The notes beneath the pieces are model-generated. The model was not told where the DNA came from, did not search any database, and saw only the letters and a list, made by a program, of their open reading frames with translations. Positions 1 to 64,000 of a DNA stretch of 64,000 nt are shown here, piece by piece. The position numbers and the translations under genes are program-made. Every line of letters begins with the position of its first letter. Position 1 is the stretch's first letter. Origin of the DNA: Lepraria neglecta (lineage: Eukaryota > Ascomycota > Lecanoromycetes > Lecanorales > Stereocaulaceae); contig CM065650.1 of NCBI GenBank assembly GCA_033220425.1, positions 2,914,001-2,978,000 on the forward strand. Reading direction: 5' to 3'.

Positions 1-2113
1 ACGAAATTCATACTATTATATTCGAGACAATACAAAAACTCAAGTCCTTCTTGTTTTGGTCTTGAGATCTCATGGTTCACGTACAACCTTACATGTCGTG
101 AAAATAACAACAGTCCCTGATATAGGATGTTCTTGCGTCCAGATTCCTGGTATTGTTGACTAATATGGCAATAGAGGACGCACGAGTGGTTTTTTATTAC
201 AACGGATATTCACAGGTTCTTCGTCGAGGCCATGACGATGAGGGTGGAGTTCCGCCAGGTGTGTTGCTGAGATCCAGCTCTAGCGTCTGTGAGGGCCCTG
301 CCTGATGAAAATCGGAGGATTGCCAGTGGTGGAACTGCCGTGTGGCCTATGGTCGCACTTACACAAGCTTCGATGGCCTCAGCTGAAACCTAGGTATGAG
401 GAGTTGGAGGCTACGATGAGTGGGAAGGGAAGTATGGTGAAGATTGCGTAAGTACACTTTTCGGGGCTACCTCCCAGCCTATCTATATACTACCTTACTC
501 CCAAAATGTGTCATTTGGCTCAAACATCGTTCTTTTAAGGGCTATGCTGACTCCCAAATTTGTGGTGCCTGTAGTGCTGCTTCTTGGCACATAAAGGTAA
601 AGCTCGATCAAGCATTGGTTGGTATCTGCATTCCGCCGTTTCGTGGATCGCACACGTTTTTCTAAGCAATTATAATCATATGGATTCTACCAGTCTACAA
701 AAGTTCCTTCGCGCTACTCTTCCTTCACATTTTGCTGTCCCGGAATCATATAAGAAGCGTCAAAAACATGCAAGAGACAGCCATTAATGCAGCAGGCTGC
801 GGTGGCGTTTGATATCTCTAGTTTCAACACGGTCCATCATACCACTAGGCAGGCCGCCAGACGTATGAACGTCAGAATGGCCGGTGAATCTGTCTCTCGT
901 AAACACCGGTTCTGGTGGCGCTGGTAATTGGAATGTCTGGGGTGCATTGCTGATGTTGAGCTTCATCGTTGGTATCAGTCTTGCTATAACACTCTGGTAC
1001 TTACTATTTAGTGTTAGCTATCCAGCTTGCATGCATCACGAACGATGCGAGGGTGTTTTTTAAACCTACTCCCCGAGGCATGCCCCCCACGCAGCCTGTC
1101 AATCTCCCCAAATTCGGCACATGATACGTCGATAGCGGATGTGGCTACCCCACTTTGGCACTGGTATTTGTAGCTTTGCCATAACGTGAGCATCGCTAAG
1201 ACAAACATGATGACTCCTAACACAATGCTAATTACCACCTCGATGGATTTCCGAGAGAAAGGCATAGGCTGATCAAATGCTGGTGCAACAAAATCAATTT
1301 GATCAAAAAACTCTGAGGGTAGAGGACAAGGATGTTAAATAGACTTGTCTAGCTGGAAAGAGGAAAATCAGACTTGCATAAATTCGTGGGAATAAATATA
1401 GGTCTCAATTCCGACGATGCGAGACTCTGAGACCTAAGGCTGTGCTTAAGTACTTTCTGAGAGCAAGGCAATCGAATGGGCCTCTCCAAAGAAAAAGATT
1501 CTTGATGCAGAGCTTTGGTACTTTTGTTGCGAAGAATCTTTTATCGTGTCTGGCATTTTGCGAATCTCACCGACTTGACTTGACAAGCCAAAGGTCCACG
1601 GTACCTTTGAACGTGTTGCAAATGGAGCCGGGCCCCGGAAGCGGAGCTAGAAAGCGCCTGGTCGGAAATCATATCTGAGATCCAGTGCCTGCCGTTAGAT
1701 GCTTGCTTACGCTAGTGCCGACCTCCAGCTTGCAGGAATTGATGCGGAAGAGGATTTCAGCACCCCCACGCCCCTATGAGGCTAAGTTGGGACTTTTGCG
1801 TGTTGCACAAAGGGGAGGGGTACTTTTGCCAGGGTGGCTGAGCTGACAGCGCTGACAACGCTAACCGCGGCCTAAGTATTGCGCTACAGCATGGTACTTT
1901 TGCAATAAGTTCGGATGCGGACCGTTGCCCGATTGCATTCCTGCTCAATGTCACCTTCATAGGAAGATCTCAAAGACAGTGTCATATACGTGGGGTGATA
2001 AGCGCCAAGGCGCGCGCCCTCGAAAATGTCAAAAGGCCGAGTTCTCCTGCTCTGTCAATTTCCTTCTGGACAACTAGGCACGTATCTTGAACTTTTGAAT
2101 CATACATCGAAAC
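1..2113. other. Left-edge region, no confident gene
   Basis: Two kilobases without a gene I can support. It holds scattered short open frames with no recognisable family and no convincing exon chain. The only frame worth separate mention is the small membrane-type ORF on the minus strand at 1014-1265. The sequence just before 2114 serves as the 5' flank of the Clr5-domain gene. Confidence 0.4.
1014..1265 (-). CDS. Possible small single-helix membrane protein
   Basis: This 83-residue frame starts with a short basic stretch, then one hydrophobic segment (about residues 9-29, containing VVISIVLGVIMFVLAMLTLW), then a polar tail. Small fungal proteins of the form basic start, one helix, polar tail are common and mostly uncharacterised. 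A second minus-strand frame downstream (784-966) could be another exon, with a possible acceptor near 1013, but I could not fix the splice. No function can be given, and the frame may be a chance ORF or a remnant. Confidence 0.25.
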   Translation of the reverse strand: MPFSRKSIEVVISIVLGVIMFVLAMLTLWQSYKYQCQSGVATSAIDVSCAEFGEIDRLRGGHASGSRFKKHPRIVRDACKLDS

Positions 2114-4562
2114 ATGGCTCCCGCCAGCTCTGTTCCACCACGCATTCAAAGCGGGTATTTGAAGCTTCGATATCCCGCTTCTTCTAAAGACTGGCAAGAC
2201 CACCGACAGAATTTCGAGCGGCTGTACGTAACTGAGAACAAACCACTTCGTGCGGCGATGGCCGAGATGGCGAGGGTACATGGATTTGAAGCTACGTACG
2301 TAGGAGGTTTCCACGCACAGGCTCACCAGATATTAAATTAAGTTACCAACAGGGAACGACAGTACAAGCGAAGGATTACCGAATGGCGTCTAGATAAAAA
2401 TATCAAAGATGATGAAATGAGGGCCATTCTACGAAAAGCAAAAGAACGAAGGCGCCAAGGTAAAGACAGCGTATTTTATGTCAGAGGCAGACTTGTGGAT
2501 CCCAAGAAGATGGAGAGATTTTCGTTACGAAAGAATACCGAAGGAGATACTCAATGTGACGGTGAGACTGGTGAGTCCGATGATAATGAATCCTTTTTAC
2601 TTTGCTAAGCCTCAGTAGAGCTACCGATGGATGTACAATGCTTCACACCTGACAAAAGCATACACAATCCGGACCAGGATGATCATTCGGACGTTGATGC
2701 TGCGCTTGTCGATACATGGGTCTGTGCATCGTCGATCATGGACGCGGTTGGCTACATTGAGGATGAGTTAGACCAAGATGCGGAAGTAGGAGGACCACCT
2801 CATGCCCGGGAGCCTACTCCACCAGCCGCTCCTTTTCGGGGATTGGAAAAGGCTAGCTATCGCACTGGTATCATGGCTTTACCTTCAAGAACCTCACTGA
2901 TTGGAGCGCCGCCTGAAATGGGGAGAATCCAAGAGGTTGGCCATTCTGATAGCAGCGAACACTGTGGTTGTACCTCATCGAATTGCCCAAATGCGTCACG
3001 CGCTGACGCAGTAATATATGGATTTGGCACTGATTTCTGCGATCAAGACCTCCGACTCAAGAACTGCGTTGGTTATCCTTTCACTATGATGCTTCCTGGA
3101 GCCGAAGCCGACTACTCCAACATTTTCAAAAGTCAAACTCCATATCAGATTCCAAAAGACCTGATGCCATTACCCGATATTCTCCAGAATGACCCAATCA
3201 ATATGCTCTACTTTCACCACTTCCTCCATTATACCGCCGGGCTTCTTGTAGCGCATGATTGCCCGGCAAATCCGTTCACAACAATCCTACCACAAAGTAA
3301 GCACACTTGATGACCTGCAGAGGAAGTAGATGCTGCGATTTTTGGTTTTGGGCTAATATCTTCCTAGTGGCTATATCGGATAACAACCTCATGAATACTC
3401 TTCTGGCCTATTCGGCCTTCCATCGTCCAGCTCTTTTGGGCCACTTTGCGCCAGAGAAACGAATTCATTTATATGTCCAAGAAGCTATTTCCAACCTTAG
3501 AATATCGATCGCGAGTCCAGTCTCCCAAAATCGCGTAGCTAAGCTTGCTGTTATTACGATGCTGGCATCAATGGGACAGATGTTCGTCTCGCCTGCTGAT
3601 TCAAGTATGCTATCCAGTCCTCCATGGCAATCTCATTTGATAGCCGCAAAAGGTCTCATCAAATTAAATTGGTCTGAAATATCATCCAGCAGCGCGGAGG
3701 CACTGTCATTCCTTCGCGAATGGTTCTTTTACCTGGAGTTGTTTCGAAAGTCTCCTGGACTGGACACTGACTCACCGCTCATTTTTGATGAGTATGGCCG
3801 AACTTCGTGGCGATCTCCGTATCCTATCCCCTCGGACCCGTATGACTTTCATATTGAATGTCTTTGGGGAACCACCCTGCGCTGCCTACTAAGACTGACA
3901 AAGATCGCTGAGCTGGTGAAGGAGACCAATAATGAGAGATCGGATTTCTTTGGTTCTTCGAGCCTAGGATTGGCACCGCCAACCAAGATCAGAGATGAAG
4001 CTATGGTGCTGAAAGCAGAACTTGAACTTGGAGCAGGCCATCTTGTCCCCCGTTGTCACTGCACTAAGCCCGCAAGGAATGGGTGGGGCCCTAGGGAGAT
4101 GCGGGCGGTCAACCGACTCTATCACCTGGCTGGCTTGATACATCTTAACCGCAGAGTTCTAGGGAGACCATCTTCCCATCCAGATGTGCAGAGCAATGTC
4201 ACCCAGATTCTCGAGACTCTGAAAACGGCATACAGCCGGGAGGACAAAGTCCAATTCGCCTTGCTTTTTCCAATCATCACTGCTGGCTGCGAAGCCCAGC
4301 GCCCTGAGGACAAGCAACTGGTACTTGAGCGATGCAAGAGTATAGAATTGCTGGGTTTGACAAATGTGAGGAACAATCTAGCTGTTTACAACCTTGCCTT
4401 ACTGACTCGCAGATATTTCATAGGTTTACAGTGTACGCAAATCGATGCAAAGTGTCTGGGATACTGGTCTGTCTCAATGGCCAACGCAAACTCTCATGCC
4501 ATAATGATTTGTTTCTTGACAGAGTTAATAGATCACTACTTCCCATGACGGTGTTTACATAA
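2114..4562 (+). CDS. Clr5-domain protein, probable fungal transcription regulator
   Basis: I predict a 741-residue protein from five exons: 2114-2295, 2353-2570, 2619-3296, 3368-4365 and 4413-4562. All four introns are GT-AG and keep the frame. Residues 27-82 form a Clr5 domain (W..H...F.RLY...KPL....AEMARVHGF.AT, then ERQYKRRITEWRLDKNIK once intron 1 is removed). The long C-terminal part has the character of the helical region of fungal Zn2Cys6 regulators (LLAYSAFHRP, LYHLAGLIHLNRRVLG, ERCKSIELLGLTN), but I see no Zn2Cys6 finger. By family the protein is likely nuclear and regulatory; its targets are unknown. Without the last intron the frame would instead end at 4548 with an unfamiliar tail. 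I prefer the spliced end because of the GTGAGG donor and TACTGAC branch site. The gene looks intact, unlike its neighbours. Confidence 0.75.
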
Positions 4563-4845
4563 TGTTGCATCTAGCCATTTCATTAAGCAAAACGTATTTT
4601 TCTAGCGCTTCACCCTGCCAGCACTTCGCGCCTTGTTGGCAGTTGTAGCTTATGTGGGTTCCCAAAAAGAATTCTTTTTTTTTTTTTACAATCACTGAGA
4701 TCCGGCACAGTCCCAAAGCTAGGATTTCAATGGGCGTCGAGGGCATCAATCTTGGTCTCCATCGAACAAGATAACCTATCAAAAGCGGCCTAGACATAGA
4801 TGCTTGCGTATGACATATCAGGGAGAAAGAGTGAAGCTTAATCTT

Positions 4846-5304
4846 CTAGAGTGTTTGCAGACTTCCTCCGATGCACTTGAATAGCGGACGGCTCCACCTA
4901 GTATCAATCGGATTAATGTGCCTTTCTGATCGCAGAGCATCCCCCTGAAAAGATTTTCCACGATTTTCTCGACCCGTTTCGAGCTTACATTGCTTCCTTA
5001 ATGCCGGGCAAAAGGTACGGGTGCCCGAGTCATTATGCGGAACGTCTGGGATACGGGGCAGCCTTGAGAGACTATCGTCTCGAGCAGAGATCACATCCAT
5101 GGATGGAGACCGTTAGCATAACACGCACCTCAATGCTTGATCAGTGAGGGAAGTTATCCGCGATGGAATAGAACACTTGCAATGTATAGGAGTGATACCC
5201 TGGAAATGCACAACTGACTTTGGCTTTTCCCTCATAGATTGCTTTCGCATGGCAAAGTACATCTTAAGCATCGTCCAAATCGAAAGGTGCATATGATAAT
5301 ACAT
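4846..5304 (-). pseudogene. DUF7730-like remnant
   Basis: Short minus-strand frames here include INPIDTRWSRPLF near 4880-4920. It resembles INPNDIRWRDAPF at the end of the better preserved copy next door (5352-6384). I read this as the tail of a second, more decayed copy in the same orientation. No complete gene is left, the N-terminal half is not recognisable, and the copies differ a great deal at the DNA level. The match is short, so the call is weak. Confidence 0.35.
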
Positions 5305-5351
5305 ATAGTCTATTCGCCCCCAGTCATAGCAGTATAGTCATGGTCTCGTTT

Positions 5352-6384
5352 TTAAATGAAAGGTGCATCTCTCCATCTGATATCATTTGGATTGATGTAC
5401 TTCCCCGACCACGGCACAAATACCTCGAATATCTCCACTTGCTGAACCCCCATCAACGGGCTCAGGATTTGCTCTTCAAAGCTGACTAGTCCGCGACCAT
5501 CACACATCACAATACGAAGCTCTCGCAAGCTCGGCGTCGTCGTAACTATAAACCACGCATCTCCCCACATCCTTGCTACATCTGCAGATTCCAGTAGCCT
5601 TGTTGGACTGAAAAGACGTTCTGGTGTCCACCAATGCAGGCGAATAGCTGTGATAAGCGAGAACCGGTGCGGTGTCACTATGTGCGAAAGATGGGTAATC
5701 GATGGAAAGTGGTTAAAGTCGAACGTATTTTCTGCTTACAAAAACTCAATGGCTTCGGAGTATCTATTTTTAGGCATTGTTTAGCATGCTGGATGGCCTG
5801 CTACAGCTTATAATGATAGCTTACACTTGTCGACAAGACAACAGCAATGCCAAAAACCCCACGTCGTCAGACGAATTAGGCTTCTTTGCGTCCATATACT
5901 GCCAATCCCACCGTTCACAGCTGCTGCATCCGTTACCCCAACAGTCATGCCAGATGGAATGATACTCTGACTCCTTCGACGAGAGGCATCTTGCATGCGC
6001 TAATTTCCTTCCAAGCCATCTTTTCCAGTTGGGTAGCGGCAAGACGTGAATTAGGTTCCCACCCATGGTAATCGAATATATCTGGATTCGAATCTCGAAT
6101 GAAAATCTGCTCAGTAGATGACATGCTAATTGATAATTCGTGATCTAATTGATACCTATGTCGGTATCAAGTGCAAGAGGCGGCATAAGAGCTCGAGGCC
6201 TGACAGCCCTGGATTCTTGAGATTGTCCATCATCAGACTCTGGTACTATCCTTTTCTGGCATTCATCTCTCTGCTTCTTGGGGTGGAATTGCGCAAAAAT
6301 GTTTCGGAAAGCTTGTGGCATCGGAAATTGGATTTCTGACGTTTTGTCACACACGTCCGGCACAAAGGGCTTGTGAAATGGCAT
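5352..6384 (-). pseudogene. DUF7730-like gene, broken
   Basis: Read on the minus strand, pieces of a DUF7730-type protein appear in order. First comes a charged N-terminus (6384-6145). A segment around 6110-6065 follows, FSFEIRIQIYSITMGGN, the usual 'elements R.QIY...LGG' start of the domain. Next is LALLLSCRQV, then an intron with donor GTAAGC, branch GCTAAAC and acceptor AAATAG (about 5837-5775), then YSEAIEFL and NTFDFNHFPSITHL. A stop (TAA) replaces the tyrosine expected after EFL near 5741. The tail runs to 5352 and ends INPNDIRWRDAPFI. Joining the first two pieces would need an intron of only about 30 bases, so a second defect is likely. The function of DUF7730 proteins is unknown. Confidence 0.55.
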
Positions 6385-6759
6385 CGATGATGTGCAGAGT
6401 CAAAATTGAGATGAGTAGCTGCTTTCGATTAACAGTGATGTAGGTGGTTGTTGAAATCTCGTTGAATGTTCCAGGTCAAGCGTTAAAGTGAGGCTGTGGT
6501 CGTGGCAATGGCTGCGCCAGGCTTAGCGCCTCCGGCTCCTGCGAATTCCCTGACTGGTGGAAATATGACAGGAATTAGCGTTTCAGCCCCAGGATCGTCT
6601 ATGTGCCATCACTGACGGGAATTGCAGCGAGTAGATAAGACGGCATTTTTAAGCGTAGTCTAGGGATTTATATGGCATTCTGTCAACCTTGCAATAAGCT
6701 TCAAAGCGTTTTGGGACGGATTCGATTGGAGCTGGAATTGTCCTAGAGTTTGTACTTGC

Positions 6760-7813
6760 TCAAACGGACGCACCGAGCTTGAAGAACTCAACCTTCACTT
6801 CATGCCAGCCATTTTCCTGCCACCAATGCTTTCCTTCCTTTTTCTTCAACTCCAAGTTCCAAGAAATCCAGAAGTCTTGGAATTCTTGGACAACCAGGTA
6901 ACGCGCGAAGGCAGGATCTCTTCGTCTAAAACCTGACGTTCGTACATAGCGCTCATGCGATGTTAGGTATGCGTACCGATGTGGCATTACGGTGAAAGCT
7001 GCGTCACACTCCTCTTCTGTGGATGCTTGGAGAGGAATCTGGAAGAGCAGAATATAGGGAGCCAGGGTCGAAGTCGCTAAGAAAGGCCGGTAAATATGTG
7101 AGTCTCCTGTTATTTGGAAGACGATGATCTACGTACAAGTTACTTCCGAATCATCGTAACAGTTCGACGACACAATATGGGTCTTGACTTTGGGAATGTC
7201 AAGTCTTTCGTAGAGTCTTGGGCGCAATCCCTTATTGGACTCTGTGACATCTGCTTCGATCCATGTTCCAGCACCATCGGAGGCTTCATAGACATCAAAT
7301 TCCTGATTTGGATCATAGCCTTCGCAATTCTTGATGTCCTCCGCGTCAAAGTCAGACTCGAATTCTTGGAAAATGTCCTCGATGTTTCCTCGTGAGATTT
7401 TGTGTTCTTTTTGGGTTACATGGCCGCTTCGGAGGCTGATTTTGCGCAGTATCAGGCTTTGTGTCTGTTCCTGACATACGGGAGCTTTCCAAAGTCCTTC
7501 ATTTGCTGATTCTGAGATTCGGTTGGCAATGCCTCACTCAGTGAGTCGACGATAGTTGAGAAACCTGTTGCAGCTTTCGGGGAAAACAGTGATATGAATA
7601 GAGAGCCTCGCCTCCTCTGTTCCGCAAGATAGTCCACACGTCAAAGAGCTAGGCAGAGTATGAATTATTCTTTTTGCTCACGAAGACACAATAGGGTTGA
7701 AGGCATTGACATATTGAGTCAAGAAATTCGCGATCGGAAGCACTGGATGAAGCTGCTTGCTTTTCGATCTCAGGTAAGAGTTCGCCTGGCATATACAGCA
7801 GAGTAGTCGACAT
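6760..7813 (-). pseudogene. Unrecognised F-box-like hypothetical gene, decayed
   Basis: On the minus strand a frame opens at 7813 (MSTTLLYMPGELLPEIEKQA). It meets an in-frame TAG, continues with LFDVWTILRNRGGEALY, then breaks again. Further on, a well-formed acidic stretch (FQEFESDFDAEDIKNCEGYD) is joined through an intron (donor GTACGT near 7138, acceptor TTTCTTAG near 7081). The last exon contains LAPYILLFQIPLQA and ends at 6760 (KVEFFKLGASV). Short-start proteins of this kind resemble fungal F-box-like hypotheticals, but I do not recognise the family. The 3' half looks sound and the 5' half has at least one stop and one frame change, unless further introns are hidden there. Confidence 0.45.
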
Positions 7814-8909
7814 ACTACGAATGTGCCAGCGGATGGAGATAAGCAGAATAAGTCACAATTAATAAAGAGAGTCTAATTGCGCAGATTAAGGACAAGTAAT
7901 GTTATAACGAGACTGTAGGACAAGTTCCTGTTCAAGTTGTTACTCTCAGCATTCGAAACACGGATTGTTTGCTATTTAAAACGGGCAGTGCTGCGGGTAG
8001 GAACACCATTACAAAAGTGTTAGGTTGGAGAAGAATTCATGACGAAGGATTCCAAGAAACCCTGGAGAGATCTGTGCCTGCTTACTAATCTGTCTGTCCA
8101 ATTAAAATCGAGAGTGTTATCACTCTTGGCGTTCTTCTTGAACAAAAGGAAAGTCACATTTAGCCAATATCTGACGTGCAAAAGGCGTTCCATCCCAGAT
8201 GACTACAATCATTTTGACTCAGTACTCAGCCTTTAGCACATCGTCTAGTGCTCCAGCAGGATTATCGATGTTGTAGTTGGTGCGAAGTCTCCGTTTCAAT
8301 CTAGCAGAAGGCTCTAGTTGGATCTAAACATTGTCATGTTGTTGTTTTCACATTTGCAGGTTATCGGGCAAAGCAAAGGATGGATCCCACGAAATTACCT
8401 TTGATTTGTCGTCTTCCCACATCGTTTTATACAACAACAACATCATTTAATATGGGCCTCGTATGTTGATACAGACTGGAACAGACTTCTATTCCCCTCC
8501 TCACGACCATATTGTGGTTCTGGTGGAGTTCGAAATCAGCTGCTCTGCCAGTCTAAGATATCTCCCGGTTCACATCCCTTTTATCTTCGAGTTTTTTCAC
8601 TTCCTCGTATCGAGACACAGCTAAAAAAATTCGGTTTGACCATGGTGAAGCGTCTTGCTAACATGCCTCAAGTCACAGAGAATTGCAATAGTTGTTTCAT
8701 GATGGACGGAAATAACGAAATGTAAACTGCTAACAAAGAGCTCCCAGCCACAAAGTCTCCCGTCTTCTCCCAGAAATGATTCTACAGCTCTCTATTGAGA
8801 TTCCAGAATTTCTTCTTCTATTTTCATACCCTTCTACCAACATCAGGCATTTACCCATACTTTGATACAGTTTTTGGACCAAACGTATCTTGTTATAAGG
8901 TACTTAGCT
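7814..8909. other. Intergenic, nothing recognised
   Basis: About 1.1 kb with only short open frames (for example 8039-8236 on the plus strand) that match nothing I know and have no convincing splice partners. It contains the upstream flanks of the two decayed genes on either side. Confidence 0.4.
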
Positions 8910-10819
8910 ATGCAATATTGGTACTCAGTCGCAGTTGCTGGGCTGATATTGGGTCCAAGCTTCGACCCAGCAGCTCCCTCCCACGATCCAAAGGCATTAG
9001 CGGCTCGTGCTCCATCACTAGAAAACAACAACCCCCCCCCAAAGGCGATATTAACAATGCATTTCAAGAATTTGACTCAAAATTTTGAAATCGAGGACCT
9101 CACTTTATGTCCAGACTACGACCCAGATCAAAATACAGATTCGTTAGAAACCCAAGCAGTACCTCGCGCAGTAATAAAACGAGATGAACTCACTGGTGGT
9201 ACAACCGCAACTCTCAGGGGAGTCGGATATAATGGTATGGATTGGCTTCCAAGCTCGAAAATTTATAGTCACTAATGATTTCCTTTCGTCTAGGCAAGAC
9301 TGTAAGAATATCGTTCGAGGTATATGATGCCTAGTGCTACTTGGTCCCGAGCTTCTTCCTAAAGGAGATCGTGACAAGACTACAGTCATCAAATTCATTT
9401 CGGACTCCAAAGCATTCCCGGTCCCAAAACCAAAGCCAAAAGGTTACAAAGATTGGCAAGCTGATCATGTAAATGGTATGGGAATTCGGGCCACAATAAA
9501 AAAAAGCCGAGCCAGATGGTGTTGCAGAGGACTCATGGACCACAATATAGAGCGCGATTTTGGGGACTTTGATAATATAAGTTTTATTAGTCTGTTCTTC
9601 ATCAAAAACCGCAACTAAAATGACCAAAATAATAATTTCGTTGTGAAAGATGACATTAAAACATTGATAGTAGAAATTAGTAAATATCACCCCTTAAAGC
9701 CTCGGTTTCGTCGCTTTTGAGCTGACACTTCTGACAGACAATTCTGCCAATATTCGAGGCATCCCCTACTCAATGAACAATTACAAGAACATCCTAATGG
9801 CTTAGGCATACGACGATAAAAGAGTGAGTTGCGAGTGCCACTCATAGTACAAGATCTTCCATACTGACGCAACGGAGATTTAGCAACCAGGGTCATATAA
9901 CACCAAGAATTAGGAACGCAGCACAGTTTGGGCAATCTATAGATCCATGATAGACACGAAAAACCAATTTGACGCAACAACTTCAGATGCCATCGCCACG
10001 CTGAAAAATTTTATCGAAAATGAGAACAATAGTGCCGACGCCATCGAGATACACTTCACATCCGAGATAGAAAGATACTATGAGCGAGCAATAACAGAGC
10101 TTGAAAGGGTCTTGACAGACTCCCCAGACGATAAAAAGGACAGTTTGTTTACAGACGATGAATGTTCTAATACCCAAAATGCGGACGACCAAGGCGACGA
10201 GGTCATGGGCTCTGACTAATTCCTGTGTGCTAGAGATTCAAACCGTCGTGCAAGTTGCACGGGGTCCGGGAATACTGGATCCCAGCCTGGTGATCCAGCG
10301 TATTACCCAACCTCCGGCTCACCAGCACCACCATTTTCCACCGGCTCCGGAGCACCGCCCTCACCCACGCCTACGCCCTCCTCAACGCCGCCTTCACCGT
10401 CTCCAACGCCACCCCCAGCGCCCGTCGTCCTTTACGCGCAAGGAAACTGCTATTTACACCTCGAACAGTGGAGAGACGCCAGCTTCGCGAGCCCAACACG
10501 GCCAAACTACCGGATCCAAACCAACACCAGCGACGCCAACCACGTATAAATCGGCTACCAAGCAATGACAAAACCGACCCCCGACAACCATTTCTCAATA
10601 GGAAGCAAGCTTGAAGATAAGCTAATCCTTACACCGGAGGAACAAAATAACTATATACAATCCACACTTGGAGCCCAGGCGTGGCCGAGCGATAGTACAC
10701 CAGTTAACGCTGCAAAAAATAATCCTCCTTGGTACTGGATAGGGCACAGAGATGCCGAGAGGACAGAACACGAGAGTATTGTCTCTGCTATTTCTGTTTC
10801 AGATATTGATGTTGAGTAG
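8910..10819 (+). pseudogene. Secreted-protein gene of unrecognised family, broken fossil
   Basis: Plus-strand pieces follow one another in a plausible order. The first is an N-terminal signal-like segment at 8910 (MQYWYSVAVAGLILG). Then come a TLRGVGYN stretch ending at an intron, a segment with GPELLPKGDR and GYKDWQADHV (9334-9480), an acidic middle part (9947-10219), a Ser/Pro/Thr-rich hinge (about 10260-10420) and a C-terminal part with NCYLHLEQW and then SKLEDKLILTPEEQ to 10819. This order recalls a family of large secreted fungal proteins of uncertain role. The gene is clearly broken, with more than half a dozen interruptions, and is not expected to make a product. It looks fairly old, because some segments can no longer be followed. 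Confidence 0.4.
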
Positions 10820-12810
10820 AATCGCCAAATAAGTTGTACCTTCGTCTGTTTCTGAGGTGGAGGAGCCGCTTCGGATGGATCTGGGCTTATTCATGGTTGA
10901 TATCTACAATCATGTCTTGCTTTTATCTTTTGGCCAAGCCTAAATCGATCTAGAGTGTTTTTGTTGTTTACCCCTTCCTCGATACTCCTTCCATGTATTT
11001 TGGAGTTACAGTGCTATATTCGTTTGATGCGAAAGCCTGCGCTGGTGGTTCTTGGCTAATCAATATACAATGTCTATATCAGACGGGTATGATGTATCGA
11101 TAACATATTATAAAAATAAATTTGCGATAAGGGCTACAAGAGTCCGATATCAATCTACTAAAAACGCTCCACCCTGTTATCGCGCTACACTAAGGGCTTC
11201 TACTCGCGTCTTGGGTATAGAGACTAGCTCTCATTCATTGCCCAACTTACAGAGCACGATCAATACCGTCAATTGGCACCACACGCATTGGCCTGGATTG
11301 CACCTGAAAACCGCAAGGTTTGCGTCAGTCATATTATCGATCTGCCGCAGGACTTAGTGACAATATGAGACAGTAAGCTCTGCAAACCCTGGAATGGCAA
11401 GGCTGACTAGCCAAGTCAGGTGGACCAATCTAGGCCAGTCGAGGGGTATCGTGCCTAAGAAGGCCCGAATGTGACTTGCCTGGTTTTGCCTGATAAGTCA
11501 ATTCGAAGGTTCCGTTCGGCCAGTAACAACTTAGCACGTGTTCGCACAGCAACATCATGCCTGGTGAATCCCGAGAAATCATTTTAAGTTGTAGTCTAGA
11601 GCGCCAAGATAGCGTTTTGTCAAAATCTAAGAGCTTTAGAGGTTCTGTGAGCTCGCTTCTTATCAATGGCGTACACACCCTCCGGCACCTTGCAACATTC
11701 CACAGCTTCGTTGTGTTTTAGGCGCTGCACGTGTAGTGATTCCGCTAATAGACTGACAGAAGTTCCATGCATTACTACCTGATTCTTGCCTTGCCAAAAA
11801 GAAGGCGGACAAGGCCTTCAGAGCCATCGGCAACGCACCAAGGTGAGGCTACTGCTGGTTTCGTTCATAAAACCTCACTCGTCCCCTCCGACAAATTCTT
11901 CTTTAACGCTTCCCACTACTACCAGAAACACCACAACAAAAACTTCCGGTAAGACCTTACTATAGCTCACCATTGGTAATCGGAAGGCTAAGTCACACTA
12001 GTACACGTATTTCGCACGAATTTCCCCAGAGTTCAAGGTAAATGCTTATTAGATCAGAAAACCATCATCGTCCCTACGATCTCGCTGATCGTCATTCAAT
12101 AGACCCTTATGCCAAGGACAAATTTCGAAGACGAGGCCGCTAGGGCCTTTCTAGAGGGTATTGAAGGGGCCGTTATCGAGTCTGGAATTCTTGCCGAGAC
12201 AGGCGACGCCGGTGGTAACGGGATTTTCTGCTAGTTGCTGAACATGCGGATGGAACGTGCGAGTGGTGTATCAGCCGAGTGTTGAAGCGGTAGTATGGTG
12301 GCTGGGGCTTGAACTTGATAAGAAGCAATCCTAGATAGTCACTCATTGGCCAGTAATGGAGCAAGTTTTATCCGAGAGATATCCATATGACTGCTTCGGT
12401 CTCTTTGTCGATGCTTCGCTCTATTACTTACCTATCAGCTACCTACTTTCAACCAAGTACAGAACAATAACCCTTGAGTACCTTCCAAGCAATCTCGCCG
12501 TGTCCCCGTTCTAAACCCGTGACCTTGACAAGCAGGTAGGTACCTTAGTATCTTATGCACCTGTTGTAAAACCCCATCACTTCATAGAGAAATTTGGTAT
12601 CCACTACCCAAGCGCAGCTTGACTGGTCCAAAGCAGTGCTCATTAATAAGACAAGCCACGATAATTAGAAGCTTAGATGAAATATCCAACTGTGTAATTC
12701 ATCAACAATTTCCAAAGGACTGCTTTGTTGGGGATGTATCTAATCTACATGCATACATAGCTTTGACAAGGAATTTGACCAAAGAACTCAGACAATGCTA
12801 ATCACAGAAC
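10820..12810. other. Two-kilobase stretch without recognisable gene
   Basis: Only short frames in all phases (for example 11052-11357 plus and 11430-11678 minus), none with a known motif or a plausible exon chain. The MITE at 12819 lies at its right end. Confidence 0.4.
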
Positions 12811-12818
12811 CCCAGCAC
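12811..12818. repeat. Left target-site duplication of the MITE
   Basis: The 8 bases CCCAGCAC directly before the element are repeated exactly after it at 13269-13276. An 8-base duplication is the mark of hAT-type insertion. Confidence 0.85.
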
Positions 12819-13268
12819 CAACGCTCTTGATGGTTACCCAACTAATTAACTTCTTGGCGGTTTAGGTGGTTGGTTTGCCTTTTTGGCCCTCGTAGTTGGA
12901 CCGGTTTGAGGTCTCAATGGTCCTGGTTTAGTCCGTTTAACATGTAAACCAGGTGGTTGGAACCACTGAAACCGCCAAGACATCGAGGAGAAGATTTTCT
13001 TTCTATATCGAGTTAGCGCATTTCTCAAAGAGTTAGTAGCCCTAGCCCTATCACCGGGTTTAGCCGAAGACATCTTAGCCTTAGCGGAAATCAGTCGGGA
13101 AACTCGTACCGAGCTCTAGCCCTTGGACCATTTAAAACCATTAGTGACTACTTGGTTTTAATGGTTTAGGTGGTTTGACTTTTGAACCAGCTCACCTAAC
13201 CACTAAAACCTCGTTAGTTGGACCGGTTTGCGTTTAAAACCAGCTCATTCAAACCATCAAGAGCCTTG
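12819..13268. mobile_element. hAT-type MITE, 450 bases
   Basis: The ends are inverted repeats of 17 bases with one mismatch: CAACGCTCTTGATGGTT on the left and, read on the other strand, CAAGGCTCTTGATGGTT on the right. The flanks are identical 8-base copies of CCCAGCAC. Inside, the 15-mer AGTTGGACCGGTTTG occurs at 12894-12908 and again at 13216-13230, and GGTTTAGGTGGTT occurs near each end (about 12860 and 13160). Such subterminal repeats are typical transposase-binding sites in hAT elements. There is no transposase; the short minus-strand frame 12846-13073 is not recognisable. The element is non-autonomous and would need a source transposase elsewhere. The perfect target duplication suggests a fairly recent insertion. 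Confidence 0.85.
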
Positions 13269-13276
13269 CCCAGCAC
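13269..13276. repeat. Right target-site duplication of the MITE
   Basis: Exact copy of CCCAGCAC found at 12811-12818. Confidence 0.85.
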
Positions 13277-14018
13277 TCTCTCCCAAAAAGCAACGCAAAA
13301 AGAGAGGAGTCCCGAGTAAAGCAATACCTGCATGTAGATTGTCAGCATTATTCTATGACGGTGTCATCCTTATTCGGTAGACGGCAATTGATGGAACCAG
13401 CGTGGGCTTGCCAGCGGCTTCAAGCAAGAGACGCGTCGTCCCAGAAGTCCCTTGACTGTATCGTTATTGAGACTTGCCGGCAGCTTACACATTTTTACTG
13501 TGGTGTCACCCTTGCAAAAGAAATTTGGAAGAAGAGGAAACGACTCCGTTGATATAAGGGACTTGGGGGTGCTGAACCATGGAACGGTTAGCAGAAGTGG
13601 AGCAAATGTGCTCATAGGAAGACCTCTAATCCACAGGTATATAGGCAATGACGTCGAAAAAACGGTTCCAAAGCCTTCAATATGCGTGTAAATTGAACGC
13701 AGACAATAAAGGTGTAGATGCTCTGACCTAGTTCCAAAACAGAATTTGCTACGAGTTTGCCAAGTTCAAAATCAGGAGTTTGCCCCCCAAGTCTAAATTC
13801 TAGAGCGCAAGTGTATAGGAAACCGTGAAAGCCGCCCCTTCGATACCGCAGTAGGGCACAGGAATTTCCAGTTTCATGATGAATGTAAAGATTAGCAGAA
13901 CATAAATCATCGCATGCTCAAGGTGAAATCAATGCTTCGCAGAGGTTGAGGATGGCCACAAAGTTAAAATCTCCACGACCTCCTCTTCTCCCCAACCACA
14001 GGATCTAATCCCCTCAAA
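13277..14018. other. Intergenic, upstream of the secreted-protein gene
   Basis: No gene recognised. The last 60 bases before 14019 are rich in C and T, a common feature of fungal promoters near the transcription start. Confidence 0.4.
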
Positions 14019-14785
14019 ATGAAGCTCCCTGCCGCCCTCCTCGCCCTCCTCGCCCTCCTCCTCACCTATTCCTCTGCATCTACAAACAACTACACCACAA
14101 TAAACGTACCCCCTCCCCCCTCCCCTTACTCACCGCCCACCACCCCGCTAATCCGTCCACACAGTTCGACACCCTCTCCACAACCTCCGGCCTCGGTCCC
14201 CTCCCCTCCCCCCACTACCACCTCTCCTTCCACTCCTACAGCGTCCTAACCCCCCACTCCCCATCCCTCAAAAACATAATCTCCCCGCACGACACCAACT
14301 GCGCCATCTCCGCCCCAAATGCGCTCCTCGGTTCCCGCCCCTGCGAGGACTGCACGGGAGCATACTTCGAAATCGCGAATGCGACTTGGATGAAGGAAGA
14401 GGGGTTAAACCCGTGGTTTACGCTGGTGGGGTTTTGGATTAAGCCTACGGATGCGCCGGAGCCGGGGACTACGATACGTGTGAGAGGATATAAGGCAGGC
14501 GAGGAGAAGGAGACGGAGGAGACGGAAGCGTTGGAATGGGAAGTTGAGTTCCCGAGTGGGTTCCATGATATGTTTGAGGTTAGGATTGAGGAATTTTCGG
14601 GGATGAAGTGGGAGCGGTTGAGGAGGGTGGAGGTTGTGGCGGATTTTGGGTATGGACCACTGGATTGGGAGTTTTGTGTTGATGATTTGGTTGTGCAGTT
14701 TTTTGAGGTGGAGAAGGATGAGCAGGAGGAGGAAGGTGGGGCGAGGATAGTGGGGGAGCAGGAGGTTTTGAGCGAGGAGATATAG
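14019..14785 (+). CDS. Small secreted protein, hypothetical
   Basis: Two exons (14019-14105 and 14165-14785) around a 59-base GT-AG intron with a GCTAATC branch site give 235 residues. Residues 1-20 are a clear signal peptide (MKLPAALLALLALLLTYSSA). The mature part begins with a FDTL motif, has a YHLSFHSYSVLTP strand, a CEDCTGAYFEIANATW segment with paired cysteines, and ends with GYGPLDWEFCVDDLVVQFF and an acidic tail. It is predicted to be exported. The pattern 'F-D-x-L ... aromatic-rich strands ... single terminal domain' is shared with a group of uncharacterised, probably beta-sandwich, fungal secreted proteins; I cannot name a function. Frame, splice sites and signal peptide all agree, so the gene is probably functional. 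Confidence 0.75.
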
Positions 14786-16553
<1,768 letters not shown>

Positions 16554-17557
16554 GATGGTAGGAGATGCTTCAACTATGACTTTAAATGGCAATGATTAAG
16601 TGTAATATGAAGGATTGTGTAGAAGTAAAGAGCGTCGTATGTCAAGATTGGATTTTAACAATTTTATCCATCGGAGCGAGCAGCGAGCCCGGTCTCTCCC
16701 CGCCGGCTAAACTCCGGCTATTCCCACGGGATACTTTTTCCAACTCGAGCTGAGGTATCCTTCGAGCCATCTTTGCTCTCCTATCCTCAACTTACGGGTC
16801 GCTGTCAACTAGCTTCGGCGATTGCCCATCGCTGGGTCCACAGCGTGTCATCGCTAAGGTCACTAACGGTTGGCAGGATATGACGACACGAGATACATTA
16901 GATGTACCCAATCGTCATATTTCAACGAGTAAGGATTCGATATTCGCCAATATTAGACACGCTAGCCTTCAGTTAACGGCCGACTTGCTGCTAACAATGA
17001 TGTGGTTGACGCTCGGGCCGGAAGGACAGTGGATTTTGGCGTGTATACTAGAAATTCCGACTCCATAGGCCAGGAACTACCTAAGACTCTATACTGTCTT
17101 GAGCGATAGCTTAGATGGAAGCATGTGGGGTTGGATAGCTCCTCAGCCTACGAGACCCATTCCTCAAAAGCCCGTGCGGCTAGTTGCAGGCAAGGAGATC
17201 ATGAATCTGATATATCGCAAAATTCCCGAAGTGGCCCCCCCTTTTTTCTCCCTCCACCCACCACTGGGAGGATTCAAGCCCATTGCGTCTAGAATATCGG
17301 AATCAGACCCAAATATTCGGTCAGTCCAACAGGAAAACTGTATATTATCGCAAGTCCACCTGCCACATTTGTTGTTCCCTTTCAAGCACCGTGCATATTC
17401 ATGCAGGGAGGCGCCCTTGTAAGTCATTTGTCCAGCGGCATATATACATCAAACCCTAAAGCCCAGCCTAAAATACTATACAATTACTGAGCTCTTCCTT
17501 CCTTTATCATCTACTCTTTTTCCAATTCTATTTCGAGACACGTTCTTGTTGCACAAC
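16554..17557. other. Divergent intergenic region
   Basis: About 1 kb between the divergent dehydrogenase gene and the decayed gene at 17558. No gene is seen; short frames (16880-17068, 17099-17422) show no family resemblance. It should contain the dehydrogenase promoter. Confidence 0.4.
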
Positions 17558-20491
17558 ATGGTTAACAGGCTCACAAGCAGTGCAGATAGCACAGTGCGTC
17601 AATTTACACTAGCCGATATTCCAAAGATAACAGATCTGTACGAATTGCTCGGAGTCACAAATTCGCTCGGATTCGAACCATCGACGCGTCAATGGCGAAA
17701 AGATTATGTTACAGAGGGCGGTAGATCTGGCCAGCAGCTACTCAAATGGTATGAAGATTAGGACTAGATGAGGACGATGACTCTAGCATATCTTGAAAAA
17801 GGGGGTTACGGGGCCAAGTATTGGCCCTCAACTGGCTATCCTCGCCGTGAGGGACAGCTAGAGTACCCGAAGGATCAACATAAGTAGGTATACAGACTCT
17901 GAAGAAGCCCAGCGCGTACTGAAGCAGAAAGGATTACGGAGCTCTTAGTGCAGACTTTCTGGCGGCAGGACATCAATTTATCGAGGAATCTCAAAATCGC
18001 ACCAGGGTTCCACGTCTCGTAACAGAAGAAACAATGCTTCCCAAAGTCCTCCACTCCGCGATGCAGATAACACTTCACAATCGTCCAAAATCTCCTATTC
18101 AATACGGTAAGTCTTTCGATTCATGACTGTGTCACTTCCCATTGAAGTAAACATTACAGAAGTGCCAGCTCAGAACACGATTCTACAATACCAAAGATAT
18201 CACTTGCATCACAGTTGATGAAGAAACACGGTGAGAGACATGATCGACTATCGGCATTTGTTGGCGTATCAATCGGTAACAATGTGCCAGGAACAACAAT
18301 CGATCTAGCTCGCAGGGCTCTGGTATCTCAAGGCGGACCTGCCCAGCTAAGTCTGGCCGCGCAGGGGCCTCCGCAACCGCGGCGAGGGGAGGATATATAT
18401 GAATACAATGATAGCGAGAACGACACGGTGGGGCGCCACAGACAAGCAAGCGAGGTAGGTGGGAGCCATCGCTGGCTTATGATCAACGGCCCTGCTATAG
18501 GATCTACAAGACCGATGTGCTGAAATATCTGCAGACGTAATCAGTGCCCTTAGCACACTCAACAGCGAGGAGCTTCGCTCCAATCGCTAAGATGACTGCC
18601 GGGGCAGTGGTTTCCGCAGATTTCCTGGCCAGATTCCGGTTAACCCAGAACGCTACACCGAGCAGGTCAACATCACCTGCTCGCCGTATGGAAGCAAGCA
18701 GTGGTGGTACTAGGGAGAGAGATCTAACCACTCAAAAGCTTACTTCCGTACAGGTCTCCACTTGGGCCTTGACAAGTGCACAGCTTGTGCAAGCCTTCGG
18801 TAGTTCCATCCTTGGGTCACGCCGCTTTCTGGCGGAGCTCTGCAACTTCTCAAAGCCCGACGTATCCTTTTCTGAGTCCCTAGGTTTCATATGCCATCAG
18901 CGTGAGGAGCGAATGAACAACCTAGAAAATGAAGGCCGTTTTCCCACTAAGATCTGGTTGTCCACAGATGTCAACAGAGCGATGGCGAATTGGTCCGCAC
19001 TGAACGCAAAATCAACGTCAGAAACCCGGAAGCGCAAGAGAGTTGAGGGAGCTACCCAAGAAAGACCTCACGGGGCTGCCGGCGAGCAGAAAGGTGATTC
19101 GGGAGACAAGGAGCAGAATGATGATGCACAAGACGACAATGACAAGTCCGGTGCTGAGAACGAAGACGGAGGTCAGGAAGATGACCGCTTAGATAGACCG
19201 GACGTTGATACTGGTGATGGCTATCGTCCGCCGCTAAATCAGGGGTCTAGACAGGACCTTGTCTCTGGAAAAGAACATCCTGCTCTTGGGAATCCTGCTC
19301 CCGCAGACGACGCATCTCAGGGACGCAACGAGACACCAGACGAGCGACTACGTACCCCGAGATCTGCTAGAAACGTCGTTGATGATGAAGAAGATACGAC
19401 GGGACAGAGAAGACTTTCGAATCGTAAAAGATTCCCTGCGCAGAAACATGAAGAGTCTTCCGAGCGGCGCAAGACCACCAATATTGAATTGGTATGCAAG
19501 ACTCTGGAGCCGAATCAGCCGTCTATTGGTGCGGAGAATACTCAATTTGTACATGATTTCGAAGGCGAGCACCCTCCTGACACTGCGCAATGCCCCTCGG
19601 GATCAGGCAGTGAATGTCAGACATCGCTTGATCGCACATCCAATCAAACTAGCGGTATCGAAGAAGCTCTCTTAGATCCGGCGTGCACATCCACCGAAAA
19701 TACAACTCACAAGGCAGCAGCGACTTCACGTCTTTCAGAGCAGGCCCAGGCGCCAACAGAGCTTCCCACTAATGAAAGCCCTCCTCATGAGGCTCAGCGC
19801 CAATCTGAATCTCCGAACAGATGACGTGAAGACGGCTTGGCTAGTCCAGCAGCCCAACGGCGATCGCTTGCCAGAGACTCTTCAACTTCATTGACGTCCC
19901 TCGACGGCTCTCTAGCGCGTGAAATGACGGAGAGCGTCAACCGCTCGCTTCCTGACGTGGACAGAGATCTCACACAACAACCAGAGCTACCGACGCCCGT
20001 TTCCTCTGAAAATTCCCACGAAAGTGCTCCAGCACAGAATAGGAAATCGCGCACCGTTATTGCCCCCTCAACGCCACTTTCCGATCGTCCTGTATCGGAG
20101 CAGTCAAACGCCCAGTCACCGCTGACTCCTTCAAGACCCAAAGTTGAGATACGTTACATGGTCATCGCGTTGCGAACCCCTCGGCTAGTCGTGAAACACT
20201 GGCTGGGATGCTCACTCCGTTACAAACCCTTGGATGACATGTTTCGTGAAGTCTCCGCCCTTATCGGCAGGACAGAGATCGGTTCATCGAATTCAAGCTC
20301 AAGACATCGCGCACGAATGTCGAGTTCAAAATCTGCAGAGGTGATGTGGATACCTTTAATAACATGAAAGTGAGGATGTCAGGAAGGGGAAGTATAAGTT
20401 TGAGATGCGGTTGGAGCCTGATTTTGGGGAGCAAGGGAGTGAGGAGATGGCTGAAGAGGATGGAGAGGATAGTGATGATCAATATGTTTGA
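17558..20491 (+). pseudogene. Decayed paralogue of the unknown gene at 24537
   Basis: This copy follows the layout of the intact gene at 24537-26773. The N-terminal module is recognisable (WRKDYVTEGGRSG; GYGAKYWPS; LEYPKD against FRKEYLTSDGTPG; YGLKYWPS; PEYPKD). The second exon starts ITELLVQTFWRQD against ITELLKQLFWRQN. An acidic segment (EDIYEYNDSEND) matches EDAFDYHNSDSE. A long low-complexity region follows (18544-20130), then the C-terminal module VEIRYMVIALRTPRLV and KYKFEMRLEPDFGEQG. It is broken: two TAG codons around 17759-17768, a TAA in the second exon, a TGA at 19822-19824 and two frame changes in the C-terminal module (about 20275 and 20375). The middle reading frame has nevertheless stayed open for over 1.2 kb, so decay is fairly recent. 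Confidence 0.7.
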
Positions 20492-22098
20492 CGCTTTGCT
20501 TGATGTTTTGGTTTGCGTTGACGTGAAGACGTTGCTCACTTTCGAACGAGAAAAGAGATCTCGATATGAGGGGTCCTTGATGGCCACTTGTTCATACGTA
20601 TGTTCTCGGTTAGGGTATTACATGAAATATCAAGTTTCTTTCTCTCGAAGTATTGCTCCAGTCGTTTGGAATCGCGGGGCAAATGCATCGATCAAGATTC
20701 TTACCTTATGGATATCGGGCCAGTAAGTCACTCGGGAAGCCGCGCTGTTATTTGTAGACTTGCGAGATAATACTACGGTGCTTTGAAAATTAGTTCGAGA
20801 AGTCATCGCCAGTATCAGAAATTCATAAGATTTGGTACCTTAGGCTGAAATCCCCTCGATTTAGCGTATACAGAACTTTCCTTCCGTGTTAGTATTACAA
20901 CTTGCTTCTACCTTGCCTAATCTAAAATTTCTAATTTACTACCCTAACGAATCGACTTATTCAAAATATTGATACATAAATATTAACGCTCTTATTACTA
21001 TAATTTATAATACCTTGAAAATAATAGAATTCGATTTATTGTTTATTTGGCGGCGCGCAATGGGGAACCTCGCTAATGCAGGTCACTTCAGTGGACCAAC
21101 GGAAGACCCTTCTCCAAAAATGGTAGTATTCGCCATATGCTATGGCGTCGGTGATTGCTATTCTAATTGCAACTAACTATTGATGTGGTGTGAGAGGCAC
21201 AGAAAATTCGGTTCTGCCTTGTCTCTGCATTGAAATTCCAAAATCAACGCAAGCCAAGGAATCCGTCAGGTTCCGCTATAGGTCAGAATAATGACACCAG
21301 CGCCAACAGCACTACCGGGCTGAATTGATCATCGCAGCTGAGCACACTACTTGCTGACTGCGTTGTAATTGCACACGGAATACTACCCTGAATCCCATCA
21401 AAGTGGTAAATCTTCACGCAGTGTGGTTCACGTCCTGCAAGACTCTGGTACAGAATCCAGTGCGTTCAGGTTTGCAATAGGAACCAGCGAACCCGGGTAA
21501 TCTGCCTGAGATAATAACGTACTGTATACCGGGTGCTCAAGCTGGTAACAGGAGAAATGCAACCATCACGGGCGGCAGAACCTCGACAACCTTTGCACAA
21601 AAGGTAGGTTAGTGTTCTCACTCCTGAAGCTATACACACCGGCACAAGTGGATATGTAAATAGATGCTTGGGCGGTCTAACGCCAGGGCTAGCAGGCCTA
21701 GAAAGGCTACAACAGGTGCCCCAGCGCTAGAAAACTCCCATGCCTAGGCGGCATAGACCTGGAGTGTAGATAGGCTATATATAGGCTATGTATAAGGTGC
21801 GGGTGGGCGGGAAAGAACTGCTATGGCTCTGAAAGAGATGAACTCGACTGAAGAGCCAACTGCTGGTGGGATGCTCATACAAATAGTGCTCTCAGGAAGC
21901 ACGGATCTCTCGCTATGGCCCATGGTCATGGCGCATGGCTGAAACCGCATCTGATCATGAGACACACTAACCCACAGTCCCACTGTAGCGAATATAGCCC
22001 GCTAACTGTACAGGATCTCCTTTGTTTTTTCCTTCTCTGCGCCACTCTGAAATCCTCACCGTTGCCCACGACTCAGGATCACCTTGTCTGCGGATACT
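20492..22098. other. Gene-free stretch with an AT-rich patch
   Basis: No gene recognised. Bases about 20890-21050 are strikingly AT-rich with many TA steps, unlike the surroundings. Around 21660-21800 there is a run of short related words (CTAG, GGCTATATATAGGCTATG). The region may be remains of a RIP-mutated repeat, but no element ends could be found. Confidence 0.4.
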
Positions 22099-23125
22099 AT
22101 GGTCAATCTCTCAGATAGCATACAACCGGACATTTATGGAGCCATTTCCACCGTATATCCTGTTGCCGTGCTTGCAGCGGTATTACGCCTGCTGGCTCGA
22201 CGTGTGTCTAAGGTCGGTTATTGGTGGGATGATTGGATCATCATCATAGCCATGGTCGAATGAACCCCGTCGAAGGTCCGCGCTAGGCTCGTTAATGCTG
22301 ACTTGTAATTAGATATTCAATACTGGCCTACTTACTGCTTTTACTCTCCGTCAATACCCAACGATTCTTCACAAATGGTAAATGCATTGATGCAATAATC
22401 TAGAAGCAAAATACGGGATGGGAAAGCGTTACGAGATCGACTCGCTGGATGCGTTTGCATCCCTTCTCAAAGGATTGTTGGCTGCCATAATATTCTACAC
22501 TTGCACAGTTGCTATAACAAAATACTCGATTCTGGCCTTGTACTAGCGGCTCTTCGGACACGTACGCACAGTTCCCCTCTCAACTATTGGCCTAGCTAGC
22601 ATAGTGATGGCCTGGTGCATCGCTACTGTCAGTATAAAATACTGCTCCTATCTCTCAGTACCGTACGTTTCGCTAATACAATAGATTCAATAGATCCTAC
22701 TTTCCATCTTTCAATGCACACCAGTCAGTTTCTTATGGAACAAGACGCAGTCAGGCTCATGCGTCAGTCCCTTCAAATACTTCATTGGCATCCTCATCCC
22801 AAATATTGCAACGGACGTCGCGACACTTCTGCTACCCCTTCCACTTGGGTGGCGATTGCAGCAACCGACTTCGCACAAAATTCTGTTGTCGGATTGTGAG
22901 CACACTTTTTCCTTTCCCCGTCAATCTAGCCCACATAACGCCCGGCTGAAATCAGATTCCCAATGTCGTCGGCGTCTCTATCGTCCGCCTCGTGATCCTG
23001 ATTGGCATAGAACTTACGGCCGTAGACTTGACATGGGATTCATTCGCTTTTGGAATCTAGTATGTTGTCGAAACCAGTGTTGCAATTATATCTGGTATTT
23101 TTTATCTCTGAGGAGGAGCGTGTAA
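22099..23125 (+). pseudogene. PTH11-like rhodopsin-domain membrane protein, broken
   Basis: Segments of a seven-helix fungal rhodopsin-domain protein appear in order: the first helix region and the hallmark GYWWDDWIIIIAM (22200-22250); an intron ending TGTAATTAG near 22313; YGMGKRYEIDSLDAF; a helix with ITKYSILALY; NIATDVATLLLPLPLGWRLQ; and LTAVDLTWDSFAFGI then YVVETSVAIISGIF. Two stops fall exactly where this family has tryptophan (LY*RLFG, TAG at 22544-22546; GI*YVVE, TAG at 23058-23060), as expected from TGG to TAG change. Other frame breaks occur between. Such proteins are thought to be plasma-membrane sensors; this copy is not expected to work. Confidence 0.65.
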
Positions 23126-24536
23126 TAGCCGCTTTTATTCATCACATAGTTATTGAGCGTATAATTTTCCTACTCCCTGCCTTATAGCCTGCCTCCCTAC
23201 TCTCCGCCCGATAATTAGCTACTTCCAAAGACAGCCAACCAAATCCTCCCACCGAGCCACTCAATCACTAGGTATAGGGAAGAACAGTATCTCTGCACGA
23301 GATGGCGTTGACCTAGACCCAACATTGACTCGAAGCACCGACCATCCCTTCTTCCAATTGCCGGAAACCCTCGAAGCGATTCCGCTAACGATCCAAGAGT
23401 TTTGAATTTCGAGCTAGATCGGATTAGGGAGGGGCGGCCAGGAGCGATTAGGGTGAAGAAAGACTTTGATGTTGAGTGGCAGAGTAGGGACAAGAGTGAA
23501 ACTTGTGGTAGTGGAAGTGGGTGGAATGACTCACCAGGCGGAGACGGATTATAGAGGGTTGAATCATTTTGACAGGTGGGGATTATCTGTTGGAGGAAAG
23601 TACAGACTGTCTAGAGGCTCTCGACTTGTTATGGATGTCACGGTACGTATAATTTTCGATCTAGGTTGGAGGCTGCTACCTTGGGGCACTAGCATCATGG
23701 GCGCACCAGTACTGCAGGCTAGGTGTCAGAATCAGTTTCAGCGTGTTTCAAAATCCATCACGTGGAACCCCAACACTGGCTCCGGATAGTTGTGAGAGGT
23801 AGACGGTCGTCTTCCAAACATGACATGTCGGACAGCCTGTTCGGGTATGTCGACAATACGAGCGAGGCGCAGCGCATGGGTCTCAGCCAGCAACAAGGGG
23901 ACGGTATCGCTATCTAGGTAGCCTAGATGGTCTGCCTAAAGAAGCATGTGCCAAAACCCTCGCCTCCGCTAGCCGAGGCACATTTCTAAGGACTGGGTCA
24001 ATAGGTCCCATTGAGGCAGCTGGTTAGCTCAGGCTCAAAACAAAGCCGAAACGGGGACGCAGATTGAGACCTTTGGAGCAGGAAAATGTAAGGGTGCGAT
24101 CGCAAACCACCAAACCAACCTGTTCTTCTGTCAAGAGTGACCTGGCCTAGTATTTCACCTTCGTTGCGGTGCGAAAGCATATGATCGAGAACGCCTCGCT
24201 GTAGCAAAAATGCCTGGGCCAGGCAGCAATTACTTTTCGTAGCAGTTGCCGCCTGGCAACCCTCCATTGCAGAATCCTTCGCGCGGCACAGCCACATCCT
24301 TCGCCAACCCGACCAATTGAATTGCAAAGTCTCGTGGACCTGCAGTATCGAAAACGCAACTAAACCCTTCTAGGCTGCGTTCATGATTCACAATGCAAGA
24401 GCTGCAAATTCCTTGCCAGAATCCCTGTTCACTGAAATCAGGTTTGTCTAACACATGGTATTCATCTCGTCTCAATTCCTCTCCGCCTTCCTTTCCTATT
24501 TATTCTACTTCGCAGCCCACTACCCAACTTTGCAAG
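23126..24536. other. Intergenic, nothing recognised
   Basis: About 1.4 kb with no recognisable gene or repeat. The last 120 bases before 24537 are pyrimidine-rich, similar in character to the sequence in front of the related gene at 17558, and probably are the promoter. Confidence 0.4.
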
Positions 24537-26773
24537 ATGTTCCAATCTAGTAAACCGCCAATTGCTCAGAATCGAATCCCAAAAGTGAAACACCTCCATG
24601 AGAGTTTAGGATTTGGGCCCTCCTTTAACAGACCAATTACCGATCTTCAGGATTCTACACATCATTTCCGAAAAGAATACTTGACAAGCGACGGTACACC
24701 AGGCAGAGATCTTACGGACTGGAAAACGTCGAAGACTCAGAATGACTTGTTACGAATGACTCGCACTTTCCTTGAGGACGAATATTACGGACTGAAATAC
24801 TGGCCATCAAAGGAAAACGCATCATCAAGACGTATACCAGAGTACCCAAAAGACAGCGAGAAGTGAGTACGCAACCATCCGAGTATGAGACGTTTGCTAA
24901 GATGTACAACCCAGAATCACCGAGCTGTTGAAGCAATTGTTCTGGCGACAGAATATGCACAGCGCGCATAATGCAAAGCACCCGGACAGGGGCCGTCAAG
25001 TCCGCGAGAGCGTTGAGAGTGATGCCACCTTAATAAACACTTCTACAAACCATCCACGTTTCGTCGATCTTTCCGATCAAGACTCGAGGCCTTTCCCCCA
25101 TAACAACAGGTATATCTTGCAAAGTGCTCTGCTATTATGATCAGATTAACTGACCACACTAGACCGACCACTTCACCCCAAACCGAAACCTTCAACCACG
25201 GCCTTCGTTCCCCTCCATATGAAAATCCCGAAGATGTTTTACGACATGGTAATAGCTTTACGTCAACGCACATGAAATGGGATGTATCAAGCAGCACTGA
25301 GCGCAATGCTTCTGCGAGCCGCCCAAAGCAACCTGCTCCGCTTGGTGGTACCACAAGATACATTGCGCTCCCAGAGCTGGATGAAGACGCCTTCGACTAT
25401 CATAACAGCGATAGCGAGACTGAACAGCACGCAGGGACAGCAAACAAGGTACGTTCACAGTGTTCCCGGAGCCAGCCCCCGACGTGCTTTCTGATAGAAG
25501 CATCAAGGTCATTGTGCTAAGATATCGAAAACAGGATGTTGAAAACACCATTGCAGACCTTGAACATGATCATATTGACGATGAACGTATGGAGGCGCCA
25601 AGGCCCCGAGGCATAGCGCCGGAAGCAAGGATGGTAGCTCCACCCGTAGAGCCTACTGCTATCCGTACACCAGCACATCCTGCTCAGAAGACTCCCCCGA
25701 GCAAGTCAAAGGCCTCCACAGAGTCTAAAGAGGCGAAGAGGAAGAATGCTGATGACGACGATGCCGAATATATGCCAAGTAAAAAGCTCAAAACGCAGAA
25801 CGTCACATCGTACATTGCTATCACGAAGCCTAGCAGGCGCAGGAAGAATACTGAGCATGACAGTAGCAAGTCTTCCGCTTCGGTGAGCGGCGTAAACTCA
25901 ACTGCTGGGCCGTCCTCCATTACATCAGAGTTCAAAAATACGTCGCCTGTTGTGATTTCTGAGACGACCAACACTACTGCAAACTCTGTTCGCACTCCAC
26001 CTACTCCTCATAGATCTTTCACGGTAGATCAAGGCACTTCTGCTACGGGAACAAAGATCTCGACGCCACAGAAGACATCAACTCTCATTGATAAGTTAAG
26101 GGCACAAAAAAGGCTCGAGAAAGAGAGACCTTCAACGCCTGCTGTACCGCAACCTGACGAGGTCAGCGTTCGTGATCCTCAGGAATCTCCTATACCGTCT
26201 TCAGGTCCTTCATATCAAGTCGAAGAGGGTCTGAATCATCAAGCATCGCACACGGACACTGCAGCTTTGGTTCAGGTCGCCGAGGCGCGAGCCGACAAAG
26301 GACAAGTCTCTTTCGACAACACAGCGCAGGCTGCCTCGGAAATAGCTCAAGAAGCACCTGCTCCTCATACCTCAACTCCTGCGATTGAGATACGCTACTC
26401 AATAATCGCATCTCGGACTCCTCGATTAGTCAAGCGAAACTGGGCAATCCAGTCACTGAGCGGAATGACTATCCATACGCTTTTCGAAGAAGTGGCAAAA
26501 GCCGCTTCCAAGGCCAATGTCCTACGCATAGATTTCAGGCTCAACTTGTCACAAGCTGATTCGGAGTACTCGATTCGACGAGATGATGCTAAAACCTTTG
26601 AGGCTATGAAGGATGAGTTTGCAGATGACGTAATTAATGATTGGCAAGAGAACGGTAATACCAAGTTTAGCATCTGGTTAGAGCCGGATCCTGTGGAGAA
26701 GGGGCCGGAGGTGAGAGCCGCAGGTTCGGTTGTTGAGAGCATTCGTAAAGATTGTCCCAGAATTGCGATCTAG
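24537..26773 (+). CDS. Unrecognised two-module protein, intact member of a local pair
   Basis: Four exons (24537-24862, 24915-25109, 25163-25448, 25535-26773) joined by GT-AG introns in the correct phases give 681 residues. I do not recognise the family. The N-terminal module (about residues 1-150) is rich in aromatic and charged residues (FRKEYLTSDGTPG, YYGLKYWPS, LLKQLFWRQN). The middle (about 180-540) is low-complexity, full of Ser, Thr, Pro, Lys and Glu, with a nuclear-signal-like KKLKTQN / SRRRKN part near residue 365. The C-terminal module (about 560-665) reads IEIRYSIIASRTPRLVKRNW, then an LFEEV helix, FRLNLS, DAKTFEAM, and KFSIWLEPD; it is shared with the decayed copy at 17558-20491. 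No transmembrane segment or signal peptide is seen. A nuclear role is possible but is a guess. Confidence 0.7.
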
Positions 26774-28005
26774 GCACGGAATGTTGAGCTATCAATTTGG
26801 AAAATTTTGCGACCAATTTCAGTACTACAGTATAATGGAGGAAATCATATCGTATTTTGCGCCACCAACCTCTTAGTCGATGATCGTGAAAACCAAAACT
26901 CCGATAATGTGATTCTGTAGCGGCAGGTTCCCAGCTTTAAGTTGATGTGCTTCTTGGCAGGCTATTGGGCGCCAAAGGTGTGGTTCAAAAACACGCGCTA
27001 GTGAGGTATTTTGCTAGCGTGAAAATGTGGCCAAAGTCCAGATTTTCAACACAATTCCAGGAAGCATTTCAATCGCACACGAATGTTCCGACAAACTGTT
27101 CGCTATCTTTCGCTGTTCAGGCAAAGCTCTATCATTGTGAGTTGAGTCCTTGGGATCAGAAAATGCGCCAAGAATTAGGGTATAATACTTATCGCAACCA
27201 CGCAAGAACGCGGGTAAGTCATCCGTCTTTGAGCTATCAACAGGAGTGCTTTCGGAGAGCCGAGGCCCTATTTCCTAGTTCTACCTTAGAACGACAAATA
27301 ACGTAGACATCCTTCGTACGATCACGTTAATATGGTAGACAAGACAGTGTTACCTTTCCTCATGCAAAAAATGAGGCCTCAAGATTCGAAAATCGAATGG
27401 ATGGACGTATCTCCCTTGGGGATTATCGCAAACTCTTTCACAAGAGGGCGCAATCTTCGGGCTTTTCACAGCCTATTACAGTGGGTCCAGGAGCTTCATT
27501 CGGAAGCGCTAGTTATGTATAAGCGCGCGGACGGGGAGATGGGACCTATGGGAAAAGACGCCTGCAAAAGGCCGCCTTATGAACGATCAGGCTGAGCTCG
27601 TGCTATCCGAAATTGCTCCAAATCCCAACTACTATCCGGGCACGGAGATGGAATTGGTACTATCTGCTTAGTGTAGATAGATACCCCTTAGGAAAAATCT
27701 GACAAAAGTGCACGACTTTAGCACAGCCAGCAGCTAGATTTATTTATCCAACAAAGCCAGATCAAGCAGCAGTCAACTATGTCCCGTCCGCGACGCCAAT
27801 ACAATATGCGTGGTCAATAGATTGAACCCAGGTATCGAAGCTCCTACCAGAGAGACTTCGACGAAAACGGCAATAGCATCGATGGATACGATTGTAATGG
27901 TAGAAGGATCGGTAGGAAGACGTATCGGAGGAACTTGATGAATCTAGTAAGATGCGTGATGGACAATTGGCTTAGGATCACCAGTCTAATTAAGATCATG
28001 AAGAT
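26774..28005. other. Short unassigned open frames
   Basis: Open frames at 26947-27306 (119 residues, with LYHCELSPWDQKMRQELGY) and 27332-27595 (87 residues, with KIEWMDVSPLGIIANSF) look somewhat protein-like but have no family I know and do not join in an obvious way. A further frame from 27780 (MSRPRRQYNMRGQ) stops at a TAG and then continues openly; it may be the first part of the decayed gene that follows. Confidence 0.3.
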
Positions 28006-29050
28006 ATGAGCCGCTGCGCACAGCCTGTTCGACGGACCCTACGATACCCCAATTCATCAAACAGTCGTGACAGCTCCATGGCCGAGAGTCAACTTCGACG
28101 TCGCAGAAGTTCCAGAGTCGATGACCGGTATATTTCGACTAGGCCTTGTAAATGCCAATCCTACAAAGACGCCAAGCGATGCCGTTCAGTCCACTGCCCA
28201 TGGAACATTTCTGGTACCTATGGCGGTCGTGATTATCACGGTAGCTTCAAAATCACCAATGGTGGTGTTTTACCATCCTTCAGCCCACGTGAAGGTGTAC
28301 CGCCAACTTCAGGAAGCACCAAGACCACGGTCTCGGAGTTGGCAGAAGGATCAAAGAACGCAACGCCTGATGGGGAAGACTGCGCCAAGAGTGAAAGCGC
28401 CGCCACCACCGCGTATCATCAAACTACAAACGGCACTGCTGTGGCTAGAACAGAGCAAAGTCTCACACCGAAGGAGCTCCATTTCCCCAAGATGAAGGGC
28501 CAGCATTTGGCCGAGACGGTCTAGCAAGGACCAGCACCTCCTCCTCTAGAAGGTTGGAATCCCGGTAGTGTTGAGGACTCTGCAAATACCTCAGTCGAAA
28601 ACAGAATCCCGCATAGTCAAGGAGTGGCCAGGTCTAATTCTTATTCAATTGCCGTGCATGAAGCAGAGCATTCCCACATTGAGATCCTCTCACCTTTACC
28701 CAACACTTATCCTCTTCATGCTACCGGGACGGATACAAGCTCAACTTTAGCTCTCCAAATCGAGCCACTACGTACTAGCCTACTTGCCACCTCCAGCCTT
28801 GTCCAGCATAGAGACGACTCCGCCGCAAAATTTATACGCAGGCATCGGAGAAAAATTCGCCCATGTTACATCCTTATCGCTTTGGGCGTACTCAGCATTG
28901 TTGGAAGTCTTACACCAGCGCTGTGGCGATCGATAGACTGAGACGACCTATCTGGAGGCTTTACACTTGCACAGTATATCCTTGGTGTCGGCGTTTTTGT
29001 CGTTGGACCTATGGTCGCCATTCATAGCAAGACATGTACTTGTTGGCAAT
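28006..29050 (+). pseudogene. Two-helix membrane protein gene with in-frame stops
   Basis: One reading frame runs from 28006 to 29050 and is interrupted only by TAG at 28522-28524 and TGA at 28939-28941. It encodes a basic, Ser/Arg-rich N-terminus, a short Cys-containing segment (CKCQSYKDAKRC), a long polar region, and then two hydrophobic segments: CYILIALGVLSIVGSLTPAL before the TGA and QYILGVGVFVVGPMVAI after it. Open coding character continues across both stops, which indicates a recently disabled gene rather than chance ORFs. The family is not recognised. An upstream exon around 27780-27950 is possible. Confidence 0.45.
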
Positions 29051-30950
29051 GATCCGTGAGAGGGAAACTTTATCGCGAATTTAAGTGCATTGGCTGTCTA
29101 CCAAAAAAAGTCCGTTCTTAGATCTACAGTTTGAATGTTGAAGATTTTGAGTGACGTTGAATGTCACTTTTATTAGTGATTATGCGCTCACAGACCTAAG
29201 CAGAGAATAGCCATGGTACATCTTTCAAGACATATCTGTCAAATCGCCTCTTGTTCTAGAAGTATATTTAAATTTCAGTAAGTAGAGGCTTCGGCTCCAT
29301 GCTCTTTCGTCAGAGCAGCGCTATAGTTGTAGGTGAAAATAATTTGAAAATTAAATGTGTTGTCTGTACTGCGCATGCGTCATTCCCCACGTTCAAATTC
29401 TATCTCGCATCTTTCGGTCAATCTAAAGAGGCATGTAATATTTCCGGCCGCTTACTTATACGTCTTCTCGCTTCTTCGGTGGGCCTATCTTCCAGCCTTA
29501 TATTTCGCTATCTTCCTTCTATTACTCGTCGATGTCTTGTCGCCTTCCAATTGTGCCTATATTCCAACCATCGAGTTGGGCTTGGACTGGTCCGATTGGA
29601 TGCCAGGTGCCATTGGCATGTCTGCTAACCGAATTCTTTGCTTAATAGAGATGGCTGTCAGCTTTGCGATTTCAACGAGTCGTGATATTTGCATAGCTTA
29701 CTAAGCTCGGTGGGCAAAGCTTGAGCGGTCAAGACCAGAAGAAGCAGTGATCTCAGGCAGATAGCTGGATGCATCTTAAGTCTGTGGGATGGTGGCAGTG
29801 GTCTCAAGGATGGCTTTCGATGTGCTCCCGGGGGGGTTCGTGTTTTGGTTGGCTAATTCACAAAATATTTCTGATGTTTCGATAGTTGTATATCTTTGAA
29901 AAAGTACAAAGGATCATACGGACGAGTATAAGTAGTGCCTCCGACCTGAATCATCATCATCTCCTGGAGCACAAAGTTGTGTTTGAATCCTCGGCCACAG
30001 TTCCAGTACAGCTTCTTGAGAACAAAGCGAATTCCAAATAAGTGTTTCGCACTGCCCGTCGTATTGCTGACAGCGTTTCCAATGGTTTGGGCACTGTCAG
30101 GCGCATTCCACAGCTTGATGATATCAAGGCTACGCTAGATGCCACATCGGGGAGCAGGTGGCCTGCAACTACGTCAATCAAATCTCCCCATGAAGTAAGT
30201 TATTCGAGAAACCCAATCAAAGACCGAGTCTCGTATCTTCAAAACGTTCTAAAACTTCTCGCTTGCATTCGGGCTTCGGATAAGCCGCGAGTACGGCGTA
30301 CCGAGCATATGGACTGAGTAATAATTGGAACCCGTGCCTTGTTCATACCTCAATTGAGTAGTAGGGTGGTATGAAAAATGTGGAGTTGATGAGCAAGTTC
30401 AATCAAACTCAATGGCGATCGAAGGCTTTGCGAGCCCGTCTAAGCACCATTAATGCCAGAATCATCTTGAGAGATGGCACAGTAAAAGGTGTAGCTGGCT
30501 CATTGTAGGGGTCTTCCAACTGATTGAATCAGCTTCGAGCCAATTTGCGGTCTGAGGTGGTCTAAGGACTTTGCTTCGGGAGTTCCGATGCCATCATAGG
30601 GCATATACAGCATCGTAAACGGGAGAGACCGCGGCGTAGACATTGATGGACACCCTTTCGTAAAATAAATCAGCGATAAAAGGAGCCGTGAACTGAGCCC
30701 CAGGGGTGCCGTAGAAAGACCAAGAGGGGCTGTTTCACTGGTGAGCAGATGAGTCGGCCGCCGCTGGCATCAGTTGAACTGAGCATGTCCTCCAATCCAA
30801 TCCCTTTCCGTGCTCACATGTACTTCTCTTTCAATACTGGTCCTTTTAATAACAAAAGTCTCCCTCAGCGCTCCATTTCCATCACCCGAATTCTCGTTGC
30901 TTCTGAACCTCAGTCAAGATACGAATCGGTCCTCTGTCTTCTTCAAACAA
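29051..30950. other. Intergenic, low-confidence frames only
   Basis: Nearly 2 kb with no recognisable gene. A frame at 29357-29704 is hydrophobic but in AT-rich sequence and without family resemblance; another at 30042-30317 is unassigned. The start of the rhodopsin-domain remnant is placed at 30951, although its frame is open back to 30749. Confidence 0.35.
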
Positions 30951-32578
30951 TGGGTGAATCGCCCGGCAAGATGTACGCACATGCCACAATGTTGACAGTC
31001 CTAGCGATGGTGGCTATAATGCTACACTTCTATGCTAGGCTTATCACAAAGCAGAGACTCGAATGGGATGATTGTATGATTTTCCTAGCATTGGTAAGTG
31101 GAACTGCTGCTGGACTTCTTCGGTGTCAGAATGCTCAAATTCGCTCTGACTCTTCATTATTGGGATGGCGGTGTGCATGTTCGTTGGTAAGTCGGACCTG
31201 AGGCGGTGCTTTTGGGATGATGGTCTGATACATTTGAAACAGGATCCTCTCTAGGAGATCTTGGACGTCATACGCAAATCGGACCTGATGGCATGCCGGT
31301 TCTCACTCATCGCAGGGAGATCTTTTTGCAGGCAAGAGCCGAGTGTGTTCTTTGAGCATGTAAGTGAGTAAATGATGTGATTTAGATCAGCTTTGCCTCG
31401 CAGCTGACCAAGACGTTGACCTTCGGATTCACCAAAATAGCTGTGCTTCTATTCTATAATTGGTATGTTTCTAATTCCCTGGCCCTTGCAACTGTAAAAC
31501 TGACAATTCCCGCTAGGATCTTCAGCGGTGGGAAGTTCACATTCGTAGCCTATGGTATAATTACACAGATGATGGGATGGACTATTGCTTTCTTCTTTGC
31601 GAACTTGTTTCAATGCATGCCGATCTGGGAAAATTGGGTTGGCTGGGGTGGAACGGTCGAAACGAGCATTAATACGGTAGACATGTACCCTGCACAGGCG
31701 TACTCAGATGTGGTCACAGATGGTGGGGATTCCATATTCTCTGCCCATGACGTAAATGCACTGACTAAAGTGGGCCAGTGATGACCCTCTCGTTACCGAT
31801 TCCAAGAGTAGGTTGCTGTCGATGCACCTTGATCGTTGCCGCTGATCGTGAGGTCAGATATGGATGCTTCAAATGCCGACGAAACATAAAAGTCGCCGTG
31901 AGTGGGATCTTTCTTCTAGGAACATTGTGAGAGAGAGCCATTTTCCAGCACATTAGAACACGTCGAGATGCTAATAAAATCAGGGTTGTCGGAGCAGGTA
32001 TTGCAAAAGTGGTAGTCTTCCATGAGGTTGCTGTTGGTATGAGTCCGATGTCAGTAGCGTCATTGCACTATGGCTGATTATGATCAAGAAACGATGACAG
32101 ATGACTTGGACTTGACGTGTAAGTCATTACAACGAGCACCCTAGACTGGCTTTCGCTGACCACACTCTGGCAGACATGCTTACTCCAACTTTATATCGGC
32201 CAATGGTCGAATCATCGCTGGGAGTCGTCGGCGCGTGTCTGCCATTGATGCGCCCCTTGTTCCACGAAATCTCTCCAGGAAGGTTCATCCGGAGCCTCCG
32301 CAGCATCTTGAATGTCCCATCATTCCGCAGCAATCAGTCTAGCAAGTTGTCGAATGTAGAAACGTCTGCGGAGGTTGGCTCCGGTACGGCAGATCTTGCC
32401 TCAAGACATGTTGAATAAGTTCGGCGGTGGGACGATTAGTAAGTATTCTGACGAAAACTTGGGAATCAAACACACTGGCTATCAACACTGTGGTAGTGAC
32501 GGTGATTTTGAAGATGATGTCAAGGGTGTACCTATGAATAGGCTTGGGCGAAGACCTGGAACTGATAAAGTGGTCTGA
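30951..32578 (+). pseudogene. Second rhodopsin-domain membrane protein gene, decayed or mis-framed
   Basis: Family segments in order: LITKQRLEWDDCMIFLAL (end of helix 1 and the DD motif); a helix fragment readable as LFIIGMAVCMFVG; GDLGRHTQIGPDGMPVLTHR; TKTLTFGFTKIAVLLFYNW, then a clean intron (about 31463-31516) to FSGGKFTFVAYG; GWTIAFFFANLFQCMPIWENW; MYPAQAYSDVVTDG; the remnant of LQMPTKHK and VAVSGIFLLGTL in different frames; and RPMVESSLGVVGACLP near the end. A GC-AG intron (GCAAGA...TTTAG, about 31331-31385) may link two exons. At least two frame changes (near 31100 and 31885) cannot be explained by normal introns, so I call it a pseudogene. It belongs to a different subgroup from the copy at 22099. 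Confidence 0.6.
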
Positions 32579-34492
32579 GCATCGCCACGGACTTCATGTG
32601 GCAACTTGTGGGTTTCGCTAGGACAATCAGCAGAACCGAGATGACGTGCGTTGCGTCTAATTAGAGAGCAATAACGTCAACGCAAATTTGCGATAGTAGC
32701 CTAGAATCCAAATTTGGAAAGAATCTTAGCTGCACGATAGGAATGTGCACCTGCCTAAGCGTGCATATTCCAACTGAGACCTTGCAAAGTCGCGCCAGCG
32801 AATCTTCGCTTGCTAGGCTGCAATCGGGTCCTTCCCTTTCTACCAAGAGCGACCAATATTGCCCTATATTCTGCAAAGACTACCGGCTCAAATCTCGTTG
32901 GCTGATCTTCAGTTACACAAGAAGATAAGCAAGACACCGTCTTGTCCGCATCTGGTGCAACGAAGTATGGAATCGAGTAGCGTGCACGAGTTATGACATC
33001 GTATTTCTGGTTCGCAACGATACCTCGGGGTGGACGGATCACGCGGTGACTGGCGGAGGGGAAGAAATCTACAGCGTCAAAAATTCAGTGTTGATTAAGT
33101 CCCAGTCGGGGGAATAAGCACACCGTTGCTGAATCTTTGGAGCACATCTCCAACATTAAGAGCTAGAGCACCGGTGACTAGGCTAGCTAGTACTAATGAG
33201 CCGGGACAATTTAGATTTTCAAATTCTATACCACCGCAATCGTCCTAGAAGAGCATTGTAAACGTACTAAGCTGAGCTTTAGTATTGCCGAGTAAGACAG
33301 CAATTCAGATGAGATAGCAGCACGTAGCTCCAATCACAATGGGCCGGCATCCTGCAACCTGTTCTCGCTATGACTCCGCCGAAATAGGTGGATAGTGAAG
33401 AAGCCGAAGTTGGTTATTGTGGCCGCTATGCAGATCGAAGAGGTACTTCTTCTCAGCTTCGCTTAAGCTCAAACCAAGGGCTACTGCCTCCAGAACCCGA
33501 TGAGCTGCTTTGTGGAGTTCCCAGAAGGAATTCGTCATGAATGAACGGAAACCTGGCAGTACCTCTTCCGGGAGCCATATATTTTGCTGCTCTGAGTTCT
33601 CTTCGCTACCGATCTCATAGCTTTCCTAGTTACGATCAACCGAAAGCCGTTTCGGAATTCATTCAAGCTTACTTTGAAGTCTTTAATCTACCTTAACAAG
33701 TCCCCCGTCTGTTTCGTTTGCGTCCTTCCTCTCTACTTCTGCCTTAGAGTAGAACTTTTCTAGCCTAGAATGAGAATATACTTCAGAGTTTAGCCCTACG
33801 AAAATAATTGCAGTAAGAGAAAAACAGACCTCTATATGGCATAGGACCATCCCGATGTGGCGCATTCATCTTTTCCTCGTGAGGGAGACTGAACAATCTT
33901 TTTGACCTGTCGAATGCTTCTCATAGTAGTGCAAGGTCGACACCATGCCCTGTAAAATGCACAAAGCCAAGGTCATGGCAGGCCTTGTAGAGAGCTCGAG
34001 CAGACCCTAAGCGTGTGTCATTGTTGCCTTCGTGCCAAAAGCTGAGAGGTCCACCACGGGAATGGATTCTTGTTCTGCCATGTCAGTTGTACGATTTCAG
34101 CACAGGCTGCAAGCAAGCATTCAAAAGATTGGCGAGGCTTGAATGTAGCTGGCTGGTGAAACTTTCAGATAGATTCGATAGTGATGCTTTGGTTTGGGCG
34201 AAACGGCTTCCTATGAAACCCTAGACATTGCGAAGGAAGGCGGGATAGGATAAGATTTTCGACGAATCAGCTTCCCAAGTTGCCATTCAGCTTATTATGG
34301 GTCATTGGGCCTTTCTGTGTATTGTTGATGCTCAATGAGTACGATCCTTGCGGCGAGCTAGTTTCGTGGCGGAAAATCAAATATTACAGACAGGACTTAC
34401 ATTGAGCTTGTCATATTATTAAGGGTCTCAATGTAGATAAGACGCTCGATAGTGTATATGTAAAACCAATGCTAACCGTATTATTACTCTAT
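32579..34492. other. Intergenic, nothing recognised
   Basis: About 1.9 kb without recognisable coding sequence. It forms the boundary between the decayed region to the left and the conserved gene block that begins at 34493. Confidence 0.4.
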
Positions 34493-35946
34493 CTATTGCC
34501 CATCCGCAATCGAATAAGTGTCTCCGCCATATGTCTCATTCAGGCTAACAGCCGTAACAACAGTCCCAGCCTGCATCCGTACCCACTAGCAAGAGTCAGC
34601 ATTTCCTCATCGAGACACACGCAGTTGAGACTTGTCTCCAGGAATAGCACCAACAGGGAAAATATGAAAGCAGAGAAGGCCTTACAGTGTCAACAATCAT
34701 ACCCCCGCTCTGATCAAACGACATTCGAATCTGCCGGACACCCCTATTCCAAACCCCATAGCCACCATAGCCCGAGTGCTTGCAAAAGCACAGAAACGGT
34801 CTATTTTGGCTACTTCCTCCCCCAACTCCGTAACCAGGCAATGTGCTGTTAGGCCAGCGTCCACACCAGCTGTCTCCGTGATCGTGTCCGGAGTAGATGG
34901 AATGCAGACCGGGCGTGTCGAGGAGCGCTTGCATGAAGGGTATGGCTTCGGAACCTGTGTTGGAGTAGCCTTGTTGGGCGAGGGGGACGTCTGCGTTGAG
35001 GCCGGGGTAGTTGGGACCGGATACGGTGGGGAAGGTCTGGGCTTGGAGATCGACGAATGCGAGGGTGGGTATGTGGACGAAGGCAAGGGAGGGGAGAGTG
35101 CCGTATTTGCTCTGGTGTGGGAGCAGTGAGCGAGCGATGTGATTGCGGAGGAAATCTACGAAATTGGAGAGATGTGTTCGGGGAAGGGAAGGAGATTGAG
35201 GCTGAGGGATTAAAACGTACCTGCATGTCAGCTTGGGCGGAACGATACCAGGAGACGGTGCCATTGGAGACGTAGTTATCAATGTTGTCAACATTTGCCG
35301 GAAGGCTCTGATACTCCGACCCACCGCGAGAGTCAAAGAACCACAATAAAGCAACAGGCTTCTGATTACTTGCTGTCGTGTCCGGAGGGAACACTGGAAG
35401 CACGTAGTTCGTGACACCATCCGTGCCAGCTGGACCGTGCTGTGTGTAGGCATTCGCATACTTCTTCTCCTCTGCATAAAGAGCCTCGCGACTCAGATTG
35501 TATTTGGAGTCATGATTCCCATACGTGCTGGCCCAACTGTATCCACCTTGGACAAGCGGCGCAACTATCTGATCCACGTATCCTGTCGAATTAAACGCGA
35601 AAGTGTTCTCTCCAGTGATGAGATCGCCGTTCAAAATGACGAAATCAGGCTGTTCCTGTGAGAGGACTTGACGCATCAGCGCGGCGGAATTCTTGTCTGC
35701 TGGGATGCCAAAAGTGCTTTCATTTTCACCGTAATGGAGATCTGAGAAGACTGCGATGTGGAACATGCCGTCTTCCGCAAGGGACAAGTCCGCCTTGCAG
35801 AGGAGTACAGAGGAGAACACGAACAGGAAGGCGAGGGTTGCTAACATAGCTACGAGGGAAAATAGCAAGCAAAACAATGATGAGGAAAGCCATCGTCGGC
35901 GTTGCTCTCTTTTCATCCACAAGTAAGTGACTGGTGGTGTGTTCAT
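34493..35946 (-). CDS. Membrane-anchored calcineurin-like metallophosphoesterase (DCR2/SIA1-like)
   Basis: Three exons (35946-35221, 35111-34686, 34585-34493) give 414 residues. A hydrophobic segment near residues 20-50 (SSLFCLLFSLVAMLATLAFL) acts as a signal anchor, putting the catalytic domain outside the cytosol or in the secretory lumen. The metal-binding motifs of the family are all present: FSDLHYGE, LNGDLITGEN, STYGNHDSKY, FVHIP and YSGHDHGDSWC. Potential N-glycosylation sites (NSTG, NLSR, NGTV, NSTL) fit a lumenal or secreted domain. Yeast relatives include Dcr2 and Sia1; the exact substrate here is unknown. The splice sites are standard, and the third exon (WVRMQAGTVVTAVS to TYSIADGQ) completes the last strand of the fold. 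Intact. Confidence 0.9.
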
Positions 35947-36788
35947 GTGTCGGCCTCCTGCTTGTTTTGATGCCGATGATCTTGACCTGCATAAAAATTA
36001 GACTAATGCATTGTCCCGAACCTACACACCCTACATTGTGGCCACTGATTCGCGACCCGTTTCAGTGGGTCTAGCATGTGGGTGATTGCAGGGCATTGGA
36101 TGGACCGCCTGTTCTCCTGAGAAAATGGAAAAATTCAGGTGGCTAGATGAAGATACAAGAGGTTTTGATGCGAAGTGGGGCAGAGTAAAGGTATATGACT
36201 CTAGCCCGGATCTGGATCTCTGACTTCTTGCATCATGCTTGCGTTAATTTCATCACTTGCTTGAAACAAATGACAGCAGAAGGCGACCACACGTTCATGT
36301 GGTGTTGCTTAGGCTGCCTCGGTGGTATGACCTTTTAGCGATGCACAACGATGGTGCGAAGCAGTGAAGGAAATTCTTTACGAAGAATGAAAGAAGTACA
36401 ATACGTTAGGTAAGAATTCGCCTGGTATGCCAATGTTCTAGGCGTGGCCTCTCGCTAAAGGTAGTACTAAGGTATGTAGGAACTCTGGGTTACCTCTAAA
36501 TGTCACTACGGCTTAGTAAGCTTTCCGAGGTAGTTATGGTATTTACTTGCAGAGCCCTTTACTCTTGCTCATTGCATGCTATCTATGAGGGTTCTGAAAA
36601 TGCTGTAATTCATTCATCTTTCACTACACCGTGTGCACCACAATAAATATCTGTAACCCTCATGACCTATGATACATCTATTAGGCCTAGGTACATGAAG
36701 TCTCCGCTGAAGACTCACGGCAACAATTTGCTGCCCCTTAGCCGTTGCATTGATGCTTCGTCACGACGTACCCTACACTGGGGAACAC
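35947..36788. other. Intergenic between two minus-strand genes
   Basis: About 840 bases holding the promoter of the phosphoesterase gene and the 3' region of the zinc-transporter gene. No gene recognised. Confidence 0.4.
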
Positions 36789-38642
36789 TCATGACCAGGA
36801 GATCCTATTGCATAACGATTAGCATCATTTATCGAGTGAAAGAGTATTTCTGGGCTGGAGACTTACGCCAGCATGATGCCTGCTCCAAAAGCCATAGCGA
36901 TAAACTGTATCAAAGTATTCCTCAACTCCTGCCTCTTATTCGGGCCTGTCTGCAGCAGCTCCGGAATCACTGCCACAGTACCAACATACAGGAAAGTCCC
37001 AGCCGTGAAAGGCAGTAGCATATCACCCCACCCCAATCCGGTGCCTGCTAGGCCCTTGCTGGGCCCTTCGCCAAGCCCACTACTTGATCCCGACTTTCCA
37101 AATTCTTGAACAGCAATGCCTATGCAAGTGCCCAAGAAAGCTCCTACAGCGGTCACGAACTGTGCTCCCATAGCTCTTCGCTTGGAGAATCCGGATTGGA
37201 TTAGTAGAGCGAAGTCCCCGACTTCGTGAGGAATCTCGTGAAAGAAAACAGCCATTGCTGTGGTCGCGCCGAGAGTAGGTGAGGCGTAGAATGAAGATGA
37301 CATCGCTAGGCCATCAGTAATATTGTGGGTGAAGTCTGCTATCAAATTGAGATAGGCGGAAAGACGGATGGATGTTGAGGGCTCGTCTTTAGCAGCTTGT
37401 GGAGCAGCAGTCTTAGATGAGGGTATGCTGAGAGCCTTCTCATCCTTTTCTTGAGCCGGGCGCCGAGGCCTGACGCCTTTAATAATGAATTTAGCTTTAG
37501 GTCCCTCAACGACTTGTGCACTTGCTCCTTCAAAAACTTTGCTCGCGCTTTGAATGAAATCCTTGGCTTCCAGGAGCGGGTACTGAGAACCGTGAAATGC
37601 AGTTTCATAGGCCTTCCAGAGCGCAATCTGCATTACTCCGCAGTCAGGATCTGCTTCGAGGTTTTCTTCGAGCCACCGGTGAGCGCGACCGGGCTCCTTC
37701 TGTGTCCAGGATTTTTGGAGGATAGCAGGTTTCAAATTTAACAGGCTAGCATCACTGAATATGGTTCCAGAGCCGCTCCCTGGCTTGCGAGCCTTTAAAC
37801 TTCCATTCTGGGCCGTATTTGCGCCGCTCGCGCTTGCACTCGAGGGTGTAGTGTCCCTCTCTGCCTTTCCTTCGTCCTTGTGACTATGGCTATGGTCGTG
37901 TCCGCCTTCTCCCCCAGTCGCTATCCGCAGTCCTTTGTCCATGGCGACAAAAGTCACGAATCCGACCATGATAGCAACGCCCAAAAGGAGGTTCTTGTTG
38001 GGCTCGACGAGGACGAAACGTGCATGATCTGGTTCTGCTTCGCCGAGGAAGATCTCGGGTAGGAGATGGAAGAGTACGTCTCCGAGTAGACCGCCAACGG
38101 CGAAAGCGACCATGACAGAGAGGGATGAAGGATCGATATTTGGAGGACATAGCGCCAGTAGGAAGTCTAGCAAAGGTCTTAGCTTGTAGATCCATTGACT
38201 TTCGAAGGACAGCACTGACTGGGTGGGCCGGAGATATAGAGGGTCGCGAGAAGTGCATTGACCGCGGGACCTGGTAGACCTGCAAATGGAGTACCCGGGA
38301 ATAACTTCTCGAATACCTGAGAGGTGTAGGTAGAGACTTGGGGGCTCGTTGCGCGTTTATGGAGGTTGAGCTCTTGCACAATTGGGCATTGCTTGTTGCA
38401 GTCAGCCTCTATACCGATTTCGATACGTCGGCAACAAATTTTGGGGTAGTGAATGGATGGTGTATACTAACCTGGAGCGCGTCATCAATCTCTGGTACAC
38501 TCAATTGCCCAATCTTTTTTGAAAGCAAAGGCTCTGCAAAGGAGGTACAGGCAATAACAGCTACTATAGCAGTGAAAAGCCATGGCCGCCAATGTAGGAT
38601 AGAAGCTTTCGCCATTCTGGGGAGCTGGTAAAGCGCAATCAT
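36789..38642 (-). CDS. ZIP7/Yke4-type zinc transporter with an RFX-like insert
   Basis: Four exons (38642-38472, 38391-38220, 38166-36867, 36804-36789), all GT-AG and in phase, give 552 residues. The second ATG (38615) is also a possible start, before the signal-like hydrophobic segment. Family marks: GPPNFLLALCPPNIDP, a His-rich loop (HDHSHSHKDEG, about 203-213), HNITDGLA (395-402) in helix 4 and HEIPHEVGDF (424-433) in helix 5, which form the metal site. ZIP7-type proteins move zinc from the ER or Golgi to the cytosol. Unusually, the loop between the His-rich part and helix 4 carries about 85 extra residues (roughly 265-348: HRWLEENLEAD, MQIALWKAYETAF, AKDFIQSASKVFEG, KFIIKGVRPR) that resemble the RFX-type module of Rsc9. 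The last exon is only 16 bases (ISWS and stop), supported by a GCTAATC branch site and CAATAG acceptor. Confidence 0.9.
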
Positions 38643-39136
38643 ATACGTTATGCATGAGTCTCATTCGGAAACAGGGGTCAAGGCTTGCCAAGATACGCTA
38701 GTAGCTACAGTACATTTACATTCTGTTGGCTTTGTCTGAACAACAGACATGAATGAAGTCCACCATATGCTAGTCAATCTGAAAGCGGCTTGAAGGATGC
38801 AATTGTCTAACTATCTGATTTCACGTTTCTAAAGTAAGCTCGCTCATAATCAAACCATCATAAGTCTGCGCCTGAGCTTCGGAGTGATACATGGAGTATA
38901 GCACCCAGCTTTCAGGTAAACGTTGCATGCACTTCCGACCTGGTAACATAGCCAACTGCTTGTGGTAGACTTGGCAAGAGAGATATCACTTCTGGCTAGA
39001 AAGTGTAGTGCAGGGATATGCTCAGGCAATAAGTCTTTAGTGCGCAACGGCACCATCATGTTTATCATTACGAGCTTTAGATACAGCTTATGATCTATGA
39101 GCCCCAATATTAAACGTTCCTAAGGCACAAAGGGAT
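38643..39136. other. Intergenic
   Basis: About 500 bases containing the zinc-transporter promoter. No gene or repeat recognised. Confidence 0.4.
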
Positions 39137-39703
39137 TTAAACACGGCCCTTATGGCGCGCCCCAGAGAATGCATTTCCGATAAATGCCGTCCCAAGTTCG
39201 CCTCTTTCGAAATCAAACATTTCGAAGACTAGCCCCACATACTGATACTCCCGGAAAAAATGTAAAAGCTCAGTCGCTACACGGCCCCAATAAGCCCAAA
39301 CCATTTTTATTTCTAGATCTGGATCTAGATCCAGGTCCATCCGTACGGTACCTTCAGTATATTCCTTCGTCCTTCCTCCAATCCGCTCTTTCGGCCCGTG
39401 CCTTGTGGAATCGATGAGGGCCGCGCGTAAAACGCTGACTGTGTCGGTTGCGGAAATGGGGATCATGAAATGGATGATTTTGACGATGCCGCCGGTGAAA
39501 TGTAGGTCGAAGGGCGCTGGGGGAAGCGGCTTGGCGTTCAAAGAGGTCAAGTTATCATGTGGATTATCTGGGAGGGTAAGATTTAAGAATGTTGAGCTGT
39601 GTAACAATAGGCCAGGCCTCAGGGCGGGAAGTGTTACTGTGAGGACGAATGCGTAGAGTGGCAACTGTATCAGGATAAGATGTGTTGTCTTAAATGGTGG
39701 CAT
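39137..39703 (-). CDS. Hypothetical single-exon protein with signal-like N-terminus
   Basis: An uninterrupted frame of 188 residues. Residues 8-30 are hydrophobic (LILIQLPLYAFVLTVTLPAL), which suggests a signal peptide or anchor. The rest includes two possible N-glycosylation sites (NLTL, NLTS), an acidic run (MDLDLDPDLEIKMVW) and an aromatic-rich end (FFREYQYVGLVFEMFDF). I do not recognise the family. The gene lies among intact conserved genes, has a sensible composition and no competing frame on the other strand, so it is probably real. Confidence 0.55.
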   Translation of the reverse strand: MPPFKTTHLILIQLPLYAFVLTVTLPALRPGLLLHSSTFLNLTLPDNPHDNLTSLNAKPLPPAPFDLHFTGGIVKIIHFMIPISATDTVSVLRAALIDSTRHGPKERIGGRTKEYTEGTVRMDLDLDPDLEIKMVWAYWGRVATELLHFFREYQYVGLVFEMFDFERGELGTAFIGNAFSGARHKGRV

Positions 39704-40343
39704 GACGGCGATGGAGTGTATTTGAGACTAAACGGGCATGAAGAAAGGAAGGACATTCTATTCGTAGAGCTTGTCTCTTTCCTCGCATATCGCAACTGTC
39801 GCATTTGTCGCACGTGTCAGCTCGCGCAGTCTTTACCATATTCTCGCGTAAGTAAGCAGCTGCTCAATAACAGTCTGCAAAATCCCTGAGACATCATAGG
39901 TCGAGAAAGCATGAGACTTGGAACCACGCGAAGAAAGCGATCTCGTGTTTGCTACCTGGACAACGAAAGCATGAATTGGAAGTCATTTACAACCAAACAG
40001 CGTCCTATCAATCACGGCTGTGGCGGATATGAGTATCTCAAAACATTATGCCGGCAGGATAGGGCAAACAACCCTTCACCCTGACATCTTGAATGCCAAG
40101 GCCCAGAAAAATAAATTACCTCAAAAATGGCATAAAATCAGAAATACCGATCATCATGTTTTAATGCGACATCCAAAAGCCAACCTTCGGAAACCTCTCA
40201 ATTAGGTATAGCTCAGGATATTCTTCGGCACCAATGTGCCGAGGTTTATCCAGGCTCGAATTCTGAATTTCCTTCGAGCTTCTTGCACTAAAGTCCAGTA
40301 CGAGTACTAAACTACACCTTCTCCTTCGACTGAGTAAATCATA
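39704..40343. other. Divergent intergenic region
   Basis: About 640 bases between the minus-strand hypothetical gene and the plus-strand NOP16 gene. It should carry both promoters. Nothing else seen. Confidence 0.4.
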
Positions 40344-41113
40344 ATGGCACGCCCCCTCCAAAAAAAGAAAAACAAGTCCTCCCTCCCCCGCGTCCGCCAA
40401 AAGCCCAAATCCAAACGCATCAATATCAAATCCAATCCCATTGTGGCTGCGAATTGGTACCTGCTCCTCCCAAAGCTGGTCAAGGATAGTAGCTGACACT
40501 TCAATCCAGGGATTCCAAACTCACCCTCTCCCAAAACTACCACCGCCTAGGCCTCAGCTCAAAACTAAATTCCCACACTGGCGGCACAGAAATCAAGGGC
40601 ACACAGAACGATAAAGAGATGAAAGGGCGGAGTAGGAGTGGGAGTGGGCTGGTTATACCGTCCTCGAGAGCGCCGAAGGTGTTGGGCACGGAGGAAGTAA
40701 GGGTTGTGAGGGATTCGAAGACTGGTGCTATTGTTAGCATACAAGATGGTCGGAAGGAGAGGGAGGGGCGGAATCCGCTTAATGATCCTTTGAACGAGCT
40801 CAGCGATTCTGAAGCCAAGGACGGAGAAGAAGAAAGGGAAGATGTAGGGCGAAGTCGTGGTATTGTGCCAGATCTTGAAGAGGCAGCTAAGTACAGCAAG
40901 AAGAAACGGCCACGGCGGCAGAGTCAAAGGGAGAGGGAGTGGATTGAAAGATTGGTGGAGAAGTGGGGCGATAATTGGGATGGTATGGTTAGGGATCGGA
41001 GGTTGAATCCGCAGCAGCAAACTGAGGGGGATTTGAGGAGGCGGGTTGGGTTGTGGAAAAAGGACCAGGCGAGAAGCGATGTGAGAGAGGATGGCCACGA
41101 AATGGAAACCTGA
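40344..41113 (+). CDS. NOP16: Ribosome biogenesis protein Nop16
   Basis: Two exons (40344-40456 and 40510-41113) with a 53-base GT-AG intron give 238 residues. The start is the typical Nop16 N-terminus: a lysine-rich nucleolar signal (MARPLQKKKNKSSLPRVRQK), then [24 protein letters not shown] across the splice. An acidic middle part follows, and a C-terminal segment rich in Arg and Trp (REWIERLVEKWGDNWDGMVRD...NPQQQTEGDLRRRV) that defines the family. Nop16 is a nucleolar protein needed for 60S ribosomal subunit assembly. The gene converges with the peroxin gene (stop codons about 60 bases apart), so the two 3' ends probably overlap as transcripts. Confidence 0.93.
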
Positions 41114-41174
41114 GTGGTTATATATGCATGATACCCACGGAGCAATGGACAAATTATGAATGTATGATTCTCGC

Positions 41175-42753
41175 TCAACTGGCAGCTGTGCCTGCTGAGG
41201 TCTCTGTACCGACGACTTTCCGCCTAACCATCCTCACCCATCTCCGTCTCCTCCACTCTCCCATTCTGCTGTTTCCACTGCCCTCTTCCCAATGCTTCGT
41301 CGTGCCCTTCCCAACCGCTTTCAGCTCTGCAGCGTCTTCGTCCCCAGCCAAATCACTAACCCATCTCTCGCCTTCAACCTCTACCTCAACCCCCTGCACC
41401 ATCCTCTCCTCCACCCATTCCCTACTCGCAAGATCAAGTACCCATTTCTTATCACCCCATTCCCAACCCCTAGGCGGCGCCACATCCTCAAAGAATCTCG
41501 TCCCCTTCGGTCTATCTCCTGAGATTCGCTGTGGTGATAACGGGTCATATGGTGTGGGACTGAACATCCAACCCTCCCACTCGCCATTGCTTCCACCTTT
41601 TCTCCGCTGTAACTCAAAGACTTCGACTTCGCGTTTTTCAGGAGGAGCATCGAGCACGATGTCGTACGAAATCCAGGCGTCGAGCCAAGATTGGGCAGTG
41701 CGCTCTTGCGGTGCGAGGTATTCTTCATGATTGGTTATGAAGAGTTGCTGAATAGATGGGTGGCCGAGAGCAATGCCTGTCCAGCAGACTATGAGAGCTA
41801 TAAAGCGCCACGGGAGTAGGTGTGATGTTATAAAGAGGAGACAAGTTGCGATGAAGAGAAAGAGGAAGATAGTAGACGACAGCGGCTCATTAGAGAAATT
41901 CGTAGGAGGCGTGACAGTCTTAAGAATCAAGTCGTGAATAGTAGCGAAATCATCCATGCAATTCTGGAGGTCACGCATATTCCTGAAAAAGTCTTTCGAC
42001 ATCTCGGCAGCAGGTTTGATAGTGCGTGGTGGGGCAAGTGGGGGCCCGTTCATGGAATATGTTGCGCTGCCAATCGTGGTAGGAGGTGGGGGATGTCGAG
42101 CAAGGTATGCGGGAACCATGAAGAGGAGGAGAGCTGCGGCTATGGGGAGGACGGGGATGAGGTAGGGTTCGAGGCAGACGAAGGTGCAGACGGCGAGGAG
42201 GGAGATGGTTTGGGGGGGTTTCCGCCAGGCGAGGAGACGCTCGAGGCGGTTTTGGAAGACGAAGACTACTCCGATTCTGCAGCAGAAGTAAGCACTTGTT
42301 CTCTGCCGGCTGGAAAGAGTGCGTACCTTGCATTGAAGCGTCGAAAGTTATTCGTCATCAACGGCAGCGAGAAACTCGGCCGGTTGATATACTTTGAACT
42401 CCTCACATCGGGAGCCATATCCAACTCATCGACCTCCTCCTCAGGTAAGACCTGCTGCAAGAGCCTGCGCCGTCGACGTTTAGCATGCCATGTTTTGAAG
42501 GGGCCCTTCATGGCAGGCGTAGCTCAGCGGCTCACTTTGTGAATAGACGGTCCTGCAGCGAGTATCCATATTCTTTGTTGCCTGAGCCATGCTCATGCAG
42601 CTTATCCTTCAATTTCGAGCTTGTGCCACCAAGGGATTCCTTCAGCCTCTCGCGTTTACCCTTATGGTCAGATGGTGGGCCATCGTTGCCTACAGCGATA
42701 ACTGGGATAGGCTCTTCTCGATTCGCGAACGCGTCAGCTGTGTATTCGTCCAT
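41175..42753 (-). CDS. Pex23/Pex30-family peroxisomal membrane protein
   Basis: Three exons (42753-42536, 42464-42327, 42276-41175) give 485 residues. The start is the first ATG (MDEYTADAFANREEPIPVI); an upstream GTG in the same frame is not used. The conserved Pex24p-type region runs through SLQDRLFTK-LLQQVLPEEE, SSKYINRPSFSLPLMTNNF and RRFNARIGVVFVFQNRLERL, with hydrophobic segments at ISLLAVCTFVCLEPYLIPVL and LSSTIFLFLFIATCLLFI. The C-terminal part shows dysferlin-type Trp/Arg repeats (EGWMFSPTPYDP; PPRGWEWGDKKWVLDL; REWVEERMV). Such proteins sit at ER-peroxisome contacts and control peroxisome number and size. Both introns were fixed by matching the family sequence across the junctions. 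The 3' end faces NOP16. Confidence 0.88.
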
Positions 42754-43079
42754 GATTTTAAGCACCCTCTATTAACTAGTGTGTGGTCTTCATAGGGCGC
42801 AGTTTCCGTGATAGGGGCTCATGGGAGCCAACAAGATGTGTTCATGCAAGCATTTTCTGTTGTATTGTTCCACCGAGGTTCGCATGAAGTCGGCCATCGG
42901 AGTTATATAAATCTTATGTGCAGGACCAGAATAACAGGAGGCTGGACTGGCTCGACTGGGTCTCGTAGTCATTCAAAAGGATATCCATCACTTAGTGAGC
43001 TAAAGGTAATTTGTGTGTTTCCAAGAGGAACACTCTCACCATGCCATATAATACATACTTTTAACCCGGAACCTCAGGT
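42754..43079. other. Intergenic upstream of the peroxin gene
   Basis: About 330 bases between the peroxin start and the former 3' end of the surface-glycoprotein gene. It should hold the peroxin promoter. Confidence 0.4.
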
Positions 43080-43093
43080 TCATCTCCAACAGA

Positions 43094-43101
43094 CCAGAGT
43101 C
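43094..43101. repeat. Left target-site duplication of the hAT element
   Basis: CCAGAGTC, repeated exactly at 44601-44608. Confidence 0.9.
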
Positions 43102-44600
43102 CAGGGCTCGCGACGGTCCAAACGGTCCAGTCCAAAGGGCAAACCAGACGGTCTTCTTCAGTCCAAATTTCAGACTGTATAAATTCAGACCGTCTGATTG
43201 GTGGACTGGACCGACTGTCGGACTGACGGTCAGACTGCTAGTCCAAGCATGTATATTTAGTAAAAATTCAATCATAGAGCTAATACACTGCTAATTTTAT
43301 ACCAATGGTATATATTTGCCACTTATCCATGTTATCTAAATAAGGCAGTATGGCGCAGTGATTACGGTGAGTGCTTTTCTTGAATTTCCTGACTGATAAA
43401 GTGCGAGGATGAAAACACCTAGACCTAGTGACTGAAAATACACGTGATGATACATCTTTCCCTAAGCAATATGCTTTGTATCAGCGGACCGAGGAAGTAG
43501 GAGGTTTGCTTGTGGATTGATGTATTTAAGAAAACTCCTAAACTCCAGGTTCTGGACCTGAATAAAAGGGATATCACACGTTACCATCCATTGGATATAG
43601 AGGTACTTAAGGACTACTTTTTGTATACCCTCTTGCTCAGGCCTAAGCCTCTCTTATTACTTCTGGTCCTGAATCTTTATAGAGCGAGCAATTGCATCCT
43701 CAATAGCCTACCCTTCCTGTTGTCTTCTAACAGCAAGACTTCTACCGGTAGGGTCCCATTGATGACGCTCTTTCAGGTGATTACTTATATTTTTTGTGCT
43801 CCCAGTCTTATTGTATACCTTCCGACAATGATTGCAGACATAATATATACCACCGACTCGAACTTCTTCCCTACAATAGGAGTGGATTCCTGATGTTTTC
43901 GGCTTCAGGTATTTTGTTAAATAGGTTGATTGTTGAGAGGTACTAAACTGAAAACTTGGGTTACGTTTCTCGCCTATATTATCAGAATTCATAATAGATA
44001 ATTCTTCATCTGCTGGTTCTTGATATACGCTAGTCTCGTCCTTATCTTCAATATCTTCTTCCTGCCTAGTTACTTCAATTGCTGGCCGCGTCTAAGACCC
44101 TGTAGGTATCTTAGGAGGAGGTGATTCACCGCTAGAGGTTCTAATTGGTCGTTAAGATCGAGACTGCTGAGACTGAGTGGGTTGACTTTAAATAGGACGA
44201 CGTGGCTGTACATGACGGGTATGCTTGTGGATAGCCGACGCACTACTTATGCTACCGTTAGCAATACTAAATGGGTTCTTAGTGATGACAGGAGGTTCTG
44301 ATAGCTCTGACGCAGTATCTGACGCTATAGTGTTGTCGGTAGATATAAAAGGTCTAGTATTTTAGGAGGATTAAATTTTATATGGACAAAAAGTCTATAT
44401 AGACTGATTAACGCTAAGTCTCGCTACGCACGGGAGTACCAACCCCGCAAATTTCAGCCAATCAGAATGTCCCATTTGGACTGCCAGTCCAACCAGTCCA
44501 GACCGTCTGATGGGGACGTCAGACTGGACGGTCTAAAGATAGGACTGGATGTCTGGACTAGCAGTCCAGACCGTCAGTCCACGGACCGTCGCGAGCCCTG
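43102..44600 (-). mobile_element. Internally deleted hAT transposon with BED zinc finger
   Basis: The element is 1499 bases long. Its ends are perfect 18-base inverted repeats (CAGGGCTCGCGACGGTCC) and it is flanked by the 8-base duplication CCAGAGTC, all diagnostic of hAT elements. Both subterminal regions are packed with variants of AGTCCAGACCGTC and its complement. On the minus strand a transposase N-terminus can be followed: an acidic leader, a BED finger (YYVCNHCRKVYNKTG...NISNHLKERH, about 43850-43770), and, in another frame near 43620-43490, the conserved LKYLYIQWMVTCDIPF and FRSFLKYINP segment. The catalytic part is missing, so the copy is non-autonomous. The leader frame is broken by four stops at positions that read as expected glutamines (TAA or TAG for CAA or CAG), consistent with C-to-T mutation. 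Confidence 0.9.
43708..43992 (-). pseudogene. hAT transposase fragment, BED finger part
   Basis: The longest open part of the transposase remnant (94 residues). It contains the CxxC...HxxxxH pattern of a BED finger (CNHC, then NHLKERH), the DNA-binding domain at the start of many hAT transposases. It ends at an in-frame TAG and the frame continues open beyond it. Nothing downstream encodes the catalytic core. Confidence 0.75.
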
Positions 44601-44608
44601 CCAGAGTC
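44601..44608. repeat. Right target-site duplication of the hAT element
   Basis: CCAGAGTC, identical to 43094-43101. Confidence 0.9.
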
Positions 44609-47286
44609 ACTACCACAGCTATTCCTGCCGCGAGAACGCTCACCAAAGGAGGGTCCCATCTCGTCCCCTTACCATCAAACGCTACAACCCCAGTCTGAGC
44701 AGCACCAGACCCGAACCCACTCATGATCCATCCCCTAAGCTCCACTGGCTCTGTCGAGGTTCCTACAACCATGTCTGTGCCAGACTGTCCGAAAGAAATA
44801 GGCGTCCCAGATACAGTGATAACACCGCCCGAGGTTAGAGATTGTCCACCTATTAAGAAGTTGCCTGCCACATTTTCTGTGTATATCTGCCCTCCCAAGG
44901 TGATAGTCGGTTCTTCAGAGTTAGTGATAGTAGCAGTACCGAGAATTTGCGTACTGCTCTCTATAACAATATCCGTCCCTCTCGTATCAAAGGATAGCGC
45001 TGTGCCTTGCACCGTAACTGTACCACCTTTGGTGAGGGTTTGGCCATCAATAACGAACGCAGAGGTAGCATCCACTATGTAAGTGGACCCACAAAAGGTA
45101 AGAACCGGAATCTCTGTGGTTGTGGCGATTAGGGCTAGCAGTTGGCTGCTTCTGCCAATTATAGCCACGGTGCCGCCCGCAGCAATGGAGACAGGGGTGT
45201 GGGATACTGTGATAGCGCTACCCCCTGGTTTCAGAGTCTGACCAGCTACTACAAAAGCGCCAGCGGGATCGGCGGTGAAGGTTGCGCCGTTGAATATGAA
45301 GCTGGTACACCTGTCGCACCCGCTGGATACATGAGTTAGGTGCCACTTCCCACGACAGCAGCTATACTGCCCGAAGTAGTGAGATGGGGGTATTCGATAT
45401 AGTGAGGGCACCACCTGGGGTTAAGGTCTGGCCTGAAATGAAGAAGTCGCCGAAGGGGTTGGCTGTGTAGGTTGAGCCACCGATGGTGAGCTGAGCAGTT
45501 GGAGCAAATGAAGCTGGAGTAATCAAGATCTGTATACTCGAGCTGGAGCCAAAAACAGCGACACTTCCGCCTGGGCCAAGCATTATAGGTGTGCCAAACA
45601 GATGTATATGTCCGCCTAGGGCAAGAGTCTAACGACCAATAAAAAATTAGGAATCTGACTTGGCGGTATATATGGAGCCTGCGAAAGTCACTACGGGAAT
45701 TTGCTGATGCTGAACTGTATTGACCGGGATAAGAGGAGCTGATTGCCCATCGCGGTAGATTGCAGTGGCCGACGGTGCTAAAGATTATACCATATTGTTG
45801 GTCGTCACAGCTTGGACGCCAGGGGTCAGGACACCCACACCAGGTATTGTATATCGAGAGGATTAATCCGGCTCAATCGTTGAGCCTGCATAATTGATTG
45901 TTGGCGTAGGTCCTGCAGCTGGTGTTCGCAATGGATCTGCTGGCTGGGCACCGGCTCCTTCGTTGTTAGCGGCTGGGCCATCTCCGTCACCGGGGTTATC
46001 AGCACCAGCGTCAGTTGCCGGGTCGCTGCCGTGCTTAGGATCTGGTGCTGGATCGCTTGGACCCTGCCCGATCGCGGGCTGTTTATTGTCAGACTATTCA
46101 GAATTTCGACCATCCTCGTTAGTCGAAGGTTCAGGTCCGTATTGCCTCGATGGCGGATCTGCTGAAAGCACACCAAGCGTCTCATCAGGCTTGGGATCAA
46201 GAGGCCTTGGGTCGTTAGAATGCGTTGGATCGACTGGACTGGACTGGAATGTTCTGGATGCTTGGCTAGAGGGTCTAATAGTGATGGACTGACTGGATGA
46301 CTAGTTATCGGAGCCAGTGGGTGCACAACAGGAGAAGCTGGAGAGGCGCTAAGCGGTAGACCAGCATCCTTCGTAGGCGCGGGTGCTAATGCCTTGGCCG
46401 GGATCAGTACTTGTGGAGGGTCGTAGACAACGTACCAATAGCTTGCATCTGCAAAATCATCGCAAAGGGACCACTCAGGGTCTATAGCCCGCAATTTGGT
46501 TGGGTACTCCAGGTCAGGCCAGCAATTTTCATAATAGGAGAATGTTACATTAGCACTCACCGCTGCGAGCGAGCGTTGGGAACTTTGCGTGGCGTCTGTT
46601 ACAGATGCGTCTTCATAACAGAATTGCTGATCAGATGGGTAAAAACCGTCCTTGGTAGTGCTACAGTCAGGGCTAAGATTGGCGTAATTGATCGGAGTGA
46701 AGTAGTTTTCCTTGGTGCCACCAGTGATGGTTCGCAGCTCGGAATCGCCATATGTAATTGTAACCGTGGAATATGCTTCGCCTATGATGCCACAATCGTT
46801 CGTTGCGGGGACGTCCCAGTACACCACATAGACGGATGGAAACGTACTGGAAAGCGCAGCCTTAGCAAGGGTACTCTGGTACAGAAGCTCAAGGCTTACT
46901 ACGTGAACCCACCTGAAAATACGACGGTAGTGATGTTCGGTACCGGTGCTGGAGTCAGCCAATAGAAAACCTAGGCACTACTAATATCTAGATGGCAAGA
47001 TAGAGTGTCGCAGCACCGAGAGGTATTTGTTGGTTCCCAAGTTGAGCTGGGAGAAGCTGTGGCCTGTATCTTGCTTAAATCTGCCTCTTCAAGGGAATAA
47101 CAGTACCTTCGAGTGCTAGAGTCGAATCCAGAAAACAAACGAGCAATCGATTTGTCCATCAGAATCAGGGAAGATACCAACACTGGAGCACCAGTATTGC
47201 TCGAGTGGTGATGGTGGTGTTGGCGAAACAAGAAGGACACAAACTACCTAGAATCCCTTTGGCAACAAGATCACGCTTGCGCTTTC

Positions 47287-47511
47287 TTAGAGGTCAAACC
47301 TACTCGAGCAATTAATGAAGCAGCCTGCATCGCAGCAAACGTTTGACTGTTCACTATCAGCTCCAGGGGTAGCTGCTGAGTAGCTGGATGAAGCTTTCGT
47401 GTTGTTCACACTTGAGAAAGTCTGGTTACTAAAGCTTGGAGAGCTCTCGTTCTGGCATAGTGATGCATTCGTAGTACATACTGCAAGTAAAACTAGGATG
47501 ATGATCTCCAT
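47287..47511 (-). CDS. Small Cys-containing secreted peptide or leader exon
   Basis: This 74-residue frame starts with a good signal peptide (MEIIILVLLAVCTTNASLC), followed by a Ser/Thr/Asn-rich stretch with several NxS/T sites (NESS, NQTF, NNTK), and ends with a Cys cluster (CCDAGCFINCSS). It could be a small secreted protein by itself. It could also be the first exon of the decayed surface-glycoprotein gene that begins downstream at 46962; a weak donor-like GT lies just before its stop. I cannot decide between these. Confidence 0.4.
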   Translation of the reverse strand: MEIIILVLLAVCTTNASLCQNESSPSFSNQTFSSVNNTKASSSYSAATPGADSEQSNVCCDAGCFINCSSRFDL

Positions 47512-48436
47512 ATCAATGATGCATGGAGTTACTATGACTAACAGCGGGAGTGGATGTCAGAGTAAGAGGAATGGAATAAATTGCAGTTTGTTTAATGGTG
47601 CAAGATGTGCGGTAGCCATATAAAATCCAAAGCCATCTGCAGATTCTGAGCCTCTCGCCAGCAAGGAGCAATACTGACCGACTTTTGTATCGTTTGCTAA
47701 GCCGGCAAACAACGAGATTAGAAAGAACATGCACGTTTTGATCCATCTGCAAAATGCGAAATCGTGGCTTCGAGTCTTATTTTAGCTTCTTGGAGGGCTC
47801 GGCCTTGCTAATGCGCGTAGAGAAGTGTGTCTGCTCCTGTATCTTCGGTATACGAGAGTCCGCTAGTCGGTATCCAAGGAGATGGAGCCACAAAAGAGCA
47901 TAAGACGACACTTATAAATAACGGAAATTAAACTAGAAGGAATACAATTTCAATGAAGTTCATAGGTCACCGGGGGTTCCCTATTATCATTGTAGCCATA
48001 CCGAGAAATGTGTGATGTGGGGACCGAGTCGCAAGTCTCTGATTGCAGCTCAGCATTAAAAGAAAACAATGAAGACTGGAAAACATATGCAAGGACGTCC
48101 CCGATACGAGGCATCGTGGATGCTCAAAGACCCGCTGCGGTAGCATCGTAGAGAACATTTCCTAAAAGCGCTGCTGATTCCGTTGTCCTTGCAGAACCTA
48201 GAATTTGTCGGTAATTGGGCTTCGCAACTCTAACCATATTTGGTCTAGCTATTTTCAAAAGAATGAGTGCCGAGGCTTAGAATCGAGTGCCCATATGTTA
48301 ACTGTTTACTATGGGGGTCCTGCTAAAGAAGGAGGAAAGAGGCATTTAACCATATTCCACGTACTTATACGACCTCGGCAGACCTTCCCTTTTTATCTCA
48401 GGGTCAAATAGTCACTGACCCTTCGATCACTCTTCC
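47512..48436. other. Intergenic, nothing recognised
   Basis: About 900 bases between the decayed surface gene and the DsbA-like gene. Short frames only. Confidence 0.4.
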
Positions 48437-49446
48437 TCACTTAGACTCCTTCGCAATTTTCTCAAACTCCTTCACGTATTCATCCACCTCTTTCGCGCCC
48501 TCAAGCGTGAAGTCTCGTCTTTTCCCCTCTAACACGACATACGGCACTGCATCGATGCCATTGCCTGCCTGCTCCCGGATGAGCATCTTCGTCTCAGGCA
48601 GACCCTCATACTCGTCGCCAATGAAGTCTTCGGCCTTGGAACGGTCGATACCGGCGTCCGTGGCGGCTTTCAGCAGCGTTTCTGGTGCTGAGGGAGATTT
48701 CTCCTGCGTGAAATATTGAGTGTAGAGAGCTACGCATCCATTAGCATTACCTCGATCCCAGCGAAAGAGACCCGAGATTTCAATATCCTTGACAGGGAAT
48801 CTTACAGTTGACGATCTTATCCGCAGTCTCCGGACCCATCTCTTCCTGATAATGCTGGATCAAGCGGTGGGCATCCATTGTGTTTGCAATCGTGCCGCCA
48901 AATTTGAAATCGATCCCGACCGCAACGCCATAGGCTGACATCAAGGTCGTATACTTCTTCATTTGCTCGTCCGAATCGTTGTACTTTGTCTTCTTGTACC
49001 TATATCCACCGTTAACTCTCTACCGTTAATCCGATCTTACCGGGAGCATGTGAGGTTACCATTCATATTTGTCCTCTCCTTCTTTGCTTGCATCAGGGTA
49101 AAGCTGATATGGAAAGTATTTGACGGTGAACTTGACGTCTTCTGCCGCTAGAGAGGAGCGGAACTTTTCGAGAGCTGACCACCCTCACATCAAAACATGA
49201 ACATGACACGCAGCAGTAATCAGATTGTCAAGCAGCCCTACCTAGGTCCATCCTAACCCCAATGGTCAGCCAGGATACCAAAGATGATCAGCAGTCGGGA
49301 GCACCTGCCTTCTTTTCGCCAGATAAGTCCTGAGAAAGGAGTCAGTACATATTCACGATCGGGCGCAGGTCGTGCTATTTCATTTCTTTGACATACCATG
49401 GGCAAATCGTATCCAAAGTGAACGCGATCTGTGACTCGTAAACCAT
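48437..49446 (-). CDS. DsbA/FrnE-like thioredoxin-fold protein
   Basis: Six exons (49446-49397, 49329-49309, 49252-49242, 49174-49060, 48999-48806, 48729-48437) sum to 684 bases and give 227 residues. The fold starts with a beta strand and a CPWTYLAKRR motif, in place of the CxxC of classical oxidoreductases. Then follow FTVKYFPYQLYPDASKEG, the helical insert (KKYTTLMSAYGVAVGIDF, NTMDAHRLIQHYQEE), the cis-Pro region GIDAVPYVVLEGKRRDFTL and a final helix. The family includes 2-hydroxychromene-2-carboxylate isomerase-like and glutathione-linked proteins; the reaction here is unknown. Matching the family across the junctions requires an 11-base exon (GATGGACCTAG) and a GC donor before it (AGAAG|GCAGGT); the other introns are GT-AG. 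Apart from this unusual splicing the gene looks intact. Confidence 0.82.
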
Positions 49447-50173
49447 GTCTGCTGCTTTTGGCGTTCCTTGGGTAAATAGGTCTAAGTTATACTATAGTTC
49501 AATGCGTAAATGTTTCATAGAATTCATCAAATTAAATAACGATGACAGATGCGAATCAATGCGTTGTAGTCTTTTGATAGATAAAAGAAGGTACTTGATA
49601 GCATCCCACTTCTTCCCCTCATCCGAAAGGCGGGCCGAATGGCCAGAACAGACATTTCTTAGCCGCATTTCAATCGTGCGCCACCTGCAACGCTAGCTCA
49701 GGTACAAATCTTGGTACACCATGGAAGTAGCCTTGTTGTGTAGCCATCGAAGAATAGTCCCAATATGAGTGTAGAGGGCGAAAAGACAATGCGCCTGCTT
49801 CAGAAACACTCCAGAACAGTAGAACCGGCTGCTAGCCAATCTTATATGGACTTTATGTGCTGGGGCTATGCATAGTAATTTGAATTCGCTTCAGTGGATT
49901 TGATCACGTTGTGCAACACTGATGTTGATGATGGAGCTAATTTGATCCGCTTAGCTCGCTACTAGCGCCATCAACACTGCCTTGGATTTCTCTAGGAAGG
50001 CACGAACAATTTCCTCTCATACAAATACCCACCTCACACTCGTTCTCTTCATCCTACATCCAGACACTCGTTCAATCACATCAATTCCTCACATTCTTAC
50101 AACACACTAGTTTACCCATTCAAATCAACCTCAATTCAACCGCTATCTCACAAACCGCATCAACACCAGTAAG
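49447..50173. other. Divergent intergenic region
   Basis: About 730 bases between divergent genes. The stretch 50010-50170, just before the GPI-protein start, is C/A/T-rich with CACTC and CAATC runs, typical of a fungal promoter and 5' untranslated region. No gene seen. Confidence 0.4.
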
Positions 50174-51085
50174 ATGCAACTCACCGCTCTTCTCCTCAGC
50201 ACCGCCGCGGGCTTTGCCAGCGCGCAAATTGTGTTGTAAGCCTCTACCTCCCAGAGTCTGCTCATCCCAAATGTACCTCCAGACTCACCACTGACCTCTC
50301 ACACCAAACAGTAACAACACCACAGACTCCTACATCTGCCCAGCAACCGGCGGCAATTTCTGCGCTGAGCCGTCTTTGAAAATCAACATCATCATTCGAT
50401 GCACTGGCACCGCGGGCCAGCCTGGCAATTGCAATGACAAGTGAGCTCCACCTCCACCTCCACCTCCAAGCCACCCTCACTGCCTGCAAGACTCACGGCT
50501 GACATCCCCACAGTCTGGCTGGCGTCCCACCAGCTGGGCTCAAATCCAACGCACTCTGTAAGCCCCTCGAGCCCTTACACTAATCCTCTACTTCCTCACA
50601 CGCGTCATCCCTCGCATACACCACACGAAGGGTAACGAACCCCAGCTAACCTCCCTCGCTCAGGCTACCAATCCTCCTCCACAGCCGCCAACGCAGCGTG
50701 CTCCCTAAACGGCATCGTCTACCCCGAAACCGGCGGCGCTCCCTTCTCCATCAACGGCACCAACACCACCACTACCACCAACGGCAGCACTTCCGGTTCT
50801 ACTCGCAACCCCAGCTTGACCGCCAGCGCCGTCATTTCCACCGACTATGTTATTGCAGCGGCGCCGTCGGTTCCTCTTTCTGTTCTTCTGATGGCTATGG
50901 TCACCACGGTGGTGGCTCCCTACCCTACTCCTACTCTCATCAATGGCACGAAAGGATTGATCATTGTGAGTGCGACTAGTGGGGTCCCAAAGCCGACTGA
51001 GACTTTCGTTGGTGGTGCAGGAGCATTGGAGGCTGGAGCTTGGGTTCTGCGTGCTGGATTGGTCGCTGCTGCTGTTTTTTTGTAA
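50174..51085 (+). CDS. GPI-anchored Cys-rich cell-wall protein, hypothetical
   Basis: Four exons (50174-50235, 50312-50440, 50514-50557, 50664-51085), all GT-AG, give 218 residues. The start is a signal peptide (MQLTALLLSTAAGFASAQ). A compact domain with six cysteines follows (YICPATGGNFC; IIIRCTGTAGQPGNC; ALCYQ; AACSLNG). Then come an Asn/Thr/Ser-rich linker suited to glycosylation and a C-terminal hydrophobic segment (GAWVLRAGLVAAAVFL) that fits GPI attachment. The domain recalls small Cys-rich surface proteins of Leotiomycetes; its role is unknown but wall-associated by structure. Intron 2 begins with a run of CCTCCA-type repeats. The gene is intact. Confidence 0.8.
50445..50470. repeat. 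Short CTCCAC tandem repeat inside an intron
   Basis: Four or so copies of a 6-base CTCCAC/CCTCCA unit right after the donor of the second intron of the GPI-protein gene. The intron length may vary between strains. Confidence 0.6.
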
Positions 51086-51694
51086 AGGCCAGCAACCGAG
51101 CAGCTGAACGTCGGAAAGGTCGAGAAGAGGTGTGCATTGGGCTATGCTGGTGTGTTAATGGGTGGCAGTGGCGTATGAGATGTTTGTGCTGGAGATACTC
51201 AACAGCAGCGAGCTAGGATAGTGCTTGCACTTACTCAAAAGTTGGCAGGCTCAGTCTTGTCTCTCAGATTAGCAACCGTAGCATAACCAGTCACAATCAT
51301 CCATAACCCCCAACGTGGTCCAATCAATGCAACCAATCGATTCTTCTCAGAGCATCTTCTATGCAATGCTAAATAAGCACAATACTCGCCCGCCGGCAAT
51401 GCTATTTTCTGCTCATAAAACACAAAAAAGACATGTGGGTATATAGGGCGTCCACGCCCGCTTCTTGCAGAAGTAGAAAAAGCGCGCCACCAGTATGCAT
51501 ATGGACATAATGTAAGAGAGACGTCACACCAACCATCCCTAAAATAAGCTCGTGCACTGCACGGCTCTGTTTCCCCAAGAACGCCGCTATTTACATATCC
51601 TCCCGACTTTTCCCTTTTCTTTTTTCTTTTCCTTTTACTTTTCCTATTCCTTTTCTCCCTTTCGTTCGTGCATCGATCCATGGGAATTGGTGAT
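51086..51694. other. Convergent 3' region with polypyrimidine tract
   Basis: The gap between two convergent genes, presumably both 3' untranslated regions. Bases about 51600-51664 are almost only C and T (runs of CTTTT), i.e. A/G-rich in the sense of the kinase transcript, just after its stop. A long minus-strand frame (51235-51681) reads through this tract and looks like chance. Confidence 0.5.
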
Positions 51695-54600
51695 TCATCT
51701 TGAGGACTTGTGAGCCTGCGTGGGGTATTAGTATTGCCTTTCCTCGCTCACTCGTGAAGGATACCTTTAGGCTATTGACTCACCAAACTCGCCGCCGCCG
51801 CCGCTGCTGCCAAATCCTTGCTTACTTTCGGCGTACTCGCTACCTTTGGCAGGGCGCTGCCTTGCACGACGACTCCGTTCATTGTCCGCTTAATACCAGC
51901 TGGGTTATGATTAGGCTGTATTCCCATCATGGTCGAATGTCGTTTCGGGCCTACGATTGAGGCCGCGGCTTTGCTCGGTGATTGACTAGCAGTCGAGACG
52001 TCTCGTGTACGGACAGCTACGCCGTTCTTGAAGCTTGTGGCGGGAGGGTCGGGGAGCGGACGCGTACCGGCTGGTGTCTGAGAGATGGAGCTGTAGCGTT
52101 TGATGGGTGAATTGATAGGGTTTGAGGGAGCAGTACGCGGGTGAGTCGCCGCAGACTTCGAGCTCTTGCCGGTGATGAATTCGTGATGGGTAGCCTCGTC
52201 GGGCTTGAGGCGGCGATCTGAGTCCCAGCGGAGGCAGCGAGTGATGAAATCGAGGAAGGCTTCGTCTTCGCATTTGAGGACTTGCTGGAGAGACTTGGAG
52301 CTTGGTCGCCGCCGCTTGCCCTTCGTGGAGACTGTGATCCGTGGTTTGCCTAAGGAGTCGAAGAAGAGCTTTTTACGGGTAGATTTCTCGATGAGATGTT
52401 TCTCGGGCGGGCCGAAGACTTCCATAATGCAGGCGAGCTGCTCCTGCTCACTCTCACCAGGGAAGATAGGGTACCCGGTAAGAAGCTCCGCAAGTATACA
52501 ACCTAGTGACCACATATCGATTGGCATTCCATAGGTCATGCCAAGGATGACTTCTGGAGAGCGGTAAAAGCGAGACTGAATGTAAGTGTAGACTTTCTCG
52601 TTTTCGAGACAACTGGAACCGAAGTCGATGACCTTAATTTCAGAGCGTGCAGGATGGGCGAGAAGAATGTTCTCGGGCTTCAAGTCACAGTGTATGACTT
52701 TCTTGCTTTTCAACAGGACGAGGCTGCTTAGCATTTGCTTGGCAAAACGCCGTATCAGCTTTAACGAGAACCCTCGGAAGTCGTGGCATTTGATGAACTC
52801 GTAGAGATTCATACCCAGAAGCTCGGTCGAGATACACAGATGGCCACGGAAGTAGAAGCTTTGTGTGAAGCTGACCATGCTGTGCTTATTTTGAGGATCC
52901 TAAGCACGCAATTAGTAAAGTTAGAATTTCTTATTCTTCAGACGAAAGTACTTACCCATTCTCGCAGCTTCTGCAGTATGTCGACTTCGACGAGTGCTTG
53001 CTGATGAAATCGCTTCTTATTCCTGATGATCTTGATAGCCACAAGACCACCTGTCTTATGATCCACGCATCGTACGACTTGTCCAAAGCTGCCTTTTCCG
53101 AGTATATCAACAATCTCATATCGGTAAGCAAGATGATCACCAGTAACGATGTTGTAATCTCCTCGTTCATCATCATACCCAAAGTTAGCCACTTCTGTGC
53201 TCAAGTCTCCAACGTGCTTCTTGGCATCCTGGGTACCACAGAAGTAGATGTCCTTGTAATCGACGATTTCACCTCTTTCGAATATATTCAAATTAGCCAT
53301 TCGGAGCGCTGAGCCAGGAGACACGCGCTCCTTGGCAGTCGCTCTTCGCCTCAATGCATCGACCTCTTTTGCCGCGCTCTCCGTTTCCTTGCGCTTGGAA
53401 GCTAGCCTTTTCATCTCTTCTTCGGCGGACAGATCGTCGCGGTCAAGCTGCGCTTCAATTGTCTTGGCTTCTTTTAAGAAGTCTTTGAGGCTCATAGCAT
53501 TTTGACTCGGTGCCCCTTCGAGATTAGCTCTGGCTGTTCTCTTTGAACCTGGAAATGCCGAGTCTTTTTTGGATGTCTCAACAGCATCCCAAGTACTACT
53601 TCCTGTCCTATCATGCTGCACTTTGCCGCTGGAATTTGGCGTATTTCTGTTGGGCCGGGATTGATTCTGTTGCTGGGATGGGCTTGGGCTCGTAAGCAGT
53701 GGACCGTTCCATGTAGCTGAAGCGGGCAACTTTGGTGGAGGCATATTGTCATGCTTTGGCGGCTTTGGTGGTGGTTCAGCATCTCTTTCTGCGGCTGTTT
53801 GAGCTTTCGAGTTACTTCGCCTCCGTGTCAAGCTTAGCTTTCGGCGAATGGAGTTCCCAATCGAAGGTGTACTGGCATCAACAGAGCTCGGTGTATCCAA
53901 GCTTGACGTATCATCTTTGGATATATTCCTTAGTTTCTGTAAGCGGGGACCCTTCACTTTCGTCGGCTTAGCATCAGCGCCCAAAGTATTAGACTTCTCA
54001 AGGCTATAACCATATTCGCCACTAGGTTTGGGTAGTGAGGAGGAAACAAATGGAGACATAGCGGTCCGGCTAGCGGTAAGAGCATAGGAGTCTTGAGGGG
54101 TTGGTGCCGCAGTACCTGAGCTACTGGCGGCACGATACGACAAGGCTTCTGGCCTTATGTTGTAATGAGAGCTACTACTCCTGACCTGAGCTGACATAGG
54201 CGCATGATCATCCTCATAATAGTTGCTCGAGAAGCTAGCCTTGGAGGCAGTCATCGGTGTCGTCGGCGTCCCTTTGGAGCCATCTTTGGGTGGAGGAGTG
54301 GCAGCGCCTGTTTTAGTATTCGCGAAAGAGCCATCGTACAAAGCCGCAATTTTGGACGCCGTTGGCGTACTCAAGGGGAGGAGATTCAGTGGTGGCAATC
54401 GGAGAGGCTGTAGGTTCCGCCTGTTCGTATTGACGCCTCCGCTCGGTTTCTTCTCTCTTATAGGCTCCTGCTCACTTTCTATGTTCTTCTTGGGACGGCT
54501 TTGTCTCTCGGGTGTAGGGAGCTCGGGATCGAGAGGGGATGGTAGGTCTGCCGAAGTTGATATGCTGTTCAAACTGCTGACCTCAGCCATGCTTGACTTA

Positions 54601-56429
54601 CGAGCAGAAAAGAAAGGCGGTTGGTCGTATTCGGTCTTGGGAGATTCGTAGGCTTTTGGAATAGCAGGAACTGGAGGCACTATTTCGTCATCGCCTAAGG
54701 ATGCATTGTCATTCCGCGTCTTGAGGGTAGGAAGTCGAGAAGTCGAGAAGCTTTGGGAGATGCGTGAGGAGCCGGTGGAGGCTAGAAAAGAACTGTAGCT
54801 CGTCGTTGATGAATTGGAAACGCCTGAGCTGTAGGACTTACGATTCAGATCTGGGGTCGTTCGAGAAGAAGATGGCGTTACGCTTTTTCGTGGGATCATA
54901 GAAGGAGAAGGGACAGATGGGCGCCCAGCGGAATGAAGGGGATCTGGCTGTGGGGTAGGTGGCGTGAAAGGTATGGGTGGTGGATTTGGCATCATGGACA
55001 TTCTTTTCAGCCTACGTGCGTCCGTCGGGCTGATAGTACGTGCCGCCAAGCCTGTGGCATGGGCGCTGTTAGGCATCATAGACACTCGCTTGCTTGACGA
55101 AGGAGTGGTTGTTCTTTGAAGTCTTGGTCTGGCTGGTGAGTGAGTTGTGCTGACTGGGGAATGGATCGTTTCCTCAGGTGTACCCATTGGCGTTGAGAAC
55201 TCTTCACGTGGGGCAATGTTTCTCGGAGGTGGCTGTAGGGACTTTGATTTGTTGTGTCGATTCGATGACTCGAAATTGCCAGCCTGTGCCCCAGAAACGT
55301 TTCGAATGGCCGTGAAGTCTGTTACATCGGACGATTTGGCAGCCTCTCCAAGGCCTGCTTGCGCTAGACTCGGCCTTCCATGCGTTTGGCTCGGTCCAGT
55401 CAGATCCAATGTTAGGATCCCGGGCCCCACAGACTTCCGTGGAGCTCTTGGTACTGCAGAGCCGGACGAAGGGGTTGCAAAATAAGTCTTCCGACGCGCT
55501 CTCGCTGATGCAGATGCTTCTGGAGGCGCCATAGTGCCTATTTCTGTCCTTGCCTGCCCGGCTTGCCTTACAGTGCTATCATGACGACGTATTGAGGAGC
55601 CGTTGAGGCCAATCCGAGAACTAAGTTGTGAGGAGTCAATTGTCTTCGACGGCCCTTTCATCCCAGGCCGCTGTAGGATCGAGTTCGAGCCATTTGCGGT
55701 CCCCGCCAGACTACGACCTGGCTTTGGAAATGAATTGATATCGGGTTCACCGGATCCAATACTAGCGTGGAGATCATCGAAATTTATAGGAGGGAGGAAG
55801 TCGAAAGATTCCGATTCATTGGAGACATCCCGTCTACCGATCGGGGCCGCAGAGGAGAAGCTGAATCTCGAGGAATGGCCAAATGAGGTTGGCCTAGAAT
55901 GTGGCTCTTGCGAGGAGCTAGGCGTAAAGGTCCGTTGTGAGGTTTGCGGATTTGAGAAGCCGTTGTAGGCAAGTCTGGAAATATTAGCTAGATTCATCTG
56001 TAGGAGTCGATGTAGTTCTTGTACCGTTTCGAGGGAGAGGCTTGGAGGGAAGTGGAATTTGGCAGAGCAGCTCTTTGATCCCTGAATGTTTGATCCCTAA
56101 ATGAGGATTGCCTTCGTCGAGTAGCGGGCGGAGGAAAAGGATCAGCCCTCATGCTCGCCGAAGGTGTAGGTTCTGCTGGTCTTGCGGGCGTTGCGCCATT
56201 GGGCGAAGTTTTATGCACTCTCTTTGATGCCCGTCCTTCCCCTGCTACGTGTCAGAAAGCGGCTCCTAGCGGGCTTGTGCAGCTATCCAGTCTGGCGGGT
56301 TCGGGACCTACCACCTGAGCCTGACCCGTTTATGGGTGTAGCATCTAAGGTCCTTGTGTAGCGATTCCAGATAACATTGACACCGTCGCTCTTTCCCAAA
56401 TCCTGTCCAGCTCTTGACGTGGTCTGCAT
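51695..56429 (-). CDS. pom1: Pom1-like DYRK-family protein kinase
   Basis: The secure part has three exons (55997-52956, 52899-51784, 51715-51695), giving 1392 residues if translation starts at 55997. A long Ser/Pro-rich, probably disordered N-terminus is followed by the DYRK homology box (NFGYDDERGDYNIVTGDH) and a kinase domain from about 958 to 1245: ILGKGSFGQVV, VAIKII, catalytic HCDLKPEN (about 1084-1091), DFGSS (1106-1110) and the YTYIQSRFYRSPE activation loop with the DYRK YxY. Pom1 marks cell polarity and cell-size or division-site control at the cortex. The last exon (AHKSSR) is supported by a GTGAGT donor, ACTAATAC branch site and CGCAG acceptor. Upstream, two more exons (56429-56312, and 56244 to about 55998) encode a related-looking N-terminus ending KRYKNYIDSYR. 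Its frame is one base out of register with the main exon, so either the start is 55997 or there is a frame break. Confidence 0.9.
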
Positions 56430-57120
56430 TGTGACTTTTGCGGAGCTAGTCACGGCTGAAAGACCTTCCCCCTAGCTACGTCGGACTGCCAGTTCAGTGG
56501 GTCCAAGTTCTTCAGTTTCGATTCAAACAATTAGGAATCTCGTCCAAGATAAAGGGATTGGCCCGGCATCGTCTCATCATACCCCCATCTTCTTGGGCGT
56601 TTGTAGGCGGAGCTTCGCACCGATAGCCTCACCACTCCAGGCCTACTGAAGTCTCCGTGAAAGCGTTCCCGAGGGCAATCAGGATTGTGAAGATTGTTTT
56701 TGCCCTTTGTAGCGGTACCGCTGTCGCCGTGGGTCGAGAAAGTCGGGTATGCAAGAAAGGGAGCTTTTGTGCTGCAGGGAATCCCGCATACGACGGGAAC
56801 GACAGGGGTAGGAATCCACCACCGCCTAGCAAACGCCTCGACACGCCAACTCAACCACAAGAAACACGTTACACTATTGAGATTTGACGAATTACGTGAT
56901 GAAATTGCTTATTTTATAAAGCCAATCTCACTTCACAGATCGAGCTGATGTGGCATTGTTTCTGCTTCTGTACTGGCGAATCTACAATTTACCATCGGAA
57001 TTTCCGACACATCCACAACACCGTTATTCCCGATAATAGCTTCTAAAGAACACATACCGAGCATTGAGCATTGTGCTTTAAGCTATATCTAGCCTTCCCT
57101 TCGGCCCCGTCCTCTTCGCA
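56430..57120. other. Divergent intergenic region between kinase and coiled-coil genes
   Basis: About 690 bases with the promoters of both flanking genes. Overlapping open frames on both strands (56531-56887) show no family and are taken as chance. Confidence 0.4.
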
Positions 57121-59010
57121 ATGACAGATGTTGACGAGAAAGAGAAGGCGGAGAAGCTCGCAGCAGCGAAGAAACGAGTACGTGTCCGTCTGGAGTACAT
57201 CAGCAGCTCCAATACTGATCACTGCGCTGTTACCAGTTCGAGCAACTGAAGAAGGCAAAAGGCAAGGGCCAAAAGGCCGGGGCCAGCAAGAAGGAGGAAT
57301 CATCACAAACAAAAGAAGAAACCCCTGCTCCAATCGGGGCGGAGCAGGAAGACGAGACTACAGAGCCTCCCCCAGCATCTTCGGAGGACAAGGACGAAGC
57401 GGCCGCCGAGAAGCAATGCAGCGATGAGCCAGAAACACCGGCCAAGCCAGATCACAAACGCCAGCCTTCACTAAGCGTACAGTCCAAGCTGCGGTCGTCC
57501 TCCTTCCGTCGAAGTTCTGTTTCGCAGGGGCCCCTCTCGCCAAACGGTACCAAGTCGCCCGAGCTCCCAGTGCTTTCACCCGATGGTGACTCCGTGAATT
57601 CCATATACCGCAAGCAGGCTGCGCGTCTAGATGAGCTTGAGAAGGAGAACCGACGGCTTGCGAAGGATGCACAGGAAGCCGAGAAGAGATGGAGACATAC
57701 TGAAGAAGAGCTGGAAGAGCTGCGTGAAGCTAGCGGAGAGGTCGCAGAGCTGAAGTCTAGGGCGCAGAAGGCCGATGCGCAGATTGAGGAATTTAACAAG
57801 CTGGTACATCTTCCCATCGATCTACGTGCATTGGCGTGACCAAAGCTCATTACCTGTACAGAAACAAGAAAAAACCTCCCTCCAACGCCAAAACTCCCAA
57901 CTCCAATCCCAATCCTCAAAACGCCACGCCTCCTCTCCCAGCACAGCAAACACCTCCTCCAGTCCCCTATCATCCCTGCAAGCCCAACTCGACTCCAAAA
58001 GCTCAACCATTGAGTCCATGGAAATGGAAATCTCCAACCTGCGCGCCCAACTCGACAAATCCTCTTCTTCATCCTCCACACACTCCGAACAAGTCTCCGC
58101 TCTCGAAGAGAAGCTCGACAGAGCAGAGCGCGCCGCTGGCGCCGCGCAGCGCGAGCTCATTGACGCGAAGAAGAGCTTGGAGCGAGCGAGTGAGAAAGCC
58201 GTCAAGGAAGGCAGCGATAAGACATCCGCGGAGACGAAAATACGGAGTTTAGGGCGGGAGGCAGAGGAGTCGAAGAAGAGTGCTGAGGAATCTATGAAGA
58301 GGGTAGAGACACTAGAGAAGAAACTCGCTGCGTTGACACAGCTACACAAAGATGCTGATGGACGGCGGCAGGCTGGCGAAAGGGAACGTGAGAGGCTGGA
58401 GAAGGAAGCAGCTGATATGAGGAGAAAGTTTGCTGGACTGGAGAACGAGAATCTACGATTACGAGAGGAGAGGGAGAGGGCAAGGAAGAGAGAAGCCACC
58501 GGTGCAGATGACGGAGGGGTGGACGAGCTGGAAGATGAGGAGCGAAGACGCCTGGAGAGCAAAGTCCGAGGCCTCGAAGGTGAAATCTACGAACTACGAC
58601 GAGGCGTCTGGAAACAGAAACGCCGCGAAATAGGCAGTCCAAACTACGAAGACGGTCCGACTTCTCCAGGCTCAAAATTCGACGACATAGACCTCTCAGG
58701 CGGTTCACCAGGATATCGTCGCCAGAGCATGGCAGGCGGCCGGGGCACCAGCTTCTCTAATGTCCTGAGTAGCGGCTTTAGCGCTTTTACCGGAGGAGCA
58801 GGAGCGAAGGATGAGGTCTTCGATGGTGGGGATGATGATTTTGATGAAGATGCGTTTAGGGCGGCGCAGGAGGAGGAGGCGAGGAAGAGGGTTGAGAGGG
58901 TTAGGGAGATTAAGCGGGGGTTGAAGGATTGGGAGGGGTGGAGGATGGATGTTGTTGATGTTAAGGTTGGGGGTGGGGGTGGGGGCGCCGGGGAGATTTT
59001 TGATGTTTGA
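57121..59010 (+). CDS. Long coiled-coil protein ('M protein repeat'-type)
   Basis: Three exons (57121-57177, 57237-57803, 57862-59010), GT-AG, give 590 residues. After a short charged start (TDVDEKEKAEKLAAAKKRFEQLKKAKG) and an acidic/Ser-rich part, residues about 155-420 are one long coiled coil with heptads (AARLDELEKENRRL; EELEELREASGE; ETLEKKLAALTQLHKDAD; NENLRLREERERAR). The C-terminal quarter contains ELRRGVWKQKRREIG, a Gly/Ser region, an acidic patch (DGGDDDFDEDAF) and a conserved-looking end (VREIKRGLKDWEGWRMDVVD...GEIFDV). In other ascomycetes such proteins are often labelled M protein repeat protein, and resemblance to Golgi or vesicle tethers is possible. I cannot give a proven role. 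The gene is intact and divergent from the kinase. Confidence 0.82.
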
Positions 59011-62000
59011 TATTGGATTCTAAAAAATTATACGCAGCTGGAAAGACCTTCAACGCATTTACACTTCAGGCCTAGCGAGTTCTTGAATGCAACATAGGTC
59101 TCTCGTCTCATGTAAGCACTTCCGCAATAGTAAGAATACTGGAATCGCCTTCTCATTCCCACGTGCGAGCCCACCGTAAGAACGTGGTTTAAGAATCTCG
59201 CAACGACGGGGTTTCACAGAGGGTCTTTGCCTGTAAATTATGGAAATTCATCGTTTGAATAATTTTGCAACTGTGAGCTGAGTCTTGAATGCAATACGTG
59301 GGTTTTCTTTGACCACCGCGGGGCAATACCAAGACTCCGGTACAGCATTCTCAGGCTAACTTGGATGCTGGGATATCCTCGATAAAGTCGGGTGTGAAGA
59401 TTTATTTGTACAGCGAGCCCGCAAAGACGATTGCTTTCGCTTGGGCCCAGACTCGTCAGCGACGATAGTGATAAGGGCCAAAGCAAAAACAAAGCGAAAG
59501 AACTTTGAGAGGCTACAAAGTCGGAGACCAAGCTCGCTTTTGGCGTAGTTGTACAAAGTTTGAGAGTTTGATCTAGGCAAATTGAGAGAACTATTCGGGA
59601 GAGGATGAATACCAGAATTAGATCTGATAGTGAAAGCTGATGGTTATTTCCATTGGCAAGTGAGGATGTAAGATGGCTAGATTACTGAGGTGGGATCCGC
59701 GATCGTTGAGAGTCGCGATGGTGACGGGTTGATAAGATTGGATAGAAAGGAAAGTAAAGGCCAAAGAGAAAAGAAAATATATGTTTAGCGAGCGGTGCGC
59801 TAAAAAGAAATGAACGGAGGGGGTTATCGAACGCAGGACGGCAAGGGGCAAAAAAAGAAAACGGAACTTAAGCTCAATCCTACCGCAGGTGATGGAAGGA
59901 AAGGAAGGAACGGGGATGAACTTACAAAGAGCCCTCGGACGGGAAAGCCTGCGAACCTATGTTGGTAAGTCAGGGGAGATTCGTGACAGGATCAATTCCT
60001 GCTCCGATCATTGAACGTAAGGAAGAGATCGTTCACACGCCCTCGCCGGGATTAGTTCACGAGATTCAATACCTTCGATCGGAGAGCCGAACTACACGTC
60101 TGCCCAGAACTGTCTCAGATGCCGTTCTACAGCTCGATTCGAGCGGGAATGCTGGCAGTCTATGTTCATTGGCTTCTGGGCGGGTTTGGGGGGAGAAGGG
60201 GTCCGATGTGAAAGGAAGTCAGACCCGGAGGTCATCGCCCATCGGAACCTGCATCCACATTATGCTGCGGTGTTCTCACTAGTGAATGTTAGCGAGAATT
60301 CGTAGATGGCAATGAGCAATCGCAGTTCGATTGAGCTAAAGTTCCAAGTTATTGGGCCCTTGCTATTTCAGTATGTATCCGGAATATTTGGCGCCACCTC
60401 AGCTCCCTTATCTCACGATGATGATTGCAGCGTAGATAAAATCCAAAAGAGTTGTACCGCACATTATCGTCTTTTGGTATCATCATCAATTTAGTGAAGC
60501 TGCTGATAGATGTGTTTAGTCTTCTCAACTGGAATCTTTGTTTTCACCACTTGCTGTCGGGGTTCTACCAATAATTTTTTCTGTAACTTCAGGGACTGGG
60601 GCTAGACCGTACCTCGTATGGAGCAGGTGAGGTTCCAACAAATTGCTATTTTACCCTCGAGCTTTCCCACTGCCTGCTTTCTTTCCTCCCCGCAACAAGA
60701 GTGGTGCAGCATCCTGGGCTAGAGATCCCATGGCAGACACATATAATTTTGCACACGATCTCAAGCTCATCTCCGGGGTCCAAATAGATCTCAGATCCAA
60801 TGTCAAAGGGTCCGCAATTCAGTGTTTCCGCTAGTCGCTCTCACAGGGTGGAAAATGGTTGGGTCTACCTGCGGAAACACCGGGGTTGCAATTCACGATA
60901 AAGCATGATGAATAGATCACATACACCGCAAACTTAGGCATTAGTCTACGTATGGAGCGACGGCAGCATTCGGCATCACGCAATGACACTTATGATGCGC
61001 AACGGGTCTGGGATTCCCGCCCGAGTGCAGCTTTCTGAAGTCAACGATTTCGCACAAAGGCCTTGGAACGTAGCAGGAAAGATGTCATGGCTACAATCAC
61101 GGTTTGCGATACACTTCGGGTGCCAAGTAGAGAGTGGATTGCTCTTCTAGAATGGATGTTGAAGAGTTCTTCTCCGTTGATGTCAAATGTCTTGGCTCCA
61201 ATTGGCGCCTTACACGCGCGGCTCTAATTTAATTTAGCAAGATGAATTGATCGAAAATGGACGGTACACGCCCAGTCACACTGATACGAAAGGAGTTTTG
61301 TTCATGCTTGTCTCGGACGGAGCATATCTAGTTGAACTCACGAAAATACCCTCGCTTCTGATAAGGCATTATTGGTTCAATCATTGGCCAATGTCGAATC
61401 AACCACTAGGGCTTATCGAGCCTAGAAGACGACCTCAGAGATTGCAGATGCGGCTTGCATAATGCGGAAGAGTTTCAGATCAAAAGCTTGCTGTGGATCA
61501 GGAAGGTTAATAGCTGCCTTCTGCTTCGTACTTTGTGACTGGGAATTATACTGCTAGTTGCACTGCGAGTGAGATTATATTACAGTGTACTGCTCCAACC
61601 CTTACAAGATCACAAGCAGCCCAGGACTATGACGGAAACGAGCTTCCAAATTCTGTGCGCGTCTGCCAAAAAGCGAAGCCACCATCTTCCAGCCACTTGG
61701 GCCCACTTCCAGTGAGATCCTAGCTTTATTCCCGCGTGTCTCATTCCTTCAGCCATCTAGGAAGGGAAGGAACCCAAGTTTTGTGTCATGATGCTCAAAG
61801 CATGATCTTGCTGAGATGTCTGAAGTGATCATCAGGTCGAGTGCCTGTTCCGTGCCCAATTCCTGGCTCAAAGCTCAAAGGATCTCTAGAACACTAGTTC
61901 TCAAGACGCCTGATTCCGCGATAACGACAAAATTTGATGTTTCCGGAATGTCTGAGACTATCTACAAGGTAGTAACAAAGCTGATGCTTGGATGAATATG

Positions 62001-62015
62001 TTCGCTGTGCACAGA
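59011..62015. other. Three-kilobase gene-poor stretch
   Basis: No recognisable gene. Frames such as 59238-59531 minus, 59959-60282 plus and 61247-61462 plus lack family motifs and splice partners. The first few hundred bases after 59010 are the 3' flank of the coiled-coil gene. The remainder marks the return to decayed accessory DNA. Confidence 0.4.
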
Positions 62016-63157
62016 TATAAGGGGTTCAGGCCCCCAGGCTATGGCTCGGAGGACAAGAACAAGCTCAGTCCAGAAGAATTAAGAGCTATCCAAATCAAGG
62101 ACTGATTAGAGTGTTCGGTATCGAAAATGCTTCCACCACAAGCGACAAGGGACACCGTCTCGCTTTCAAGGTATAGGCAAAGAAAAAGATGTCCACTGTG
62201 GGGCCTACGGAGTGGAAGCGCATTGCAGAACTATCAGAGCAGCTCATACTCGATACCGTCGACCGCGAATGTGGATGGTTGGCACCTTTCAGCTTGGATT
62301 GTATGATTCGCAGTGTCTCCCTCAAGATCACACTCTTCGCGCTGTTCGGCATTGATCCTCTCAAAATCGACAACACGGCCATAATGGACACTTCAGCAGC
62401 CATCAATGATCTGTGGGTTGGATCTCAACCGTCAACCTCACCATCAGCATCAAATAAGCGCAAACTCCAGAAGTTTTTAGCCCCGATCTTCCAAGTTGTA
62501 GGAACAGGACTACACAAAAACCCACTGACCTTCATCCTTCCAGCTTACGAAACACTCTGACGGGTCGTCCTCTCTTGCCTGATGGAAGTGAATTTTCGCC
62601 CAGGAGCTTCACCCGCGAGTAGAGAGGAGCTAGAACGTTTTCTTGCTGAGCCCACGAGATCCAATCTCGAACAGCTAGACCCTGATTCGTCTGCCACTGC
62701 AGTGCTAGTAGCTTTTATCGTCAAATAAGCACTCTGCCTTTACACTTCCACGAAGACCGTGTATCGCCGATTCCACATGGAGACCAAAGAGGACTAAGAA
62801 ACCGTCGCGGCGGATATCGAAAAGTGCAACCGCGATCCTACCATCTGGAACCCTGATCCCGAACGCTTTGTGCCCTCAAGATAGAGAAATCTGGACAGTG
62901 GGGTCGAGCAGGCTTTCCTGGCCTTCGGTCGCTCGCCATTCGCTTGCCCGGCACAATCGGATTATGGACCAATGATAGGGGTCTTAGTCGCAGCCTTTGC
63001 CACTCACACGTCGCCTCAGGAATGGACGCACAAAATTCACCGGGTTGGTTCCGCCATTGGGACGGAGTTGGGTAGAGATGAAGCTTTGATCTCTGATCGG
63101 ACGACACATAATGACATTAGGATTTTCAGGAGACGTTATGGGTCTGACGATCCGTAA
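62016..63157 (+). pseudogene. Cytochrome P450, decayed
   Basis: From 62096 the P450 reads in a single frame: GLIRVFGIENA; RLAFKV; WKRIAELSEQLILDTVDREC; SLKITLFALFGIDP; then CNRDPTIWNPDPERFVPSR and the heme-binding region QAFLAFGRSPFACPAQSDYG with its cysteine, followed by MIGVLVAAFA. An upstream piece (KGFRPPGYGSEDKNKLSPEE, 62016-62090) is one frame off. Five in-frame stops interrupt the main frame: TAG 62174, TGA 62558, TAA 62726, TAA 62795 and TAG 62882. There is almost no indel damage, so point mutation was the main cause. A large N-terminal part is missing or unrecognisable. The substrate of the former enzyme is unknown. Confidence 0.7.
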
Positions 63158-63331
63158 GTTGGAAGGAGCACAGGAGATTGGTGTCGGGGGAGATAGTCGA
63201 CTTGGATTTGCTTGCGCATAGACTTTCCTCGTTCATAATCACAGCCATTATGATACAGGCTTACCGGCCTCCTCTGAAGCAGGAAGCAGAAGAATCCAGT
63301 ACTTGGCCTAGAAGTAGAGATCATAATCAAA
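63158..63331. other. Short gap
   Basis: Space between two converging gene remnants; nothing recognised. Confidence 0.3.
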
Positions 63332-64000
63332 TCATTCTAGGGCTTTCCTCACCTTCCAAACAATTGCAACAACAAAGAAAGTCCCATCCTCCCACTTGGG
63401 TTCCATGTTCCTTCCAGAGTCAAGCGGACCAGTCCACTTGCTCTCCTTCAAGTCCTCCTCGGCAACAAGAACCTTCCCATTCCCTATATCAGAGACATAC
63501 TCCCTAAGGCGCTTAACGAGAGGTGCCAAAGCAGCATTTTCCTCCTCGTTCGCCTCCAACTCCATTGTCAAAACCTCCAAGCCGCCAAAAACATTTTCCC
63601 AGTGCTGATTTTCCAACATTGTCTCCAGGTCGAACTTCGCACCAGAGGCACCCCATACAAATTCCCAATCCAAATCTGCAAGCGTAAAAGTCAACGTCTT
63701 GGGGAACGGCCCTCTCATATGCCCCCACGGAGTGCCCCTCTTCTACTACGTGCAGGCGTTGCGGAGGAAACCCAGCTCGGTCAGCGCGCTGTAACCCAAA
63801 TAAGTCCCCGGATCCTTTGCAATCAAAGTGTTGCGATGAACGAAGATGTGCACATGCTGCACAGCTGCAAGATCCGCCGAGGCCAAACGTCTGAAGTAGT
63901 TCCAAGTGATGGGCGTAGCATCTAAAGACGTCCTTATACCGTTGTAGTACAGGAAATCCGTGTTGATGGCCGCAGGGAACAAACGTGTTTAATTGTAGAT
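63332..64000 (-). pseudogene. F-box-like hypothetical gene, partial, with two adjacent stops
   Basis: The minus-strand frame runs off the right edge and continues to 63332. It reads FPAAINTDFLYYNGIRTSLD; TWNYFRRLASADLAAVQHVH; YLGYSALTELGFLRNACT; then two TAG codons in a row (about 63749-63744); then RGPFPKTLTFTLADLDWEF; FGGLEVLTMELEANEEENAA; and GTFFVVAIVWKVRKALE. The same frame is open before and after the double stop, so the gene was probably disabled by point mutation (CAG CAG to TAG TAG would explain it). A very short intron there is a less likely alternative. The pattern of short aromatic strands with a central 'lines of defence' segment is that of fungal F-box-like hypotheticals; the family is not identified. 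Confidence 0.5.

Follow-up and report, generated by a model that had tools for sequence, protein, structure and literature searches.

In a window of 64,000 nucleotides of Lepraria neglecta DNA (the whole stretch analysed; contig CM065650.1, positions 2,914,001 to 2,978,000), we found a gene for a Yke4/ZIP7-type zinc transporter whose loop between transmembrane helices 3 and 4 (TM3-TM4 loop) almost certainly carries a homologue of the RFX-type winged-helix domain of the chromatin-remodeling subunit Rsc9. The transporter family is a known one, but the domain is unexpected in it and specific to a clade. As judged from sequence comparison, the combination is kept across many lichen fungi of the Lecanoromycetidae with the transport core intact.

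The body of the protein is encoded on the minus strand by an open frame of 497 codons (36863-38356) that matched Pfam Zip at 7e-57 (193.5 bits against a cut-off of 35.1). By comparison with two predicted relatives, P0015 from Letharia lupina and P0092, the gene would have four exons on this strand (38615-38472, 38391-38220, 38166-36867, and 36804-36789). The introns would measure 80, 53, and 62 nt, and the predicted protein 543 residues. In this model, exon 1 supplies the start codon and a signal-peptide-like N terminus, and exon 2, flanked by the 80- and 53-nt introns, encodes an N-terminal segment ahead of the membrane part, where the reading runs on as in P0015 and P0092. Exon 3 holds both the ZIP membrane body and the insert, and exon 4, behind the 62-nt intron (GTAAGT..AATAG), adds the final residues (AISWS, jointly with exon 3) and the stop, with an end that matches P0015. 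The neighboring gene on the minus strand (34599-35997) consists of two overlapping frames, possibly split by an intron, and its motifs resemble those of a metallophosphoesterase.

The TM3-TM4 loop (residues 188-370, 37373-37921) lies between ZIP motifs and comprises a His-rich stretch, a linker, the insert, and a second linker. The His-rich stretch, read from the translation as HDHSHSH (37880-37900), has four histidines, of which the first three (H72, H74, and H76) were present in at least 90% of 77 aligned sequences. The motifs HNITDG (37310-37327) and HEIPHE (37223-37240) were invariant in 77 aligned sequences, including that of the window; we take HNxxD and HExPHE to be the ZIP metal-site motifs. 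Since these motifs were invariant and no Yke4-type gene other than the insert carrier was found in the genome, the carrier presumably encodes the working transporter. The first-pass annotation, made from the letters of the window, had described an open frame through the loop with ZIP motifs on both sides, and both this and the motifs it quoted were recovered. It also located the insert correctly, but its span of 37466-37723 was somewhat too short; sequence, profile, and predicted fold place the domain at residues 244-340 (37463-37753). Third-position GC was similar in the domain (0.47) and the remaining gene (0.52).

The suggestion of homology to the RFX-like region of Rsc9 was confirmed at each of these three levels. 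The loop sequence (127 residues), compared with solved chains, matched 23cp_R ("putative chromatin structure-remodeling complex protein") at 2.8e-11 and yeast RSC9 (6k15_M) at 1.5e-8, with no further match at E up to 10. A family profile, built from 60 sequences (59 carriers of full length plus the fragment from the window), matched the same two chains in the insert region at 9.8e-21 and 4.1e-18, with weaker matches to RFX5 (0.0048), ARID2 chains (0.22 and 0.75), and a single chain that is unrelated (0.98). The predicted fold was a winged helix of the RFX kind, and the nearest structures to this prediction were nucleosome-bound RFX5 and DNA-bound RFX. Matches to Pfam RFX (PF02257) stayed below the cut-off of 27 bits, at 12.7 bits and, for the insert alone, 15.4 bits. 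The genome's own Rsc9 was likewise sub-threshold (15.1 bits, same cut-off), and of eight further carriers scanned, two gave sub-threshold matches and six gave none at E up to 1.

Comparison with the genome's own Rsc9 pointed the same way. At E up to 1, the insert had a single other match in its genome, to a frame of 671 codons on contig C3, with 46% identity across 90 residues. We assign this frame to Rsc9 because its listed relatives (the best 120 of 1089) include entries under the name "Chromatin structure-remodeling complex protein rsc9," several of which have an ARID domain. Used as a query, the insert recovered 120/120 of these listed relatives, and the own Rsc9 domain recovered 145/145 carriers. 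The closest insert-Rsc9 pairs, involving P0144, P0131, and P0200, shared 55-57% identity over 103-112 residues. A separate RFX gene elsewhere in the genome (G000:C6:880128-880334, L009) matched Pfam RFX at full strength (98.4 bits); its wing, RRLGMRGESKYHY, is absent from the insert and from Rsc9. Sub-threshold matches to the RFX profile were also seen at G000:C6:634161-634307 (L011; E 0.12) and G000:C2:4034823-4034969 (L012; E 0.36), which cover an identical profile span, hold one TAG each, and are perhaps copies of one repeat.

The distribution of the domain was followed among 205 distinct ZIP homologues, namely, the best 120 of 2131 and 85 more from the best 120 of 2282 obtained with a divergent carrier, P0118, as the query. 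The domain was present in 145 and missing in 60, a proportion that is no natural frequency, since both sets were ranked by likeness to a carrier, and further carriers may exist elsewhere. By our delimiters, the loop measured 175-201 residues with the insert versus 56-71 without it. All eight carriers with an organism name fell in the Lecanoromycetidae by taxonomy look-up: Pseudocyphellaria aurata (by genus) in the Peltigerales, and Puttea exsequens, Letharia lupina, Lecanora helva (by genus), Alectoria sarmentosa, Psora testacea, Psora crenata, and Bacidia gigantensis in the Lecanorales. Among the non-carriers, 56 of 60 had an organism name. Nineteen are Teloschistales by genus name, and the one that was looked up also belongs to the Lecanoromycetidae; Icmadophila, Agyrium, and Stictis are Ostropomycetidae and Lasallia is Umbilicariomycetidae (taxonomy look-up), while the other 33 are, by name, presumably Eurotio-, Dothideo-, Leotio-, and Xylonomycetes. 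Insert-free models might in principle reflect mis-splicing, but the 19 Teloschistales gene models agreed on a loop of 59-64 residues. The first-pass annotation had pointed to the Helotiales and other Leotiomycetes as the place to search for the same insert, but the Leotiomycete ZIPs among the 205 (class taken from the name) were without it, and by similarity the nearest named relatives of the window gene are lichen fungi of the Lecanoromycetes, not Helotiales. Two database entries deserve mention: P0160, an insert-free ZIP of Lasallia pustulata, is named "imidazoleglycerol-phosphate dehydratase" and looks misnamed, and P0147 (Psora crenata, 900 aa), in which an insert-bearing ZIP is joined to two further Pfam domains that we take to be of the alcohol-dehydrogenase type, is likely a run-on annotation.

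The insert site was constant, between an LKxRK-like motif and the start of helix 4, and the motif ahead of the site had the exact LKxRK form in 120 of the 146 carriers and in 51 of the 60 non-carriers. Our preferred history for these sequences is one gain and one loss: an early member of the Lecanoromycetidae would have acquired, in a single copying event, a segment of an Rsc9 gene within the loop, and the Teloschistales would later have lost the insert. That the domain was gained a single time is, on the alignments and trees, probable. A relic of exon capture, as had been proposed, is not favored, since the domain is conserved across the clade and its Rsc9 counterpart lies within the 671-codon frame and is not an exon of its own. 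The same domain could instead have been gained twice, separately, because the free domain tree splits the inserts and the transporter tree sets insert-free Teloschistales among the carriers. In the tree of the transporter core (71 rows, loop left out), carrier P0114 fell below the insert-free Teloschistales and the other carriers above; the domain tree, which had 110 rows but few columns and an unsettled bootstrap, gave two sets of inserts in the free search, one of them amid lichen Rsc9s. Each free tree thus requires two changes, and the inserts of P0131, P0144, and P0200 are nearer to Rsc9, at the identities given above, than most others. We nevertheless consider two gains unlikely: a domain tree with all inserts held together stood 15 log units above the free search (p-AU 0.753), and in carriers the insert sits in the same loop with the same flanking motifs. 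A transporter tree constrained to a single carrier clade was not rejected (p-AU 0.374).

Conservation was measured over 46 of the 146 carriers, chosen because they were <91% identical or because they were named. The domain spanned 91-103 residues, with a mean pairwise identity of 51% and 7.6% gaps, and lay below the ZIP membrane parts (82-87% identity). The linker before it had 42% identity and 21% gaps, its likeness being raised by the His and LKxRK motifs, and the linker after it had 19% identity and 32% gaps; the C-terminal part had 31.6% gaps, a figure that includes one 900-residue model. Several domain columns (E19, R22, W26, Q41, W45, Y48, and G110) were near 100% in carriers. Between Letharia and Lecanora, identity of the domain was 52% in the ZIP (L. 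lupina) versus 72% in Rsc9 (L. columbiana), with the ZIP core at 86%; by these identities, the domain evolves faster in the ZIP than in Rsc9. In a subgroup of 10 carriers (P0138, P0139, P0146, P0152, P0155, P0157-P0159, P0163, and P0164), the insert was strongly changed, with LQNINLQT ahead of the wing strand, and its two representatives in the domain tree sat on a long branch (1.77).

The clearest change lay in helix 3, which in a winged helix serves for recognition. Its FI[KR]N motif was found in 122 of 123 Rsc9 domains. Of the groups into which we divided the inserts, the Peltigerales-like one had it in 12 of 15 members (one of the 15 has an organism name), but it was missing from all 10 of the fast subgroup and from all 120 of the window's set, made up of the window and 119 relatives; in 118 of these 120, His or Gln replaced the basic residue. 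The exact form FIKN occurred in 2 of 146 inserts. The wing motif of RFX proteins, RLGxRG, whose role we take to be DNA contact, was missing from all 146 inserts and from all 123 Rsc9 domains. Mean net charge was -0.7 in the inserts (144 of 146 measured), -0.1 in Rsc9 (111 of 121), and +1.6 in the Peltigerales-like inserts (15 of 15). Within the domain, Rsc9 has 45 columns that are fixed to at least 95%. The inserts retained 24 of them to at least 80% (15 non-polar and 9 polar), and the other 21 were changed (11 non-polar and 10 polar), indicating that fold residues were largely kept, whereas polar columns were not clearly singled out for change. A reading in which the fold was kept and the surface rebuilt is thus only partly borne out. 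The Rsc9 surface may have been altered stepwise, slightly at first, with Peltigerales-like inserts keeping a basic third helix, and strongly in the window's group.

The best explanation overall, which we would put at about an even call, is that the insert was kept as a cytosolic docking or regulatory module of the transporter. In this ER-type transporter, a partner protein recognizing the winged helix would hold the loop, and such binding would set the place or the activity of the transporter. For a fold that was kept and a contact face that changed in the window's lineage, we regard a new protein partner as a better match than DNA or zinc, and docking, to which we give slightly less than even odds, is what we infer from a cytosolic folded module. 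According to PMC7949119, the TM3-TM4 loop of ZIPs is cytosolic and has regulatory uses in other ZIPs; ZIP7 has CK2 sites there, and ZIP4 has an endocytosis motif.

The domain might alternatively still bind nucleic acid or chromatin in at least some carriers, tethering the transporter to chromatin or an RSC-like complex at the inner nuclear membrane, which we think rather improbable. Proteins of the ER membrane can get to the inner nuclear membrane when their cytosolic parts are small, the nearest structures to the predicted fold are bound to a nucleosome or DNA, and the Peltigerales-like inserts, mildly basic and with FI[KR]N mostly kept, make contacts with nucleic acid or of the Rsc9 kind less easily dismissed in that group. 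PMC9741621 suggests that unassigned density at extranucleosomal DNA in PBAF may come from the RFX domain of ARID2 and/or its zinc finger. Against such binding stand the missing RLGxRG (which Rsc9 domains also lack), the loss of FI[KR]N and of its basic residue in the window's set, the negative mean charge over all inserts, and the description of yeast Yke4 as an ER zinc transporter in PMC9785309. The narrower proposal that the Rsc9-derived domain docks the transporter to chromatin, or to Rsc9's own partners, at the nuclear envelope is a long shot. If true, zinc would be released beside chromatin, or a remodeler restrained according to the state of the zinc store, and the transporter would have borrowed the docking surface of a chromatin subunit.

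Little probability attaches to a passive spacer or slowly decaying relic that folds and does nothing specific. The faster change than in Rsc9, the strongly altered 10-member subgroup, and the apparent loss of the insert in Teloschistales that retained the transporter would all suit it, but the length is almost constant and several columns are near 100%. A zinc sensor feeding back on transport, raised by the first-pass annotation, is very unlikely: the domain does come after a His-rich stretch, and in other ZIPs this loop has been proposed to sense zinc (PMC7949119), but the domain itself lends no support, as a single Cys/His column exceeded 30% in carriers, at 55%, and this is the helix-3 His of the window's set. 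That the stretch is spliced out as an in-frame intron to leave an ordinary ZIP7 is scarcely credible, given that the domain is conserved at the protein level and retained in predicted Letharia and Lecanora proteins, and that GTNNGY, the form of all three inferred donors of the gene, does not occur in the loop (37372-37925), where the looser GTNNG occurs once, at 37474, with no in-frame pair that would excise the domain.

The first-pass annotation had suggested that a zinc transporter with such a chromatin-type module would be a new domain combination. We found no description of a ZIP with an Rsc9/RFX-type domain among the papers listed by the one open-access library searched, but the UniRef name of P0015 from Letharia lupina begins "RFX-type winged-helix domain-contain...," so automatic annotation had already seen the domain there. 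The combination clearly exemplifies a chromatin-type domain of the nucleus that was relocated to a membrane transporter's loop and has since been retained in a large group of lichen fungi. It also offers a natural experiment, in that related orders have the same transporter, some with the domain and some lacking it. A further suggestion is that the Rsc9 RFX-type domain, placed only by inference ("likely" in the RSC tail) in the RSC structure paper (PMC6959994), may be a portable module beyond the remodeler.

Compared with known systems, the insert differs from the DNA-binding domain of RFX transcription factors (8zjr and 1dp7), with which it shares about 20% identity and whose wing motif RLGxRG, present in this genome's own RFX gene, is missing. 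With Rsc9 and ARID2 (SMARCF2) of RSC and PBAF, whose layout is set out as ARID-ARM-RFX-zinc finger in PMC9170682, the protein has in common the RFX-type region only, up to the shared FIIKGxRPR-like strand, and this region differs from Rsc9 in the altered helix-3 motif of the window's set. A Pfam scan of the 497-residue frame returned Zip and the weak RFX match but no ARID, armadillo repeats, or C2H2 finger. With Yke4 and SLC39A7 (ZIP7), it shares the Pfam Zip domain, HNITDG and HEIPHE, and the His-rich TM3-TM4 loop, and its matches include relatives named YKE4 or zinc transporter 7; it differs from the 60 insert-free ZIPs examined in that their short loop has no such domain. The window protein is a ZIP, not an Rsc9.
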